Shown: positions 1 to 54,799 of the stretch, piece by piece
Layout of the letters: each line of letters begins with the position of its first letter
Position numbering within the stretch: the first letter of the stretch is position 1
Assembly (NCBI GenBank): GCA_013178155.1
Contig: JABLXH010000023.1
Span: 1 to 54,799, forward strand
Reading direction: 5' to 3'
DNA length: 54,799 bases
From: Armatimonadota bacterium
Lineage (GTDB): Bacteria > Armatimonadota > Zipacnadia > Zipacnadales > UBA11051
The notes under the pieces: generated by a model
What the model saw: only the letters and a program-made list of their open reading frames with translations
Told to the model about the DNA's origin: nothing
The model's database searches: none
Program-made: the position numbers and the translations under genes

Positions 1-858
1 GAAGCGTCTTTCCATGAGCGCGGCCACCTGGCCGGCGCGTGCGATCACCTGGCGGGCTTGCGGGTAAGCAGCGCGGCCTTTGAGGCTGAGACACTGACCT
101 ATGCCGGCTATCAGACCCTGACCGAGAAGCTGAATGGTGTGGAGCTCCGGCCGACCAAACGCTGGGTGGAGGAGCAGCGGCTTCTGAAGGAGGAGGCCGA
201 GGTCGTCGCCATACGTGAGGCTGCGGCCCGGGTAGATCGCGCTCTGTCGCGCTTCGTGGCACAGCTTCGGCCCGGGCGGACGGAGCGGGAGATGATGGTG
301 GACCTGGAGATGGAGCTGGCGGCCGAGGGCACCAAGCCAGCTTTTCCGCTGATCGTCGCGGCGGGCGAGTCGGCGGCACGACCCCATGCTGTTCCCGGAG
401 ACCGACGGTTGGCTGAGGGCGAGATGCTAAAGATTGATGTGGGTGGAGTGTACAGCGGCTACTGTTCGGACCTGACCCGGACCTACTTCTGCGGCGAGGC
501 GGACGCCAAGTTCGTGGAGATCTACGGGCTGGTGCGGCGAGCCCAGGAGGCTGCCCTGGAGGCTGCTGGACCGGATGTCCCTGCGCGCGAGGTTGATAGC
601 GCCGCCCGGCAGGTCATCGCGGATGCCGGGTACGGAGATGCCTTCTCCCACGGGCTGGGGCACGGGGTCGGGTTGGAAGTCCACGAGGCTCCGCGTGTGT
701 CTGCCACCAGCGAGGACGTACTGCGGCCTGGCATGGTGGTGACCATCGAGCCCGGCATCTACCTGGAGGGTTGGGGTGGGGTGCGGATCGAGGACCTGAT
801 ACTAGTGACGGAAGACGGGATCGAGGTCCTGACGCAGGCGCCGAAGCCCAGCTACTGA
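1..858 (+). CDS. M24 family Xaa-Pro aminopeptidase, 5' end missing
   Basis: C-terminal 285 residues of a creatinase-fold metallopeptidase that removes residues N-terminal to proline. The reading frame is open from base 1, so the N-terminal part lies outside the window. All five expected dinuclear-metal ligands of the family are visible: Asp in IDVGG, Asp in SDLTRT, His in GLGHGVG, Glu in TIEPGIY and Glu in VRIEDL. There is no signal peptide in what is visible, so it is probably cytoplasmic. A TTG at position 58 could be mistaken for a start, but the homologous sequence continues upstream of it. It ends 76 bases before dapB, which has its own candidate promoter, so the two need not share a transcript. 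Family assignment is firm; whether it is a general Xaa-Pro peptidase or a prolidase cannot be decided here. Confidence 0.92.
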   Translation, partial: EASFHERGHLAGACDHLAGLRVSSAAFEAETLTYAGYQTLTEKLNGVELRPTKRWVEEQRLLKEEAEVVAIREAAARVDRALSRFVAQLRPGRTEREMMVDLEMELAAEGTKPAFPLIVAAGESAARPHAVPGDRRLAEGEMLKIDVGGVYSGYCSDLTRTYFCGEADAKFVEIYGLVRRAQEAALEAAGPDVPAREVDSAARQVIADAGYGDAFSHGLGHGVGLEVHEAPRVSATSEDVLRPGMVVTIEPGIYLEGWGGVRIEDLILVTEDGIEVLTQAPKPSY

Positions 859-871
859 ACGCCCCAAGGGC

Positions 872-900
872 TTTACGGGCAAAGGTTATATTGATATACT
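872..900 (+). promoter_or_regulatory. candidate sigma-70 promoter for dapB
   Basis: TTTACG (872-877), a 17-base spacer and TATACT (895-900). Transcription would start near 907 and leave a short leader of under 30 bases before the GTG start of dapB. The -35 matches four of six consensus positions and the -10 five of six. Confidence 0.5.
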
Positions 901-934
901 AACCCCACGCCAGCCCCTGACCTCCACCCGAGAG

Positions 935-1747
935 GTGATAGCGACGGAACCGATACGCGTGCTTGTCACCGGAGTGTGCGGAAAGATGGGAGTGTTGGTG
1001 GCCCAGACCGTTCAGGCTGCCGACGACATGGTGCTCGTCGGGGGGGTGGACCCGATGGGCGCCGGCCACGAACTGTCCCAGTATGTGCCAGGCGCTGACC
1101 CTGACCTCAAAGTCAGCGGCCACCTGGCTGGGGCATTGGAGGACCTCACGCCGGACGTCATGGTGGACTTCACGTCGCCCCAGGTCGTGATGGGCAACCT
1201 GGAGACTGCTCTCAAGGCGGGTGTGGCCTGCGTCGTGGGCACCACCGGATTCAGTGACACGGATCTACAGTTGGTGCGCAAATGGTGCCAGAGTCGAGCC
1301 ACACCGGCAGTCATCGCCCCCAACTTCTCGCTGGGGGCCGTCTTGATGATGAAGTTTGCCGCCCAGGCCGCCAGCTTCTTTGAGTATGCAGAGATCATCG
1401 AATACCATCACGAGGCCAAGAAGGACTCGCCGTCGGGAACGGCCGTGAAGACCGCCGAGATGATGGCAGCCGCCCGGCCGAATGGATTCGCCGATCCGCC
1501 AACCGAGTTGCAGCGGGTCCCGGGGTGCCGTGGTGGAGTGGGCGGTGGAGTGCACATCCACGCCGTGCGGATGCAGGGCTACGTCGCGAACCAGGACGTG
1601 TTGTTCGGCGGTCCGGGCGAGACCCTGAGAGTGTCGCACGTCACTACCAGCCGGGAGTCGTTCATGCCCGGTGTACTGCTGGCAATCCGGAAGGTTCGGG
1701 AGCAACCGGGCCTGGTCTATGGCCTGGAGCACCTTCTGGAAGCCTAG
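935..1747 (+). CDS. dapB: 4-hydroxy-tetrahydrodipicolinate reductase
   Basis: NAD(P)H-dependent reductase of the diaminopimelate/lysine pathway, cytoplasmic, about 270 residues as usual for the family. The N-terminal Rossmann loop reads VTGVCGKMG. The family signature is EYHHEAKKDSPSGTA, containing the catalytic His pair and Lys, and a GTTGF motif precedes it. The C-terminal part (GETLRVSHVTTSRESF) is also typical. The start is uncertain: GTG at 935 has AGAGG directly abutting it, which is too close to serve as a ribosome-binding site, and an in-frame GTG at 959 would begin at VLVTGV, where many DapB proteins begin. It is followed 72 bases later by asd, so two enzymes that compete for or supply the aspartate-semialdehyde branch are adjacent and likely cotranscribed. 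Confidence 0.95.
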   Translation: MIATEPIRVLVTGVCGKMGVLVAQTVQAADDMVLVGGVDPMGAGHELSQYVPGADPDLKVSGHLAGALEDLTPDVMVDFTSPQVVMGNLETALKAGVACVVGTTGFSDTDLQLVRKWCQSRATPAVIAPNFSLGAVLMMKFAAQAASFFEYAEIIEYHHEAKKDSPSGTAVKTAEMMAAARPNGFADPPTELQRVPGCRGGVGGGVHIHAVRMQGYVANQDVLFGGPGETLRVSHVTTSRESFMPGVLLAIRKVREQPGLVYGLEHLLEA

Positions 1748-1819
1748 CTGGCGCTGGTGAACGGTCGGGCGAGCGCAGGTATAGGGGAGTGCTTCCCCGG
1801 GAGTATGGGAGAATAAGAG

Positions 1820-2935
1820 ATGGGCATTCGAGCAGCAATCGTGGGTGTCGGTCCAGTCGGCGACAGGATCTACACCTGTCTGAAAGAGCGGGAGTTTCCA
1901 CTGGCGGACAAACCGGTGGTGATGGCGACCAAAGCACGCACTGAGGTGCTGGGTGGCGAGGAGGTGGAAGTGAAGCAGGTTGCCGCCGAGCACTTCGCTG
2001 GCGTGGACGTGGTCTTCTTTGCGGGGCGCGAAGGGGCCAAGGGGGCCAGCGTTCAATGGGGGCCGGTGGCGCTGGAGGCGGGCGCCTGGTGCATTGACAA
2101 CGGCTCGGACTACCGGCTTCACCCTGACATCCCCCTGGTGGTGCCTGAGGTCAACATGCACCACGTGACCCCTGACACGCGGTTCATCGCCAGCCCGAAC
2201 TGCTCGACGATCCAGATGGTGGTCGCGCTGGCGCCCCTCCACCGCGTGGCCCGCATCCGGCGCATCGTTGTCACCACCTACCAGTCGGTCTCGGGCTGGG
2301 GGGCAGCCGCACAGGACGAACTGAGGGCGCAGTTGCCGTGCGTGATAGAGGGCAGGGAGGTGGTATGTGACCGCAGCATCTTCCCCCGACCCATCGCTCT
2401 CGACTGCCTGCCGCACATTGATGCCTTCCTGGACAATGGTTACACCAAGGAAGAGATGAAGATGCTGCACGAGACCCGCAAGATCTTTGGCGACCCGGAC
2501 ATTGCGGTATCGCCGACGGCGGTGCGGGTGCCAGTGGAGATCGGGCACGCCGAGGCCATCAACGTGGAGTTCGAAGGCCCCATGGATGCCGGGAAGGCCC
2601 TGGAGATTCTCAGTGATCCGTCGCAGGCCGAGGGTGTGGTGGTGATCGATGGCCCGACCCAGGATCCCGACCGACTGGCTGAACTGGCCAAGAAGGAGCG
2701 CAAGCGAAAGCCCTGGGCTAACCACTGGGAGGTCACGGAGCGTCAGTACCCGACGCAGGCCGACATTCTTAAGGACCCCTGGAAGGACATGACGCTTGTC
2801 GGACGGATACGCGACGACCACTCACGACCCAACTGCCTGAATATGTGGGTCGTGGCCGACAACCTGCGCAAGGGCGCAGCTACCAATGTTGTGCAGATCG
2901 CGGAGAAGATGATCCAGCGGGGCCTGCTGGGGTAG
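1820..2935 (+). CDS. asd: aspartate-semialdehyde dehydrogenase
   Basis: Makes aspartate semialdehyde from aspartyl phosphate with NADPH, the branch point for lysine/diaminopimelate, threonine and methionine. The protein has 371 residues. The catalytic cysteine is in SPNCSTIQ and the conserved histidine in VEIGHAEA. A clear ribosome-binding sequence (GGAGA) precedes ATG 1820. The nucleotide loop reads GVGPVG where most family members have GATGAVG or a close relative, which is atypical. The C-terminal end is standard (NLRKGAATNVVQIAE). It follows dapB in the same orientation, and a strong terminator lies 24 bases after its stop, so dapB-asd looks like a two-gene operon. Confidence 0.93.
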   Translation: MGIRAAIVGVGPVGDRIYTCLKEREFPLADKPVVMATKARTEVLGGEEVEVKQVAAEHFAGVDVVFFAGREGAKGASVQWGPVALEAGAWCIDNGSDYRLHPDIPLVVPEVNMHHVTPDTRFIASPNCSTIQMVVALAPLHRVARIRRIVVTTYQSVSGWGAAAQDELRAQLPCVIEGREVVCDRSIFPRPIALDCLPHIDAFLDNGYTKEEMKMLHETRKIFGDPDIAVSPTAVRVPVEIGHAEAINVEFEGPMDAGKALEILSDPSQAEGVVVIDGPTQDPDRLAELAKKERKRKPWANHWEVTERQYPTQADILKDPWKDMTLVGRIRDDHSRPNCLNMWVVADNLRKGAATNVVQIAEKMIQRGLLG

Positions 2936-2959
2936 GTCAGTCGCTCTCTGCGACCATCT

Positions 2960-2984
2960 GAGCCGGCGCTACCGCCGGCTCTTT
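2960..2984 (+). terminator. intrinsic terminator after asd
   Basis: Perfect 9-bp stem (GAGCCGGCG with CGCCGGCTC), a four-base loop CTAC, then TTT. It closes the dapB-asd unit before the sugar transporter genes. Confidence 0.75.
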
Positions 2985-3053
2985 GCTTGGGCAGGGATGG
3001 GGGGAGGCGGTGTGGAACGGACACCGCGGGGGATGAGCGGGAGACGCCCAACC

Positions 3054-4610
3054 ATGTCCATGCGAGAGAGCTCCGACACCCCGACACCACGGCGTCCGCT
3101 GCTATCCATGCGTGGCATCCGCAAGGCCTTCGGCGGGACCACGGCCCTGCGGGGTGTGGACCTGGAGATAGCCGAAGGCGAGATCCATGGTCTGGTGGGA
3201 GAGAACGGCGCCGGCAAGTCCACGCTGATGCGCATCCTCAGTGGGGCCCTGGCGCCTGACGCGGGCAGCATCGCCTGGCGGGGGGAAGAGGTCCGTCTGC
3301 CCACTCCACAGGCGGCTCTGGCGGCCGGGATCGCCATGATCCACCAGGAGCTCAGCCTCATCCCCAGTGTCTCGGTAGCCGGCAATATCTTCCTGGGTCA
3401 CGAGCCCCGGGGACGCTTCGGGGTGGTCAAGGTCGGCCTCATGCGCCGCCGGGCTGCGGACCTGATGGCCAGCCTCAGCACAGAGGTGGACGTCACTCGC
3501 CCGGTAGAGGACTACAGTCTGGGTACCCAGCAAATGGTGGAGGTAGCCAAGGCTCTGTCCCACAGCGCCAGCTTGATCGTCATGGACGAGCCTACGAGTT
3601 CGCTGGAGGAGGCCGAGACGGCGAAGCTGTTCGAAGTCATCCGTGACCTGCGCGCACGGGGAGTCACTGTCATCTACATCTCCCACAAGATGGAGGAGAT
3701 TTACGAGCTGTGCGACCGGGTCACCGTGCTGCGCGACGGCGAACGGATTGGGACAGCGGCAGTGTCAGAGCTACCCAGGGAGGAGCTCATCCAGTGGATG
3801 GTGGGGCGCCGGATAGAGCAGTTTTTCCCCAAGGCGAGAGTGAAGCCGGGGGCGGAGGTCCTGCGGGTAGAGGGGCTCACCCTGGACAGCGAACACGGCG
3901 GTGGGCGCCGGATCCTGGATGGCGTGTCACTCTCTGTGCGTGCCGGGGAGATCGTGGGGCTGGCCGGTCTACGGGGTTCCGGGGCCAGTGAGCTCATGGG
4001 AGCTCTCTTTGGCCGCTACGGTGGACGGGTACGCGGCAGAGTGCAGATTGGGGGCAAAGACACAGTTGTCACCTCCCCTGCGGCGGCCATGGCTCAGGGC
4101 CTGGCTCTGTTGACCGATGACCGCAAGGCGACGGGTCTTGTGCTCCCCATGTCCGTCCTGCACAACATGACCCTGGCCTCCCTGGATCGAGTCGCCCGGG
4201 CGGGCGTGATCCGCCGGTCGCAGGAGTTGCAGCTTGCCCAGCCCTTGGTGCGCAACCTGGCGATCCGAGCCGACTCGGTGGACGTTGAGGTCAGCTCGCT
4301 CAGTGGAGGAAACCAACAGAAGGTGGCTCTGGCGAAGTGGCTCATGGCCCAACCGCGAGTGCTCCTGCTGGATGAGCCCACCAGAGGCATAGATGTGGGC
4401 GCCAAGACCGAGATCTATCACCTCATGAGCCGCCTCGCAGCAGAGGGCAGGGGCATTCTCCTGATCACCTCCGAGCTGCCGGAACTGCTGGCCATGGCAG
4501 ACCGCATCGTGGTGCTCCACCGCGGGCGAGTGACAGCCGAGCTGTCGGGGCCGGAAGCCACCCAGGAGCGGGTGATGGCGGCTGCGGTACAGGAGGCCCG
4601 GTGTGCCTGA
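3054..4610 (+). CDS. sugar ABC transporter ATP-binding protein, CUT2 (RbsA/MglA) type
   Basis: Double-ABC ATPase that powers import of a monosaccharide by the next two gene products; it sits on the inner face of the cytoplasmic membrane. Domain 1 has Walker A GENGAGKST, a signature YSLGTQQM and Walker B LIVMDEP. Domain 2 has a degenerate Walker A (GLRGSGASE), as is normal for the second half of RbsA proteins, signature LSGGNQQK and Walker B VLLLDEPTRGIDVG. I chose ATG 3054 because CGGGAG lies 10 bases upstream; in-frame starts at 2997 and 3033 would add a proline/arginine-rich N-terminus unlike the family. It overlaps the permease gene by 8 bases. The sugar cannot be deduced. Confidence 0.93.
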   Translation: MSMRESSDTPTPRRPLLSMRGIRKAFGGTTALRGVDLEIAEGEIHGLVGENGAGKSTLMRILSGALAPDAGSIAWRGEEVRLPTPQAALAAGIAMIHQELSLIPSVSVAGNIFLGHEPRGRFGVVKVGLMRRRAADLMASLSTEVDVTRPVEDYSLGTQQMVEVAKALSHSASLIVMDEPTSSLEEAETAKLFEVIRDLRARGVTVIYISHKMEEIYELCDRVTVLRDGERIGTAAVSELPREELIQWMVGRRIEQFFPKARVKPGAEVLRVEGLTLDSEHGGGRRILDGVSLSVRAGEIVGLAGLRGSGASELMGALFGRYGGRVRGRVQIGGKDTVVTSPAAAMAQGLALLTDDRKATGLVLPMSVLHNMTLASLDRVARAGVIRRSQELQLAQPLVRNLAIRADSVDVEVSSLSGGNQQKVALAKWLMAQPRVLLLDEPTRGIDVGAKTEIYHLMSRLAAEGRGILLITSELPELLAMADRIVVLHRGRVTAELSGPEATQERVMAAAVQEARCA

Positions 4611-5634
4611 GCGGTTGTGGACCTTGGCGACCTGGCCGCGCCTGAGAAAGGCCCTGGCTGCTGCTGGGCGGCAGCGTGGCCTGGTGGCGCTGGTGGTGGT
4701 GTTCCTGCTGGGCGCCGTTGTCAGCCCGCACAACCTCAAGACGGGGGAGAACGTCTTCCTGTCGCCCGGCAATCAGTCCAACGTCCTGTTCGAGTATGCC
4801 GAATATGGCCTGCTGGCGGTGGGGATGACGCTGGTCATCCTGACCGCCGGTATTGATCTCTCCGTTGGCTCTGTTTTGGGCCTGTCAGCCACCCTGTTTG
4901 CCTACCTGTTGATTGCTCGCGGCTGGGCACCCTGGCTGGCGGCGGCCCTGAGCCTCGCCGCCGGCACCGGATGTGGCCTCATGAGCGGTCTCATGGTATC
5001 GCGCCTGCGGATGCAGCCCTTTGTCGCGACGCTCGCGACGATGGTCGCGGCTCGCGGCGTGGCCAAGTGGATCTCCGGAGGCATCAAGATCGCCGACGGA
5101 GCCCGGCCCTGGTACGCGCTGCAGCAAGGGCCGCCTGAGGTGTTCGGATGGATGACGGCGCCGCTGGCTGGGGGTTGGTTACGCCCGGTTACGCTGTGTT
5201 TTCTGGCCGCCATGGCGGTGATGGCGCTGGTGGTGCACTACACGCGTTTCGGGCGACATCTGTACGCGATCGGTGGCAACGAGGAAGCAGCCCGCCTGTC
5301 TGGCGTTCCTGTAGGGTTCACCAAGACGCTGGCCTACGGCCTGAGCGGCCTGATGGCTGGACTGGCCGGGGTGTGCAACGCTTGTCGCACCAGCTACGGC
5401 GATCCGGAGGCGGGCTTCACCTACGAGCTGGACGCCATCGCGGCGGTGGTCATTGGGGGTACGAGCCTCATGGGCGGGCGCGGCGGGATGGTGCTGACCT
5501 TCCTGGGCACCCTCATCGTCGGCTATGCCAACAAGATTCTGAGCCTGATCGGCTGGCAGGAGGCCCAGCGCCTGCTGGCGAAGGGCCTGATCATTGTGCT
5601 GGCCGTGGTGATCCAGGAAACGCGGCGGCGTTAG
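4603..5634 (+). CDS. sugar ABC transporter permease, RbsC type
   Basis: Integral membrane channel subunit of a CUT2 importer, 343 residues with about nine or ten hydrophobic segments. Family features are visible: LTAGIDLSVGSVLGLS near residues 83-98, YAIGGNEEAARLSG in the coupling region, and IGGTSLMGGRGG in the C-terminal third. The GTG start lies inside the end of the ATPase gene (8-base overlap), indicating translational coupling. The first 25 residues are charged and may be a cytoplasmic lead-in or reflect a slightly early start. It belongs with the ATPase before it and the lipoprotein after it. Confidence 0.92.
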   Translation: MPERLWTLATWPRLRKALAAAGRQRGLVALVVVFLLGAVVSPHNLKTGENVFLSPGNQSNVLFEYAEYGLLAVGMTLVILTAGIDLSVGSVLGLSATLFAYLLIARGWAPWLAAALSLAAGTGCGLMSGLMVSRLRMQPFVATLATMVAARGVAKWISGGIKIADGARPWYALQQGPPEVFGWMTAPLAGGWLRPVTLCFLAAMAVMALVVHYTRFGRHLYAIGGNEEAARLSGVPVGFTKTLAYGLSGLMAGLAGVCNACRTSYGDPEAGFTYELDAIAAVVIGGTSLMGGRGGMVLTFLGTLIVGYANKILSLIGWQEAQRLLAKGLIIVLAVVIQETRRR

Positions 5635-5683
5635 GCGCGGCCGCCACGGGTCGCTGACAACTGGAGTATAGGGAGGTCTGGCG

Positions 5684-6691
5684 ATGAAGCGCGTGGTAGC
5701 AGTGACGATGGTGTTGGCCGCCCTGGTGTCCCTGCTGGGGTGCAGCCCCAGGGCGAAGACGGAAGATGTCGCCTCCGGCGGACCGCTGCCCGACACCGGC
5801 ACGGGTGAGCCGGGTGCCAGCCCCAAGGACAGCTTCACCATCGGCATGTCGCAGTGCAATCTGGGCGAACCGTGGCGCGTGCAGATGAACGAGGACATCA
5901 AGCGGGCCGCGGCTGAGCATCCCGAGCTGCAAGTGGTCTTCAAGGATGCGCAGAACAAGACCGAGCAGCAGCAGGCGCAAGTCCGTGAGTTCATCACCCA
6001 GGGCGTGGATCTTATCATCATCAGCCCCAAGGAAGCAGTGCCGCTAACCGAGCCGGTGGCTGAAGCCATGAAAGCCGGGATCCCCGTTATCGTCCTGGAC
6101 CGCAAGATCGAGGGGGATAACTACACCTGCTTCATCGGCGGGGACAACGTGCTGATCGGTCGGGAGGCAGGCAAGCACCTCGTCAAACTGCTGGGTGGCA
6201 AGGGCAAAGTGGTGGAACTGAAAGGGCTGGAGACCTCCACCCCGGCCGGTGAGCGACATCAGGGCTTCATGGAGGGCATCAAGGGCTCCAACATCGAGAT
6301 CATCTTCTCTGCTGACTGTCAGTGGCTGGAGCCTATTGCGCAGAAGGAGATGAACTCGGCTCTCTCACGCTGTGCCCAGATTGATGCCGTCTATGGGCAC
6401 AATGACCCCAGTGCCCACGGCGCCTACATGGCTGCCAAACAGGAGGGCAAAGGACGCGAAAAGACCATCAAGTTCATTGGCATTGATGCTCTGCCGCACG
6501 AGGGTGTCAAGTATGTTGAGGAAGGCATTCTCAGTGCGACATTGGAGTACCCGACTGGTGGCAAAGAGGCCATCGAAGTGGCCATGAAGGTGCTCCGCGG
6601 CGAGACCGTGCCGAAGACCATCACCCTGGGCACGCGGCTGTTCACACCCGACAATGTCGCCCAGGGCGGGCTGGCGATTCCGGCCGGTTAG
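5684..6691 (+). CDS. sugar ABC transporter substrate-binding lipoprotein, RbsB type
   Basis: Exported periplasmic-binding-protein-like receptor of the CUT2 importer, 335 residues. The N-terminus has a short basic start, a hydrophobic stretch and a lipobox LLGC, so the mature protein should begin at Cys20 with a lipid anchor. The Peripla_BP_4 pattern follows: a ligand-binding half starting at FTIGMSQCNLGEPWR, the phrase QGVDLIIISPKEA, then VIVLDRKI and YGHNDPSAHGAY. A strong ribosome-binding site (GGGAGG) precedes ATG 5684. Gene order ATPase, permease, binding protein followed by a hydrolase suggests that a sugar released from a glycan is imported. Ligand specificity is not visible. Confidence 0.93.
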   Translation: MKRVVAVTMVLAALVSLLGCSPRAKTEDVASGGPLPDTGTGEPGASPKDSFTIGMSQCNLGEPWRVQMNEDIKRAAAEHPELQVVFKDAQNKTEQQQAQVREFITQGVDLIIISPKEAVPLTEPVAEAMKAGIPVIVLDRKIEGDNYTCFIGGDNVLIGREAGKHLVKLLGGKGKVVELKGLETSTPAGERHQGFMEGIKGSNIEIIFSADCQWLEPIAQKEMNSALSRCAQIDAVYGHNDPSAHGAYMAAKQEGKGREKTIKFIGIDALPHEGVKYVEEGILSATLEYPTGGKEAIEVAMKVLRGETVPKTITLGTRLFTPDNVAQGGLAIPAG

Positions 6692-6748
6692 GGAACCGCT
6701 GCCATCTACAGCAGCCATCCAACCGCTGCAACCATTCAGGAGAGAGTG

Positions 6749-9685
6749 ATGAGGCTCTACCTGTGCCTGCTGACGATGGTCTGCACGGTCGCTGTGGCGG
6801 AGGTTGTGGACAACGCATCTCTGCGCCAGCAGTCCGTGTTCGTCGAGGGCGAGAGCTTCTCGCCAACCAATGGCGACTGGCAAGCAGGTGTGGGCTGGTC
6901 GGATGATGTCTACACACCCACCTCCGGCGATGCGGTCCTGGGCAACGGAGGCGGTGGGACAGGCACTGCCAGTCGCGACGTCGTCATTCCGGCTGACGGC
7001 AGGTACCATGTCTGGGTCCGCTACCTGAGTATCGCGAGCTACCCGGGCAGTTTCGGGCTGAGCATCACGCAGAACGGTCAGACGGTGTTTTCAGGCGAGT
7101 ACCGTGCAAACCCGACCAACAGCGGCTGGGATGAGACATGGGAGAAGCTGCTGGCCGATCTGGTGGCGGGTCCGGCGACACTGACGCTGTCCATCATCAA
7201 GCCCGGCGTCAGGCAGCGTGTGGACTGTGTGCTTCTGACCTCAGTGCTGGACTATGAACCCGACTACCACGACTTCGCGCCACAGGTGTTCCTGCGTTTC
7301 CGGCTGGACGAACCCCCACTGGCGGCCAAGGCCAACTGCACCGTCTACACCCCACGCGGGCCGCGCTACTACCAGTTCCCGGGCTGGCTGACCGCCCAGG
7401 GGCTGGGACCAGACGGTGACGCCATCGCGCCGGGGCAGTGGTCGCCCTGGGTGGAGCTAACCCCGTTTCTGGACACCGGCAAGCGCATCGCGACCGTGAA
7501 GTTCGCCTTCCAGTCAGAGGGTAAGCCACTACCGCAGGTGCGCGGCCAGTATCAGGTCACTACGCGGCCCGACCCGGCCGGAGCCGTCGAGCTTGCGGAG
7601 GATGTGGATGGCGAGATCAGCGCCCTTACCATCCCCGGCGATCTGGGCCAGTTCCCCGAGCCTCTGCGTCTGGCGTCGCAGCTCTCTCGTGAACACTATG
7701 AGCGTGCTCGCGCTCTCGGCTTTCCGGCGCTGCCGACCACCCTCGTGCCACTGGAAACCTACGTGACCGGGTGGGAGGACGCCTACCGTTCGGAGCGGAT
7801 ACTCGCGTGGGAGATGGGCGGCGCGGCCGCCATCGGCCTCAACTCCTTCAACCACGTCTACGGCCGGCGCCTCGAGGCGGCCAGCCAACACGGCGTGACC
7901 CGGGGATACCTTAGCGACTGGTTCCCCTATCAGCTTTGGCAGTGTCCTACAGCGCCCGGAAACGCTGAGATGACCGACAAGCATTTCCGTGAGCTTGCCG
8001 CAAAGATGCTGGCGGAGGACCCGGAGGCGCTGCGACGTCACTACCGCAACACTCTCTACGACGAGCCCGGCAGCAGCGACCTCAAACACCTGGCCGAGTG
8101 CCCGTCGTGTCTCGCTGGCTTCGGGCCTTACCTGGAACAGCAGGGCCTGGCGCCCACGAATTTCGGGCGGGAAACATGGGCTGGCCTGGCGCCGATCGCT
8201 CGCGAGGCAGCTACGGACCCCAACGGCCGCAGGCTGCATTACTGGTCCATCCAGTATCGCGATTGGACCAATGCTCAGATGGTGAAGCTGGCCAGTGATC
8301 TCTGCCGGAAGCACTACGGGGACCACATGCTGACTATGGTCAACTTCACCAACGGGCCCACCTCAGGCTGGATCGGGTCTCTGGCCTGGGGTCCCGACTG
8401 GTTCCTCTATGGTCGTCTGGGTGCGGTGACGCTGATGTGGTCCGAGGACTGGACCAGTCTCGGGCCGGAGGTCAGTGGCGTGACGACCGACCTGCTACGC
8501 GCGGCAGCGAGGCCCCGTGACCTGCCGGTAGGCCAGTACATCATCGCCAACCACTTGCGGACCATGCCCATGCGCGCCTGGTCCGCGCTCATGCATGGCA
8601 CGAAGATACTGCACTTCTACTGCTGGGGACCTTACTACTCCTTCGCCGACGGGATGATCTCGGACAATCCCGAAACGCAGAAGGTCATCGGCGGCATCAC
8701 TCGGGAGATCGCCAAGGTGGACGAGTACCTCCATCCGGCACGAGTCCAGCCCGCCAAGGTGGCCCTTCTTTGGGGCAAGAGCCACGAGATCTGGCAGGAT
8801 GACGCCGCCGTGGGGACGGAGCGGCGGATGCTCTACCTCGCCCTGCAGCACGACCATGTGCCGGTGGACTTTGTCTGTGAGGATGACATTGCCAGCGGGC
8901 TCCTCAGAGACTACCGGGTGCTGTACGTGGCGGAGAGCAACCTGGCCCGGGCCGCCGCGGCCAGGATCAGCGATTGGGTGCGCCAGGGCGGGGTACTGCA
9001 CCTGTCGGCAGGGGCAGCCCTGGCGGATGAGTACAACGAACCCCTGGCTGACATTAACGCTTTGGCCGGCGTGGAGGTCAGTGAAGTAGAGAAGCCGGCG
9101 GGAGACTATCGCGAGCATTACGGCATACCGGCTCAGAGCGCACGGGGCGAAGTCCAGTTGCGCGCCAGCGACCTTTGGCCGGCTGCGCACTTCCCGGTCA
9201 TCGGCTACACCGAGAGGCTGACCGCGCGCGAGGCCCAGGTGTTGGCCAGCGATGCCCGGGGGGCACCCCTGGTCAGCCTGAACAAGGTGGGGAAGGGGGC
9301 GGTGCTGCGCTTTGCCTTCATGCCGGGCCTGGGCTATGTCAAGAGCGCCAGGATCGTCCCGACCGACACCATCACCGAGTACGACAGCAGCCAGCGGGCG
9401 GTGCTGCTGACTGCAGTCCGGCTGGCGCAGGTGCAATCGCCGCTCACCGTGTCCGAACCGATGGTCGAGGCCCAACTGCTTCATGGACCCAGGGCCGACG
9501 TGGTGATGCTGGCGAACTGGGGCTATGAGCGGCTCCCGGCTGTAAGGGTGGTGGTTCGGAGTTCTGGCGCGGTCAGCCGGGTCACCTCGTCCTCCGGTGC
9601 AGCCGTCAGGACAAGCTGGACGGGACGCGACCTCACCGCTGTTGTGCCAATAGACCAGGTTGAGGCCCTCATCCTGCGACGGTGA
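6749..9685 (+). CDS. exported glycoside-hydrolase-like protein, about 978 residues
   Basis: A signal peptide (MRLYLCLLTMVCTVAVAE) is followed by a beta-rich domain resembling a carbohydrate-binding module (about residues 25-170, with FVEGESF and ADGRYHVWVRYL). A large central region looks like a TIM barrel of clan GH-A type (acidic YDEPGSSD, then IQYRDWTNAQMV and LMWSEDW). A C-terminal region resembles the glutamine-amidotransferase-like domain of GH42 beta-galactosidases (KVALLWGKSHEIW, WVRQGGVLHLSAGAAL). I could not assign catalytic residues or a GH family with confidence. ATG 6749 is preferred over the overlapping GTG 6746 because AGGAGAG is correctly spaced from it. It lies 57 bases behind the binding-protein gene, so it probably supplies that importer. 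Confidence 0.7.
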   Translation: MRLYLCLLTMVCTVAVAEVVDNASLRQQSVFVEGESFSPTNGDWQAGVGWSDDVYTPTSGDAVLGNGGGGTGTASRDVVIPADGRYHVWVRYLSIASYPGSFGLSITQNGQTVFSGEYRANPTNSGWDETWEKLLADLVAGPATLTLSIIKPGVRQRVDCVLLTSVLDYEPDYHDFAPQVFLRFRLDEPPLAAKANCTVYTPRGPRYYQFPGWLTAQGLGPDGDAIAPGQWSPWVELTPFLDTGKRIATVKFAFQSEGKPLPQVRGQYQVTTRPDPAGAVELAEDVDGEISALTIPGDLGQFPEPLRLASQLSREHYERARALGFPALPTTLVPLETYVTGWEDAYRSERILAWEMGGAAAIGLNSFNHVYGRRLEAASQHGVTRGYLSDWFPYQLWQCPTAPGNAEMTDKHFRELAAKMLAEDPEALRRHYRNTLYDEPGSSDLKHLAECPSCLAGFGPYLEQQGLAPTNFGRETWAGLAPIAREAATDPNGRRLHYWSIQYRDWTNAQMVKLASDLCRKHYGDHMLTMVNFTNGPTSGWIGSLAWGPDWFLYGRLGAVTLMWSEDWTSLGPEVSGVTTDLLRAAARPRDLPVGQYIIANHLRTMPMRAWSALMHGTKILHFYCWGPYYSFADGMISDNPETQKVIGGITREIAKVDEYLHPARVQPAKVALLWGKSHEIWQDDAAVGTERRMLYLALQHDHVPVDFVCEDDIASGLLRDYRVLYVAESNLARAAAARISDWVRQGGVLHLSAGAALADEYNEPLADINALAGVEVSEVEKPAGDYREHYGIPAQSARGEVQLRASDLWPAAHFPVIGYTERLTAREAQVLASDARGAPLVSLNKVGKGAVLRFAFMPGLGYVKSARIVPTDTITEYDSSQRAVLLTAVRLAQVQSPLTVSEPMVEAQLLHGPRADVVMLANWGYERLPAVRVVVRSSGAVSRVTSSSGAAVRTSWTGRDLTAVVPIDQVEALILRR

Positions 9686-9735
9686 GAAGCAGCAGGGCCG
9701 CTGTGCCGTGACACGACAGACAGCCCTGAGAGGTC

Positions 9736-10614
9736 CTAGCCCTTGACGGCCCCGAGCTGGATCCCCCGCACGAAGAAGCGCTGCCCAACCACGAAGAGCG
9801 CGATGAGGGGCAGCATAGCCATGACCGACGCGGCCATAAGCAGCGTGGTTTCGCGGCCGTAGGAGCTGTCAAAGAACAAGAGGCCGATCGGCAGCGTGCG
9901 CAGATACTCGTCCTTGACCATGACCAGCGGCCAGAAGAAGGACTGGTAGTTGCCCATGAAGGTGAAGATGGCCAGCACCACGAGCCCGGGCCGCGCCAGG
10001 GGCATGACAATGTCCCAGAAGATGCACCAGTGACTGGCGCCATCAATCTCTGCCGACTCGTCCAGACTCGCTGGTATGGTCAACATGAACTGGCGCAGCA
10101 GGAAGGTACCGTACGCACTGAAACAAGCTGGCAGGATGAGCACCGTATAGGTGTTGATGAGGCGCAGTTCCGTGAGCACCCAGTAGTTGGGGATGAGGGT
10201 AACCAGTCCCGGCACCATCAGGGTGCCCAGGTACAGCAGAAAGACGCGGTCGCGCCACGCCCAGCGGAGGCGCGAGAAGGCGTAGGCGGCCAGAGCGCTG
10301 GTCAGCACTTGTCCGAAGGTGACCCAGAGCGCAACGAAAACGCTGTTGAAGTAGTAGCGTCCGAACGGAACCTTGGTGATGACTTCCAGGTAGTTCTCTG
10401 GCCGCCACTCCTGGGGCAGGAAGTGGCCTGACTGCACTTCCGACAGCGGCTTGAGGCTGGTGGAGACCATCCAAAGGAAGGGCAGCATCATCGTCAGGGC
10501 GGTCAGAGCCAGCACGACATAGCCCGCCCCTCGCCAGAGGATCGCGTTGACGCTGCGGGGGCCGACACCTCCCGGGGGGCGAGGCGGCTGCTGATCCGTG
10601 AAATCCAGGGCCAT
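9736..10614 (-). CDS. carbohydrate ABC transporter permease, MalG type (CUT1)
   Basis: Inner-membrane permease of a CUT1 importer, 292 residues with six predicted membrane helices. The cytoplasmic EAA loop that docks the ATPase is visible as EIDGASHWCIFWDIVMPL. The N-terminal signature MLPFLWMVSTSLKP is typical of MalG-like proteins. It is the last gene of a minus-strand operon; the partner permease ends 18 bases upstream. No dedicated ATPase is encoded in the window, as is common for CUT1 systems that share an MsmK/UgpC-type ATPase. Confidence 0.93.
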   Translation of the reverse strand: MALDFTDQQPPRPPGGVGPRSVNAILWRGAGYVVLALTALTMMLPFLWMVSTSLKPLSEVQSGHFLPQEWRPENYLEVITKVPFGRYYFNSVFVALWVTFGQVLTSALAAYAFSRLRWAWRDRVFLLYLGTLMVPGLVTLIPNYWVLTELRLINTYTVLILPACFSAYGTFLLRQFMLTIPASLDESAEIDGASHWCIFWDIVMPLARPGLVVLAIFTFMGNYQSFFWPLVMVKDEYLRTLPIGLLFFDSSYGRETTLLMAASVMAMLPLIALFVVGQRFFVRGIQLGAVKG

Positions 10615-10632
10615 CGTCTGGTTCCCTTGGGC

Positions 10633-11538
10633 CTAAACTTCCATCGCGAACGCTGACCTGCCGAACTTCCAGTTGATCAGCGTCATGACGAAGATGATGA
10701 TGAACATCACCCACGCGATGGTCGAGGCATAGCCTAGCTGGTACTCCTCGAAGCCTTTTTGGTAGATGTAGTAGCCGAGCGTGATGGTTGACTCCGCCGG
10801 ACCGCCTCCAGTCATGACCCGCGCCTGCTCAAAACCTCCCTGAAGCCCGCCGATGGCGCTCATGACCACGATGAAGAAGGTGGTCGGCCCCAGTTGCGGC
10901 CAAGTGACATGCCGAAACAGGGCCCACTTTCCGGCGCCGTCCAACTGGGCCGCCTCATAGAGCTCAGGCGGGACGTTGCTAAGCCCGGCCAGGTACAGCA
11001 GCATGTTGGTCCCGCCGACGGCGGTCCAGATGCCCATGATCATGATGGCTGGCTTGGCCCAGGCGACCGAGAGCAGCCATTCGGGGGCCGTGGCTTGCAG
11101 GCGAAGGGCGTCAAAGAGCGCGTTCAGCATGTTGTTCAGAGGACCAAACTCGGGGTTGAATATGGCCTTCCACAGGATGAAGAGCGCCACACCCGAGGTG
11201 ATCGTAGGCAGGTAGAACATGGTCCGAAACAGCACCACGCCCCGGAGCCGCTGATGGAGAATGACAGCCAGGAAGAGAGAACCGGCAATGCTGACGGGGA
11301 TGCCCAGCATCAGATAGAGCGTGTTGCCAAAGAAGCCCCAGAAGCGTTTGTCCGAAAGCAGGTCGGCAAAGTTGCTGAACCCGACGAACTCCAGGGGTGC
11401 ATTCTCCGTCATCTGCCAGTTGGTGAAGGCCATGACCAGGCTGAAAAGCACGGGCAGAGCCATGAAGGCGAGGAACCCCAGGAAGTTGGGGGCCAGGAAG
11501 GCCAGCGCCACCGGCCAATTGTTCTCCCGTCGTGACAT
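10633..11538 (-). CDS. carbohydrate ABC transporter permease, MalF type (CUT1)
   Basis: Partner permease of the CUT1 importer, 301 residues from ATG 11538. That start is chosen because GAGGA lies eight bases upstream and the protein then begins MSRRENNWPVALAFLAPN, a typical MalF-like N-terminus; longer readings in the same frame add unrelated sequence. The EAA loop reads AAQLDGAGKWALFRHVTWP. About six membrane helices are visible. It lies between the solute-binding protein and the MalG-type gene with gaps of 41 and 18 bases, so all three are one transcription unit. Confidence 0.93.
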   Translation of the reverse strand: MSRRENNWPVALAFLAPNFLGFLAFMALPVLFSLVMAFTNWQMTENAPLEFVGFSNFADLLSDKRFWGFFGNTLYLMLGIPVSIAGSLFLAVILHQRLRGVVLFRTMFYLPTITSGVALFILWKAIFNPEFGPLNNMLNALFDALRLQATAPEWLLSVAWAKPAIMIMGIWTAVGGTNMLLYLAGLSNVPPELYEAAQLDGAGKWALFRHVTWPQLGPTTFFIVVMSAIGGLQGGFEQARVMTGGGPAESTITLGYYIYQKGFEEYQLGYASTIAWVMFIIIFVMTLINWKFGRSAFAMEV

Positions 11539-11579
11539 GACCGACGTCCTCGTCAGCATCAGCGGCCTGAACTGGGCTA

Positions 11580-12929
11580 TCAGGGCAACGCTACTGCACG
11601 GCCAGTCAGTCGCTCGTACTCCCGCTGCAGCGCGGGGCGCTTGCTCACGAAGACCAGCATCTCCCGATCTATCTCGGCAGCCGCCGTCTTCATGGCAACT
11701 TCCGGCGTCTCCTGTCGGTTCCGCATCAGGTCCAAGTGTCGCTGGAAGATGCGGTGAGCTACGTAGGGATTGATGAACTTGCTCAGCTCTACGCTGCGGG
11801 CATACTTCATCTCGCTGCGGAATACCTCGTTGTAGTCCTCCTGGGGGTACCTGGGGTTGTGCAGGAACCGATCCGTCTCGCACAGTCGTCGCACCGGCGC
11901 GAGGTTGTCAGCGCTGTCGTTGATCTGGTTCCCATACTCCTCGCTGGCCAGGAACTTGATGAAGTTGAAAGCCTCGCGAACGTAGGGGCTCTTCTTGTTC
12001 AGGACGCTGATGCGCGTGACGAAGGTCGTGGCACGCTGCTTGCCTCGCGGCAGAGGGGCCACGCCAATGCGCAGCTTGGGGTCCTTCCGCCAGACGATCA
12101 GTCCCCATCGTCCGTAGCGGATCATCCCCAGCCGCTGCGCGGAGAACAGGGTGATGATGCCCTGGCCCCAGCCGCCAGCGGCCGCCATCGCCTCCTCCTC
12201 GCTTGGGCTGGGGGCACAGTGGTGGACGAACTGCAGGTCCATCAGCCACTGCGCGGCCTCGATGGCGGCGGGCTCGCCCAGGGTGCAATGGGTGCCATCA
12301 GCCGAATAGAAACTCCCTCCGTTCTGCCAGATGGCTTCCATCAGGTCGTAGCCCATGCAGCCAAAGGTCTCGTTGCGTCGCCCGTCCGGGTTCTTGGTGG
12401 TCAGACGGCGAGCGGTCGCCACGAAGTCGTCCCAGGTCCAGTCGTCTTTGGGGTAGGGTACTCCGCACCGGTCGAAGATATCCTTGTTATAGAAGATCAC
12501 CCATGGCCCCGGATTGGTGGGGAAGCCATACTGACGTCCCTCGATCATCATGTTCTCCCGGGCCGCCTCCCAGCAAATCTCCGGGGTGGTGCCCGCCTCC
12601 CGCGCCCATTCCGTGATGTCCTGCAAGATCCCCGCCTGGTAGTAGGTGTGGAGTTGGCGGCGGTCGTAGCAGTCAATGATGTCTGGACCGATGCCCGCCA
12701 TCGTCTGGACGATGATCTTGCTCTGATCGTTGTTGTTGGGGTCGATGGTCAGCTTGAGGTGCGGAAACTGCCGGTCGAAGATGGCGATCTGCTCCTGACG
12801 AGCAGGGTTGTCGTCGGTCGTCCAGACCAGACGTAGCCGCCCGCCCAGGTCCCGGGTGGGTTTGGTGGCCTGAGCGATGAGCGAGAGCACCACCAGGACC
12901 ACGAAGCTGGCGGCAAAGAGGGTTCTCAC
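11580..12929 (-). CDS. extracellular solute-binding protein, family 1 (CUT1)
   Basis: Sugar-binding receptor of the CUT1 importer, 449 residues. The N-terminal hydrophobic segment (about residues 3-20) lacks a lipobox cysteine, so it is either a cleaved signal peptide or a membrane anchor. The SBP family 1 pattern is clear: LRLVWTTDDNPARQEQ at the start of the first lobe, GPDIIDCYDRRQL, then GPWVIFYNKDIFDRCGVPYP, which is the hallmark region. Aromatic residues are frequent, as expected for an oligosaccharide ligand. A 188-base gap separates it from the Tat-exported protein upstream; I see no convincing promoter there. Confidence 0.92.
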   Translation of the reverse strand: MRTLFAASFVVLVVLSLIAQATKPTRDLGGRLRLVWTTDDNPARQEQIAIFDRQFPHLKLTIDPNNNDQSKIIVQTMAGIGPDIIDCYDRRQLHTYYQAGILQDITEWAREAGTTPEICWEAARENMMIEGRQYGFPTNPGPWVIFYNKDIFDRCGVPYPKDDWTWDDFVATARRLTTKNPDGRRNETFGCMGYDLMEAIWQNGGSFYSADGTHCTLGEPAAIEAAQWLMDLQFVHHCAPSPSEEEAMAAAGGWGQGIITLFSAQRLGMIRYGRWGLIVWRKDPKLRIGVAPLPRGKQRATTFVTRISVLNKKSPYVREAFNFIKFLASEEYGNQINDSADNLAPVRRLCETDRFLHNPRYPQEDYNEVFRSEMKYARSVELSKFINPYVAHRIFQRHLDLMRNRQETPEVAMKTAAAEIDREMLVFVSKRPALQREYERLTGRAVALP

Positions 12930-13117
12930 AGCGACGTCCCCGAGGCTCTAGCCAGTCTGACAGCACCACTTGCTGGCGCAACACCGGCTCATTTCCGCGC
13001 CGCGCCGCCGCTGACCTGCATCTCGGCCACAGGCACCCAGGCGTGCCATCGCAACGGTCTTGGGCGGCCCAGGCCCCCATCTCAGGCGGGGGAGCGAAGC
13101 TGATCTCACTGTGCGGC

Positions 13118-13915
13118 CTACAGCGCGTGGTCCTCCGCGTCCACGTCCAGGTGGGCAAAGCAGCGGTCGCCGTTGAGGAACTCGATGCGGCCGGAGCGGT
13201 AGCGAAGCCGTATACGGCCCTCCCCATCGAGCACCACACAAGCCCCCTCGTTGAGCCGAATATCGTTGTCGTGGGTGTGGACGCCAGTCTCATAATCGCC
13301 GGCAATATCCAGACCGACCTGCCCTGCGCCATTGAGGCCGATCCCCGTCTCGAAACGTCCCTGACCGTCGTGGACCTGGATGCCGTACTGCATGGGTCTC
13401 GGCCCGCCCACCGCCTGGATGTTCAGTCCGATCACCTTGGTGGGGTCCGGACCGTCGTAGTCGTTGCTCATCTCGATGTTGACGCCCAACGCCACCATGC
13501 GCCCGTGGTTGAAGACCTCCGAATGCAAGCCCGTGGACCACCCCGGTCCGTGCTTGTGCAAGCGTGAGCACACCACACAGGCATCACCGACCTCGTGGTG
13601 GGTGTCGAGGCTGGCATACATCGTCCAGGGGTACGAGTTGCGCCCCTTCTCCTCATGGATCAGGGAGAGCACCTCATGGGTCATGGCGCGGTCATTGTTG
13701 TCATCGCCGCGCTCAAACAGCAGCATGGTGTCCAGCGGCTGGACCGGGGGTTCGCCCTTGCGGACGTGAGTAGTCAGTGGCTCGCCGCGGAAGGACCACC
13801 CTGGCAGTACCTGCTGCGCCAGCGCTCTGACGCCCAGCAGGGCGGCCCCACCCACCCCCAGCAGTCGCGCCAGGAAGCCGCGGCGCGAAACGGACTTGCT
13901 GTTGTGTTCAGGCAT
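13118..13915 (-). CDS. Tat-exported protein with phage-tail-fibre-like repeats, function unknown
   Basis: 265 residues. The N-terminus carries a twin-arginine signal (SRRGFLARLLG at residues 10-20, hydrophobic to about 33), so it is exported folded. I do not recognise a named family. From about residue 100 onward the sequence has the short-strand glycine/asparagine pattern seen in phage tail-fibre and tail-spike proteins: HSEVFNHGRMVALGV, VIGLNIQAVGG, YGIQVHDGQGRFETGIGLNG, YETGVHTHDNDIRL, then VVLDGEGRIRLRYRSG and IEFLNGDR. Cys113 and Cys116 form a CxxC. Start ATG 13915 has GGAGG at good spacing. It lies between an exported TIM-barrel protein and a CUT1 importer, so a surface glycan-binding role is plausible but inferred. 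Confidence 0.6.
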   Translation of the reverse strand: MPEHNSKSVSRRGFLARLLGVGGAALLGVRALAQQVLPGWSFRGEPLTTHVRKGEPPVQPLDTMLLFERGDDNNDRAMTHEVLSLIHEEKGRNSYPWTMYASLDTHHEVGDACVVCSRLHKHGPGWSTGLHSEVFNHGRMVALGVNIEMSNDYDGPDPTKVIGLNIQAVGGPRPMQYGIQVHDGQGRFETGIGLNGAGQVGLDIAGDYETGVHTHDNDIRLNEGACVVLDGEGRIRLRYRSGRIEFLNGDRCFAHLDVDAEDHAL

Positions 13916-13945
13916 GGTGGCACCTCCATCGGGTCAGGCGGGGTC

Positions 13946-16189
13946 TCAGCGGGCCACTGTCTCGGTAGGGCCGATGAGCTTGAGGGTTACGTGCGCCTTG
14001 CCGTCGCCTTCCCACGCCCATTCTATCTTGGATTCGCCAGTCGGCACGACGGGCAGTTCGTTAGCGAGGGCAACGTGCCCCATAACGTTCCAGTTGGCGT
14101 CACAGATCGCCACAGCCCCCTGGCCGTCGCACACCAGGTACTGCCCCGGCCGCAGTTCGGCCGCAAACCGTACCTCCCGTTCCCCGAGGCGGCAGCGCAG
14201 GTTGGCTATGCCATCGGCTGCTGGTCCAGGAGTCACACGCACTACGAAGCGCAGCGGCTGGGCAGCGAAACGGTTGGTGATGCCGGCCGCTGGGCCTGGC
14301 AGCGGCATCAGGTCTACTGGTGAGAGCCGCCAGCGTCCTTCGCCATCGGCTTCCAGATGCCATTCGGTCTTCGGGTCCCGCAGACGCTGTCGCTGGTCAG
14401 GAGAGAAGGCTCCCGCCAGACGGGCCGTCTCCCACTGGCGTGCGGCGTCGAGGATCGCCCCCGCCTGGCCGTTGCCGCGCAAGGCGCTCAGGTCAGTGGT
14501 GATCGCGAAGCCAGCATCAAAGCCCGCGGCACGCGCAAACATCCACTCGAAGTCCTCCAACGTGGAGGCCTCCAGGTCGCCGCTCGCCAGGCGCAGGTCC
14601 CACCAACCGAGCATCCGGGGGAAGAGGTTGCGCTCGAAGTACTCCTGGTTCTTGAAGCGGTACTCCGCCATGCCTTCGCGCATGGGCTTGCCCCACGGCT
14701 CGCCCCAGTTCATGCGTGTGTGGATATGCCACAGGTAGTGCAGCAGGTTACTCGCGTCGTTGATGACTTCCGTCTGAAAGCCGTCATAGCACTGCTTGAC
14801 GAAGCGGTTTCTGGAGTAATCACCACCGTAGCCGTAGGCCGAAAGGCCCTCCAGGCCATCGTAGGAGAGCTGGCGGATGCCCGTGGTGTTGACCAGTTGG
14901 ACCAGACGGTCTGTCATTTCATCCATCAGGCCGTTCTCGATGCCCGGGTAGAAGGTGCCATAAGCGTGGTCAGCCAGACGCCCAATATCGGCGCCAGCGG
15001 GGTGGGCCATAGCCGTGGTGCCCCAGGCGCCGCGCTTGCAGTCCAGCAGACGCCAGGGCGGGCCTTCTGAGATAGCATCGTACTGCGCCAGCTCCTGGCC
15101 GATGATGACGGTGTTGAGGGGTTTTTCCCACGGCACGGGCCGGCGGAAGTCGGTGGCGTCGGCGATGGGTATTTCGGTGGCGGTCGCATCGATGGCCGCG
15201 GCGAGGGAGGTAGTCGCCGAGCGCGCCAGGCGCGGATCCGGCACCGGGGTCACGTACGGATCGTTGGTTGTAATGAAGCCGGTCAGCGTGTGCACGCCCA
15301 GTCGGACGCCCGCCGCCTCCGCGCGCTCCACGCAACGACGCAGGCCCTCGTCGCCATCCGGGAAGCTGGCAGGGTGAAGCCGGAAATGGCCCCATGTCTC
15401 GAATGGACCCGGGTGGTACAGGTAGCGGAAGCCCGCACGTCTGGTGAAGCTGATCAGTTCGTCCAGGTTGTCCTCGCCAAAGGGTGCGATCAGATAGGAC
15501 AGCCGGGCGGTCTGGGAGACCTTGGCCCATTCGCCGTCAAGCATGGGATGGGGGAGCCCCTCGGCGACCTCGATCTCACCGATCGTGGCCAGGGCCTGGT
15601 CTGCTGCACACGCAAACAACGCGACCCGTGAGCCCACTACGCCGCCCTCGCGCTGGATCGCGGTGGCATGAAGCCTGCTGCCGAAGTCGGTCGCCGCGGC
15701 TCCTGCCGAGGTCTGGATGTTCAGACTCTGCAGGCCCAACGCCATGCGGGCATCGCGCACCACGCACACCGTCTCGCCAACAATCGCCCCGATGCTTGTG
15801 TGCAACGGTCCCCAGGTGATACGCTCCGGGATGGGCCCGTCAATGGCAGTGAGCTCCAACACCAGGTGAGTGGGCTTCGACAAGACGCGAATGTGTGCTA
15901 CCGGGCCTCCCGGCCCGAAGGACAGACGCAATGCAGACCCATCCGCATCGCCTTCAAGCGCGGTGCTCGCGAGCTCTCGGCCGCCAACCGTCAAACCAAG
16001 CAGAGACGACGGGTGCGCCTCAGCCTGGCATTCGGTGCCAGTGGGGAGGTACAGCAGACTGGCCAGACGGCCGTCAGCCGTGAGCACCAGTCGCAGCGGA
16101 CCGGCTTGCAGCGTAGCCATTGAGCCCTCCTGTGACCACACCGTTGCGCACAGCAAGAGACAGATGATCCATCCAAGGACGCGCCCCAT
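13946..16189 (-). CDS. exported TIM-barrel glycosidase-like protein with an inserted phage-type beta module
   Basis: 747 residues from ATG 16189, which has GAGG eight bases upstream and begins a signal peptide (MGRVLGWIICLLLCATVWSQ); longer readings of the frame add non-family sequence. Residues about 25-225 are beta-rich, like the N-terminal domains of alpha-galactosidase-type hydrolases. A barrel begins near residue 235 (RYLYHPGPFETWGHF, GVRLGVHTLTG) and continues after an insertion with RQLSYDGLEGLSAYG, whose Asp-Gly-Leu-Glu is a candidate active-site strand. Residues about 324-405 form the insertion, ending LDCKRGAWGTTAMAHPAGAD, which resembles a module common in phage tail proteins. A beta-rich C-terminus follows. 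It heads the operon with the Tat protein (30-base gap) and the CUT1 importer. GH family not assigned. Confidence 0.7.
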   Translation of the reverse strand: MGRVLGWIICLLLCATVWSQEGSMATLQAGPLRLVLTADGRLASLLYLPTGTECQAEAHPSSLLGLTVGGRELASTALEGDADGSALRLSFGPGGPVAHIRVLSKPTHLVLELTAIDGPIPERITWGPLHTSIGAIVGETVCVVRDARMALGLQSLNIQTSAGAAATDFGSRLHATAIQREGGVVGSRVALFACAADQALATIGEIEVAEGLPHPMLDGEWAKVSQTARLSYLIAPFGEDNLDELISFTRRAGFRYLYHPGPFETWGHFRLHPASFPDGDEGLRRCVERAEAAGVRLGVHTLTGFITTNDPYVTPVPDPRLARSATTSLAAAIDATATEIPIADATDFRRPVPWEKPLNTVIIGQELAQYDAISEGPPWRLLDCKRGAWGTTAMAHPAGADIGRLADHAYGTFYPGIENGLMDEMTDRLVQLVNTTGIRQLSYDGLEGLSAYGYGGDYSRNRFVKQCYDGFQTEVINDASNLLHYLWHIHTRMNWGEPWGKPMREGMAEYRFKNQEYFERNLFPRMLGWWDLRLASGDLEASTLEDFEWMFARAAGFDAGFAITTDLSALRGNGQAGAILDAARQWETARLAGAFSPDQRQRLRDPKTEWHLEADGEGRWRLSPVDLMPLPGPAAGITNRFAAQPLRFVVRVTPGPAADGIANLRCRLGEREVRFAAELRPGQYLVCDGQGAVAICDANWNVMGHVALANELPVVPTGESKIEWAWEGDGKAHVTLKLIGPTETVAR

Positions 16190-16367
16190 TGCAGTGACCT
16201 CGGTACGGCGCCAGGCTGGCCCTCGCGCCAGCACTGGTCTGATGAGTGTGAATGCCATCATTCGTGGCGGCGCGATTCGGGTCCTTCCGGGCCATGCCAA
16301 GAGCCCTGGGCCTTCGATGCGACCGTCGGGCAGAGGTCTCTTTCGCAGGGCTCCGAAACCACTGAGC

Positions 16368-16670
16368 TCAGTCTTCGTGCACCTGCATACTGAAGGTGAC
16401 AGTCCCTCCGCCTGTGACCTGGCAGGGGTCAAGGCACTGGACATAGGCTTTCCCGTCACGCAGCTCCTTGTGGGCAAGGCCCATCTGTTCGGGTCTGACA
16501 CCGTTGGCCAGTGCGATGTGGTAGGGTATCATCGAAGCGAAGGAGTGCATGCAGCCGGCCGTGGTCTCCGCGAGGTTCAGTCGGAAGCCGTGATCGAGCA
16601 CGATACAGTCACCCACGCGGTACGCCGGGCAGTGGCCGGCGATCTGTTCCACACGTATGATGAGCCGCAT
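16368..16670 (-). CDS. TIGR04076-like small protein
   Basis: 100 residues, beginning MRLIIRVEQIAGHCPAYRVG. The layout matches the uncharacterised TIGR04076 family: an N-terminal strand, Cys-Pro followed by VGD, a central CMHSFASMIPYHIAL helix and a C-terminal Cys-x-Asp-Pro (VQCLDPC). Four cysteines are present. Function unknown for the family; a redox or metal role is only a guess. ATG 16670 is preceded by GGAGGG. Longer readings of the same frame up to 17225 run through the gap promoter and start region and are not real. It may be cotranscribed with the exported TIM-barrel gene 178 bases downstream. Confidence 0.7.
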   Translation of the reverse strand: MRLIIRVEQIAGHCPAYRVGDCIVLDHGFRLNLAETTAGCMHSFASMIPYHIALANGVRPEQMGLAHKELRDGKAYVQCLDPCQVTGGGTVTFSMQVHED

Positions 16671-18144
<1,474 letters not shown>

Positions 18145-18161
18145 AGTTCGCCAGCGAATGA

Positions 18162-18192
18162 TTGCGGCGGGGCCCTGGTGGCTCCGCCGCAA
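18162..18192 (+). terminator. strong hairpin between gap and pgk
   Basis: A 13-bp stem with one G-T pair (TTGCGGCGG paired with CCGCCGCAA, extended by GCC/GGC) closes a loop CTGGT. No T run follows, so it is more likely an mRNA-stabilising or partially terminating structure than a full terminator. The 223-base gap-pgk spacer holds nothing else I can identify. Confidence 0.45.
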
Positions 18193-18367
18193 GCGTGTCT
18201 GGAAGCTGGGGTCTGCAATGCCGGGACGCGCCCTGCGCCACTCCCTGTCTCTGCTGGTTGCCCTGTCGGTGTGAACCGGACTGCTACAAGCCTTGCTTTT
18301 CTCCAGGCTGATGGGGCGCGGCCACTGAAGCCCCGTCTCGCTGAGTCATTCTGTGGAGGTTAGTGCC

Positions 18368-19555
18368 ATGGCCAAGAAGAGTATTCAGGACGTTGACCTG
18401 ACCGGTCAGGTGGTGCTGTGTCGGGTTGACTTCAACGTGCCCATCAAGGACGGTGTCATCTCTGATGACACTCGCATTCGGGCCTCACTGCCGACTATCC
18501 AGTACCTGGCGAACACCAAGCTGCTGCTGTGCTCGCACCTGGGGCGGCCAGAGGGTGCACCAGACCCCAAGTACACGTTAGCGCCCTGCGCCGAGCGTCT
18601 GAGCGAACTGCTGGGCAAGCCGGTGCGCTTCGTGGATGACTGCGTGGGACCGAAGGTCGCGGCGGCGGTTGCCGAGATGCAGGTGGGCGATGTGCTCTTG
18701 CTGGAGAACGTTCGCTTCTATCCGGGAGAGACAGCCAAGGACAAGGACCAGATGCGGGCCTTCGCGGAGCAATTGGCCGCGCCCGCTCAGGCCTTCGTGG
18801 ACGATGCCTTCGGTAGCGCCGCCAAGAAACAGGCCTCGGTCACCGGCGTGACCGAGTTCCTGTCACCCTGCGTACAGGGCTTCCTGATGGAGAAGGAAGT
18901 CTCCATGCTCAGCCGGGTGTACAATGCCCCGCAGGAAGGCTTTGTTGTGGTGCTGGGCGGAGCCAAGGTCGCCGACAAGATAGATGTGATCAAGTCTCTC
19001 CTGCCGCGCTGCGAGAAGATGCTGATCGGTGGAGCCATGGCCTGGGCGTTTTTCCGGGCCAAAGGGATGGAGATCGGCGAGTCGCTCTGCTCGGACGAGA
19101 GTGTGCAGTTGGCCACTGAGATCCTGAACAGCGACGCCGAACTGCTGAGCAAACTGCTGCTGCCGGTGGACGTCCACATGCAGAATGTGGCCGGTGACCA
19201 CGCCACCGCCTTTGCCCCTGCCGATGGCATCCTGCCGGGATGGGATGCCCAGGACATCGGCCCGGAGACGACCAAGCTGTACGCTGACATCGTCCGACAG
19301 GCCCGGACGGTCTTTTGGAACGGACCCATGGGGCACTTCGAGCAGAAGCCTTTTGACACTGGCACTCTCGGCATAGCGCAGGCCATGGGGGAGTGCCCGG
19401 GCTTCAACGTTGTGGGCGGCGGGGACTCCGTGGCTGCCGTCACGCAGATGGACCTGGCCGACAAGATGGACCACGTCTCCACCGGCGGCGGCGCTTCCCT
19501 GGAGTTCCTGGCCAGCGGCAGCCTGGTGGGCGTTGACGTTCTCGACGACAAGTAG
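18368..19555 (+). CDS. pgk: phosphoglycerate kinase
   Basis: Converts 1,3-bisphosphoglycerate and ADP to 3-phosphoglycerate and ATP. 395 residues, the normal length for a bacterial PGK. Substrate-site motifs: VDFNVP, SHLGRPEG, DDAFGSA. ATP-site motifs: VVLGGAKVADKI, VFWNGPMGHFE and VSTGGGASLEFLA. ATG 18368 has GGAGGT seven bases upstream and is preferred over GTG 18353. Lies between gap and tpiA in the same direction, so the three triose-phosphate enzymes are probably coexpressed. Confidence 0.97.
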   Translation: MAKKSIQDVDLTGQVVLCRVDFNVPIKDGVISDDTRIRASLPTIQYLANTKLLLCSHLGRPEGAPDPKYTLAPCAERLSELLGKPVRFVDDCVGPKVAAAVAEMQVGDVLLLENVRFYPGETAKDKDQMRAFAEQLAAPAQAFVDDAFGSAAKKQASVTGVTEFLSPCVQGFLMEKEVSMLSRVYNAPQEGFVVVLGGAKVADKIDVIKSLLPRCEKMLIGGAMAWAFFRAKGMEIGESLCSDESVQLATEILNSDAELLSKLLLPVDVHMQNVAGDHATAFAPADGILPGWDAQDIGPETTKLYADIVRQARTVFWNGPMGHFEQKPFDTGTLGIAQAMGECPGFNVVGGGDSVAAVTQMDLADKMDHVSTGGGASLEFLASGSLVGVDVLDDK

Positions 19556-19625
19556 ATCGCTTCACTGACCATCACGGGGACAGGGCGCAGGCCTTGTCCG
19601 GCCATCACCCTAGGAGGCAGTCCGC

Positions 19626-20435
19626 ATGCGCAAGCCGATTATGGCTGGTAACTGGAAGATGAACTGTGACAATGATGAGGCCTGCAAGTTGGCCTGTGGC
19701 ATTGTTGACACGATGGCGGCGCCGGGCGAAGCAGAGGTCGTTGTCTTTGTCCCGGCGACGGCCCTGACGACGGTCGTCAACTGCGTCGAGGACAGCCCCA
19801 TCGAGGTCGGCGCCCAGAACCTGTTCTGGGCCGACAAGGGCGCCTACACCGGCGAGATCTCTGGGCGCATGATTGTCTCCACCGGTGCGCGCTGGGTGCT
19901 CATCGGCCATTCCGAACGTCGGGGCCGGTTCGGCAAGCTCGAAGAGGGCTGGACGGAGGCCCACGTCGCCTACTTCGGCGATTCCGATGTGACCGTGAAC
20001 GCCAAGACGCGAAAAGCGCTGGAGGTTGGTCTGAAGCCGATCGTCTGCTGTGGCGAGCTTCTTGCAGAGCGTCAGGCCGGGCGTACGGACGAGGTCGTGG
20101 GGGGACAGGTCCGAGCCATGTTGGACGGGCTGAGCCCGGCTGAGGTGGCCAAACTGGTCATCGCCTATGAGCCTGTGTGGGCCATCGGCACCGGTGAGGT
20201 ATGTGACGCCGAGGAGGCCAACCGCGTATGTGGCGTTGTGCGGTCCGTCGTCGCCGAAGTCGCCGGTCCTGCAGTAGCCGAAGGCCTGCGCGTCCTGTAC
20301 GGGGGAAGCGTCAGCCCGGACAACGTGGCCGGTCTCATGGCCCAGCCGAACATTGACGGTGGGCTCGTGGGAGGTGCCTCGCTGAAGGCCGAGAGCTTCG
20401 TGGCGCTTGTTGCTGCCGCGGCAGCGTCCGTCTGA
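19626..20435 (+). CDS. tpiA: triose-phosphate isomerase with a 15-residue loop insertion
   Basis: Interconverts dihydroxyacetone phosphate and glyceraldehyde 3-phosphate. 269 residues, slightly longer than the usual 250. Asn9/Lys11 in AGNWKMN, catalytic His95 in IGHSERR, catalytic Glu182 in YEPVWAIGTG (flexible loop 6), and phosphate-binding YGGSV and GGLVGGAS are all present. Between GHSERRGRFG and GDSDVTVN there are about 15 extra residues (104-118) with a repeated FG, where the family normally has a short turn. ATG 19626 is preceded by TAGGAGG. Third gene of the glycolytic cluster. Confidence 0.97.
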   Translation: MRKPIMAGNWKMNCDNDEACKLACGIVDTMAAPGEAEVVVFVPATALTTVVNCVEDSPIEVGAQNLFWADKGAYTGEISGRMIVSTGARWVLIGHSERRGRFGKLEEGWTEAHVAYFGDSDVTVNAKTRKALEVGLKPIVCCGELLAERQAGRTDEVVGGQVRAMLDGLSPAEVAKLVIAYEPVWAIGTGEVCDAEEANRVCGVVRSVVAEVAGPAVAEGLRVLYGGSVSPDNVAGLMAQPNIDGGLVGGASLKAESFVALVAAAAASV

Positions 20436-20459
20436 TGCGGCGCAAGCCGGCACGCCGCA
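20436..20459 (+). terminator. hairpin after tpiA, weak terminator candidate
   Basis: A 7-bp perfect stem (TGCGGCG with CGCCGCA) right at the tpiA stop codon, without a T run. It may mark the 3' end of the gap-pgk-tpiA transcript. Confidence 0.3.
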
Positions 20460-20493
20460 CCATGTGCTGGCAGGTACGGAGTGGGGCGTCTGG

Positions 20494-20522
20494 TTGCATC
20501 TACAACTAAGTTATGATATGCT
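20494..20522 (+). promoter_or_regulatory. candidate promoter and operator of the MarR gene
   Basis: TTGCAT (20494-20499), a 17-base spacer and TATGCT (20517-20522). An imperfect inverted repeat TTGCATCTACAA overlaps the -35 hexamer, where an autorepressing MarR dimer could bind. Promoter call is moderate; operator call is speculative. Confidence 0.45.
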
Positions 20523-20564
20523 CAGGGTTATCCAACCGGCACCTGGCCCAGAAGGAAGTACACA

Positions 20565-21107
20565 ATGCGTTCTCGCACCCAGACGGCAACCCGAGTCCCC
20601 GTGACCAAACTGGCAGACATGTTCTGCAAGGTCATTGAGGTCGTGCTCACTGAGCAGGCTCTCAGCGGCGCGCCGTGCCATGCTCTTTCGCGCTCGCAGT
20701 GGGAGGGCCTCGTCTTCGTGGAGCGCCACCCGTTCTGCTCCATCCGGGATCTGGCGGAGGGACTGGGGGTCAGCCACCCGGCGGCTGTGAAGATGGTTGA
20801 GCGTCTGGTGCGCAAGGGGCTCCTGGACCGACGGGAGAGCGCTCAGGACCGCCGCGTAGTCGAGCTGAGCCTGAGCCAACTGGGTGAGCAGTGTGTTGAG
20901 ACCGTCCGAGCCCAGCGCGGTCAGGTGCTGGAGCGCGTTCTTGGCGAGATGGCGGGAGATGAGACCGAACAGTTGCTGCAGGGGTTGCAGGCCTTCTTGC
21001 GGGCCGCTCTTAGCGACCGACACACTGCCGAGATGGTGTGTCTGCATTGTGGGCGCGAGCATGTTGAGGAGTGTCTGGTCTATCAGGCCAAGGGTGGACG
21101 CCCCTGA
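20565..21107 (+). CDS. MarR family transcriptional regulator with C-terminal cysteine cluster
   Basis: 180-residue winged-helix DNA-binding protein. The recognition region reads SIRDLAEGLGVSHPAAVKMVERLV followed by the wing RRESAQDRRVVELSL (the DRR in the wing is the MarR hallmark). Flanking helices would form the dimer interface. The C-terminal tail is unusual: MVCLHCGREHVEECL has Cys-x2-Cys, His and a further Cys, a possible metal or redox sensor. It has its own promoter and a strong terminator, so it is monocistronic, and it sits just upstream of the AAC(3)-like gene. Regulated targets are unknown; autoregulation is likely from the inverted repeat in its promoter. Confidence 0.85.
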   Translation: MRSRTQTATRVPVTKLADMFCKVIEVVLTEQALSGAPCHALSRSQWEGLVFVERHPFCSIRDLAEGLGVSHPAAVKMVERLVRKGLLDRRESAQDRRVVELSLSQLGEQCVETVRAQRGQVLERVLGEMAGDETEQLLQGLQAFLRAALSDRHTAEMVCLHCGREHVEECLVYQAKGGRP

Positions 21108-21132
21108 CAGTACACCGCGCTGCGACCCCATA

Positions 21133-21169
21133 CGACACCGGACGCAACCGCGTCCGGTGTCGCGTTTCT
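21133..21169 (+). terminator. intrinsic terminator after the MarR gene
   Basis: Perfect 13-bp stem (CGACACCGGACGC with its complement), loop AACC, followed by CGTTTCT. It separates the MarR gene from the next transcription unit. Confidence 0.85.
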
Positions 21170-21275
21170 GGTCTCCGGCGTGCCTGCGAGGAGTCTGGCC
21201 TGACGCCAGCGAAGTAGCCTACGGTAGAGCACGCAGAGAGATTCCCCGGCAGGGTTGTGCAGAGGTGACCGCCAC

Positions 21276-22853
21276 ATGGCGCTGACGAAGGATCAGATCG
21301 TGCAGGGACTGAAGAACCTGGGGGTACGCCCCGGCATGGTGGTCATGGCGCATTCGTCGCTCTCGGCCTTTGGCGAGGTGGCGGGAGGAGCCAACACCGT
21401 GATCGAGGCGCTGTTGGAGGCCGTCGGGCCCCAGGGGACGCTGCTGATGCCGGCGATGGGATCCGCACCTGTTTTTGATGTGCAGGAGACGCCCTCCACT
21501 GTCGGCACGATTACGGATGTGTTTTGGCGCCGGGCCGACGTGACCCGCAGCATACACCCCACCCATTCCGCGGCTGCCAAAGGACCGCTGGCCGACGAGC
21601 TCTTGGCCGGGCATGTCCAGCAGCCGACGGCTATCGGTCCCGATTCTCCCTGGGGGAGAGTGGCCGCCCACCCGGATGGGTATATCCTGTTTCTCGGCTG
21701 CGACCAGGACCGCAACACCCTGCTGCACACGGCCGAGGACATGGTGAATGCCGCTTACCTTAACACGATCCAGCGTGACTACCTTGATGCGGAGGGGAAG
21801 CGGCGGACCGTGGTCCTGGAGCGCTTTCCCGGGCCGCACCGCGATTTCATCCGGCATGACCGGCGATTCCTTGAAGCCGGCGCCATGACGGTGGGCAAGA
21901 TAGGGAATGCCGTCTGCCGACTGATGAAGGCCAGTGAGATCCTCCGACTGGCGGTTGAGGCCCTGAAAGAGGATCCGGCGGCCGTGCTGTGCGACAACCC
22001 ACGGTGCGAGGATTGCGTGCAACAGCGTGCTGCCCTGAAGGCCGCCCGGCTGGCCGAGGAAGACTTCACGCTCAGCGCTCGGCTGGATGACCTGGGGCCG
22101 CCAGACCAGTTGGACGGGGCCCTCTGGCAGGTCAAGGCGGAAGGTGTGAGCGTGCTGGAGGTGGGGGAGAGCTACGCCCGGGCGCTGGTGGCTCGTGGTG
22201 GGGACGGTCTGGCTGATTTCGCCCGCGATGTGGCCGTCGCCGGCTGCAGGGTCGCCGTATGGCCTTGTCTGCTGGACTGGGCCGCCGCGCCGGAGACGCT
22301 GGCGGTGGTGCTGCGGTCTACTGCCGCGGAGGCGCGTATCCTGGGAGCGAACTACCTCAAGCTGTCGCCTTGGCTCGCGCCAGCGCCGCAGGAGCAAGCG
22401 CCGGTTAACGCCATCACCGGCGTACTGAGCGACCTGGCCGCTGTCGCGGAGGATGAGAAGGTCACTCTACTCATCGAGAACCACCCTGCCGCCTACTGGA
22501 GCAGTGCAGCCCACTGCCGAGCCATCCTGGAGGGGGTCGGAAGCCCTGCACTGCGGCTCGCCTTCAACCCGGCGCACTTTGCGCAACTGGGCGAGAAACC
22601 TTTCCTGGGAACGTGGAACCGGGGCAGGCTGAAGAAGCACACCGCCCAGTTGATGATCGCCGATGGCTGCGGACGCCGGGGATGGCCGCCCTATACCCCT
22701 CCGGCACAGGGCCAGGGCGAAGTCAAGGAGCTCATGTCAATACTCCGCTGCCGGTCGTTTGCTGGCCTGTTCACACTGACCACCAGCGGGAGCCGAGATT
22801 TTGATTTCAGAACTGAAGCGGAGGGTTTCTGGCACTGCCTGAACACACTATAG
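21276..22853 (+). CDS. fusion: AAC(3)-family acyltransferase and TIM-barrel isomerase-like domain
   Basis: 525 residues from ATG 21276 (GAGG upstream). Residues 1 to about 265 match the AAC(3)/YokD fold: VRPGMVVMAHSSLSAFG, GPQGTLLMPA, and the family HPTHS motif with catalytic His (94-98), then GPDSPWGR. Near residues 239-247 lies CDNPRCEDC. Residues about 270-525 resemble the sugar-phosphate isomerase/AP-endonuclease 2 barrel: GVSVLEVGESY, VTLLIENHPA (metal-type Glu), LAFNPAHFAQLG. Stand-alone AAC(3)-like proteins of environmental bacteria are often not resistance enzymes, so a role in modifying an amino-sugar or antibiotic-like molecule is only possible, not shown. Followed 31 bases later by the kinase-like gene. 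Confidence 0.8.
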   Translation: MALTKDQIVQGLKNLGVRPGMVVMAHSSLSAFGEVAGGANTVIEALLEAVGPQGTLLMPAMGSAPVFDVQETPSTVGTITDVFWRRADVTRSIHPTHSAAAKGPLADELLAGHVQQPTAIGPDSPWGRVAAHPDGYILFLGCDQDRNTLLHTAEDMVNAAYLNTIQRDYLDAEGKRRTVVLERFPGPHRDFIRHDRRFLEAGAMTVGKIGNAVCRLMKASEILRLAVEALKEDPAAVLCDNPRCEDCVQQRAALKAARLAEEDFTLSARLDDLGPPDQLDGALWQVKAEGVSVLEVGESYARALVARGGDGLADFARDVAVAGCRVAVWPCLLDWAAAPETLAVVLRSTAAEARILGANYLKLSPWLAPAPQEQAPVNAITGVLSDLAAVAEDEKVTLLIENHPAAYWSSAAHCRAILEGVGSPALRLAFNPAHFAQLGEKPFLGTWNRGRLKKHTAQLMIADGCGRRGWPPYTPPAQGQGEVKELMSILRCRSFAGLFTLTTSGSRDFDFRTEAEGFWHCLNTL

Positions 22854-22884
22854 AGTGGGACATGAGCCCCAGGAGGGGTGCACC

Positions 22885-23592
22885 ATGGGAGCGACAGGGC
22901 GGCTTATCGAGCGGCAGATCAAGCGTTCCGACCTGGACCGCCAGCTCCTGGAACGTTGCCAACGGGACGAGAAGGCAGGACGGACCTCCCGCCCGGTGAT
23001 CACCATATCCCGGGAGATGGGGAGCGGAGGCAAGACTATCGGCAGAATGGTTGCCAACGAGCTGGGATTTGCCTTCTACGACAAGGAAATCATCAACGAG
23101 ATCGCCGAGGCGGCGGACAGCAGTCCGGCGCACATTGGCCACATCGAGTCCGGTGAGCGCGGAGCCCTCGAGGGGATGATGCTTAACCTGCTGGACCGCA
23201 GGCACGTCACCGACACAGTCTATCTACGTAGCCTGATCAAGACCCTGCGGAAACTGGCCGAGCAGGGGCGCGTCGTGATCATCGGCCGCGGTGGAGCGTG
23301 CGTACTGCGGCAGGCCTTCAAAGTACGCATCATCGCCCCTTTCGATGTACGGGTACAGCGCATGGGCGACCTGGAGAAGGTGGGACCGAAGGAGGCAGAG
23401 CAGAACGTGCTGAGCTACGATCATCAGCAGAAGCGCTTTCTGCGCTGCTACTTCGGCTGTGCGGCTGATGACCAGTTGCTTTACGATCTGGTGATCAACA
23501 CCCAGGCCATGGCTTTGGAACATGCGGCCGAACTGATCATCACCGGCGCTCGCCAGGTCTGGGGAGACGAGGTGGCTTGCCTTGGGTCTTGA
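22885..23592 (+). CDS. cytidylate kinase-like family protein
   Basis: 235 residues. P-loop GSGGKTIG near residues 43-50 within VITISREMGSGGKTIG, then FYDKEIINEIAE, as in the Cytidylate_kin2 family rather than housekeeping CMP kinase. A basic VIIGRGGACVLR strand-loop lies in the middle and VRVQRM in the lid region. Substrate unknown; many members are of undetermined function. ATG 22885 has AGGAGGGG upstream. The last 11 bases overlap the start of the D-aminoacylase gene, so the two are translationally coupled. Confidence 0.82.
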   Translation: MGATGRLIERQIKRSDLDRQLLERCQRDEKAGRTSRPVITISREMGSGGKTIGRMVANELGFAFYDKEIINEIAEAADSSPAHIGHIESGERGALEGMMLNLLDRRHVTDTVYLRSLIKTLRKLAEQGRVVIIGRGGACVLRQAFKVRIIAPFDVRVQRMGDLEKVGPKEAEQNVLSYDHQQKRFLRCYFGCAADDQLLYDLVINTQAMALEHAAELIITGARQVWGDEVACLGS

Positions 23593-25207
23593 GCTCATTC
23601 TGCATGGTGGCGAGGTCATTGATGGCTCGGGTGCTCCCGGTTTCCGGGCCGATGTGGGGGTTTGTGGCGACCGGATCGTTGTGGTCGGCGACCTGACCGA
23701 CGCCTGGGCCCCGGCAAGGGTGGACTGTGCCGGACTGACTATCTGTCCCGGCTTCATTGACCTGCACAGCCACTCCGACCTGACTCTGCTGGCCAACCCC
23801 CGCGCGGAGAGCAAGGTTCACATGGGGGTTACCAGCGAGTGCAACGGTCAGTGCGGCATGGGCGTATTCCCTGTGCGGCGCGACGATGCCCCCCAACTGC
23901 GGGCATGCTGCAGCTTCATAGAGGCTGACGTGGATTACACCTGGTCCAGCGCGCGTGACTATCTGGAGCGACTGCGGCAGGCCGGACCGGCGGTCAATGT
24001 GGCCCAGATGGTGGGGCAGAGCGCCCTGCGAGCCTGGGCCATGGGCTTTGCCGACGGTCCCGCCTCACCTGCCCAGATAGCCGCGATGTGTGACGCGGCG
24101 ACAGAAGCCTTTGGCCAGGGCGTTGCGGGCATCTCGCTCGGCCTGGCCTACGCCCTGGGATCCTTTGCCAGCCGCGAGGAGATCGTGGCCCTGTGCGCCA
24201 CTGCCGCGCGCCACGGGCGTCATGTCAGCGTCCACCTGCGTCACGAGGGGGCAAAGCTCCTGGAGGCCCTGGACGAGATCATAGGCGTAGCCCGTGAGGT
24301 GGAGCGCGAGGGCACGCTGCGACTGCAGATTGACCACCTCAAGTGCGCCGGCGAAAGCAACTGGGGGCGCATGGCTCAGGCGCTGGAGCGTATCGAACTC
24401 GCCCGGGCGGGTGGGTGCGACATTGCCTTCGATGTCTACCCTTACATCGCCGGTAGCCGCCACTTGTCGGGTTCACTTCCGGCCTGGATGCATGCTGGGG
24501 GCAACGAGGCCATGGTGGCCCGTCTGCGCTCGCCACAAGACCGCGCCCGGTTGCGGCAGGAATACGAGGCCTGGCTGTCCGGTCAGGGCGGGGACAGCCC
24601 CTTCGAGTTACCCTTTGCCAATATCCTGGTGACTGACGTAGCCACCGAGGCCAACGCCTGGACCATCGGGCAGCGCCTTGACGCCATTGCCGCGCAGCGG
24701 CGGCAAGATCCCCTGGAAGCGACGATGGACCTGTTGGCGGAGGAGAACGGCCATGTTAGCGTCTGCCTGTTCTCGATGAGCGAGGAGGACATGCAGCTCG
24801 CCCTGGCTCACCCTCTGGGCTGTGTGGCCACCGATGGGCTGGCCTTCGCGCCGTACGGTCCCCTCAGCCGCTCACGCCCCCACCCGCGCTCATACGGCAC
24901 CTATCCCCGGGTCTTGGGACGCTATGTGCGCGAGTTGGGCCTGCTGTCACTGCCGGAGGCAATCCGAAAATGCACGGACTTGCCCGCCTCGCGGCTGGCC
25001 CTCAGGCACCGTGGGCTGGTCCGCGAGGGTTTCGCGGCCGACCTGGTAGTATTCGACCCCTCTACCATCGCTGACCAGGCGACTTTCGAGAGCCCACACC
25101 AGTATCCGGTGGGCATCAAGCTGGTGGTGGTCAACGGCCAGATCACCGTACAGGACGATCGCCACACCGGAGCCTCAGCGGGCAGACTGCTGGCGTCGGA
25201 GCCTTGA
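23582..25207 (+). CDS. N-acyl-D-amino-acid deacylase (amidohydrolase)
   Basis: 541-residue zinc amidohydrolase that would hydrolyse N-acyl-D-amino acids or related amides. Visible: the DLHSHSD metal motif; the ligand cysteine region TSECNGQCGMG typical of D-aminoacylases; His in VHLRHEG; His in QIDHLKC; Asp in CVATDGLAF. The C-terminal small beta domain returns at FAADLVVFDP and NGQITVQDD. The start is TTG 23582 inside the kinase-like gene; no other good start precedes the conserved LILHGGEVIDGSG. No signal peptide, so cytoplasmic. It overlaps the DUF72 gene at its stop. A role in peptidoglycan or D-amino-acid recycling is inferred from the family. Confidence 0.9.
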   Translation: MGLELILHGGEVIDGSGAPGFRADVGVCGDRIVVVGDLTDAWAPARVDCAGLTICPGFIDLHSHSDLTLLANPRAESKVHMGVTSECNGQCGMGVFPVRRDDAPQLRACCSFIEADVDYTWSSARDYLERLRQAGPAVNVAQMVGQSALRAWAMGFADGPASPAQIAAMCDAATEAFGQGVAGISLGLAYALGSFASREEIVALCATAARHGRHVSVHLRHEGAKLLEALDEIIGVAREVEREGTLRLQIDHLKCAGESNWGRMAQALERIELARAGGCDIAFDVYPYIAGSRHLSGSLPAWMHAGGNEAMVARLRSPQDRARLRQEYEAWLSGQGGDSPFELPFANILVTDVATEANAWTIGQRLDAIAAQRRQDPLEATMDLLAEENGHVSVCLFSMSEEDMQLALAHPLGCVATDGLAFAPYGPLSRSRPHPRSYGTYPRVLGRYVRELGLLSLPEAIRKCTDLPASRLALRHRGLVREGFAADLVVFDPSTIADQATFESPHQYPVGIKLVVVNGQITVQDDRHTGASAGRLLASEP

Positions 25208-25989
25208 GGCCAATGGTCTACGTGGGCACCTCGGGCTACTCCTACGACGACTGGGTAGGCCGGTTCTACCCGGAAGGCACCCCCAGGAACCGCTTCTTCG
25301 CCTACTACCTGCGGCACTTCCGCTGCGTGGAGCTGAACTTCACCTTCTACAGCCTGCCGTCCGTCGCAACCCTGGAGCGCCTCGCATCCCAGACGGCGTC
25401 AGACTTCCGTTTCGCGCTGAAGGCCTTCCGCGACATGACTCAGGGCCGTTCACAGGACCCGGCGCTCTACACCAGGTACGCACAGTCCCTTGCGCCCATC
25501 CTCGAGCGAGGGCAGATGGGAGCGGTCCTGCTGCAGTTTCCCAACGCTTTCCGGTTGGAGAGAGCCAACGTGGACCATCTGCGGTTCATCCGCGACCAGT
25601 GGCCAGACCTCCCTCTGGTCGTGGAGTTCCGGCACGAGAGCTGGCTTCGCGACGACCGGATCTGGGAGTTCCTGCGGGGCCAGCGCCTCGGGTTCTGCTG
25701 TGTGGATGAGCCGCAGCTCCCGGGCCTCATGCCCGCGGAGGCCCGGTTCACCGCCGAGCCGGCCTACGTGCGGTTCCATGGACGAAATGCTGCGAAATGG
25801 TACCATCACAAGGAGGCGTGGGAGCGGTACGACTACCTTTACACCGAGGCCGAACTCCGCCAGTGGCTGCAGCCCGTGCGGAAGCTAGAGAGCGAAGCTC
25901 AGGACACCTACCTTTTCTTCAACAACCACTACCAGGCCAGCGCCGTGAAAAACGCCCAGGAGTTCGCACGCTTGCTTGAGAGCGAGTGA
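25204..25989 (+). CDS. DUF72 family protein
   Basis: 261 residues (258 if translated from ATG 25213). The DUF72/YecE pattern is plain: VYVGTSGYSYDDWVGRFYP at the start, VELNFTFYSLP, FRFALKAFRDMTQ, LLQFPNAFRL, VVEFRHESW, and near the end VRFHGRN and YLFFNNHYQASAVKNA. A TIM-barrel fold is known for the family; its activity is unknown. TTG 25204 overlaps the stop codon of the D-aminoacylase gene and would couple translation; ATG 25213 has a GAGG only three bases away. It converges on grpE with 18 bases between stops and no visible terminator. Confidence 0.9.
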   Translation: MRPMVYVGTSGYSYDDWVGRFYPEGTPRNRFFAYYLRHFRCVELNFTFYSLPSVATLERLASQTASDFRFALKAFRDMTQGRSQDPALYTRYAQSLAPILERGQMGAVLLQFPNAFRLERANVDHLRFIRDQWPDLPLVVEFRHESWLRDDRIWEFLRGQRLGFCCVDEPQLPGLMPAEARFTAEPAYVRFHGRNAAKWYHHKEAWERYDYLYTEAELRQWLQPVRKLESEAQDTYLFFNNHYQASAVKNAQEFARLLESE

Positions 25990-26007
25990 GCATGGGAGGG
26001 GCATCGG

Positions 26008-26577
26008 CTAGTCGTGCGGTTCCACCGCGACCTTCACCTTTGCCGGGCGGATGACCCGACCGTTGAGGGTGTAGCCCGGCAGCACCTCCTCGACGATGGT
26101 CCCCTCGCTGACCGAGCCGTCTACGACTCGCTCTACCGCCTCATGGAAGGCAGGGTCAAACATAGCTCCCCGGGCGGGGATGGGCGCCACACCAAAACGG
26201 GTCAGTACATCGTAGAGCTGGTCACGGACCATGCAGATGCCTCGGTGCAGGCTCTGGGCCGCCTCGCCCTCCACCGTACAGCCCGTCGCGCGATCGAAGT
26301 TATCCAGCACCGGAAGTAGCTCCGCAATGAGCTGCTCGTTGGCGTACTGGAGCTGCTGGGCGCGCTCCTCAGCCGAGCGGCGCCGGAAGTTCTGCAGGTC
26401 GGCCACGGCCCGCAAGTAGTCCTCGTGTTTGGCGACGAGTTGCTGCTCCAGTTCCAGCAGACGCCGCTCAGTGGCGTTGTCGACCTCCTCTTCGATTGCC
26501 TCGGGCTGTTCGGAACTATCAGTGGTCTCTGTATCGGCGGTGTCCGCCGTCTCTAGGTCATCCTTTGGCTTATCCAT
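26008..26577 (-). CDS. grpE: GrpE nucleotide exchange factor
   Basis: Cochaperone that releases ADP from DnaK. 189 residues from ATG 26577, which has GGAG eight bases upstream; a GTG at 26604 overlapping the chaperonin stop (GTGA) is the alternative and would add nine residues. An acidic disordered start is followed by a long coiled-coil helix (about residues 35-85, with DYLRAVADLQNFRRRS) and the C-terminal beta wing ending GYTLNGRVIRPAKVKV. DnaK and DnaJ are not encoded next to it: the operon is hrcA, chaperonin, grpE and stops here. Confidence 0.94.
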   Translation of the reverse strand: MDKPKDDLETADTADTETTDSSEQPEAIEEEVDNATERRLLELEQQLVAKHEDYLRAVADLQNFRRRSAEERAQQLQYANEQLIAELLPVLDNFDRATGCTVEGEAAQSLHRGICMVRDQLYDVLTRFGVAPIPARGAMFDPAFHEAVERVVDGSVSEGTIVEEVLPGYTLNGRVIRPAKVKVAVEPHD

Positions 26578-26600
26578 GGTGTCGTCTCCAGGCTTGCTGA

Positions 26601-28184
26601 TCACAGGTCATGCCCCGCTTCTGTCTCGGGCTGCACCTGCTCGTCTTTCTTGCGGATAATCGTGTTAATGCGCAGAATCGCGCAAGCAATCTCACCGGCC
26701 GCGTGGAGTGCATGAAGCTTCACCGGAGCGGCATCAACCACCCCCAGCGCGAACATATCAGCGACCTGGCCGGTGTCGCAGTCCACGGCCCAACTGCCTC
26801 CGACGCCGCTGCGGGCGATGACCTCTTCGACCTTCTCCAGCGGGTTCAGCCCGGCATTGGCGACGATCTGGGCCAGGGGGCGCTTCAGCGCTTCCAGGAC
26901 GCAGTCCACTCCATAGGCTGTCATCCCCGCAGCCGCGGCCCGTTGGGCGGCAAGGGAATGAAAGGCGGCGATCTCGGCCGCCCCGCCACCGGGAAGCAGG
27001 CCGCCTTGCAGAGCTGCCTGGACGGCGCTGGCCGCGTCCTCCGCGATCCGTCGGCGTTCATCGCGGACGGCTCGGGTCGCGGCCCCGACGATCATCGTGG
27101 CCGTCGTCTCGCCCTTGCCGCCAGTGACTCTCAGCAGCCCCAGACGTTCATCCTCCTCCACACGTTCAGCACCGCCAAGGCTTCGTTCCAGCTCTGCCGG
27201 AGGGCGGCGCAAGGCCGTGCGTTTGAGCAGCCGGGCACCCGTGTGGCGTGCCACTTCCGCGAGGTCTCGTCGCGAGACCCGCCGGACGGCGAGAATGTCG
27301 TGGTCCAGCAGCAACTCCTCCGCATGCTCGGAGATGGCCCGGGCGGCCATGATACAGTTGACCCCCAGGTAGTTGAGCTTCTTCAGACACTCCTGAAACT
27401 CGCTTTGGAGTTGCAGGTACCGCTGAAAGCCGGCCTCGGTCCCCAATGCCTCCTGATCAACGCTCTCCGGCTCCAAAGCATCATCCAGCAGCAGGATGCG
27501 GGCTGGAGCGACGACCAGGGGCATCTGCTGGTTGAGGCGCTGTTTCTCCAGGATGACGCCGGCCACCACCTCGTTCTCTGCCCCCTCCCGGGCCACGATG
27601 CGCTTTCCCAGGCGGAAGGCCGGATCGTCCGTGAGCTTGGCCAGCGGGATGCGTTTGGCGGCCTCCAACGCCAGGTAGGCCAGGTCCTCCTGGTGGCGCC
27701 CCGCCACCAACGCGGCCCTTGCCAGCAAGGGGTCGTCCAGGGCGACACCACGAGCGGCCGTTTCCAGGGCCTCGAGCGCCCGCTCAACACCGAACTCGAT
27801 ACCCTCAATGACCTTTGTCACCGGAACACCGCGCTGGACCTGTTTCACGCCTTCTGCTACCAGGGCCGCCGCCAGGATGGTCGCCGTGGTGGTTCCGTCG
27901 CCTACCTGCTCCGCCTGCGCCCGGGCCGTGTTGATAAGCAGTTGCGCCGCCGGGTGGTTGACGTCTATCTTCTCCAGGATGGTGGAACCATCGTTGGTGA
28001 TCGTGACGTCGCCAAACCGGTCCACCAGCATGGAGTTGAGGCCCTTGGGGCCCAGTGTGCCCTCGACGGCCGAGGCGATGGCGGTGATGGCAGCGGCATT
28101 GGCGTTCAGGGCCGCTAAGCGCTCGTCCACGTCGGTGGCGCTAACGCGCTTGACCTGGCTGTCTCCGGGTCCCGGTGATGGCAC
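26601..28184 (-). CDS. group III (archaeal-type, thermosome-like) chaperonin in a bacterial hrcA operon
   Basis: 527 residues from GTG 28184, which has AAGGAG seven bases upstream; TTG 28211 would lengthen it. It is a Cpn60 ATPase of the thermosome/CCT side of the family, not GroEL: GTLGPKG (residues 42-48), NDGSTIL (64-70) and GDGTTTAT (95-102) are the nucleotide-binding motifs, and the apical domain follows the group II pattern. Group II and III chaperonins use a built-in lid instead of GroES, and no groES is nearby. Archaeal-like chaperonins in the dnaK operon are known from some Firmicutes such as Carboxydothermus; the neighbourhood here is similar. Transcribed between hrcA (116-base gap) and grpE (overlap or 23-base gap). 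Confidence 0.9.
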   Translation of the reverse strand: MPSPGPGDSQVKRVSATDVDERLAALNANAAAITAIASAVEGTLGPKGLNSMLVDRFGDVTITNDGSTILEKIDVNHPAAQLLINTARAQAEQVGDGTTTATILAAALVAEGVKQVQRGVPVTKVIEGIEFGVERALEALETAARGVALDDPLLARAALVAGRHQEDLAYLALEAAKRIPLAKLTDDPAFRLGKRIVAREGAENEVVAGVILEKQRLNQQMPLVVAPARILLLDDALEPESVDQEALGTEAGFQRYLQLQSEFQECLKKLNYLGVNCIMAARAISEHAEELLLDHDILAVRRVSRRDLAEVARHTGARLLKRTALRRPPAELERSLGGAERVEEDERLGLLRVTGGKGETTATMIVGAATRAVRDERRRIAEDAASAVQAALQGGLLPGGGAAEIAAFHSLAAQRAAAAGMTAYGVDCVLEALKRPLAQIVANAGLNPLEKVEEVIARSGVGGSWAVDCDTGQVADMFALGVVDAAPVKLHALHAAGEIACAILRINTIIRKKDEQVQPETEAGHDL

Positions 28185-28300
28185 TGTTGGTCTCCTTCTG
28201 GGCGAGGGCAAGGCAGACGGGGGATACTGGCGGTGGCCTGCACCTCACCGGGGCCGTTCCACCAGCGTTGTCGTTCCCCAATGTGCGGTCTGCAGGCGCT

Positions 28301-29353
28301 CTAATGATCTGAGGTCTGGGTCTGCGCGAAGGTCTCGGTTAGCTGTCGGGCGGTGTACTCCACAATATCCATGATCTGGGCGTAGTCCATCCGGGTCGGC
28401 CCCAACACACCAACAGCACCGCGCCCACCGTGCACCGAGTAGGCGCTGGCGACCAGACTGCATCCACGCATACCCGGATGCCGGTGCTCTGCGCCGATGG
28501 TCACCACCACGTCGGTGGTCTCGGTGGCGTCGTGCATCACCTGGCGTAGCGCCGCGTCCTCGTCCAGCGTCTGCATCAATTGCTTCAGGCGGCTCCGCTC
28601 CTCGAACTCGGGCTGGTCAAGGATGTAGCTGGTGCCATCAACATACACGGCGCTTTCCTCGTCCGCGGCGGCTGCCGCGCGGATCCCCGCCAACAGGTCT
28701 TCTGGCGCCTGAAGCTCCCCCAACTGCCTCTGGACGCTGCTGGCGCTGACGGCGGCCAGGGCCGACAACTCCCGGCCCACGTGCAGGCGCTGGAGGGTCG
28801 CCGACAGGGCCCTCACCGCCTCCGCTGTCAACGGGACGTCACTGCGCAGCAGGTGGCTGTGTTCCTGGTTGTCCGACGTCTTGTAGGAGAGCATCACGGT
28901 GCTGGCACTCACCGGCTGCAGGTTCAGCGCTATCACCTGGACGTTGGTGGCTGGGGGCTCGGTAACCACCGCCGGATGAGCGGTAGCGCGGGCCAGAAGA
29001 CGCGATGTGGCCCGCAGCAGCTCGTGGGGCTGGGAGCCGAGACGACGGTATTCAGCCTGCAACCAGGGCAAGGCGCGCGTTGCGGGACGCCTCTGACTGG
29101 CGAGGCAGTTGACGTACAGTCGGTAAGCCACGTCACAGGGGATACGCCCGGCCGAGGTATGGGGCTGCTGCAGGTACCCGGCTTGTTCCAGTTCCGCCAT
29201 CTCGTTGCGAATGGTGGCCGTACTGGCCATTACGCCATACCGCTCCTGCACGACGCGTGACCCCACGGGTTCGCGGGTCCGTACATGCTCCTCCACCACC
29301 GCCAGGAGCACCAGCAGTTGTCTCTCAGTCAGGGGCGCACCAAACAAGGCCAC
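28301..29353 (-). CDS. hrcA: HrcA heat-inducible transcription repressor
   Basis: 350-residue repressor of class I heat-shock genes. The N-terminal winged helix reads EPVGSRVVQERYGVMASTATIRNEMAELEQAGYL, with TSAGRIP at its end, which is the family signature. The GAF-like dimerisation domain and inserted segment follow, ending GVLGPTRMDYAQIMDIVEYT. Start is GTG 29353 with GGAGG upstream. HrcA normally binds the CIRCE element and needs GroEL for activity; I find no CIRCE-like sequence upstream, and the neighbouring chaperonin is of group III, so its operator and partner may differ. First gene of the hrcA-chaperonin-grpE operon. Confidence 0.94.
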   Translation of the reverse strand: MALFGAPLTERQLLVLLAVVEEHVRTREPVGSRVVQERYGVMASTATIRNEMAELEQAGYLQQPHTSAGRIPCDVAYRLYVNCLASQRRPATRALPWLQAEYRRLGSQPHELLRATSRLLARATAHPAVVTEPPATNVQVIALNLQPVSASTVMLSYKTSDNQEHSHLLRSDVPLTAEAVRALSATLQRLHVGRELSALAAVSASSVQRQLGELQAPEDLLAGIRAAAAADEESAVYVDGTSYILDQPEFEERSRLKQLMQTLDEDAALRQVMHDATETTDVVVTIGAEHRHPGMRGCSLVASAYSVHGGRGAVGVLGPTRMDYAQIMDIVEYTARQLTETFAQTQTSDH

Positions 29354-29403
29354 GGTTCTCTACCTCCAGGAGCCGTGATGGTCGGTGACCCTCTCCTGTC
29401 CAG

Positions 29404-29432
29404 AGGATAGCATCGGGGTTGGAAGGAGTCAA
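29404..29432 (-). promoter_or_regulatory. sigma-70 promoter of hrcA
   Basis: On the minus strand, TTGACT (29432-29427), a 17-base spacer and TATCCT (29409-29404). It drives hrcA-chaperonin-grpE and lies back to back with the purA promoter; the two -35 hexamers are 11 bases apart. Confidence 0.65.
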
Positions 29433-29448
29433 GCCGACAGCGCTTGAC
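29428..29448. promoter_or_regulatory. 7-7-7 inverted repeat across both -35 boxes
   Basis: GTCAAGC, seven bases, GCTTGAC. The arms contain the -35 hexamers of the divergent hrcA and purA promoters, which explains most of the symmetry, but the match extends to the flanking GC. It could be an operator serving both directions. Confidence 0.35.
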
Positions 29449-29472
29449 AGTCCCCGCCTGCTGTGCTATAAG
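29444..29472 (+). promoter_or_regulatory. sigma-70 promoter of purA
   Basis: TTGACA (29444-29449, perfect), a 17-base spacer and TATAAG (29467-29472). Transcription should start near 29479, at the foot of the leader hairpins. Confidence 0.75.
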
Positions 29473-29478
29473 CATCAC

Positions 29479-29566
29479 ACGGGAAGCACGAAGCCCGTAA
29501 CACGAATATCGGGGCTCAAGAGGCAATCCCCCTTGAGCCCTTTTTCGTGTCCAGAGGGAGGCACGA
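29479..29566 (+). promoter_or_regulatory. purA leader with terminator and alternative pairings
   Basis: An 88-base leader. Hairpin 1 pairs ACGGG (29479-29483) with CCCGT (29494-29498). A full intrinsic terminator follows: stem GGGCTCAAG (29512-29520) with CTTGAGCCC (29532-29540) and T5 (29541-29545). AGCCC in hairpin 1 could also pair with GGGCT of the terminator. CACGAA occurs at 29487, 29501 and 29562 (the last overlapping the purA start codon), and one complement TTCGTG lies at 29544-29549. The layout suits transcription attenuation; the ligand or trigger is unknown and no known riboswitch class is recognised. Confidence 0.6.
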
Positions 29567-30844
29567 ATGCCCTGCAAAGTGGTCGTGGGCGCACAATGGG
29601 GCGACGAGGGCAAGGGGAAGATTACCGACCTGCTCGCCGAGACGGCCAATGTGGTCGTTCGTTACCAGGGCGGTAGCAACGCTGGACATACCGTCGTCGC
29701 GGGTGGAGAGACCTTCAAGCTGCACCTGATACCCTCAGGCATCCTGCACGAGGACGTCCTCAGTGTCATGGCGGATGGTACGGTCATAGACCCCCACTGC
29801 CTGGCCGAAGAGTACCAGGGCCTTCAGGCGCGGGGAGTGTCTTGCCGCAACCTGCGCATCAGTGGAAACGCGCACGTTATCATGCCCTACCACAGCCGTC
29901 TCGATGCGCTGCAGGAAGAGGCCAGGGGCAGAGTCAGCATCGGTACCACTCGGCGTGGCATCGGTCCCGTCTACACCGACAAGACCGCCCGCATGCCTCA
30001 GCCGGTGCGAATGTGGGATCTACTGGACGAAAGCGTTCTCCGCCAGCGTGTCGCCGGGCAACTGGCCGAGAAGAACAAGGTCTTCGGGGTGCTCTACGGC
30101 GTCCCTCCCATGGATCCAGACGAAGTTGTGGCCGAGGTCATGCAGCATGTGCCGGTGTTTGCACACTGCATCACAGACACCCGCACGCTGGTCGCTGCAC
30201 AGCACCGCGCTGGCGCCACGATCGTGCTGGAAGGGGCTCAGGGCACGTTCCTGGACCTGGACTATGGGACGTATCCTTACGTCACCAGCTCCCACCCCGT
30301 GGCCGGTGGGGCTTGCCTGGGTACCGGCATTGGGCCGACGGCCATAGACTCGGTCACCATCGTCTGCAAGTCCTACTCCACCCGAGTCGGGGCAGGTGCT
30401 TTCCCCACGGAGCAGGCCAACCCGGATGGCGATCTGATCCGGGAACGCGGCAGGGAGTACGGCACCACGACCGGCCGACCGCGTCGCTGTGGCTGGCTGG
30501 ATGGCGTGGCCCTGCGCACCTCGGCCCAGATCAACAGCGCCACTGGCCTGGCCATCACCATGCTGGACGTGCTCAACCCGTTCCCCAGCATCAGGATCTG
30601 CACAGCCTACGAGATTGACGGGGAACGCTATGAGATGATGCCCGGGAACCTGGAGCTGCTGGCACGGGCGACGCCCATCTATGAAGAACTACCGGGTTGG
30701 GGCCAGGAAGTCAGCGACTGCCGCAAGCTGGCCGACCTTCCGGAGAATGCGCGACGCTATGTGGAGCGCATGGCCGAGATCGCCGAGACACCGGTGGAAA
30801 TGGTTTCCGTGGGCCCAGGGCGCGAACAGACGCTTCTGGACTGA
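29567..30844 (+). CDS. purA: adenylosuccinate synthase
   Basis: Joins IMP and aspartate with GTP in AMP synthesis; cytoplasmic, 425 residues. Signature GAQWGDEGKGKITDLLAE at the N-terminus holds the catalytic Asp and phosphate loop, GGSNAGHTVV the catalytic His, TTRRGIGPVYTDK the switch region, and GRPRRCGWLD the aspartate and base-binding loop near the C-terminal third. ATG 29567 has GAGGGAGG upstream. Expression is probably set by the terminator-bearing leader in front of it. Divergent from hrcA. Confidence 0.97.
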   Translation: MPCKVVVGAQWGDEGKGKITDLLAETANVVVRYQGGSNAGHTVVAGGETFKLHLIPSGILHEDVLSVMADGTVIDPHCLAEEYQGLQARGVSCRNLRISGNAHVIMPYHSRLDALQEEARGRVSIGTTRRGIGPVYTDKTARMPQPVRMWDLLDESVLRQRVAGQLAEKNKVFGVLYGVPPMDPDEVVAEVMQHVPVFAHCITDTRTLVAAQHRAGATIVLEGAQGTFLDLDYGTYPYVTSSHPVAGGACLGTGIGPTAIDSVTIVCKSYSTRVGAGAFPTEQANPDGDLIRERGREYGTTTGRPRRCGWLDGVALRTSAQINSATGLAITMLDVLNPFPSIRICTAYEIDGERYEMMPGNLELLARATPIYEELPGWGQEVSDCRKLADLPENARRYVERMAEIAETPVEMVSVGPGREQTLLD

Positions 30845-30853
30845 TAGCGCCCG

Positions 30854-30882
30854 TTTACTTTCTCGCCGTGCCGTGGTATACT
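30854..30882 (+). promoter_or_regulatory. sigma-70 promoter of rpsO
   Basis: TTTACT (30854-30859), a 17-base spacer and TATACT (30877-30882), just after the purA stop. Transcription near 30889 would give a leader of about 160 bases. Confidence 0.6.
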
Positions 30883-30888
30883 TCCAAA

Positions 30889-31049
30889 GTTGTCATGGGC
30901 CTCCGACTGGGTCCGGCGCCGTTCCCGACGCCCTTCTCGGCGGCAGGCAAGGACCGTTACCTGTTGTCCACTGACACCGCCATGGCGACGCGGAAGCCGG
31001 GTGGCATCCGCCGGGGTGAAATCCCCCGTACTGGGAAGGATCGTGTCTG
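30889..31049 (+). promoter_or_regulatory. rpsO leader, possible S15 autoregulatory RNA
   Basis: A long untranslated leader before rpsO, with GC-rich segments able to fold (for example GGGG paired with CCCC near 31014-31027). S15 leaders in several bacteria bind S15 and repress translation, so a similar role is likely, but I cannot identify a known S15-leader class. Confidence 0.35.
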
Positions 31050-31316
31050 ATGCTTGACAAGGAAGACAAGAAGGCAATCGTTGAGCGTTTCAAGTCACAT
31101 GACGGTGATACGGGGTCCGCACCGGTTCAGATCGCTCTGCTGACAGGTCGGATCGAGTATCTCACTCAGCACCTGCAGGTGCACAAGAAGGATCACCACT
31201 CCCGCCGCGGCCTGCTGAAGCTGGTAGGCCAACGTCGCCGCTTGCTCAACTACCTGCGTAACAAGGACGTTGAGCGCTACCGGGCGCTGCTGGCCGAACT
31301 GAAGCTGCGACGGTAG
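31050..31316 (+). CDS. rpsO: 30S ribosomal protein S15
   Basis: 88 residues, the exact usual length. Binds the central domain of 16S rRNA. Family residues are plain: [42 protein letters not shown] and the end [19 protein letters not shown]. Followed by pnp as in many bacteria, with a terminator and several hairpins between. It has its own promoter and a long leader that may carry autoregulation. Confidence 0.98.
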
Positions 31317-31345
31317 GATAGGCATGGGACTGATGCGAAATACAG

Positions 31346-31379
31346 GCTGCGCTCCCGAGGGCGGGGGCGCAGCTTCTGT
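31346..31379 (+). terminator. terminator-like hairpin after rpsO
   Basis: A 12-bp stem with one G-T pair (GCTGCGCTCCCG with CGGGGGCGCAGC), loop AGGG, then TTCTGT. Probably terminates part of the rpsO transcripts. Confidence 0.65.
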
Positions 31380-31381
31380 AA

Positions 31382-31444
31382 CGGGCTCCGCCCTTTCGGG
31401 CGGCCCCGGCGTCGGGCAGCCAGCGTTGCTGGAGACACCCGACG
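31382..31444 (+). other. two further hairpins in the rpsO-pnp spacer
   Basis: Hairpin 31382-31408 pairs CCGCCC with GGGCGG around TTTC and GGG with CCC outside a bulge. Hairpin 31410-31444 pairs CGTCGGG with CCCGACG around an inner CCAGC/GCTGG stem. Neither has a T run. They may be RNase processing or mRNA-stability structures. Confidence 0.5.
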
Positions 31445-31495
31445 ACATTTGACGAGTTGGCTGTGACGGTGGAGGTCTGGAGAGTCGGGGAACCA

Positions 31496-31533
31496 GGGAA
31501 AGCGGAGGAGGGGCTGTCGGCCTCTGCTTTCCC
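31496..31533 (+). promoter_or_regulatory. long hairpin in the pnp leader
   Basis: A 13-bp stem with one G-T pair (GGGAAAGCGGAGG with CCTCTGCTTTCCC) about 55 bases before pnp, followed by a pyrimidine-rich stretch. In E. coli a long pnp leader stem is cut by RNase III and mediates PNPase autoregulation; the same role is inferred here. Confidence 0.5.
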
Positions 31534-31589
31534 TGTTTCCTCACCTCTTCACTCCTCCCGCCGTTGCGCCACCCTGGGAGGAACTCTCC

Positions 31590-33797
31590 TTGTTGAACCA
31601 GGTTACCATTGACTTCGCCGGCAGACCCCTGCGGTTTGAGACCGGCAAGCTCGCGCAGTTGTCCGACGCCGCGGTGGTTGTGTCGTACGGTGACACCGTG
31701 GTGCTCGCCACCTGCAACGTTACCGACCGGCCGATTGATGTGGACTTTCTGCCCCTGCGGGTTGACTTCGAAGAGAAGATGTATGCTGTAGGCCGCATAC
31801 CCGGCGGCTTCTTCAAGCGTGAGGGACGGCCCTCGGAGGAAGCCACTCTGGTATCGCGACTGGTTGACCGACAGATCCGTCCCCTGCTTCCCTCTGGTCT
31901 GCGGAATGACGTCCAGGTCATCGTGACCCCCCTCTCTGCAGAGACCGACAACCTCGTGGACATCGTTGCCATGATCGCTGGCGCTGCGGCCGTGCACGTG
32001 TCCAGCGTACCTTTCGCCGGGCCCGTGGGGGCGGCGCGTGTGGGCCGCGTAGACGGCGAGTTCGTCTTGAACCCCAGCTTTGACCAGTTGGCCGTGGCCG
32101 ACCTCGACGTGGTGGTAGCTGCGGGACCACAGGGCATCGTGCAGATCGAGATGGAGGGCTCCGAGGTCCCCGAGGGAGTGGTTGTCGAGGCCCTCGAGAT
32201 GGGTGCAGAGGCCTGCCAGGCCGTCATCAAGGCCGTAACAGAGCTGCGTGAGAAGGCTGGCAAGCCCAAGCGTGACTTCCCGTTGTGGGAACCCCGGCAA
32301 GCCGTCTTGGACTATGTACAGGAACACTATACCGAGCGCATCCACGAGACGGTACTGAGCGCCGATAAGCTGGGACGGGACCGCGCTCTGGACCAACTCC
32401 GCCGCGATGTTGTGGCTGAGCTGGAGGCCCAGGAAGTCGAGCACCCCAGCCCGGATGTCTATGAGGCCTTTGAGATGATCATCAAGGCCTACCTGAAGAA
32501 GCTGGCGCTGGAGGAAGGTCGGCGGGCTGACGGCCGAGCTCTGGATGAGATCCGGGAGGTCAGCGCGGAGGTAGGCCTGCTGCCGCGCACGCACGGATCT
32601 GGCCTTTTCACTCGTGGGGCCACGCAGGTGCTCACGATTACCACTCTGGGCGCCGTCAGCGACCAGCGTCTGGTGCGGACACTGGACGAAGAAGAGTACA
32701 CCCGTTTCATGCATCACTACAACTTCCCGCCCTTTTCCACCGGTGAGGTACGGGCCCTGAGGGGAACCGGTCGCCGTGAAATCGGGCACGGAGCTCTGGC
32801 CAAGAAGGCCATCGAGCGGGTACTGCCTCCCGAAGATGAGTTCCCCTACACGATCCGTCTGGTCTCCGAGGTCCTGCAGGCCAACGCCTCCACCTCGATG
32901 GCCGCGGTCTGTGGCTGTACGCTGGCGCTGATGGACGCCGGCGTCCCTATCAAGGCCGCCGTGGCCGGGATCTCCGTGGGCCTCATCTACGAGAGCGAAG
33001 ACAACTACCGCCTGCTGGCCGACATGCAGGCCATCGAGGACTTCCTCGGCGGCATGGACTTCAAAGTCGCGGGCACGCGACAAGGCGTCAACTGCATCCA
33101 GATGGACACCAAGACCCCCGGGATCAGCTCCAAGCTGCTCGCGGAGGCGCTGGAGTGCGCCCGTGTGTCCCGGCTCAAAGTCCTGGACGTCATGGCCCAG
33201 GCGATCGGCACGCCCCGTGCGGAGCTCTCCAAGTATGCTCCACGCATGGTCTCCCTGACGGTGGACCGAGACCAGATTGGCATGATCATTGGCCCGGGCG
33301 GCAAGAACATCCGCAAGCTCCAGGAGCAGAACGAGGTGCAGATAGACATCGAGGACGACGGCACTGTCCTCATCTTTGGAACCAACCCTGAGGGGGTTGA
33401 GGCGGCGAGCCGCGCGATCAGCGATATGACGCGCACGATTCAGCCCGGCGAGGTGTTCGAGGGTACGGTCACCAGCACCGTGGACTTCGGCGCCTTCGTG
33501 GAGCTGCTGCCGGGTCGCGAAGGTCTCGTGCATATCTCGCATCTGGCCTGGGAGCATGTGGGAAAGACCACCGACGTCTGCAAAGTCGGCGACACGATGC
33601 GCGTGAAAGTGATCGAGGTGGACCCGGAAGGCAAGATACGACTGAGCCGCAAGGAGCTGCTGCCGCGCCCTGAAGGTCATGCGGAGCGAGGCGGTGGCGA
33701 CCGTTCCGGTGGCGACCGACGCGGTGGTGGGCCAAGGTCAGGTGGCGGCGATGAAGACAGAGAAGGGCGAAAGCCGTACTTCCGCAAGAAGCGCTAG
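31590..33797 (+). CDS. pnp: polyribonucleotide nucleotidyltransferase (PNPase)
   Basis: Phosphorolytic 3'-5' exoribonuclease of RNA decay, 735 residues, forming a trimer. Two RNase PH domains (about residues 10-140 and 310-545, the second with FMHHYNFPPFSTGE and GTGRREIGHGALA), an alpha-helical linker, a KH domain with IIGPGGKNI near residue 567, an S1 domain (FEGTVTSTVDFGAFVELLPG) and a glycine/arginine/aspartate-rich tail. Starts at TTG 31590 or the adjacent TTG 31593, with GGGAGG upstream. Preceded by leader hairpins that may mediate autoregulation. Confidence 0.97.
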   Translation: MLNQVTIDFAGRPLRFETGKLAQLSDAAVVVSYGDTVVLATCNVTDRPIDVDFLPLRVDFEEKMYAVGRIPGGFFKREGRPSEEATLVSRLVDRQIRPLLPSGLRNDVQVIVTPLSAETDNLVDIVAMIAGAAAVHVSSVPFAGPVGAARVGRVDGEFVLNPSFDQLAVADLDVVVAAGPQGIVQIEMEGSEVPEGVVVEALEMGAEACQAVIKAVTELREKAGKPKRDFPLWEPRQAVLDYVQEHYTERIHETVLSADKLGRDRALDQLRRDVVAELEAQEVEHPSPDVYEAFEMIIKAYLKKLALEEGRRADGRALDEIREVSAEVGLLPRTHGSGLFTRGATQVLTITTLGAVSDQRLVRTLDEEEYTRFMHHYNFPPFSTGEVRALRGTGRREIGHGALAKKAIERVLPPEDEFPYTIRLVSEVLQANASTSMAAVCGCTLALMDAGVPIKAAVAGISVGLIYESEDNYRLLADMQAIEDFLGGMDFKVAGTRQGVNCIQMDTKTPGISSKLLAEALECARVSRLKVLDVMAQAIGTPRAELSKYAPRMVSLTVDRDQIGMIIGPGGKNIRKLQEQNEVQIDIEDDGTVLIFGTNPEGVEAASRAISDMTRTIQPGEVFEGTVTSTVDFGAFVELLPGREGLVHISHLAWEHVGKTTDVCKVGDTMRVKVIEVDPEGKIRLSRKELLPRPEGHAERGGGDRSGGDRRGGGPRSGGGDEDREGRKPYFRKKR

Positions 33798-33822
33798 CCG
33801 TCCCAACGAACAGCACACACGA

Positions 33823-33849
33823 GCGCCCGGGAGAGATCATCCCGGGCGC
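33823..33849. terminator. hairpin between convergent pnp and hydrolase genes
   Basis: Perfect 10-bp stem (GCGCCCGGGA with TCCCGGGCGC) around GAGATCA, without a T run on either side. It lies between two convergent genes and may act for both. Confidence 0.55.
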
Positions 33850-33862
33850 ACTCGTACCCGGT

Positions 33863-35194
33863 TCAGGGGGTTGGGGTAGCGTCACACACGATGGTGAGCG
33901 TGCTGAGCGGGGGCAGAACCGGCCGCAGAACCCACTCGCCGAGGCCCCGCTCGCGCACATCCGCCTCGCCCGGCCTCACCTCCGCGCCTGGGTCTCCGGT
34001 GAAGGCAAGGGCTTCCGTTACCCTCAATTGGGCAACGCCGCTCAGGCGCACCACGGGCGAGAGCCGGCGTGCAGACGGGTTGGCCAAGGCGACGACCAGG
34101 CGGCGGCCACGCACGAACGCAGCGCAGGAGAAATCGGCCGGTTGCCCCTGTGGCGGCAGTACCCTGGCGCCCACCGGGATGACTGGATACAGCGTCTTGA
34201 GGCAGTAGAAGGACAGTGCCGGCACACCATTCCGGATCAGGGAGTTGCCTCCAAGGGGCCCGCAGGCGGAGAAGTACCACGTCCCCGCCGCGCCGGCGTT
34301 CAGGTGCTCCAATGTGTCGGCATATTGGCGCACAGCCCAGGCCACGGTGCCGAAGGGCTCATCGGAAAGACTCTCGTACTCGGTCACGAACACTGGCCGC
34401 CGCCGTCCGGGATCCTTCCGGGCGATGGCTCCCGTGAGCTTGGCCCAGGCGGCCCGCAGTTGCGCCGTGCCGCGCTCGCCGAAGAGATAGCCATGCGTGG
34501 CCCAAGCCGACAGCGTCGCGACCGCGGCAGGGTCCAGAGCTTCGACCCACGGATTGCCCGCTTCCATGTCCAGGTGCGCGCAGCCTGGCGCCATGATCCT
34601 CACGTCAGCCAGGCCTCGCCTGTTTAGCGCCTGTCGCGTACGTTTCAGCAGATCACAGTACTCCTCAGGCGCGATCCACATGGGGTACTGCCGCGTGCCA
34701 GGGCATTCGGACTCCTCGCCGAAAAGGATGGCATAAGGCTTCATGCCCCGGTCGGCGTAGGCTCTGACCAGGGAGGCCCACATGGCGGCGTACTCGTCCG
34801 CGTGCCCCGCGATGGACTCGCCGACCGCACTGATCCACTGTGGCGGGTAGTTCCAGCCGGTGAGCGTCATCTTCACGCCGCAGCGGCGTGCCAGGTCCCA
34901 GCGCTGTTTGATGCGCTCCCAGTCTTCATACCCGCGCCAGTAGGCGTCATAGCCTGCTTCATCGTGACAATCCTCATAGAACCCCCGCGGTGTCCGCCCG
35001 AACCGGATGTTGAGCTCACGGAACACACGCTCCAGGTCGCCCAGGTCGTCACTGGCCCAGAAAGTGACCCCAAAGCCGTGAACCGCGTGCGCGGTCCGGC
35101 GCAGGTCAAAGGCCACGACCTCCGCCGCCCAACCTGGCCCCTTCTGACTCACCAGTAGTACCAGGGCGGCCGCGAGGAACCTGACCGGCGTCAT
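33863..35194 (-). CDS. exported clan GH-A glycosidase-like protein (GH30/GH39-like)
   Basis: 443 residues with a signal peptide (MTPVRFLAAALVLLVSQKG...WAA). The barrel begins with AVHGFGVTFWASDDLGDL, reminiscent of GH30 enzymes. Glu160 or Glu161 in ILFGEES could be the acid/base and Glu272 in PVFVTEYESL the nucleophile; the spacing suits clan GH-A. A C-terminal beta domain (about residues 345-440, with LVVALANPSARR) fits the GH30/GH39 architecture. ATG 35194 lies 11 bases after the upstream gene stop and its GAGG overlaps that stop, so it is coupled to the LamG protein. Substrate unknown; exact family not certain. Confidence 0.7.
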   Translation of the reverse strand: MTPVRFLAAALVLLVSQKGPGWAAEVVAFDLRRTAHAVHGFGVTFWASDDLGDLERVFRELNIRFGRTPRGFYEDCHDEAGYDAYWRGYEDWERIKQRWDLARRCGVKMTLTGWNYPPQWISAVGESIAGHADEYAAMWASLVRAYADRGMKPYAILFGEESECPGTRQYPMWIAPEEYCDLLKRTRQALNRRGLADVRIMAPGCAHLDMEAGNPWVEALDPAAVATLSAWATHGYLFGERGTAQLRAAWAKLTGAIARKDPGRRRPVFVTEYESLSDEPFGTVAWAVRQYADTLEHLNAGAAGTWYFSACGPLGGNSLIRNGVPALSFYCLKTLYPVIPVGARVLPPQGQPADFSCAAFVRGRRLVVALANPSARRLSPVVRLSGVAQLRVTEALAFTGDPGAEVRPGEADVRERGLGEWVLRPVLPPLSTLTIVCDATPTP

Positions 35195-35205
35195 GTCGTC
35201 AGCCT

Positions 35206-37866
35206 CTACCGCTCGATCACTGCGATCTGGGCCCAGTCGTCGAGGGACAGATGCACCTGATAGCGCTCGCCGATGCGGTCTACCTGCGGGTCCAGGTAGA
35301 CCAGTCGGCCGTCCAGGTCGAAGACGCGGACCTGCGGTGGGTTGGGGTCATTCCACCAGTAAGTGCCTGAGACGCAGGTGATGATACGCTCCTTTCCCTC
35401 AATCCACCCCTCGTGCAGGCCCACGATGGTGATGGGGAACATGTGGTTAATGGGCCCGTATTCGCCGCTGCCAGGCCCCTCACGCGGAATGTCCTCGATG
35501 GCATAGTGGTAGTACAGCATGCCGTGGCGCAGGTAGGTCACCACCGCTTTCATGATGCGCCGGGCGGTGTCCTTGAGTTGGGGCTGGCCGATGATGCCCA
35601 GACCGATGGGCGAAGCCAGGCTGCTGCGCAGCATGCTGGGGAGGGCCGCGGGCTTCTGGCCGTCATCCCAGGTCATGGGGTTGAAGGCCCCCTGGGTCTC
35701 CGAGAAACGGTTGACCGGCAAGGCCTGCTCTTCCATGGCGGTTGCGTAGGTGTTGGCGACCACGACCTTGCCGCGCGAGACGGCCGCCTGCACCAGGTTG
35801 ACCCGGGCGTGGACGCCCGCCAGACTGCAGTCTGTGTAGAACCGGATGATCTTGCCGTTGCGCGGATCCACCTCCGCGCTGATCCCGTCCCACTGACCGT
35901 AGGTAGGGATGCCACCGCTCCAGCCTTGGCTGAACTCATCAATGTAGTAGCCGTCGAGGCCGACCTCGTCGAGGAGGAAGCGCACCTGGCCCATCAGGAA
36001 CTCATACTGGTAGTTGCCCTTGCCCGTGGCCGGGTCAAAGGCCGGGTAGACCGCCAGGGCCGTCTGCGGCTTGCCTCCGCGCATGTACAACTCCAGCGTC
36101 ATGGTTCCGTCGGGGCCGCGCTTAGCACTGTCCAGCCACGGCAGACCGGCCTCCTCGATGATCCTGGTCTGCTCAACGCTCAGCCCCCCGCTGGCCCCCG
36201 TACCGGCTACCGGGAGCTTGTCGCCGCCGGGGATGCGTTCGGGGTAGATGGTCACCCAGTCGGTCTCAATGCAGCCCAGGACCTTGATGTCCGGCTGCAC
36301 GGACTTGAGGATGTCACGAGCCCGGACCGCCTTCTCCTTGTATTCCTGTCGGGTCCACACCCGCGACTGGGGGCCCGGGTCGTAGTCCAGCCACTCGCCC
36401 AGGGCCATTAACTTGCACTGTTTGAAATCCAGCCACGCCTTCAGGGCCGCCGGATCGTCGAGTTTGGGGTCGGTCATGCTGATCCAGTTGAAAGGTCCCT
36501 CGACCGTGAAGTTGCTGTTCCAGCGCTGCCGCAGACGGTTCATGAACCCGAAGTAGTCATCCTCCGGGGGCAACGGCAGCATGGCCCACTTCAGGACAAT
36601 GGTCTTGCCCCGGTCCAGAGCCATGTTTCCCCAGCGGAACAGCGCTTGGTTCGCCCGCAGGCCCACCACCGAGTCGAAGTGCAGGCGCGACAGGTTGTCC
36701 TCCATCACCACGCCAATCCCACCCTGGCCTGTCCGCAGGAAGATCGTCGGGTTCTCAGCCCCGCCCGGCGACGTGCTTGCCGTAAGCTTCTGGTCGGAGG
36801 TCAGGTAGTGTCGCGCCAGCAGCCCCACCGGCTGGGTGGTCAGGCTGGTCAGGCGATCTTCGACGGTGACGACCTCGTCCACGATGCGGACACGGCGCTG
36901 CAACGTATAGCTTGCCCCCCGCGCGGACACTTCCAGAACCTGCGCATCCTCGGAGGTCAGGCGCGGGCTCCAGTCTGGTTCGCCGGCGCCGGTGCCGAGG
37001 CTATTCCAACCCAACTGGTCTCCGGGATAGCCAAAGGCGCTGTCCACGCTGAACCTCGCTCCGCCGCTCTCGACCTGCAGCCGGCCGTCCTTCGCCATGC
37101 TGACGCTGACCTGCCTGGCACTCAGGCGGGCGGCGGCCTGGACCGGCGTGAACGGCTCCCTGACCTCAAGGTCGGGCGCTGCGGTTGTGGCGTGGGCAGC
37201 GATCTCCTCGGCCGAGAGCGCCCGGTTGTAGACCCTGACCTCGTCAATCAGGCCGGAGAAGTGGGCCGTGCGACGGTAGTTCGGGTCGTCGGCCCCCTCG
37301 GAGCCGGAGACGCAGCCGATCAGGAACTTCCCCCCGGACGGGATCTCCTTGAACCGTGACACCACGCTGCGGAACAGCCGCCCGTCCAGGTACAGGTTGA
37401 TGTTCTCACCGTCGAAAGTGCCGGTCACCAGGTGCCACGAGCCATCGGGGACGGGGGCGTTGGAGTTGTTGCCGCCCTGGCCGATGTACCAGTACACCTG
37501 GCCGTCATGGTAGTAGGTCAAGAGGAAACTGGAGAACTGCTTGCCCAGGATGCCCGGCTCGCCCTTGGGGCGTCCGCTGGGCATGATCCACGCCTCGACG
37601 GTGATGGTCTGGCGCAAGTCCAGCGCCGGGGGAGCGCCGCAATCCACGTAGGAGGTCTGACCGTCGAACTCCAGGCAGTAGCCGCTGGCGTTGCGGAGGA
37701 ACTTCGCTCCATGCACGGTGCCGTCCAGGCCGTTGCCGCTATGATCGCGGACCACAGTCCCCTGCCCTTCGTCGAACTTATAGTAGGCCACGAGCCCCTC
37801 TTCCTGGGCAAGAGCCGCGGATACTAGTCCCAGCAGAACCACGAGGCTGACGGTAGACTGTAACAT
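35206..37866 (-). CDS. exported LamG-domain protein with glycosidase-like barrel
   Basis: 886 residues from ATG 37866 (GAGGAG upstream; a longer reading is possible but unsupported). Signal peptide MLQSTVSLVVLLGLVSAALAQ. Residues about 25-215 are a LamG/concanavalin-type jelly roll: LVAYYKFDEGQGTVVRDHSG, SYVDCG, VEAWIMPSG, LIDEVRVYNRALSAEE. The middle holds a beta-rich segment and then a TIM-barrel-like region with DFKQCKLMALGEWLDYD and GLDGYYIDEFSQGW (Asp-Glu typical of a catalytic strand end). The C-terminus is a small beta domain. No GH family assigned. It is the first gene of a two-gene minus-strand operon with the GH30/GH39-like gene. Confidence 0.65.
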   Translation of the reverse strand: MLQSTVSLVVLLGLVSAALAQEEGLVAYYKFDEGQGTVVRDHSGNGLDGTVHGAKFLRNASGYCLEFDGQTSYVDCGAPPALDLRQTITVEAWIMPSGRPKGEPGILGKQFSSFLLTYYHDGQVYWYIGQGGNNSNAPVPDGSWHLVTGTFDGENINLYLDGRLFRSVVSRFKEIPSGGKFLIGCVSGSEGADDPNYRRTAHFSGLIDEVRVYNRALSAEEIAAHATTAAPDLEVREPFTPVQAAARLSARQVSVSMAKDGRLQVESGGARFSVDSAFGYPGDQLGWNSLGTGAGEPDWSPRLTSEDAQVLEVSARGASYTLQRRVRIVDEVVTVEDRLTSLTTQPVGLLARHYLTSDQKLTASTSPGGAENPTIFLRTGQGGIGVVMEDNLSRLHFDSVVGLRANQALFRWGNMALDRGKTIVLKWAMLPLPPEDDYFGFMNRLRQRWNSNFTVEGPFNWISMTDPKLDDPAALKAWLDFKQCKLMALGEWLDYDPGPQSRVWTRQEYKEKAVRARDILKSVQPDIKVLGCIETDWVTIYPERIPGGDKLPVAGTGASGGLSVEQTRIIEEAGLPWLDSAKRGPDGTMTLELYMRGGKPQTALAVYPAFDPATGKGNYQYEFLMGQVRFLLDEVGLDGYYIDEFSQGWSGGIPTYGQWDGISAEVDPRNGKIIRFYTDCSLAGVHARVNLVQAAVSRGKVVVANTYATAMEEQALPVNRFSETQGAFNPMTWDDGQKPAALPSMLRSSLASPIGLGIIGQPQLKDTARRIMKAVVTYLRHGMLYYHYAIEDIPREGPGSGEYGPINHMFPITIVGLHEGWIEGKERIITCVSGTYWWNDPNPPQVRVFDLDGRLVYLDPQVDRIGERYQVHLSLDDWAQIAVIER

Positions 37867-37976
37867 CAGCGTCTCCTCTGATCGGTGAGTAAACACGGTC
37901 TGCGATTCCCCGAGTCCCGGCGCACGACCTGCCCGCGCGGGCTGGGAGCGTGCAGGAGTGGGGGACGTCCCCGGGG

Positions 37977-38001
37977 AACTGTCAAATTGTAATCAACAGT
38001 T
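37977..38001. promoter_or_regulatory. inverted repeat in a divergent promoter region
   Basis: AACTGT, 13 bases, ACAGTT: perfect 6-bp arms in the only AT-rich patch of the 163-base region between the LamG gene and the isomerase-like gene. An operator is possible; no promoter hexamers are convincing. Confidence 0.3.
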
Positions 38002-38029
38002 CGTAGCGTCGCACCACGCGGAGGAACCG

Positions 38030-38893
38030 ATGTCCATACGCATCAGCGCCACCACAGTCATGTTGCCAGATTACGATATGGAAGAGACGGCTCAGTTGCT
38101 GTCACGGCTGGGCTTTGATGGCGCCGAGTGGCGCTGCCGGCACATCCCTGAGAGCGCCCGAGATCAGCCTTACTCGCCCTGGGGGAACGTGAAAAACGAC
38201 CTCTCTCCTGACAATCTCATGCAGCGCGGCGAAGAGGTCGTGGCGCTGAGCCGGGAGTACGGCCTCGAGATCGCGTGTCTGGCGACAGCTATGCGAGCGG
38301 ATGAGCTCGATGAGGTGAGAAAGGTCGCCGAGGGCTGCAGCCACTGGGGTATTCGACGCTTCCGTATCGGGGCGCCGCGCGGCTACAACCCCCAGGAGAA
38401 CTACCGCGATCTCCTTGATGACACTATTCGCGCTCTGGAGCCGGCACTGGCCATCGCTCGCGAGTGCGGTGTGCGCGCCCTGCTGGAAATCCACCGCAAC
38501 ACCGTGGCCTGCAGCGCTAGCCAGGCCTATCTCATCGTGCGCAACTTCGACCCTCAGGACATTGGCGTCATCTTCGACATCGCCAACATGAGCCTCGGGC
38601 AGGGCCATGAGCCGACGAAGATGGGGCTTGACCTGCTTGGGCCCTATGTGCAACACGTGCATGCTGGGGGCGGAGCGCCGGTGGCCGGCGAGCGCGGCCC
38701 CGACGGACAGCAGCTATGGAACTGGGAAACGGTAGACCTGGCAGACAGCGTCATTGACGTGCCGCAGTTCGTCCGGGAACTGGCCGCGATGAACTACCAG
38801 GGCTTTATCTCGGTGGAGGACTTCCGACCGTTGCCCACCGAAGAGAAGCTGTTGACCCAGCTTCAGTTCCTGCGGTCGGTTGATCCCAGCTAG
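38030..38893 (+). CDS. sugar phosphate isomerase/epimerase family protein
   Basis: 287 residues from ATG 38030 with GGAGGA just upstream. Xylose-isomerase-like TIM barrel (AP_endonuc_2 superfamily): LSRLGFDGAEWRCR, then LEIACLATAMR, RALLEIHRNTVACSA (metal-type Glu and His), VIFDIANMSLG (Asp), YVQHVHAGG (His) and FISVEDFRPL (Glu). Metal-dependent isomerisation or epimerisation of a sugar is the family theme, but substrates vary widely. No signal peptide, so cytoplasmic. Next to exported hydrolases, so it may process an imported sugar. Confidence 0.85.
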   Translation: MSIRISATTVMLPDYDMEETAQLLSRLGFDGAEWRCRHIPESARDQPYSPWGNVKNDLSPDNLMQRGEEVVALSREYGLEIACLATAMRADELDEVRKVAEGCSHWGIRRFRIGAPRGYNPQENYRDLLDDTIRALEPALAIARECGVRALLEIHRNTVACSASQAYLIVRNFDPQDIGVIFDIANMSLGQGHEPTKMGLDLLGPYVQHVHAGGGAPVAGERGPDGQQLWNWETVDLADSVIDVPQFVRELAAMNYQGFISVEDFRPLPTEEKLLTQLQFLRSVDPS

Positions 38894-38940
38894 ACGGTGC
38901 CGGGCCCCGCACGCGGGCCCTGCCACGAAGGGACTACGTG

Positions 38941-40482
38941 ATGGCCGAGGCCGCATTCATGGACGGCATGCCGCCAAACCTCAGCGGACTGCTATCTCGT
39001 GCCGCCCAGAGGCACGGTTCGCGCCCTGCCCTGACCGGTGGCGACCGAACGCTGAGCTATGCAGAGACGGACCAGTTGGTGACCGCTCTTGCCGCCTCCC
39101 TGGCCCATCTGGGCGTAGGCCAGGGTGACCGCGTGGCCATCCACCTGCCAAACTGTCCCCAGTTCGTCCTCTCATACTTCGCTGTGGCACGTGCTGGTGC
39201 CATGGCAGTGCCTATCAACACACTGCTGGCCGAAGATGAGATTGCGTTCATACTGGAAGATGCCGGCGCCTGCGTTCTCATCACGGCGGAGCCGCTGGCG
39301 AGCGCTTCACTCCCCGCGTTTGAGCAGTCGCAGAACACAAAGTACCTGGTGGTAAGCGGGCAGAGTGGGATTCCCGGGGCCGTGAGCTTCGACCAGCTCC
39401 TGACCCCACCGCCAGCGCCGCCGGACTTTCCGGAGGTCGCCTCGGACGGCGTGGCGGTGATCAAGTACACCTCCGGGACCACAGGGCGGCCAAAGGGGGC
39501 CATGCTGACCCACCGCAACCTCATCTTCGACGCCAGGTCCTGCGAGCAGGCGATCCTCGTCGGGCCCGATGATGTCTTCATCACGGTCCTGCCCCTGTTT
39601 CACTGTTTCGGCGCCACCGTATGTATGGTTCTGCCGGTGCTCGTGGGGGCGCACAGCATCCTGTTGCCTCGGTTCACGGGCGCGAGCTGTCTCGGTGCCA
39701 TACAGGCCCACCAGGCGACTGTCTTCGCCGGCGTCCCCGCCATGTTTGGGCTCATGCTCCGCGCCAGCGCTGAGGCGGATTTCGACATTCGCTCGCTCCG
39801 CATCTGCGTCAGCGGGGGCGCTCCCATCACCAGGGAGGTATTCCTGGGCTTTGAACACCGCTTTGGGGTTGCCATGTTGGAGGGCTATGGACCCACGGAG
39901 GCTTCGCCTGTGGTCAGCGTGAATCCCCTGCAAGGCCCGCGAAAGCTCGGCAGTGTTGGCCCGCCGCTCCCCGGCGTAGAGGTCTCCATTCGTGGCGAGG
40001 ACCGGAGAGAACTGCCGGTAGGAGAGATAGGGGAGATCTGCGTCCGCGGGCCGAATGTCATGGCCGGCTACTGGCGGAACCCGGAGGCCACGGCTGAGGC
40101 CATCGTGGACGGCTGGCTATATACCGGTGACATGGGGCGCATGGACGAAGACGGGTATCTCTATATATCAGGGAGGAAAAAGGAGCTCATTATCGTCGGC
40201 GGGATGAACGTCTACCCGCGTGAGATCGAGGAAGTCATCGAGCAGATCCCGGCCGTGGCCGAAGTTGCCGTCATCGGCGTCCCGGACACCCTCCGGGGCG
40301 AGACGCCTGTGGCCTTTGTGGTCGCCAAGCCCGAACAGACCGTGACGGAGACCGATGTAGTGAACTACTGTCGTGAGCGTCTGGCCGCTTACAAGGTACC
40401 CAGTCGGGTCGTCTTCCGGGACCAGTTTGCACGCAACGCCACGGGCAAGATCATCAAGCAGGTCCTTGCCGAGCTGGTGTAA
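38941..40482 (+). CDS. acyl-CoA synthetase (AMP-forming)
   Basis: 513 residues, ANL superfamily. Motifs in order: phosphate loop YTSGTTGRPKGAMLTHRN, adenine motif EGYGPTEASPVVS, ATP-ribose Asp in YTGDMGRMDEDGYLYISGRKKELIIVGG, and the C-terminal catalytic Lys in ATGKIIK. It activates a fatty or other carboxylic acid to the acyl-AMP and then the CoA thioester; the chain length cannot be told. ATG 38941 and the adjacent GTG 38938 are alternative starts, with AAGGG upstream. Begins 47 bases after the isomerase-like gene, across a GC-rich hairpin without a T run. Confidence 0.92.
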   Translation: MAEAAFMDGMPPNLSGLLSRAAQRHGSRPALTGGDRTLSYAETDQLVTALAASLAHLGVGQGDRVAIHLPNCPQFVLSYFAVARAGAMAVPINTLLAEDEIAFILEDAGACVLITAEPLASASLPAFEQSQNTKYLVVSGQSGIPGAVSFDQLLTPPPAPPDFPEVASDGVAVIKYTSGTTGRPKGAMLTHRNLIFDARSCEQAILVGPDDVFITVLPLFHCFGATVCMVLPVLVGAHSILLPRFTGASCLGAIQAHQATVFAGVPAMFGLMLRASAEADFDIRSLRICVSGGAPITREVFLGFEHRFGVAMLEGYGPTEASPVVSVNPLQGPRKLGSVGPPLPGVEVSIRGEDRRELPVGEIGEICVRGPNVMAGYWRNPEATAEAIVDGWLYTGDMGRMDEDGYLYISGRKKELIIVGGMNVYPREIEEVIEQIPAVAEVAVIGVPDTLRGETPVAFVVAKPEQTVTETDVVNYCRERLAAYKVPSRVVFRDQFARNATGKIIKQVLAELV

Positions 40483-40581
40483 CAGCCTCGTGCCCAGGGG
40501 GTTCCGCTCGACACCGGGGAACCGAGTGAGCCAGCCCCCGGGCGTGGGGTTGTCTGAGGGCCTGGCTTCGGCCTCCTTCAC

Positions 40582-41295
40582 CAGGTTTACGCCCACGTTG
40601 CTGTGCTTGTCGGTGCCCACGTCATCCGGGTACGCCTACAGGCTGAAAACCAGGGCGGCCGGTTGAACACCAGGGGGAACACTGAAGACCAGGGCGGATT
40701 CTGTGGCTGCGCATGGCAGGAGGGCCGGAGCTACGTAGCTTTGGGTCTTGTTGATCTCCTGCCGGGCGTCGTAGCTCAGCGGGGGAAACGAGTGGCCCTG
40801 AGCGTCCGCCAACGACGTGTTGCCTGGCTGCCGCTCGGTCAACATGGGCGTTTGGCTCTCGGCGCGTCCATTCTCCAGTCGGCACTGCAAGACCCATAGC
40901 CTGTCACCGGGATTGGCGGGTTGGAGCCGGCGCCGCTCTGGGGCATAGCGCTCCTCGTGGGCGCCATCCACCTCCTCAACAGGAAGCACCTGGAAGCACC
41001 ATTCTCCGTCGAGCGGCTTATCTCCGACCTTGCCCTCTGCCACTTGCGTAAGCTGGTACGTGCCTGCCGCCAGCGTCAGTTCGTAGCCATCGCTGCGCTT
41101 GACGATGGTAGCACCCTGGGCCTTGGCGGGGTCGGCCACCGGGACGTACGAGCGACCGTCGATGATGAGCAGGCTGCTGGACGCCAGCTTTCCGTTGATG
41201 TAAAGTTTGGCGCTTGCGGCCCAGGCGGTTGTTGCCATCACCGCTACCACGACCACTGTTACCAGCGACACCTACCACCATGTCGTCGGTCTCAT
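40582..41295 (-). pseudogene. copper-amine-oxidase-like N-domain exported protein, two in-frame TAG stops
   Basis: Reading starts naturally at ATG 41295, which has a perfect GGAGGTGA upstream, and gives MRPTTWW, then TAG (41274-41272), then VSLVTVVVVAVMATTAWA, completing a signal peptide. The body has a Cu_amine_oxidN1-like domain (KLYINGKLASSSLLIIDGRSYVPV) and a C-terminal beta domain (NTSLADAQGHSFPPL, ALVFSV). A second TAG (40638-40636) follows ALVFSL, yet the frame continues plausibly with AYPDDVGTDKHSNVGVNL to about 40582. A GTG directly after the first stop could restart translation, so a shortened product is possible. Adjacent to another decayed gene. Confidence 0.65.
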
Positions 41296-41361
41296 GTTGT
41301 TCACCTCCGGGATGACCTGCGGGCCAGATCACTCTTGATGGATACGGGACGTGGGCCTGCA

Positions 41362-42374
41362 TCAACCCTCATCCTCATTGCTATGGAAGTTGAGCACGCC
41401 GTCCAGGCTCTGTCCGGGCTGGCGTACAGACTTTAACTGTGCGCCAGGGAAGAAGATGTCGGCCTTTGCGTAGGCTGTCGGGGTTGCCGCCGAGCCACTT
41501 GGCGAACCGGCCGATCGCCTCAGCCATCAGAGCCGCCACGACCTTGGTCGCCACCCCCGCCTCGGGGCCCCACGCAGCCGAGGCTGCATAGCTGCCTATC
41601 TCGCCGATCACCGCTATGAAGTCCTGCGTCGCCTTGATGTCCCCGGCGTCCCATTCGCGGAGTTCGGTGTGGACGGCCAGGGCCCACTCGGGGCAGTGCG
41701 TTATATCGGGTCACAGACTGCCGCAACAAGTCATCGATGATCGCCGGACGGCGTTTGAGCGCCCGGCTGAAGGCCTTGTCGGCTCGGTTTCGACCGCCGG
41801 CTCATGCCAGATGACGTTCGGCCAGGCCTGCTACCAGAGGCAGGATAGGGTCCTTTACCCTGGCCGTGCCGCGGCTGATTCCGGCCGTGTTCATGGGTTG
41901 AGCCGGGTTCAGCGCGCGCTTGCTGATCTGCTCGCCACGACCGTAGAGCACCGCCATCTGCCCGCGAAGTTCAGCTCGTGTCCCCGGCGGCAGGGCCAGG
42001 GACAGCGTGCACTGCTGGCCAGCCTCGGCCGTGAAAGGCAGGAACAGGGGCGGTGCGCCGGTAGCAGTCTGCAGACGCTACCGCCCCGTCACCACTGACA
42101 GGGTTAGCTGCACCGCCGGCAGGGAGTTCCAGTTGGCCGCGGCGGTGTGGGTCCCCGCCATCGCGGCTCTGAACTGCCAAGTGAAGGTGGGTTGGGCTGC
42201 CCTGATCGAGAAGTCAGTGAGAGCAAGATGCGAGACAGGAGGGAGTACGGCCTCGGCTGACGGGGCCCGCGTCGTCGTCTCGTTCCGGGCGACTTGCCCC
42301 AACGCGACCACTTGCGTCAGTCCCAGAAGAATCAGCAGTCGTGGCAGTTGCTTGCCCATCGCAGGCCTGCTCAT
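41362..42374 (-). pseudogene. decayed gene for an exported protein of unknown family
   Basis: Coherent protein sequence is spread over several frames. It begins MGKQLPRLLILLGLTQVVALG (signal peptide, ATG 42359 or 42374), hits TAG at 42080-42078, continues in the same frame (TGAPPLFLPFTAEAGQQC, LRGQMAVLYGRGEQIS, DPILPLVAGLAERHLA) to TGA at 41804-41802, then shifts frame to CPEWALAVHTELREWDAG and AAWGPEAGVATKVVAALM, and shifts again near 41475 to AYAKADIFFPGAQLKSV, ending FHSNEDEG and TGA at 41362. At least two stops and two frameshifts. I do not recognise the family. It is followed 66 bases later by the other pseudogene, so they were probably one operon of surface proteins. Confidence 0.65.
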
Positions 42375-42451
42375 CGCGATCCATTCTGAAGACCAGGAGA
42401 ATCATATGTCTATGCTCGATACCTATTTAGCAGAGATTCAACCACAGTTGT

Positions 42452-44557
42452 ATGAGTCTCCGCGCGGATCGTCCGTCATGGTCGACTCCTGCTGCAGCGA
42501 AAGGGAGGGGGGCGGGCTGCGGGTGGCGAACCCCAGAGCACGCCGGCCGGGAACGCTTCCTGCCGGCTCACGAGTCTGCGGTCCGGGAGGCGTTCCTGCT
42601 GACAGACGGCGCGCCGGCCAAACAACCTCATAGCGAACGGGCCAGCCCTCTGCCGCGGACGTGGGTGGTGGCTGTCGTCATGGTCATTGCCGTGGCCACC
42701 GGAGGCGCTTTCTCCGCCCTGGTGCGCTACGACCTGGTGGGCTTCGGTCACCTGCCCCGCTCGGCCATCTTCATGTGCTTCTGGTTGCTGGTGCTGAACG
42801 CAGGCTGGGTGCGCCTTGCTGGTCGCCGGCCCTTCGACACCCGTCAGCTCGTGTACATCTTCATCGCTGTCATGGTCATGTCCGGCTTCCCGGGCCAGCA
42901 GCTTGTCACGTACCTGTACATCGGTCTCATCGGCGCGCAACACCACGCCAGCCCCGAGAACAAGTATGTAGAGACGTTCTTTGAGTACATTCCGCAGTGG
43001 CTCGTGCCGTCGCTGGACCCCGATAGCCCTGCGATCCGATGGGCTTTTTATGGTATGCCGCCGGGACAGACCCTCCCCTGGCACCAGTGGGTCATCCCGC
43101 TGGCGGTGTGGACCCCCTACATCCTGGCTTTGCTGATGCTGGGCGCTACGGCCACAGCGCTGCTGAGGCGGAGATGGGCCGACGAGGAGCACATGCTGTT
43201 TCCGCTGGCCCACATCCCGGTTGAGATGCTGACCTATGATTCAGAGCGCGCCCGCCTGCCAGCGGTCTTCCGGCGTTGGCTGTTCTGGGCAGCGTTTCTG
43301 GTCCCCGTCGTGATGTACTCCAAGAATGCCCTGCATTACTACATACCCGCCATTCCTGAGACCGACCTGACTCCGGACATCGGCATGGTCTTTCCGGGGC
43401 GCCCGTGGAACCAGCTCAACTGGTTCCCGTACCACTACTATTTCGAAATGATGGGGATAACCTACCTCGTTAGTGACGAGGTGGCCTTCAGCCTCTGGTT
43501 CTTCTGGATCTTCCGCCGGCTGGGTGGGGTATTCCGGGAGATGCTGGGCCTGACCAACCACGCTGAGTTCTTCGAGCACGAGGGCGTCGGCGCGTACGTC
43601 TTCCTGGCCCTGATCTACCTCTGGTCGGCCCGCCACAGCCTGGCACAGATCGCCGAACGCGCCCTGTGGGGCCGCGGTGATTTCGATGACAGCCGTGAGC
43701 CCCTGTCGGCCCGGATGATGCTTTACGGCTTCTTCGGATCGCTGGCGGTCATCGTGCTGTGGGGGCACGCCATCGGCGCCGCGTGGTGGGCCTCGCTGAT
43801 GCTCATGGCCATCTACATGGTCTCTATTATCGTGCTGTCACGCATCGTCTCAGAGGCCGGCGTCTTTGCGGTATGGACGCCCTTCGGCGACCAGGAGAAG
43901 TTCATCGTCCGGGCCCTGGGCACGAAGGCGGTGGGGGCGCGCACCATCACGGCGCTGTCCTACATGGGCTACAAGATCCGGGACACGGCGTCACTCACCG
44001 CTGGCAATGTTATCCAGGGCTACAAGATGGCTGACCTGGCCGACCTTCGTCCGCGCATGGTGTGGGCCATGACGGTGGTGGCCCTGGTCGTGGCGCTCTT
44101 TGCCTCGCACTGGCCCTCGCTATACGCCATCTACTCGCGCACCGTGCCCGGCCTCGGCTGGTGGCCCAAAGGGACCGGCAACGCGCTGGGTAGCGGCATC
44201 GCCCAGCTCATCCTGAACAACCAGCCCTTCAAGGCCGGCCACTTCGGCAACATGGCCCTCGGCGCGGCCACGGTGGTGTTCCTGAACTTCATGCGCCAGC
44301 GTTTCCTCTGGTGGCCCTTTCACCCCCTGGGCTTCACGGCCATCATGGGCCCGCAGTTCATGGGCGACCGCTACGGCTTTTCCATCTTCATCGGCTGGCT
44401 TGTCCGGCGACTGACGACGCGCTTCGGAGGTTTTACCGCCTATCGCACCGGCCGGGCCGCGGCAGTGGGGATCATCGTCGGGAACGCCGTGGTGCTCCTG
44501 CTGTGGACCATTGTCCACTATTTCCACCCCATCAGTGGGGTGCTCATCATCGAGTGA
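42452..44557 (+). CDS. DUF6785-type multi-pass membrane protein, copy 1
   Basis: Up to 701 residues with about 12-14 hydrophobic segments and few charges between them. It is clearly paralogous to the protein at 47664: both have an RRRW-x-DEE motif before a membrane segment, a long loop with NQLNWFPYHYYFEMM or its equivalent, and a late PFHPLGF. The type is annotated as DUF6785 in planctomycete-like genomes (from memory); a transporter function is likely but unproven. The start is doubtful: the first 65 residues are arginine-rich and unlike a membrane protein N-terminus, ATG 42452 lacks a ribosome-binding site, and a better-placed ATG at 42405 (AGGAGA upstream) reads in another frame. Converges with the decarboxylase-like gene. 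Confidence 0.75.
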   Translation: MSLRADRPSWSTPAAAKGRGAGCGWRTPEHAGRERFLPAHESAVREAFLLTDGAPAKQPHSERASPLPRTWVVAVVMVIAVATGGAFSALVRYDLVGFGHLPRSAIFMCFWLLVLNAGWVRLAGRRPFDTRQLVYIFIAVMVMSGFPGQQLVTYLYIGLIGAQHHASPENKYVETFFEYIPQWLVPSLDPDSPAIRWAFYGMPPGQTLPWHQWVIPLAVWTPYILALLMLGATATALLRRRWADEEHMLFPLAHIPVEMLTYDSERARLPAVFRRWLFWAAFLVPVVMYSKNALHYYIPAIPETDLTPDIGMVFPGRPWNQLNWFPYHYYFEMMGITYLVSDEVAFSLWFFWIFRRLGGVFREMLGLTNHAEFFEHEGVGAYVFLALIYLWSARHSLAQIAERALWGRGDFDDSREPLSARMMLYGFFGSLAVIVLWGHAIGAAWWASLMLMAIYMVSIIVLSRIVSEAGVFAVWTPFGDQEKFIVRALGTKAVGARTITALSYMGYKIRDTASLTAGNVIQGYKMADLADLRPRMVWAMTVVALVVALFASHWPSLYAIYSRTVPGLGWWPKGTGNALGSGIAQLILNNQPFKAGHFGNMALGAATVVFLNFMRQRFLWWPFHPLGFTAIMGPQFMGDRYGFSIFIGWLVRRLTTRFGGFTAYRTGRAAAVGIIVGNAVVLLLWTIVHYFHPISGVLIIE

Positions 44558-44603
44558 GCCTGGTGGGACGCGGCGTGGATGCCCCTGTCGGTCCGAACCT
44601 GGG

Positions 44604-45743
44604 CTACCGAAACACTTCCCGGGCGATGTCCACCCACTGGTTCACGTGCTCGACGAACTCGGCTTCAGGCTGTATCGGCGTAAGGCCGGAGGTGCCGACG
44701 CTGTAGCTGCGCCCGCTGTCCTTGATGAGGTCAGCCTGCGCCTGCAATTTGGCTCGCATTTGCTCCGGGCTGTCTACGACCACGTCGTTCGGGTGCACCC
44801 CCAGGTGCAAGTGCTTGTCCGGGGGCAGGTTGTCCAGCGCCTGAGCCAGGCTCATCCAGGGACTGACCTCGTAGGACCCCAGCGTCTGGATGCGCAGCAT
44901 GTCGACATGGAAGGGCGCCTGGTCGCCGCAGGAGTGGAAACCGGCGAAGACGCCGTGGTGGGCCTCGATCTGGAGATAGCCGGGCAGGACGAAGTCGCGA
45001 AAGATGGGCGGGGAGATGTAGGGCGCGGCGACCCAGTCGTCCGCCACCCAGGTCGGTCCCAGCGGTTGGCTCAGGTACTGCGCCGCCGCACTGAACCAGG
45101 CGCAGCGGTCTGCGGTGAGGCGCCCCAGCAGTCCATGCACAAACTCCGGGCGCTCGACGGTGTCCGTGAGGAGGTTTTCAAAGCCACGCAACTGAACGGC
45201 GATGTCCAGCCCGCCACGGTTCCAGGCAAAGAACCCGATATCGAGCCGTCCGTCGGCCAGTTCGACCAGCCGCTCGTACCACTCCAGCATGCGGGGCATC
45301 CAGCCTGGAGCGCGGAACCCCTCGGGTGTGGAGAAGTCCAGTTCGGGTAGCAGGCGCAGGTCCGGGTCGCGTGTCAGCGGGTGGTCGGTCTGCAGCTCCG
45401 GCCCGCCATGCTCGCGGATGCCCAGTCTGAGGCCGTAGAAGCTGTACTCGACGTAGTGACCCAGCCAGGCCGGCACCCAGGAGCCGATGGGCACGTCATC
45501 CTCGATGTTGCGGAAGCGCCACAAGGCCTGGCGCAGGTTCTGCTCCAGGTTGAACAGGGGATCGGTGAAATAGCGCTGGGGGTCGTAGCCGAAAAGGATG
45601 ACCCAGGCAATGGGGTTCTCGATCTCGACGTTCACGCGGGGCCTCGCCGTGGAGCGGATGCGGGCCAGGTTGCGGTCACTGGCTTCGGCTTCCTTCACTT
45701 CTGCGATGAGCCGGTCCAGGGTGGAGGTGTCGGCGGCGAGCAT
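44604..45743 (-). CDS. uroporphyrinogen decarboxylase-like protein
   Basis: 379 residues of the URO-D/MtaA/CmuA superfamily. Visible: a FGYDPQRYFTDP N-terminal helix region, PIGSWVPAWLG, and the C-terminal FHSCGDQAPF (residues 269-278), a His-x-Cys motif typical of the zinc-dependent methyltransferase branch rather than true heme-pathway HemE. It may act on a methylated or corrinoid-linked substrate, but this is inference; many exported-hydrolase loci of environmental bacteria carry such genes without known role. ATG 45743 has GGGAGG upstream. It is divergent from the GH84 gene (130-base gap) and converges on the first DUF6785-type gene. Confidence 0.85.
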   Translation of the reverse strand: MLAADTSTLDRLIAEVKEAEASDRNLARIRSTARPRVNVEIENPIAWVILFGYDPQRYFTDPLFNLEQNLRQALWRFRNIEDDVPIGSWVPAWLGHYVEYSFYGLRLGIREHGGPELQTDHPLTRDPDLRLLPELDFSTPEGFRAPGWMPRMLEWYERLVELADGRLDIGFFAWNRGGLDIAVQLRGFENLLTDTVERPEFVHGLLGRLTADRCAWFSAAAQYLSQPLGPTWVADDWVAAPYISPPIFRDFVLPGYLQIEAHHGVFAGFHSCGDQAPFHVDMLRIQTLGSYEVSPWMSLAQALDNLPPDKHLHLGVHPNDVVVDSPEQMRAKLQAQADLIKDSGRSYSVGTSGLTPIQPEAEFVEHVNQWVDIAREVFR

Positions 45744-45873
45744 GTGAGGCCTCCCGGAGGTGGTGGCGGGCAGTTCGCCGACCTGTTCGGCTCACCTCCT
45801 GTTGAGCGAGGTTCACCGAATGCCTGTGGCGAAACATCACGCGAGAGAGGCAGCCCAGCTCTGGAGGCTTCTG

Positions 45874-47667
45874 ATGCGCCACCTCGTTCAGGCACGGGGA
45901 CTGTGGATCGTTGGCGCCTCCCTCCTCGCCGCCGTGGCCACGGCCCAGGCGAGCTCCGCGCCGCTGGTAAGATTGCGCGGAACCGACTTTGCCGGTGGGG
46001 GCGCGCGGACTTACGGATCCGTTCAGCACGGCCTGACTCGTGTGAACTACGTGTATGCGGCCCCCTCCGGGGAGCTCTCCGTCATGCGCGCCGACTTCAG
46101 CCTGGATACGATACCGCAAGTCCCGCTGTTCCTGCATGTCCGCGGTATGCTTGACGACGGCGGCACGCCTTGCCCCATCCGCGTTACGCTGAACGAAACT
46201 GTGCTGTTCGAGGGCCCCAACGCCTTTCCCAACAACGACTGGGCCATCAAGCAGTACCCCATACCGCCGGGTGCGCTGGTGGCCGGCGCGAACCACCTGG
46301 AGTTCCGCAATCTCTCTGCCGATGGTTCGCCGGGCATGTTCCCCTGGTTTATGCTCGCGGTGTGCGCCATCGGCGCCGAGGACGCCGAGCTGAGTTTGCT
46401 GCCATCCATCGCCGACGATTTCCGCGTGGATCTCCCGGCGGAGGTGCGGCCACTGCCGGAGCCCCTGTCCGGGGGGCATACCCAGCCCGGTTTCCGCTGG
46501 CGGGGGACCAAGGGCTGGCTGTGGCTGCCGGAGCAGTACCTGGCCGAGATTCCGGTTCTGGCCCAGTGCCGCATGAACTTCCTGATGAACTGTTACGGCT
46601 CGATGTTCGACATCGAGCACTACGGCTTTGGCGACCCCCGCGCCAACCGCTGGTGGGAGCCCCTGCCGCCGGATAAGAAGGCGGCGTATGAGCGGGTGGT
46701 GCGCTCCTGTCAGGCCCACGGCATCGAGTTCTGCTTCAGCCTGAACCCCAACCTCGCCACGAGCCGCATCGTGGACTATGGCAGCGAGGCCGACCTCGAG
46801 GCGCTCTGGCAGCACTACGAGTGGATGCAGGGCCTCGGCGTCAACTGGTTCAACCTGCAGTTTGACGACATCTCGGCCGGCATTGACGCCAGCGGGCAGG
46901 CGCGGGTCACCAACCTGCTCCTGCGGCGACTGCGCCAGCGCAATCCTCAGGCCCAGATGGTCTTCTGCCCGACTTATTACTGGGGCACGGGTGAGGGCGA
47001 AGCGGCCGAGGGCTATCTGCGGACCCTGGCTCGCGACCTGCACCCCGATGTCTACGTCTTCTGGACCGGGCCGCAGGTGGTCAGCAAGACCATCTCACGC
47101 GCGGCGGCCGCCAGGTACCGGGAACTGGTCGGGCACCGGCTGTTCATCTGGGACAACTATCCGGTTAACGACGGCGCGCCGACCCTGCACCTGGGGCCGG
47201 TCATGGGTCGTGACCGCGACCTTTGTGAGGTCGCGGAGGGCTTCATGGCCAACCCCATGCACAAGGAGAACCAGATCAACCGTCTCCCTCTACTGACCAT
47301 CGCCGATTATGCCTACAACCCGTGGGACTACGATCCGGCGCGCTCCATCGGCCAGGCCATCCTCCATCTGGCCCCGCGCCAGGAGCAACGGGAGACACTG
47401 CGCGATCTGGTGGAGCTGTTCCCGGGCATGCTGCTGTACGGTCAGGGCACCGGCTACAACCCCCTGCTGACGCGTTTCCAGGAGATCGTCGAGACCCCCC
47501 ATTCGCGCTGGCTGGCGGAACTGGCGGTGAGCCACGTGGAGAGTTTGCTGGCGCGGTTGGAGAGCCAGTTCCCGGGTCAGTATGCCGCTGAGCGCGAGAA
47601 CATCGGGCGCAGCCTGCAGACCATGCAGAGCCTGCTGCAGGGAACTTACGGCGGAGAGCGGCCGTGA
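45874..47667 (+). CDS. exported GH84 family glycosidase (beta-N-acetylglucosaminidase/O-GlcNAcase-like)
   Basis: 597 residues from ATG 45874, with GGAGG upstream and a signal peptide (MRHLVQARGLWIVGASLLAAVATA). Residues about 30-175 form a beta-sandwich N-domain. The barrel has the GH84 catalytic pair Asp331-Asp332 in LQFDDISAG and the family run VFWTGPQVVSKTIS, then FIWDNYPVND and LHLGPVMGRD. GH84 enzymes use substrate-assisted catalysis to remove beta-linked N-acetylglucosamine, from protein O-GlcNAc or from host/matrix glycans. Secreted bacterial members usually trim glycans. Its TGA stop overlaps the GTG of the DUF6785-type gene, so the two are translationally coupled. Confidence 0.88.
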   Translation: MRHLVQARGLWIVGASLLAAVATAQASSAPLVRLRGTDFAGGGARTYGSVQHGLTRVNYVYAAPSGELSVMRADFSLDTIPQVPLFLHVRGMLDDGGTPCPIRVTLNETVLFEGPNAFPNNDWAIKQYPIPPGALVAGANHLEFRNLSADGSPGMFPWFMLAVCAIGAEDAELSLLPSIADDFRVDLPAEVRPLPEPLSGGHTQPGFRWRGTKGWLWLPEQYLAEIPVLAQCRMNFLMNCYGSMFDIEHYGFGDPRANRWWEPLPPDKKAAYERVVRSCQAHGIEFCFSLNPNLATSRIVDYGSEADLEALWQHYEWMQGLGVNWFNLQFDDISAGIDASGQARVTNLLLRRLRQRNPQAQMVFCPTYYWGTGEGEAAEGYLRTLARDLHPDVYVFWTGPQVVSKTISRAAAARYRELVGHRLFIWDNYPVNDGAPTLHLGPVMGRDRDLCEVAEGFMANPMHKENQINRLPLLTIADYAYNPWDYDPARSIGQAILHLAPRQEQRETLRDLVELFPGMLLYGQGTGYNPLLTRFQEIVETPHSRWLAELAVSHVESLLARLESQFPGQYAAERENIGRSLQTMQSLLQGTYGGERP

Positions 47668-49580
47668 ACCTGGGGCGTCCCTCGATCTGGCGGGGAGTGC
47701 TCATCGGGCTGGTCCTGGCCCCGGCGCACACCTACTGGCTTATCAACCTGGAGATCGTGCGCGGCGCCGGCTTCTCCAGCACCATCAGTCTCTACTTCAA
47801 CGTCGTCCTGACCCTCGTGGCGCTGTTGCTCATCAACGCGCCCCTGCGGCGCTTCTGGCCCCGTCAGGCCTTCACGCGGGCGGAACTGATCACCGTGTAT
47901 GCGATGCTCTGCATGGTGACCAGCCTCTGCGCCATTGACATGATGGAGCCACTGCTTTGCCTGATGCCCTATGCGGCCTGGCATGCCACGCCGGAGAACC
48001 ACTGGGAGCAGCTCTTTCTCGACGACCTGCCCCGCCACTGGACCATCTCCGACCCCACTGCCCTCAAGGGCTTCTATGAGGGCGGGACCACGCTCTATCG
48101 GGCCGACATCCTCATGGTGTGGCTGAAGCCGGCCCTGCTTTGGGTGCTGTTCCTGGGTGCGCTCATGCTCGTAATGCTATGTCTCAATGTCCTGGTACGC
48201 AGGCGATGGATGGACGAGGAGCGGCTCGACTATCCCATCGCGCTGCTGCCCTTCGAGCTCACCAATCCCACCGGGGCCGTTTTCGCCCAGAGGATGCTGT
48301 GGGTGGGCTTTGCCGTGGCGGGTCTGTATGACATGCTGAATGGGCTGCACTCGCTATGGCCGGTGGTGCCGACCGTCAACTTCCAGAACTTCAACCTCTC
48401 GCCCTACCTGCGCACCAAGCCCTGGAGCGCCATCGGCTGGACACCCTTCACGCTGTTCCCCTTTGTCGTGGGCCTCGGCTACATGCTGCCGCGGGAGCTG
48501 CTCTTCAGCTTCTGGTTCTTCTTCATTGTGTGGAAGATGGAGAGCGTGCTGTGCCAGGCGGTGGGATTGCCGCTGGGGCGCCACCAGTGGCCCTTCCTGG
48601 ACGAACAGGCCTTTGGCTGCTACGCCGCCATCGTGCTCTATGCCCTGTGGGCCATGCGCGGATACCTCAAGCGGGTCTGGGAGGACATACTGACGAACGC
48701 CAGAGCGGGACCTGACGACCCCTTCAGCTATCGCGCAGCCATCATCGGTGCTGCTATCGGCCTGGCGATCCTGGTGGTCTTCGTCATGGCCGGGGGCCTG
48801 CCGCTGTGGGCCGCGCTGGCCTTCTTCGCCCTGTACTTCCTGATCGCGCTCTGCGTGACCCGCATGCGGGCCCAGTTTGGGCCGCCAACCCATGACCTGC
48901 ACTTCGTAGGGCCCGACCAGACTCTGACCTCGGTTCTGGGAACGCGCCAGTTCCAGCCCAAGGCCCTGGCCGCGATGACTTACCTGTACTCCTTCAACCG
49001 CGCCTACCGTTCACATCCCATGCCCCACCAGTTGGAGACCCTGCGCGTCTGCCAGCGCAGCCACACGCCCTCCTACGGCATCGCCCTGGCGATCCTGCTG
49101 GCCGTCGTCTGGGGCGCGGTGTCACACTTCTGGAGCTATCTGCACATCGCCTACAACTTGGGCGCACGAGCCAAGATGACGGGCTGGGGCACTTACGGCT
49201 ACGGCGTGGAGGCCTTCACACGGCTGCAGGGCTGGATCACGAACCCCACTGGGCCGAACTGGGCGGTGGCCGGAGCCATGACCTGGGGGCTGATCTCGAC
49301 TATCGGCCTGATGATCCTGCAGGCTCGCCACGTGTGGCTGCCGCTGCACCCACTCGGCTATGCGTTGACCAACGGCTGGTCGGCCAGTTGGACCTACTCC
49401 AGCCTCTTTGTGGCCTGGGTCTGCAAGTCGGTCATCGTGCGCTACTGGGGCCACAAGGGCTATCTGGGGGCGGTGCCCTTTTTTATGGGCCTGGTCCTCG
49501 GCGAGTTCATCGTCGGCGGTTTGTGGACGGTCGTCGGTATGATGACCGGCACGCAGACGTTCTGCTTCTGGAAAGGGTGA
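47664..49580 (+). CDS. DUF6785-type multi-pass membrane protein, copy 2
   Basis: 638 residues, about 12-14 hydrophobic segments beginning at residue 8. Starts at GTG 47664 with a 4-base overlap (GTGA) with the GH84 gene. Shared with copy 1: RRRWMDEE before a membrane helix, a YLRTKPWSAIGW loop, ELLFSFWFFFIVWKMES (compare the SLWFFWIFRRLGG region), and LPLHPLGYALTNG. The order GH84 then membrane protein suggests transport of a released aminosugar or a related product, which is inference; no transporter family is confidently recognised. The exported clan GH-A-like gene starts 6 bases after it. Confidence 0.85.
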   Translation: MNLGRPSIWRGVLIGLVLAPAHTYWLINLEIVRGAGFSSTISLYFNVVLTLVALLLINAPLRRFWPRQAFTRAELITVYAMLCMVTSLCAIDMMEPLLCLMPYAAWHATPENHWEQLFLDDLPRHWTISDPTALKGFYEGGTTLYRADILMVWLKPALLWVLFLGALMLVMLCLNVLVRRRWMDEERLDYPIALLPFELTNPTGAVFAQRMLWVGFAVAGLYDMLNGLHSLWPVVPTVNFQNFNLSPYLRTKPWSAIGWTPFTLFPFVVGLGYMLPRELLFSFWFFFIVWKMESVLCQAVGLPLGRHQWPFLDEQAFGCYAAIVLYALWAMRGYLKRVWEDILTNARAGPDDPFSYRAAIIGAAIGLAILVVFVMAGGLPLWAALAFFALYFLIALCVTRMRAQFGPPTHDLHFVGPDQTLTSVLGTRQFQPKALAAMTYLYSFNRAYRSHPMPHQLETLRVCQRSHTPSYGIALAILLAVVWGAVSHFWSYLHIAYNLGARAKMTGWGTYGYGVEAFTRLQGWITNPTGPNWAVAGAMTWGLISTIGLMILQARHVWLPLHPLGYALTNGWSASWTYSSLFVAWVCKSVIVRYWGHKGYLGAVPFFMGLVLGEFIVGGLWTVVGMMTGTQTFCFWKG

Positions 49581-49586
49581 GAACGA

Positions 49587-52500
49587 ATGAGCCCCTGGTA
49601 CCTTCGCCCGGCACTGGTGCTTTGGACCCTGACGCTTGGCGCGGTTGGTCTCGCAGCTGAGAAGGTCACCGTTCAGCTAGGCGACGTGCCCGTGACTGTC
49701 GTCGAGGGGCAACCACTGCCGCTGACCGTGGCCTACGAGATTGCGCCGGAGCTCGGTGAAGTCACGCTCCACGTGGAGATGAAAAGCCCACGGCATAGCA
49801 TTGTGCTGGCTTCGCAGACGGCACGCGTCAGAGGCAGGGGGGAAACGCAGATCTCCATTCCTGCGCCCTTGCGGAGCCAGGAAAGCGAAGTGCTGTACGC
49901 TGTGTGGTTCGGGGAGGTCTGGACCGAGAGCCTTGTGCCGATCCAGTTCACGGACACGGTAGCGGTCATCACTGAGGCGGATGCAGCCACCTTGGCTGTC
50001 CAGGAGCGCGACGGGGAAAGGTGGCGGGCCACAATGCAGGAGCGAGTGGCGAACGGAGGGGCACTGGGCGTTCTCGACGACGATCTGCCGGGCTTCGACC
50101 GGGCACTCGCGGGGCGAGTCGCTGCGAGGATGGAGGCAGGGGGCCTGCCGACGGTGCGGCTCAGCGCCGATGATGTCTGCAATCCGTACATCCTGAACCG
50201 CAACAACGTGCACACCCTGGTCCTGCCCACAGCCGCCGTCTACCCGCTGGCAGGCGTACGGGCTCTGGAGCGCTTCCTGGCCGAGGGTGGCAGTGTCATC
50301 GCCCTGGGAACCCCGGCCTTCCGTGAGCTGGTCCGGGATGTGGGCGGCAAGTGGCGCACCGAGGCCCAGCTCCGCGAGGCCCTCGCCCAGGTCAAGCCGG
50401 AGCGGGTGCTATTCGACTTTGAGTCCGGCGGCGCCTATGGCTGGGACTACACCGGCGGGCCGGGCCAACCGGCCACATGGGGTGTTGTCGCCGGGGGAGC
50501 CGACGGCACAAAGCACGCGCTGCATGTGGCGATCCCCCGGTTCGAGAGCTGGAACGCTGTCATCGCACCCGAGTTGTCCGCGCCGCCGTCGCCGGAGCAG
50601 AACCTGACGTGCTTCTGGGCCAGGGGTGGCCCGGACACGACGCAACTGGCCGTGGAGTGGGTGGAGCGTGACGGTTCGCGCTGGATCGCCACGGCGCGGC
50701 TTTCATCGGAGTGGCGACACTACGCCCTGCTTCCCCACGAGTTCCGCTACTGGCACGACAACCCCAGCCAGGGCCGAGGCGGACCGGCGGACCAACTGCA
50801 GGTTGCCAACGCGGTGAAGCTGAGCTTCGGTCTGGCCATGACCCACACGCCCCTGCCGGTGGGGCGACATGAGTTCTGGGTGGACGAGGTTGGTCTGACA
50901 AGAAGCCCCTTCGGCCCCCTGACCTCTGGGGATGCACCAAGCTTCGCACCCATCGAGGGGCTCACCCCGGAGTACAAGTTCCACCGGGTGACCAACGCCC
51001 TGAGTCTGGCCGTCAGCGACAAGCAGTGCCTGCTGCCGCCAGCGAAGCTCCCGGTCCCGGCCGGGCTGATGGCCCACCACCCTCGGCCGCAGGGCACCGG
51101 CTACGGGAAGGAGCGCAAGTGGCGCTTCATCCCCCTGATGGAGGCGCGAGACAAGCATGGCGTGGTCTGCGGCATCCCGGCCTGCTTGATCGTGAATAAG
51201 GAGGGGCGGCTGCGCCATGCGATGGTTGCCTCCTTCGCGCTGCCCCCCGCGGCGTATGACGACCGGGTGCTGGATCTGGTGGTTGCGACCGCCAGGCGGA
51301 TGCGCGATGGGGTGTTCCTGTTCGAGGGAGGAGCGCAGTACTACGCTTACTTCGAGGGCGAAGCGGTGAGACTCGGGGCCGAGGTGGTGGACCTGCGGGG
51401 CCCCGGCACGACGGGTGACACGCGTCACAACTACCACTCGGTGGGCTTTGAGGTGCGTGACAGCAATGGCCGGCAGGTCTTCGCGGAGGTGGTCCCCGTA
51501 GCCGATGGCCGGGCCGAAACCACCTGGACGCCCGGCGCGTTCGGCGACGAGGCATACCGGGTCACCTGCACGTTGCGGGATGCGCAGCAGCAACTGGTGG
51601 ACAGCCTCAGCCACCCCCTGGTCGTCTGGCGGCCAACGGAACAGCCCGAGTACATGACCGTCGAGAATGGGCAGTTCATGTTGCACGGCCGGCCCTGGCG
51701 CGCGCATGGGGTCAACTACATGCCTGCCAGTGGCATCGGCATCGAGGACGGGCCGTACTTTGAGTACTGGATTGGCAAGCAGGCCTATGACCCGGAGGTC
51801 ATAGACCGCGACCTGCGCCGCGTCAAGGCCATGGGCATGAACATGGTCAGCGTCTTCTGCTACTACGAGTCCCTGGGCAGCCGCAACTTGCTGGACATCC
51901 TTTGGCGTTGCCGCCGGCTCGGGCTGATGGTCAACCTCTCCCTGCGTCCGGGGACGCCCCTGGACTTTCGCTGGGAGGAGATGAAGGGGCTCATCGAGGA
52001 GTACCGGCTGGCCCAGAATGACACGGTCTTCGCCTATGATCTGGCCTGGGAGCCCACCTTCGGCGACCGCAGCAGCCAAAGACGCTGGGATGCCGAATGG
52101 GAACGCTGGATCATCGCGCGCTACGGCAGCCTGGCCAACGCTGAGGCCGACTGGGGCGTGCCAGTCCCGCGCGAAGAGGGGAGGGTCGCTGGCCCATCCA
52201 ACGAACAGCTCAGTACCGAGGGCCCGCACCGGGTCATGGTCTGCGCCTACCGACGGTTTCTCGACGATCTGCTGGCCAAGTATCACCAGATAGCCCGCGA
52301 TCTGGTCCGAAGCATAGACCCCCGCCACCTGATCAGCTTCCGCATGTCGATCGCGGGGGACCCCACGGTCAATCCGGCCTGGATCGGCTACGACTTTCGG
52401 GGTCTGGCGCGCAGTGTGGACATCATGGAGCCCGAAGGCTACGGGCGCATCGGCGACTGGGAGCGCGTCAAGCCGGGGCGCTTCACCGCCGACTACTCCC

Positions 52501-53330
52501 GGGCCATGGCCCCAGGTCGGCCTGTGATGTGGGCCGAGTTCGGCTGGGCGCCTTACGGACCGGAAGCGTGGGACATCTCTCCCGACTGGCAGCAGAACGT
52601 CGCTGCGTACTACAATCGCTTCTACCGCATGGCCTACCAGTCCGGCGCCAATGGTACCGTCTGCTGGTGGTACCCGGGCGGCTTCCGATATGGTGAGAAC
52701 TCCGACTACGGTATCATCAACCCGGACGGCACCTGGCGGCCAGTCAGTAAGGTTATCAGCGATTGGGCCGAAGGGATGACCCGTCCCTGGGAGCCCGCGC
52801 CGGTAGACGAATGGTTGGTCATAGACCGGGACGCCTCGGTCAAGGGAATCGTGGGCTGCTACGAGGCGGTGAAGGAGCGCTACTGGGCCCTTATCGAAGC
52901 AGGCAAGAACCCGGGCCTGCGCACCGACGGGCACGGCCTGACGTCGGCCACGGCGCCGCGGGTGGCCGTGGGCAACACGCCCTACCGGCCCGGACGCAAC
53001 CCGCACAAGTACCTGAACGCCGAGATCGACTCGGCGATGGTCATCACCGCGCCGGACGGGTCACGGCGGCTGCGAGTGGTGGTGGGCAACACCGGGGAGG
53101 CGAAATGGCTGGCGCGAGCGGGAGAAGGGCAGGTGAGCGTCCGCGTCAGCGACGGAAATGGAATCTGGACGCAGCCGCTGGCGGCAGACGTCCCCTTCAT
53201 GGGTACGGGCATCGTCGAGGTGCCGCTGCCATCGGGACTGCCGGTCGGCGCGGAACTGAGCGTGCAAATGCACGCTGACCCGGACATCGTGTTCGGGGAG
53301 AGAGTGACCGTACGGCTACACGCCGACTAG
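49587..53330 (+). CDS. exported large clan GH-A glycosidase-like protein
   Basis: 1247 residues with a signal peptide (MSPWYLRPALVLWTLTLGAVGLA). Beta-rich N-domains occupy roughly residues 25-130 and 265-440 (the latter like a carbohydrate-binding jelly roll, VLFDFESGGAYGWDYTG), with a Rossmann-like segment between. A GH2/GH5-type barrel begins near residue 695 (MLHGRPWRAHGVNYMP). Glu822 in YDLAWEPTFGD fits the acid/base and Glu984 in VMWAEFGWAPYG the nucleophile. A C-terminal beta domain follows. Starts 6 bases after the membrane gene, so it belongs to the GH84-DUF6785 transcription unit. Substrate unknown. Confidence 0.75.
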   Translation: MSPWYLRPALVLWTLTLGAVGLAAEKVTVQLGDVPVTVVEGQPLPLTVAYEIAPELGEVTLHVEMKSPRHSIVLASQTARVRGRGETQISIPAPLRSQESEVLYAVWFGEVWTESLVPIQFTDTVAVITEADAATLAVQERDGERWRATMQERVANGGALGVLDDDLPGFDRALAGRVAARMEAGGLPTVRLSADDVCNPYILNRNNVHTLVLPTAAVYPLAGVRALERFLAEGGSVIALGTPAFRELVRDVGGKWRTEAQLREALAQVKPERVLFDFESGGAYGWDYTGGPGQPATWGVVAGGADGTKHALHVAIPRFESWNAVIAPELSAPPSPEQNLTCFWARGGPDTTQLAVEWVERDGSRWIATARLSSEWRHYALLPHEFRYWHDNPSQGRGGPADQLQVANAVKLSFGLAMTHTPLPVGRHEFWVDEVGLTRSPFGPLTSGDAPSFAPIEGLTPEYKFHRVTNALSLAVSDKQCLLPPAKLPVPAGLMAHHPRPQGTGYGKERKWRFIPLMEARDKHGVVCGIPACLIVNKEGRLRHAMVASFALPPAAYDDRVLDLVVATARRMRDGVFLFEGGAQYYAYFEGEAVRLGAEVVDLRGPGTTGDTRHNYHSVGFEVRDSNGRQVFAEVVPVADGRAETTWTPGAFGDEAYRVTCTLRDAQQQLVDSLSHPLVVWRPTEQPEYMTVENGQFMLHGRPWRAHGVNYMPASGIGIEDGPYFEYWIGKQAYDPEVIDRDLRRVKAMGMNMVSVFCYYESLGSRNLLDILWRCRRLGLMVNLSLRPGTPLDFRWEEMKGLIEEYRLAQNDTVFAYDLAWEPTFGDRSSQRRWDAEWERWIIARYGSLANAEADWGVPVPREEGRVAGPSNEQLSTEGPHRVMVCAYRRFLDDLLAKYHQIARDLVRSIDPRHLISFRMSIAGDPTVNPAWIGYDFRGLARSVDIMEPEGYGRIGDWERVKPGRFTADYSRAMAPGRPVMWAEFGWAPYGPEAWDISPDWQQNVAAYYNRFYRMAYQSGANGTVCWWYPGGFRYGENSDYGIINPDGTWRPVSKVISDWAEGMTRPWEPAPVDEWLVIDRDASVKGIVGCYEAVKERYWALIEAGKNPGLRTDGHGLTSATAPRVAVGNTPYRPGRNPHKYLNAEIDSAMVITAPDGSRRLRVVVGNTGEAKWLARAGEGQVSVRVSDGNGIWTQPLAADVPFMGTGIVEVPLPSGLPVGAELSVQMHADPDIVFGERVTVRLHAD

Positions 53331-53606
53331 GGCTGGGTCCTGGCCTGACGGACACTGGCCTCCTGCAGCCACCTGCAGTGCCCATCGGCAGGCCCTGCGC
53401 TTTGGCCGCCTTTGTACGGTGGGCCCGCCGAAGCGCCCCGCACTTCGGGCACTTGGCCATCCCGGTCACTCCCATCGGCAGTGTCGAATTCCTGCCAGCG
53501 TTCGCTCTTTCGCAGTTCAGGCAACGACGCCCTTGCCCCCAGGGATGTCATGCGCGCACCCGCTATCAAAGACCGGAAGCGACGACGCTATACAGGTAAT
53601 GAACGC
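53331..53606. other. 276-base intergenic region
   Basis: No supported gene. A minus-strand frame would encode two CxxC motifs (CLNC, CPKC) spaced like a zinc ribbon, but it lacks a start codon. No promoter hexamers stand out. Confidence 0.45.
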
Positions 53607-54799
53607 ATGAAAACCATCGCGATGGTAGGGACGGGGTTCGTGGGGTTGCTGCTGACGGTGTCTGCGGCGGCCAAGCCCTCGCCGACGACCAACTGCAAGC
53701 TGTGGGCGCGGGGATCGGAAGGCTACCTGTGCGCGGGCGCGGCCACGCCGCTGTGGCTGACGCTGCCGCCCCCGGCCTTCGAAACCGGTCAAAGACCGGT
53801 GCTGCAGGTGCGGCTCGACCAGCGGGTGCGAATCGTGAGTGTGGGTGAATCGCCCAGCCGCTTCATCCAGCCGTGGTCGCTGATCGTGCCGGAGCGCGTG
53901 GAGCGCGGCCATCGGGAGCCGGAGGGGACGCGCACGTGGCGACTCATTCTCCCGGCGCAAGTAAAGGAGCACACCATCGGGGAGGGCCCGCGACTGGCGC
54001 TGCTCTGCCGCCCAGCGGCGAACATGGGGCCGGGGGTGACTCTGGCAACGCTGCGACTGAGTTCCGGCGACAAGGTCTGGGAGCCAGTGAAGCTCGCCCT
54101 GAACGTGCTGCCGCCACTGCATGGCCAGGCGCCACGCCGCATCCGTATCGGCGCCTTCACCTACCTGGGCTACACCAACCCGACCTACGAAGCCCGGATC
54201 ACCGAGACCGCGCTGGCGGCCGGGATGAACGACCTGCTGACCATGCGCGAGGAGGCCATCAGCACGCCCACGTTGCTGGACATCTTTCGCCACCGAGGCG
54301 GGCGCATCGGCACGGTCTACGGCTGGGCTGACCGCCAGGCCATCGCTGAGCGCTTCCCGGAGGCCAGGCGACTGGATGCGAGCGGGCAACCCATTCCGCA
54401 GCGCATCTGCTACTGCTGGGCCTTCGCTCACCGGGAAGAGGTCATCAGTGCCCTGACCGACCTGCTCCGCGGCCATTTGCAGCGACGTCCCTATGGCGTC
54501 ATCATCAACGACACCGAGGAACCGGCCTTCGCCGACGGGAAGGTCCACGGTGATCTGTACTCACCGCTGACCCTGCAACGGTTCCGGGAGCGGGCGGGGA
54601 TACCGGCCGGGGTGGAGCTGTCGCCGGAGGTAATTGCCGAGCGCTATGCTCAGGAATGGGTGGATTTCCGTTGCTGGGAGAGCACCGAGTGGGCCGGGCT
54701 GTTGCGCGAGGCCATCAAACGCGTAGACCCGAACCTGGTCTACGGCTACTACAGCGGCTACCACAACGCGGAAGCGAAGGCCGACCGTACCGGGCAGCC
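53607..54799 (+). CDS. exported hydrolase-like protein, 3' end missing
   Basis: 397 residues are visible before the window ends. It starts at ATG 53607 with MKTIAMVGTGFVGLLLTVSAAA, a signal peptide. A beta-rich N-domain (to about residue 175) precedes a TIM-barrel-like region: IGAFTYLGYTNPTYE, GTVYGWADRQAIAE, then RPYGVIINDTEEPAFAD, where acidic residues at a strand end could be catalytic, and YGYYSGYHN near the edge. Similar in style to the other exported barrels in the window, but no family is assigned. No strong ribosome-binding site is visible before the ATG (CAGGTAAT lies 14-21 bases upstream), so the start rests on the signal peptide. Confidence 0.6.
   Translation, partial: MKTIAMVGTGFVGLLLTVSAAAKPSPTTNCKLWARGSEGYLCAGAATPLWLTLPPPAFETGQRPVLQVRLDQRVRIVSVGESPSRFIQPWSLIVPERVERGHREPEGTRTWRLILPAQVKEHTIGEGPRLALLCRPAANMGPGVTLATLRLSSGDKVWEPVKLALNVLPPLHGQAPRRIRIGAFTYLGYTNPTYEARITETALAAGMNDLLTMREEAISTPTLLDIFRHRGGRIGTVYGWADRQAIAERFPEARRLDASGQPIPQRICYCWAFAHREEVISALTDLLRGHLQRRPYGVIINDTEEPAFADGKVHGDLYSPLTLQRFRERAGIPAGVELSPEVIAERYAQEWVDFRCWESTEWAGLLREAIKRVDPNLVYGYYSGYHNAEAKADRTGQ

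Follow-up and report, generated by a model that had tools for sequence, protein, structure and literature searches.

The window, a contig of 54,799 nucleotides from an Armatimonadota genome (the entire contig C128), carried hrcA, a group III chaperonin gene (cpnIII) and grpE in one operon, an arrangement that is not unique to this genome and is a shortened version of a known Firmicute operon. It is very probably the Armatimonadota form of that operon, lying itself outside HrcA control, with HrcA acting on the groESL operons, GroEL serving as the feedback chaperone, and mainly vertical inheritance. The genome measured 5.5 Mb in 211 contigs, with an estimated completeness of ~95.6%.

Family scans bore out the positions and the common minus strand that the first-pass annotation had given for the three genes (Table 1). 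HrcA matched TIGR00331 over its full length (residues 9-341; 250.7 bits, cut-off 197.2) and PF01628 (E = 3.3e-45), GrpE matched PF01025 (E = 1.4e-45), and each was the only copy in the genome. The chaperonin matched PF00118 (E = 2.6e-105) and possessed the motifs GTLGPKG, TNDGSTIL and GDGTTTAT. Its translation likely starts at GTG 28184 rather than at TTG 28211, the start of the listed open reading frame; a ribosome-binding site (AGGAGA, 28196-28191) could be read a few bases 5' of that GTG. The stop codon of the chaperonin gene overlapped the first possible grpE start, a GTG, if that GTG is used.

Table 1. Coordinates of features in the window and in loci used for comparison; positions refer to the sequence named in the second column.
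Feature	Sequence	Positions	Strand	Description
hrcA	window	28301-29353	minus	heat-inducible transcription repressor, 350 aa, GTG start
group III chaperonin gene	window	26601 to about 28184	minus	~527 aa; listed open reading frame 26601-28211
grpE	window	26008-26604	minus	nucleotide exchange factor for DnaK
hrcA-chaperonin gap	window	28185-28300	minus	116 bases, contains AGGAGA
candidate sigma-70-type promoter	window	29404-29432	minus	before hrcA; TTGACT-N17-TATCCT, from consensus scan
purA leader hairpin	window	29509-29545	plus	between purA and hrcA; strong hairpin then T run
CIRCE, zinc-ribbon gene	L014 (own genome)	8515-9283		CIRCE directly before the gene
CIRCE, NIF3 gene	L278	1501-2337		NIF3 identity by Pfam
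CIRCE, NIF3 gene	L269	649-1527		NIF3 identity by Pfam
CIRCE, NIF3 gene	L268	42-1119		NIF3 identity by Pfam
decayed cpnIII	L064 (G004)	2903-4606		between hrcA and grpE

On the same contig, the operon was preceded by a divergent purA and by pnp, and followed by a convergent DUF72 gene with no dnaK-dnaJ there; the operon thus stops after grpE, as had been annotated. An assembly break behind its end was ruled out by these neighbours and by an order recurring in many genomes, and a comparison of hrcA neighbourhoods likewise found close relatives without dnaK-dnaJ beside hrcA. The hairpin of the purA leader could be an attenuator (folding z-score of the leader -2.9), and an Rfam scan of the window, this leader included, returned no match.

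Judged from its sequence, the window chaperonin is a group III chaperonin with an intact active site. In a quick tree of 69 sequences, with SH-aLRT as the only support measure, it fell into a group III clade of 49 rows (support 98), which also held further Armatimonadota proteins and ten sequences from Firmicutes. This placement confirmed the group III assignment of the first-pass annotation. GroEL formed a clade of its own (support 100) without the window protein, as did the 15 archaeal group II sequences (support 99). Within the group III clade, the window sequence paired with that of G001, a genome of the same family, and families mostly clustered. All four lid residues (L/F/Y/F) were present at the positions of L237, F243, Y246 and F253 of the Carboxydothermus hydrogenoformans chaperonin Ch-CPN, whose numbering follows PMC5635000. 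The nucleotide-sensing loop was absent, leaving a six-residue gap relative to the Thermococcus thermosome row, and an arginine (AGR motif) at the Ch-CPN R155 position stood in for it. The ATPase residues were all kept, namely GDGTT, the aspartate of NDG and the residue at the Ch-CPN D373 position.

Other identities were rejected: GroEL by its separate clade and by the presence of a built-in lid, a contaminating archaeal thermosome by the tree, and a group II chaperonin by the separate archaeal rows (99), the missing loop and the missed NCBIfam thermosome cut-offs (280 against 400 bits and 278 against 671 bits). The best matches among solved structures were 9rwq, a reconstructed ancestral chaperonin, and Ch-CPN (5x9u), with archaeal thermosomes well behind. 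The PDB entries 9rwq and 9rwp are both titled 'Ancestral Group II Chaperonin (ACII)', and the window protein scored 566 bits against the former and 273 against the latter; 9rwq may be a group III ancestor under a title held in common with 9rwp.

The statement of the first-pass annotation that dnaK, dnaJ and groES are lacking held for the operon and failed for the cell. A single dnaK was located on C124, and dnaJ followed it in the same orientation at a distance of ~1 kb. C24 carried another DnaJ-domain gene, and two groES-groEL operons were located on C153 and C173. Since dnaK, dnaJ, two groES-groEL operons, HrcA and GrpE are all encoded, the cell is short of none of the classical chaperones. 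Group III chaperonins are usually, though not by strict definition, encoded inside a dnaK operon (PMC5635000); here dnaK-dnaJ lie on another contig and grpE is retained.

Group III chaperonins were present in 41 of 291 Armatimonadota genomes (30 of 194 among the good genomes). At these 41 loci, hrcA was directly upstream of cpnIII in 24 and grpE directly downstream in ~32, several of the remaining loci ending at contig borders; dnaK followed grpE in only two (G053 and G245). Most of the 20 chaperonin-less relatives examined had hrcA-grpE, followed in one by dnaJ. From both sets, it follows that the phylum usually has hrcA-grpE without dnaK, with the chaperonin gene as a facultative member between the two. 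Within the family of the window (f1), the same hrcA-grpE slot held an intact chaperonin in the window and in G001, a decayed one in G004 and none in G002, G003, G005 and G006.

In the decayed G004 copy, NDG had become SHG with loss of the catalytic aspartate, and its branch length in the tree was 6.3; an N-gap and an apparent frameshift toward the 3' end of this gene may be an assembly effect. In three chaperonin-less f1 genomes (G002, G003 and G006; L095, L096 and L098), a CIRCE-groES-groEL operon and hrcA-grpE shared a strand, the former lying ~2-4 kb upstream. Family f23 harbored cpnIII with neither hrcA nor grpE adjoining (L055, L232 and L238, from G058, G257 and G256, respectively). These three genomes, 97% complete, possessed the chaperonin and no HrcA. 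The first two of these loci had common upstream genes that, by impression from sequence, resembled glutamate racemase and RNase PH.

Within the phylum, cpnIII has probably been passed on mainly vertically and lost many times. Several transfers of the operon from Firmicutes to Armatimonadota, in place of inheritance and loss, would also account for the patchy presence (41 of 291 genomes), and the chaperonins of family f23 adjoined the Firmicute clade (support 94), because of which a transfer between phyla may be possible. Such repeated transfers are nevertheless unlikely, as the chaperonins mostly clustered by taxonomic family, the window protein with its own, and as family f1 has intact, decayed and absent copies in one hrcA-grpE slot. 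A quick HrcA tree also argues against them, pairing the window with G001 and placing Armatimonadota apart from Firmicutes.

Three perfect CIRCE sites were found in the genome of the window, before the groESL operons on C153 and C173 and before the zinc-ribbon gene on C145, and the reversed pattern, used as a control, gave no match in the genome. A search of the window allowing up to three mismatches yielded none. The best match before hrcA differed from CIRCE at 8 of 18 positions, the median obtained with shuffled sequences, and the best in the hrcA-chaperonin gap at 7 of 18, i.e. no site in either place; CIRCE was also looked for at dnaK of the same genome and not found. Sequences similar to the candidate sigma-70-type promoter preceded hrcA in G001, G002, G005 and G006 of the same family.

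The operon is therefore probably expressed constitutively, while HrcA retains control of groESL. Transcription would proceed from this ordinary sigma-70-type promoter, so that the repressor, the chaperonin and the sole GrpE of the cell would be produced without HrcA control, and HrcA would repress both groESL operons and the zinc-ribbon gene through CIRCE. The group III chaperonin is predicted to form an eight-fold ring that a lid within the protein itself closes, needing no GroES, and to fold proteins in ATP cycles; its clients would perhaps be handed over by DnaK, to which it would still be tied through the co-encoded GrpE.

The absence of CIRCE may also be compatible with another operator or with heat-shock control of the operon. 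Continued autoregulation by HrcA, through an operator that has diverged or is of another kind and escaped the CIRCE scan, seems rather improbable. The perfect CIRCE before hrcA in the Firmicute homologues speaks for it, as do the CIRCE-like sites, with 3-4 mismatches, retained before hrcA in two f42 genomes (L248 and L249). The three other sites of HrcA in the window genome are, however, perfect CIRCE, a sign that its DNA preference has not drifted, and no inverted repeat overlapped the hrcA promoter in the window, where the only hairpin is better assigned to the purA leader. A CIRCE-like site of the same kind also preceded hrcA in a chaperonin-less genome (L106; G047). Because the f42 pair and G047 keep such sites, the apparent loss of CIRCE autoregulation at hrcA is common in the phylum and not complete.

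In several Armatimonadota, CIRCE was found before a DUF34/NIF3 gene, mostly followed by a gene for a CT398-like coiled-coil zinc-ribbon protein (three loci in Table 1, the only ones with NIF3 identity established by Pfam, and L276, L277, L279, L280 and L281). The NIF3/zinc-ribbon unit looks like a conserved additional HrcA target.

HrcA is activated by GroEL in other bacteria, and GroEL would remain its feedback chaperone in the constitutive operon favored here. The first-pass annotation had raised a different feedback partner, an idea that found no support in the data. Were the group III chaperonin that partner, the function of HrcA would be expected to hinge on it. That the group III chaperonin has taken the place of GroEL as activator, HrcA sensing free group III chaperonin, is very unlikely, although hrcA and cpnIII adjoin in 24 of the 41 loci and co-encoded pairs of regulator and sensor are common in bacteria. 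Among relatives bearing HrcA, CIRCE (at most one mismatch) was present in 14 of 16 with the chaperonin and 34 of 40 without it, with no association (p = 1.0). It tracked HrcA instead, being present in 48 of 56 genomes with HrcA and 1 of 5 without (Fisher p = 0.004, a test that ignores relatedness). Furthermore, HrcA and CIRCE were kept in G002-G006, of the same family, in which the chaperonin is absent or decayed, and the chaperonin persisted without HrcA in the three near-complete f23 genomes (G058, G256 and G257). The CIRCE targets were mainly groESL, the usual layout of GroEL feedback, with perfect sites on both groESL operons and none at hrcA in the window genome. A related proposal, in which the group III chaperonin and not GroEL activates HrcA as an archaeal-type sensor controlling bacterial groESL operons, is likewise very improbable. 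Because CIRCE follows HrcA and not the chaperonin, and because cpnIII occurs in the HrcA-less f23 genomes, GroEL would be the economical feedback partner of HrcA.

Armatimonadota harbor a widespread version of the cpnIII operon that keeps grpE and is detached from both dnaK-dnaJ and CIRCE, and the genomic link of the group III chaperonin to Hsp70 narrows to grpE. Natural comparisons are on offer between operons with and without dnaK, between those with and without CIRCE, and among genomes of one family with intact, decayed and absent chaperonins. A literature search of titles and abstracts retrieved no description of a group III chaperonin in Armatimonadota; the present description may be the first.

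Among known systems, Ch-CPN (PDB 5x9u; PMC5635000) aligned with the window protein over its full length with no large gaps, and the two are alike in their lid residues, their catalytic aspartate and the arginine replacing the nucleotide-sensing loop. They differ in that the window chaperonin belongs to an Armatimonadota host and to an operon without dnaK-dnaJ. For the prototype group III chaperonin, thermotolerance has been reported in connection with its expression in a laboratory E. coli strain (PMC5220055). Published group III chaperonins are encoded in dnaK operons with one exception, and this location has been used as an argument for a partnership between DnaK and the chaperonin (PMC5635000). 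The occurrence of group III heat-shock operons in Firmicutes, mentioned in the first-pass annotation, was found at all ten loci examined (L115, L118, L119, L121-L126 and L132, from Paenibacillus, Aneurinibacillus, Thermoactinomyces and others), each arranged as CIRCE-hrcA-cpnIII-grpE-dnaK-dnaJ with zero mismatches in CIRCE. The window has the order hrcA-cpnIII-grpE in common with them, whereas it has neither their dnaK-dnaJ end nor the perfect CIRCE before hrcA; overall, the Armatimonadota operon lacks dnaK-dnaJ, with two exceptions, and nearly always lacks CIRCE. In Firmicutes, both chaperonin types are HrcA-regulated according to a review (PMC5904260). While the hrcA operon of the window is itself without CIRCE, its genome otherwise resembles the known HrcA/CIRCE control of groESL, with one HrcA and a perfect CIRCE before both groESL operons.
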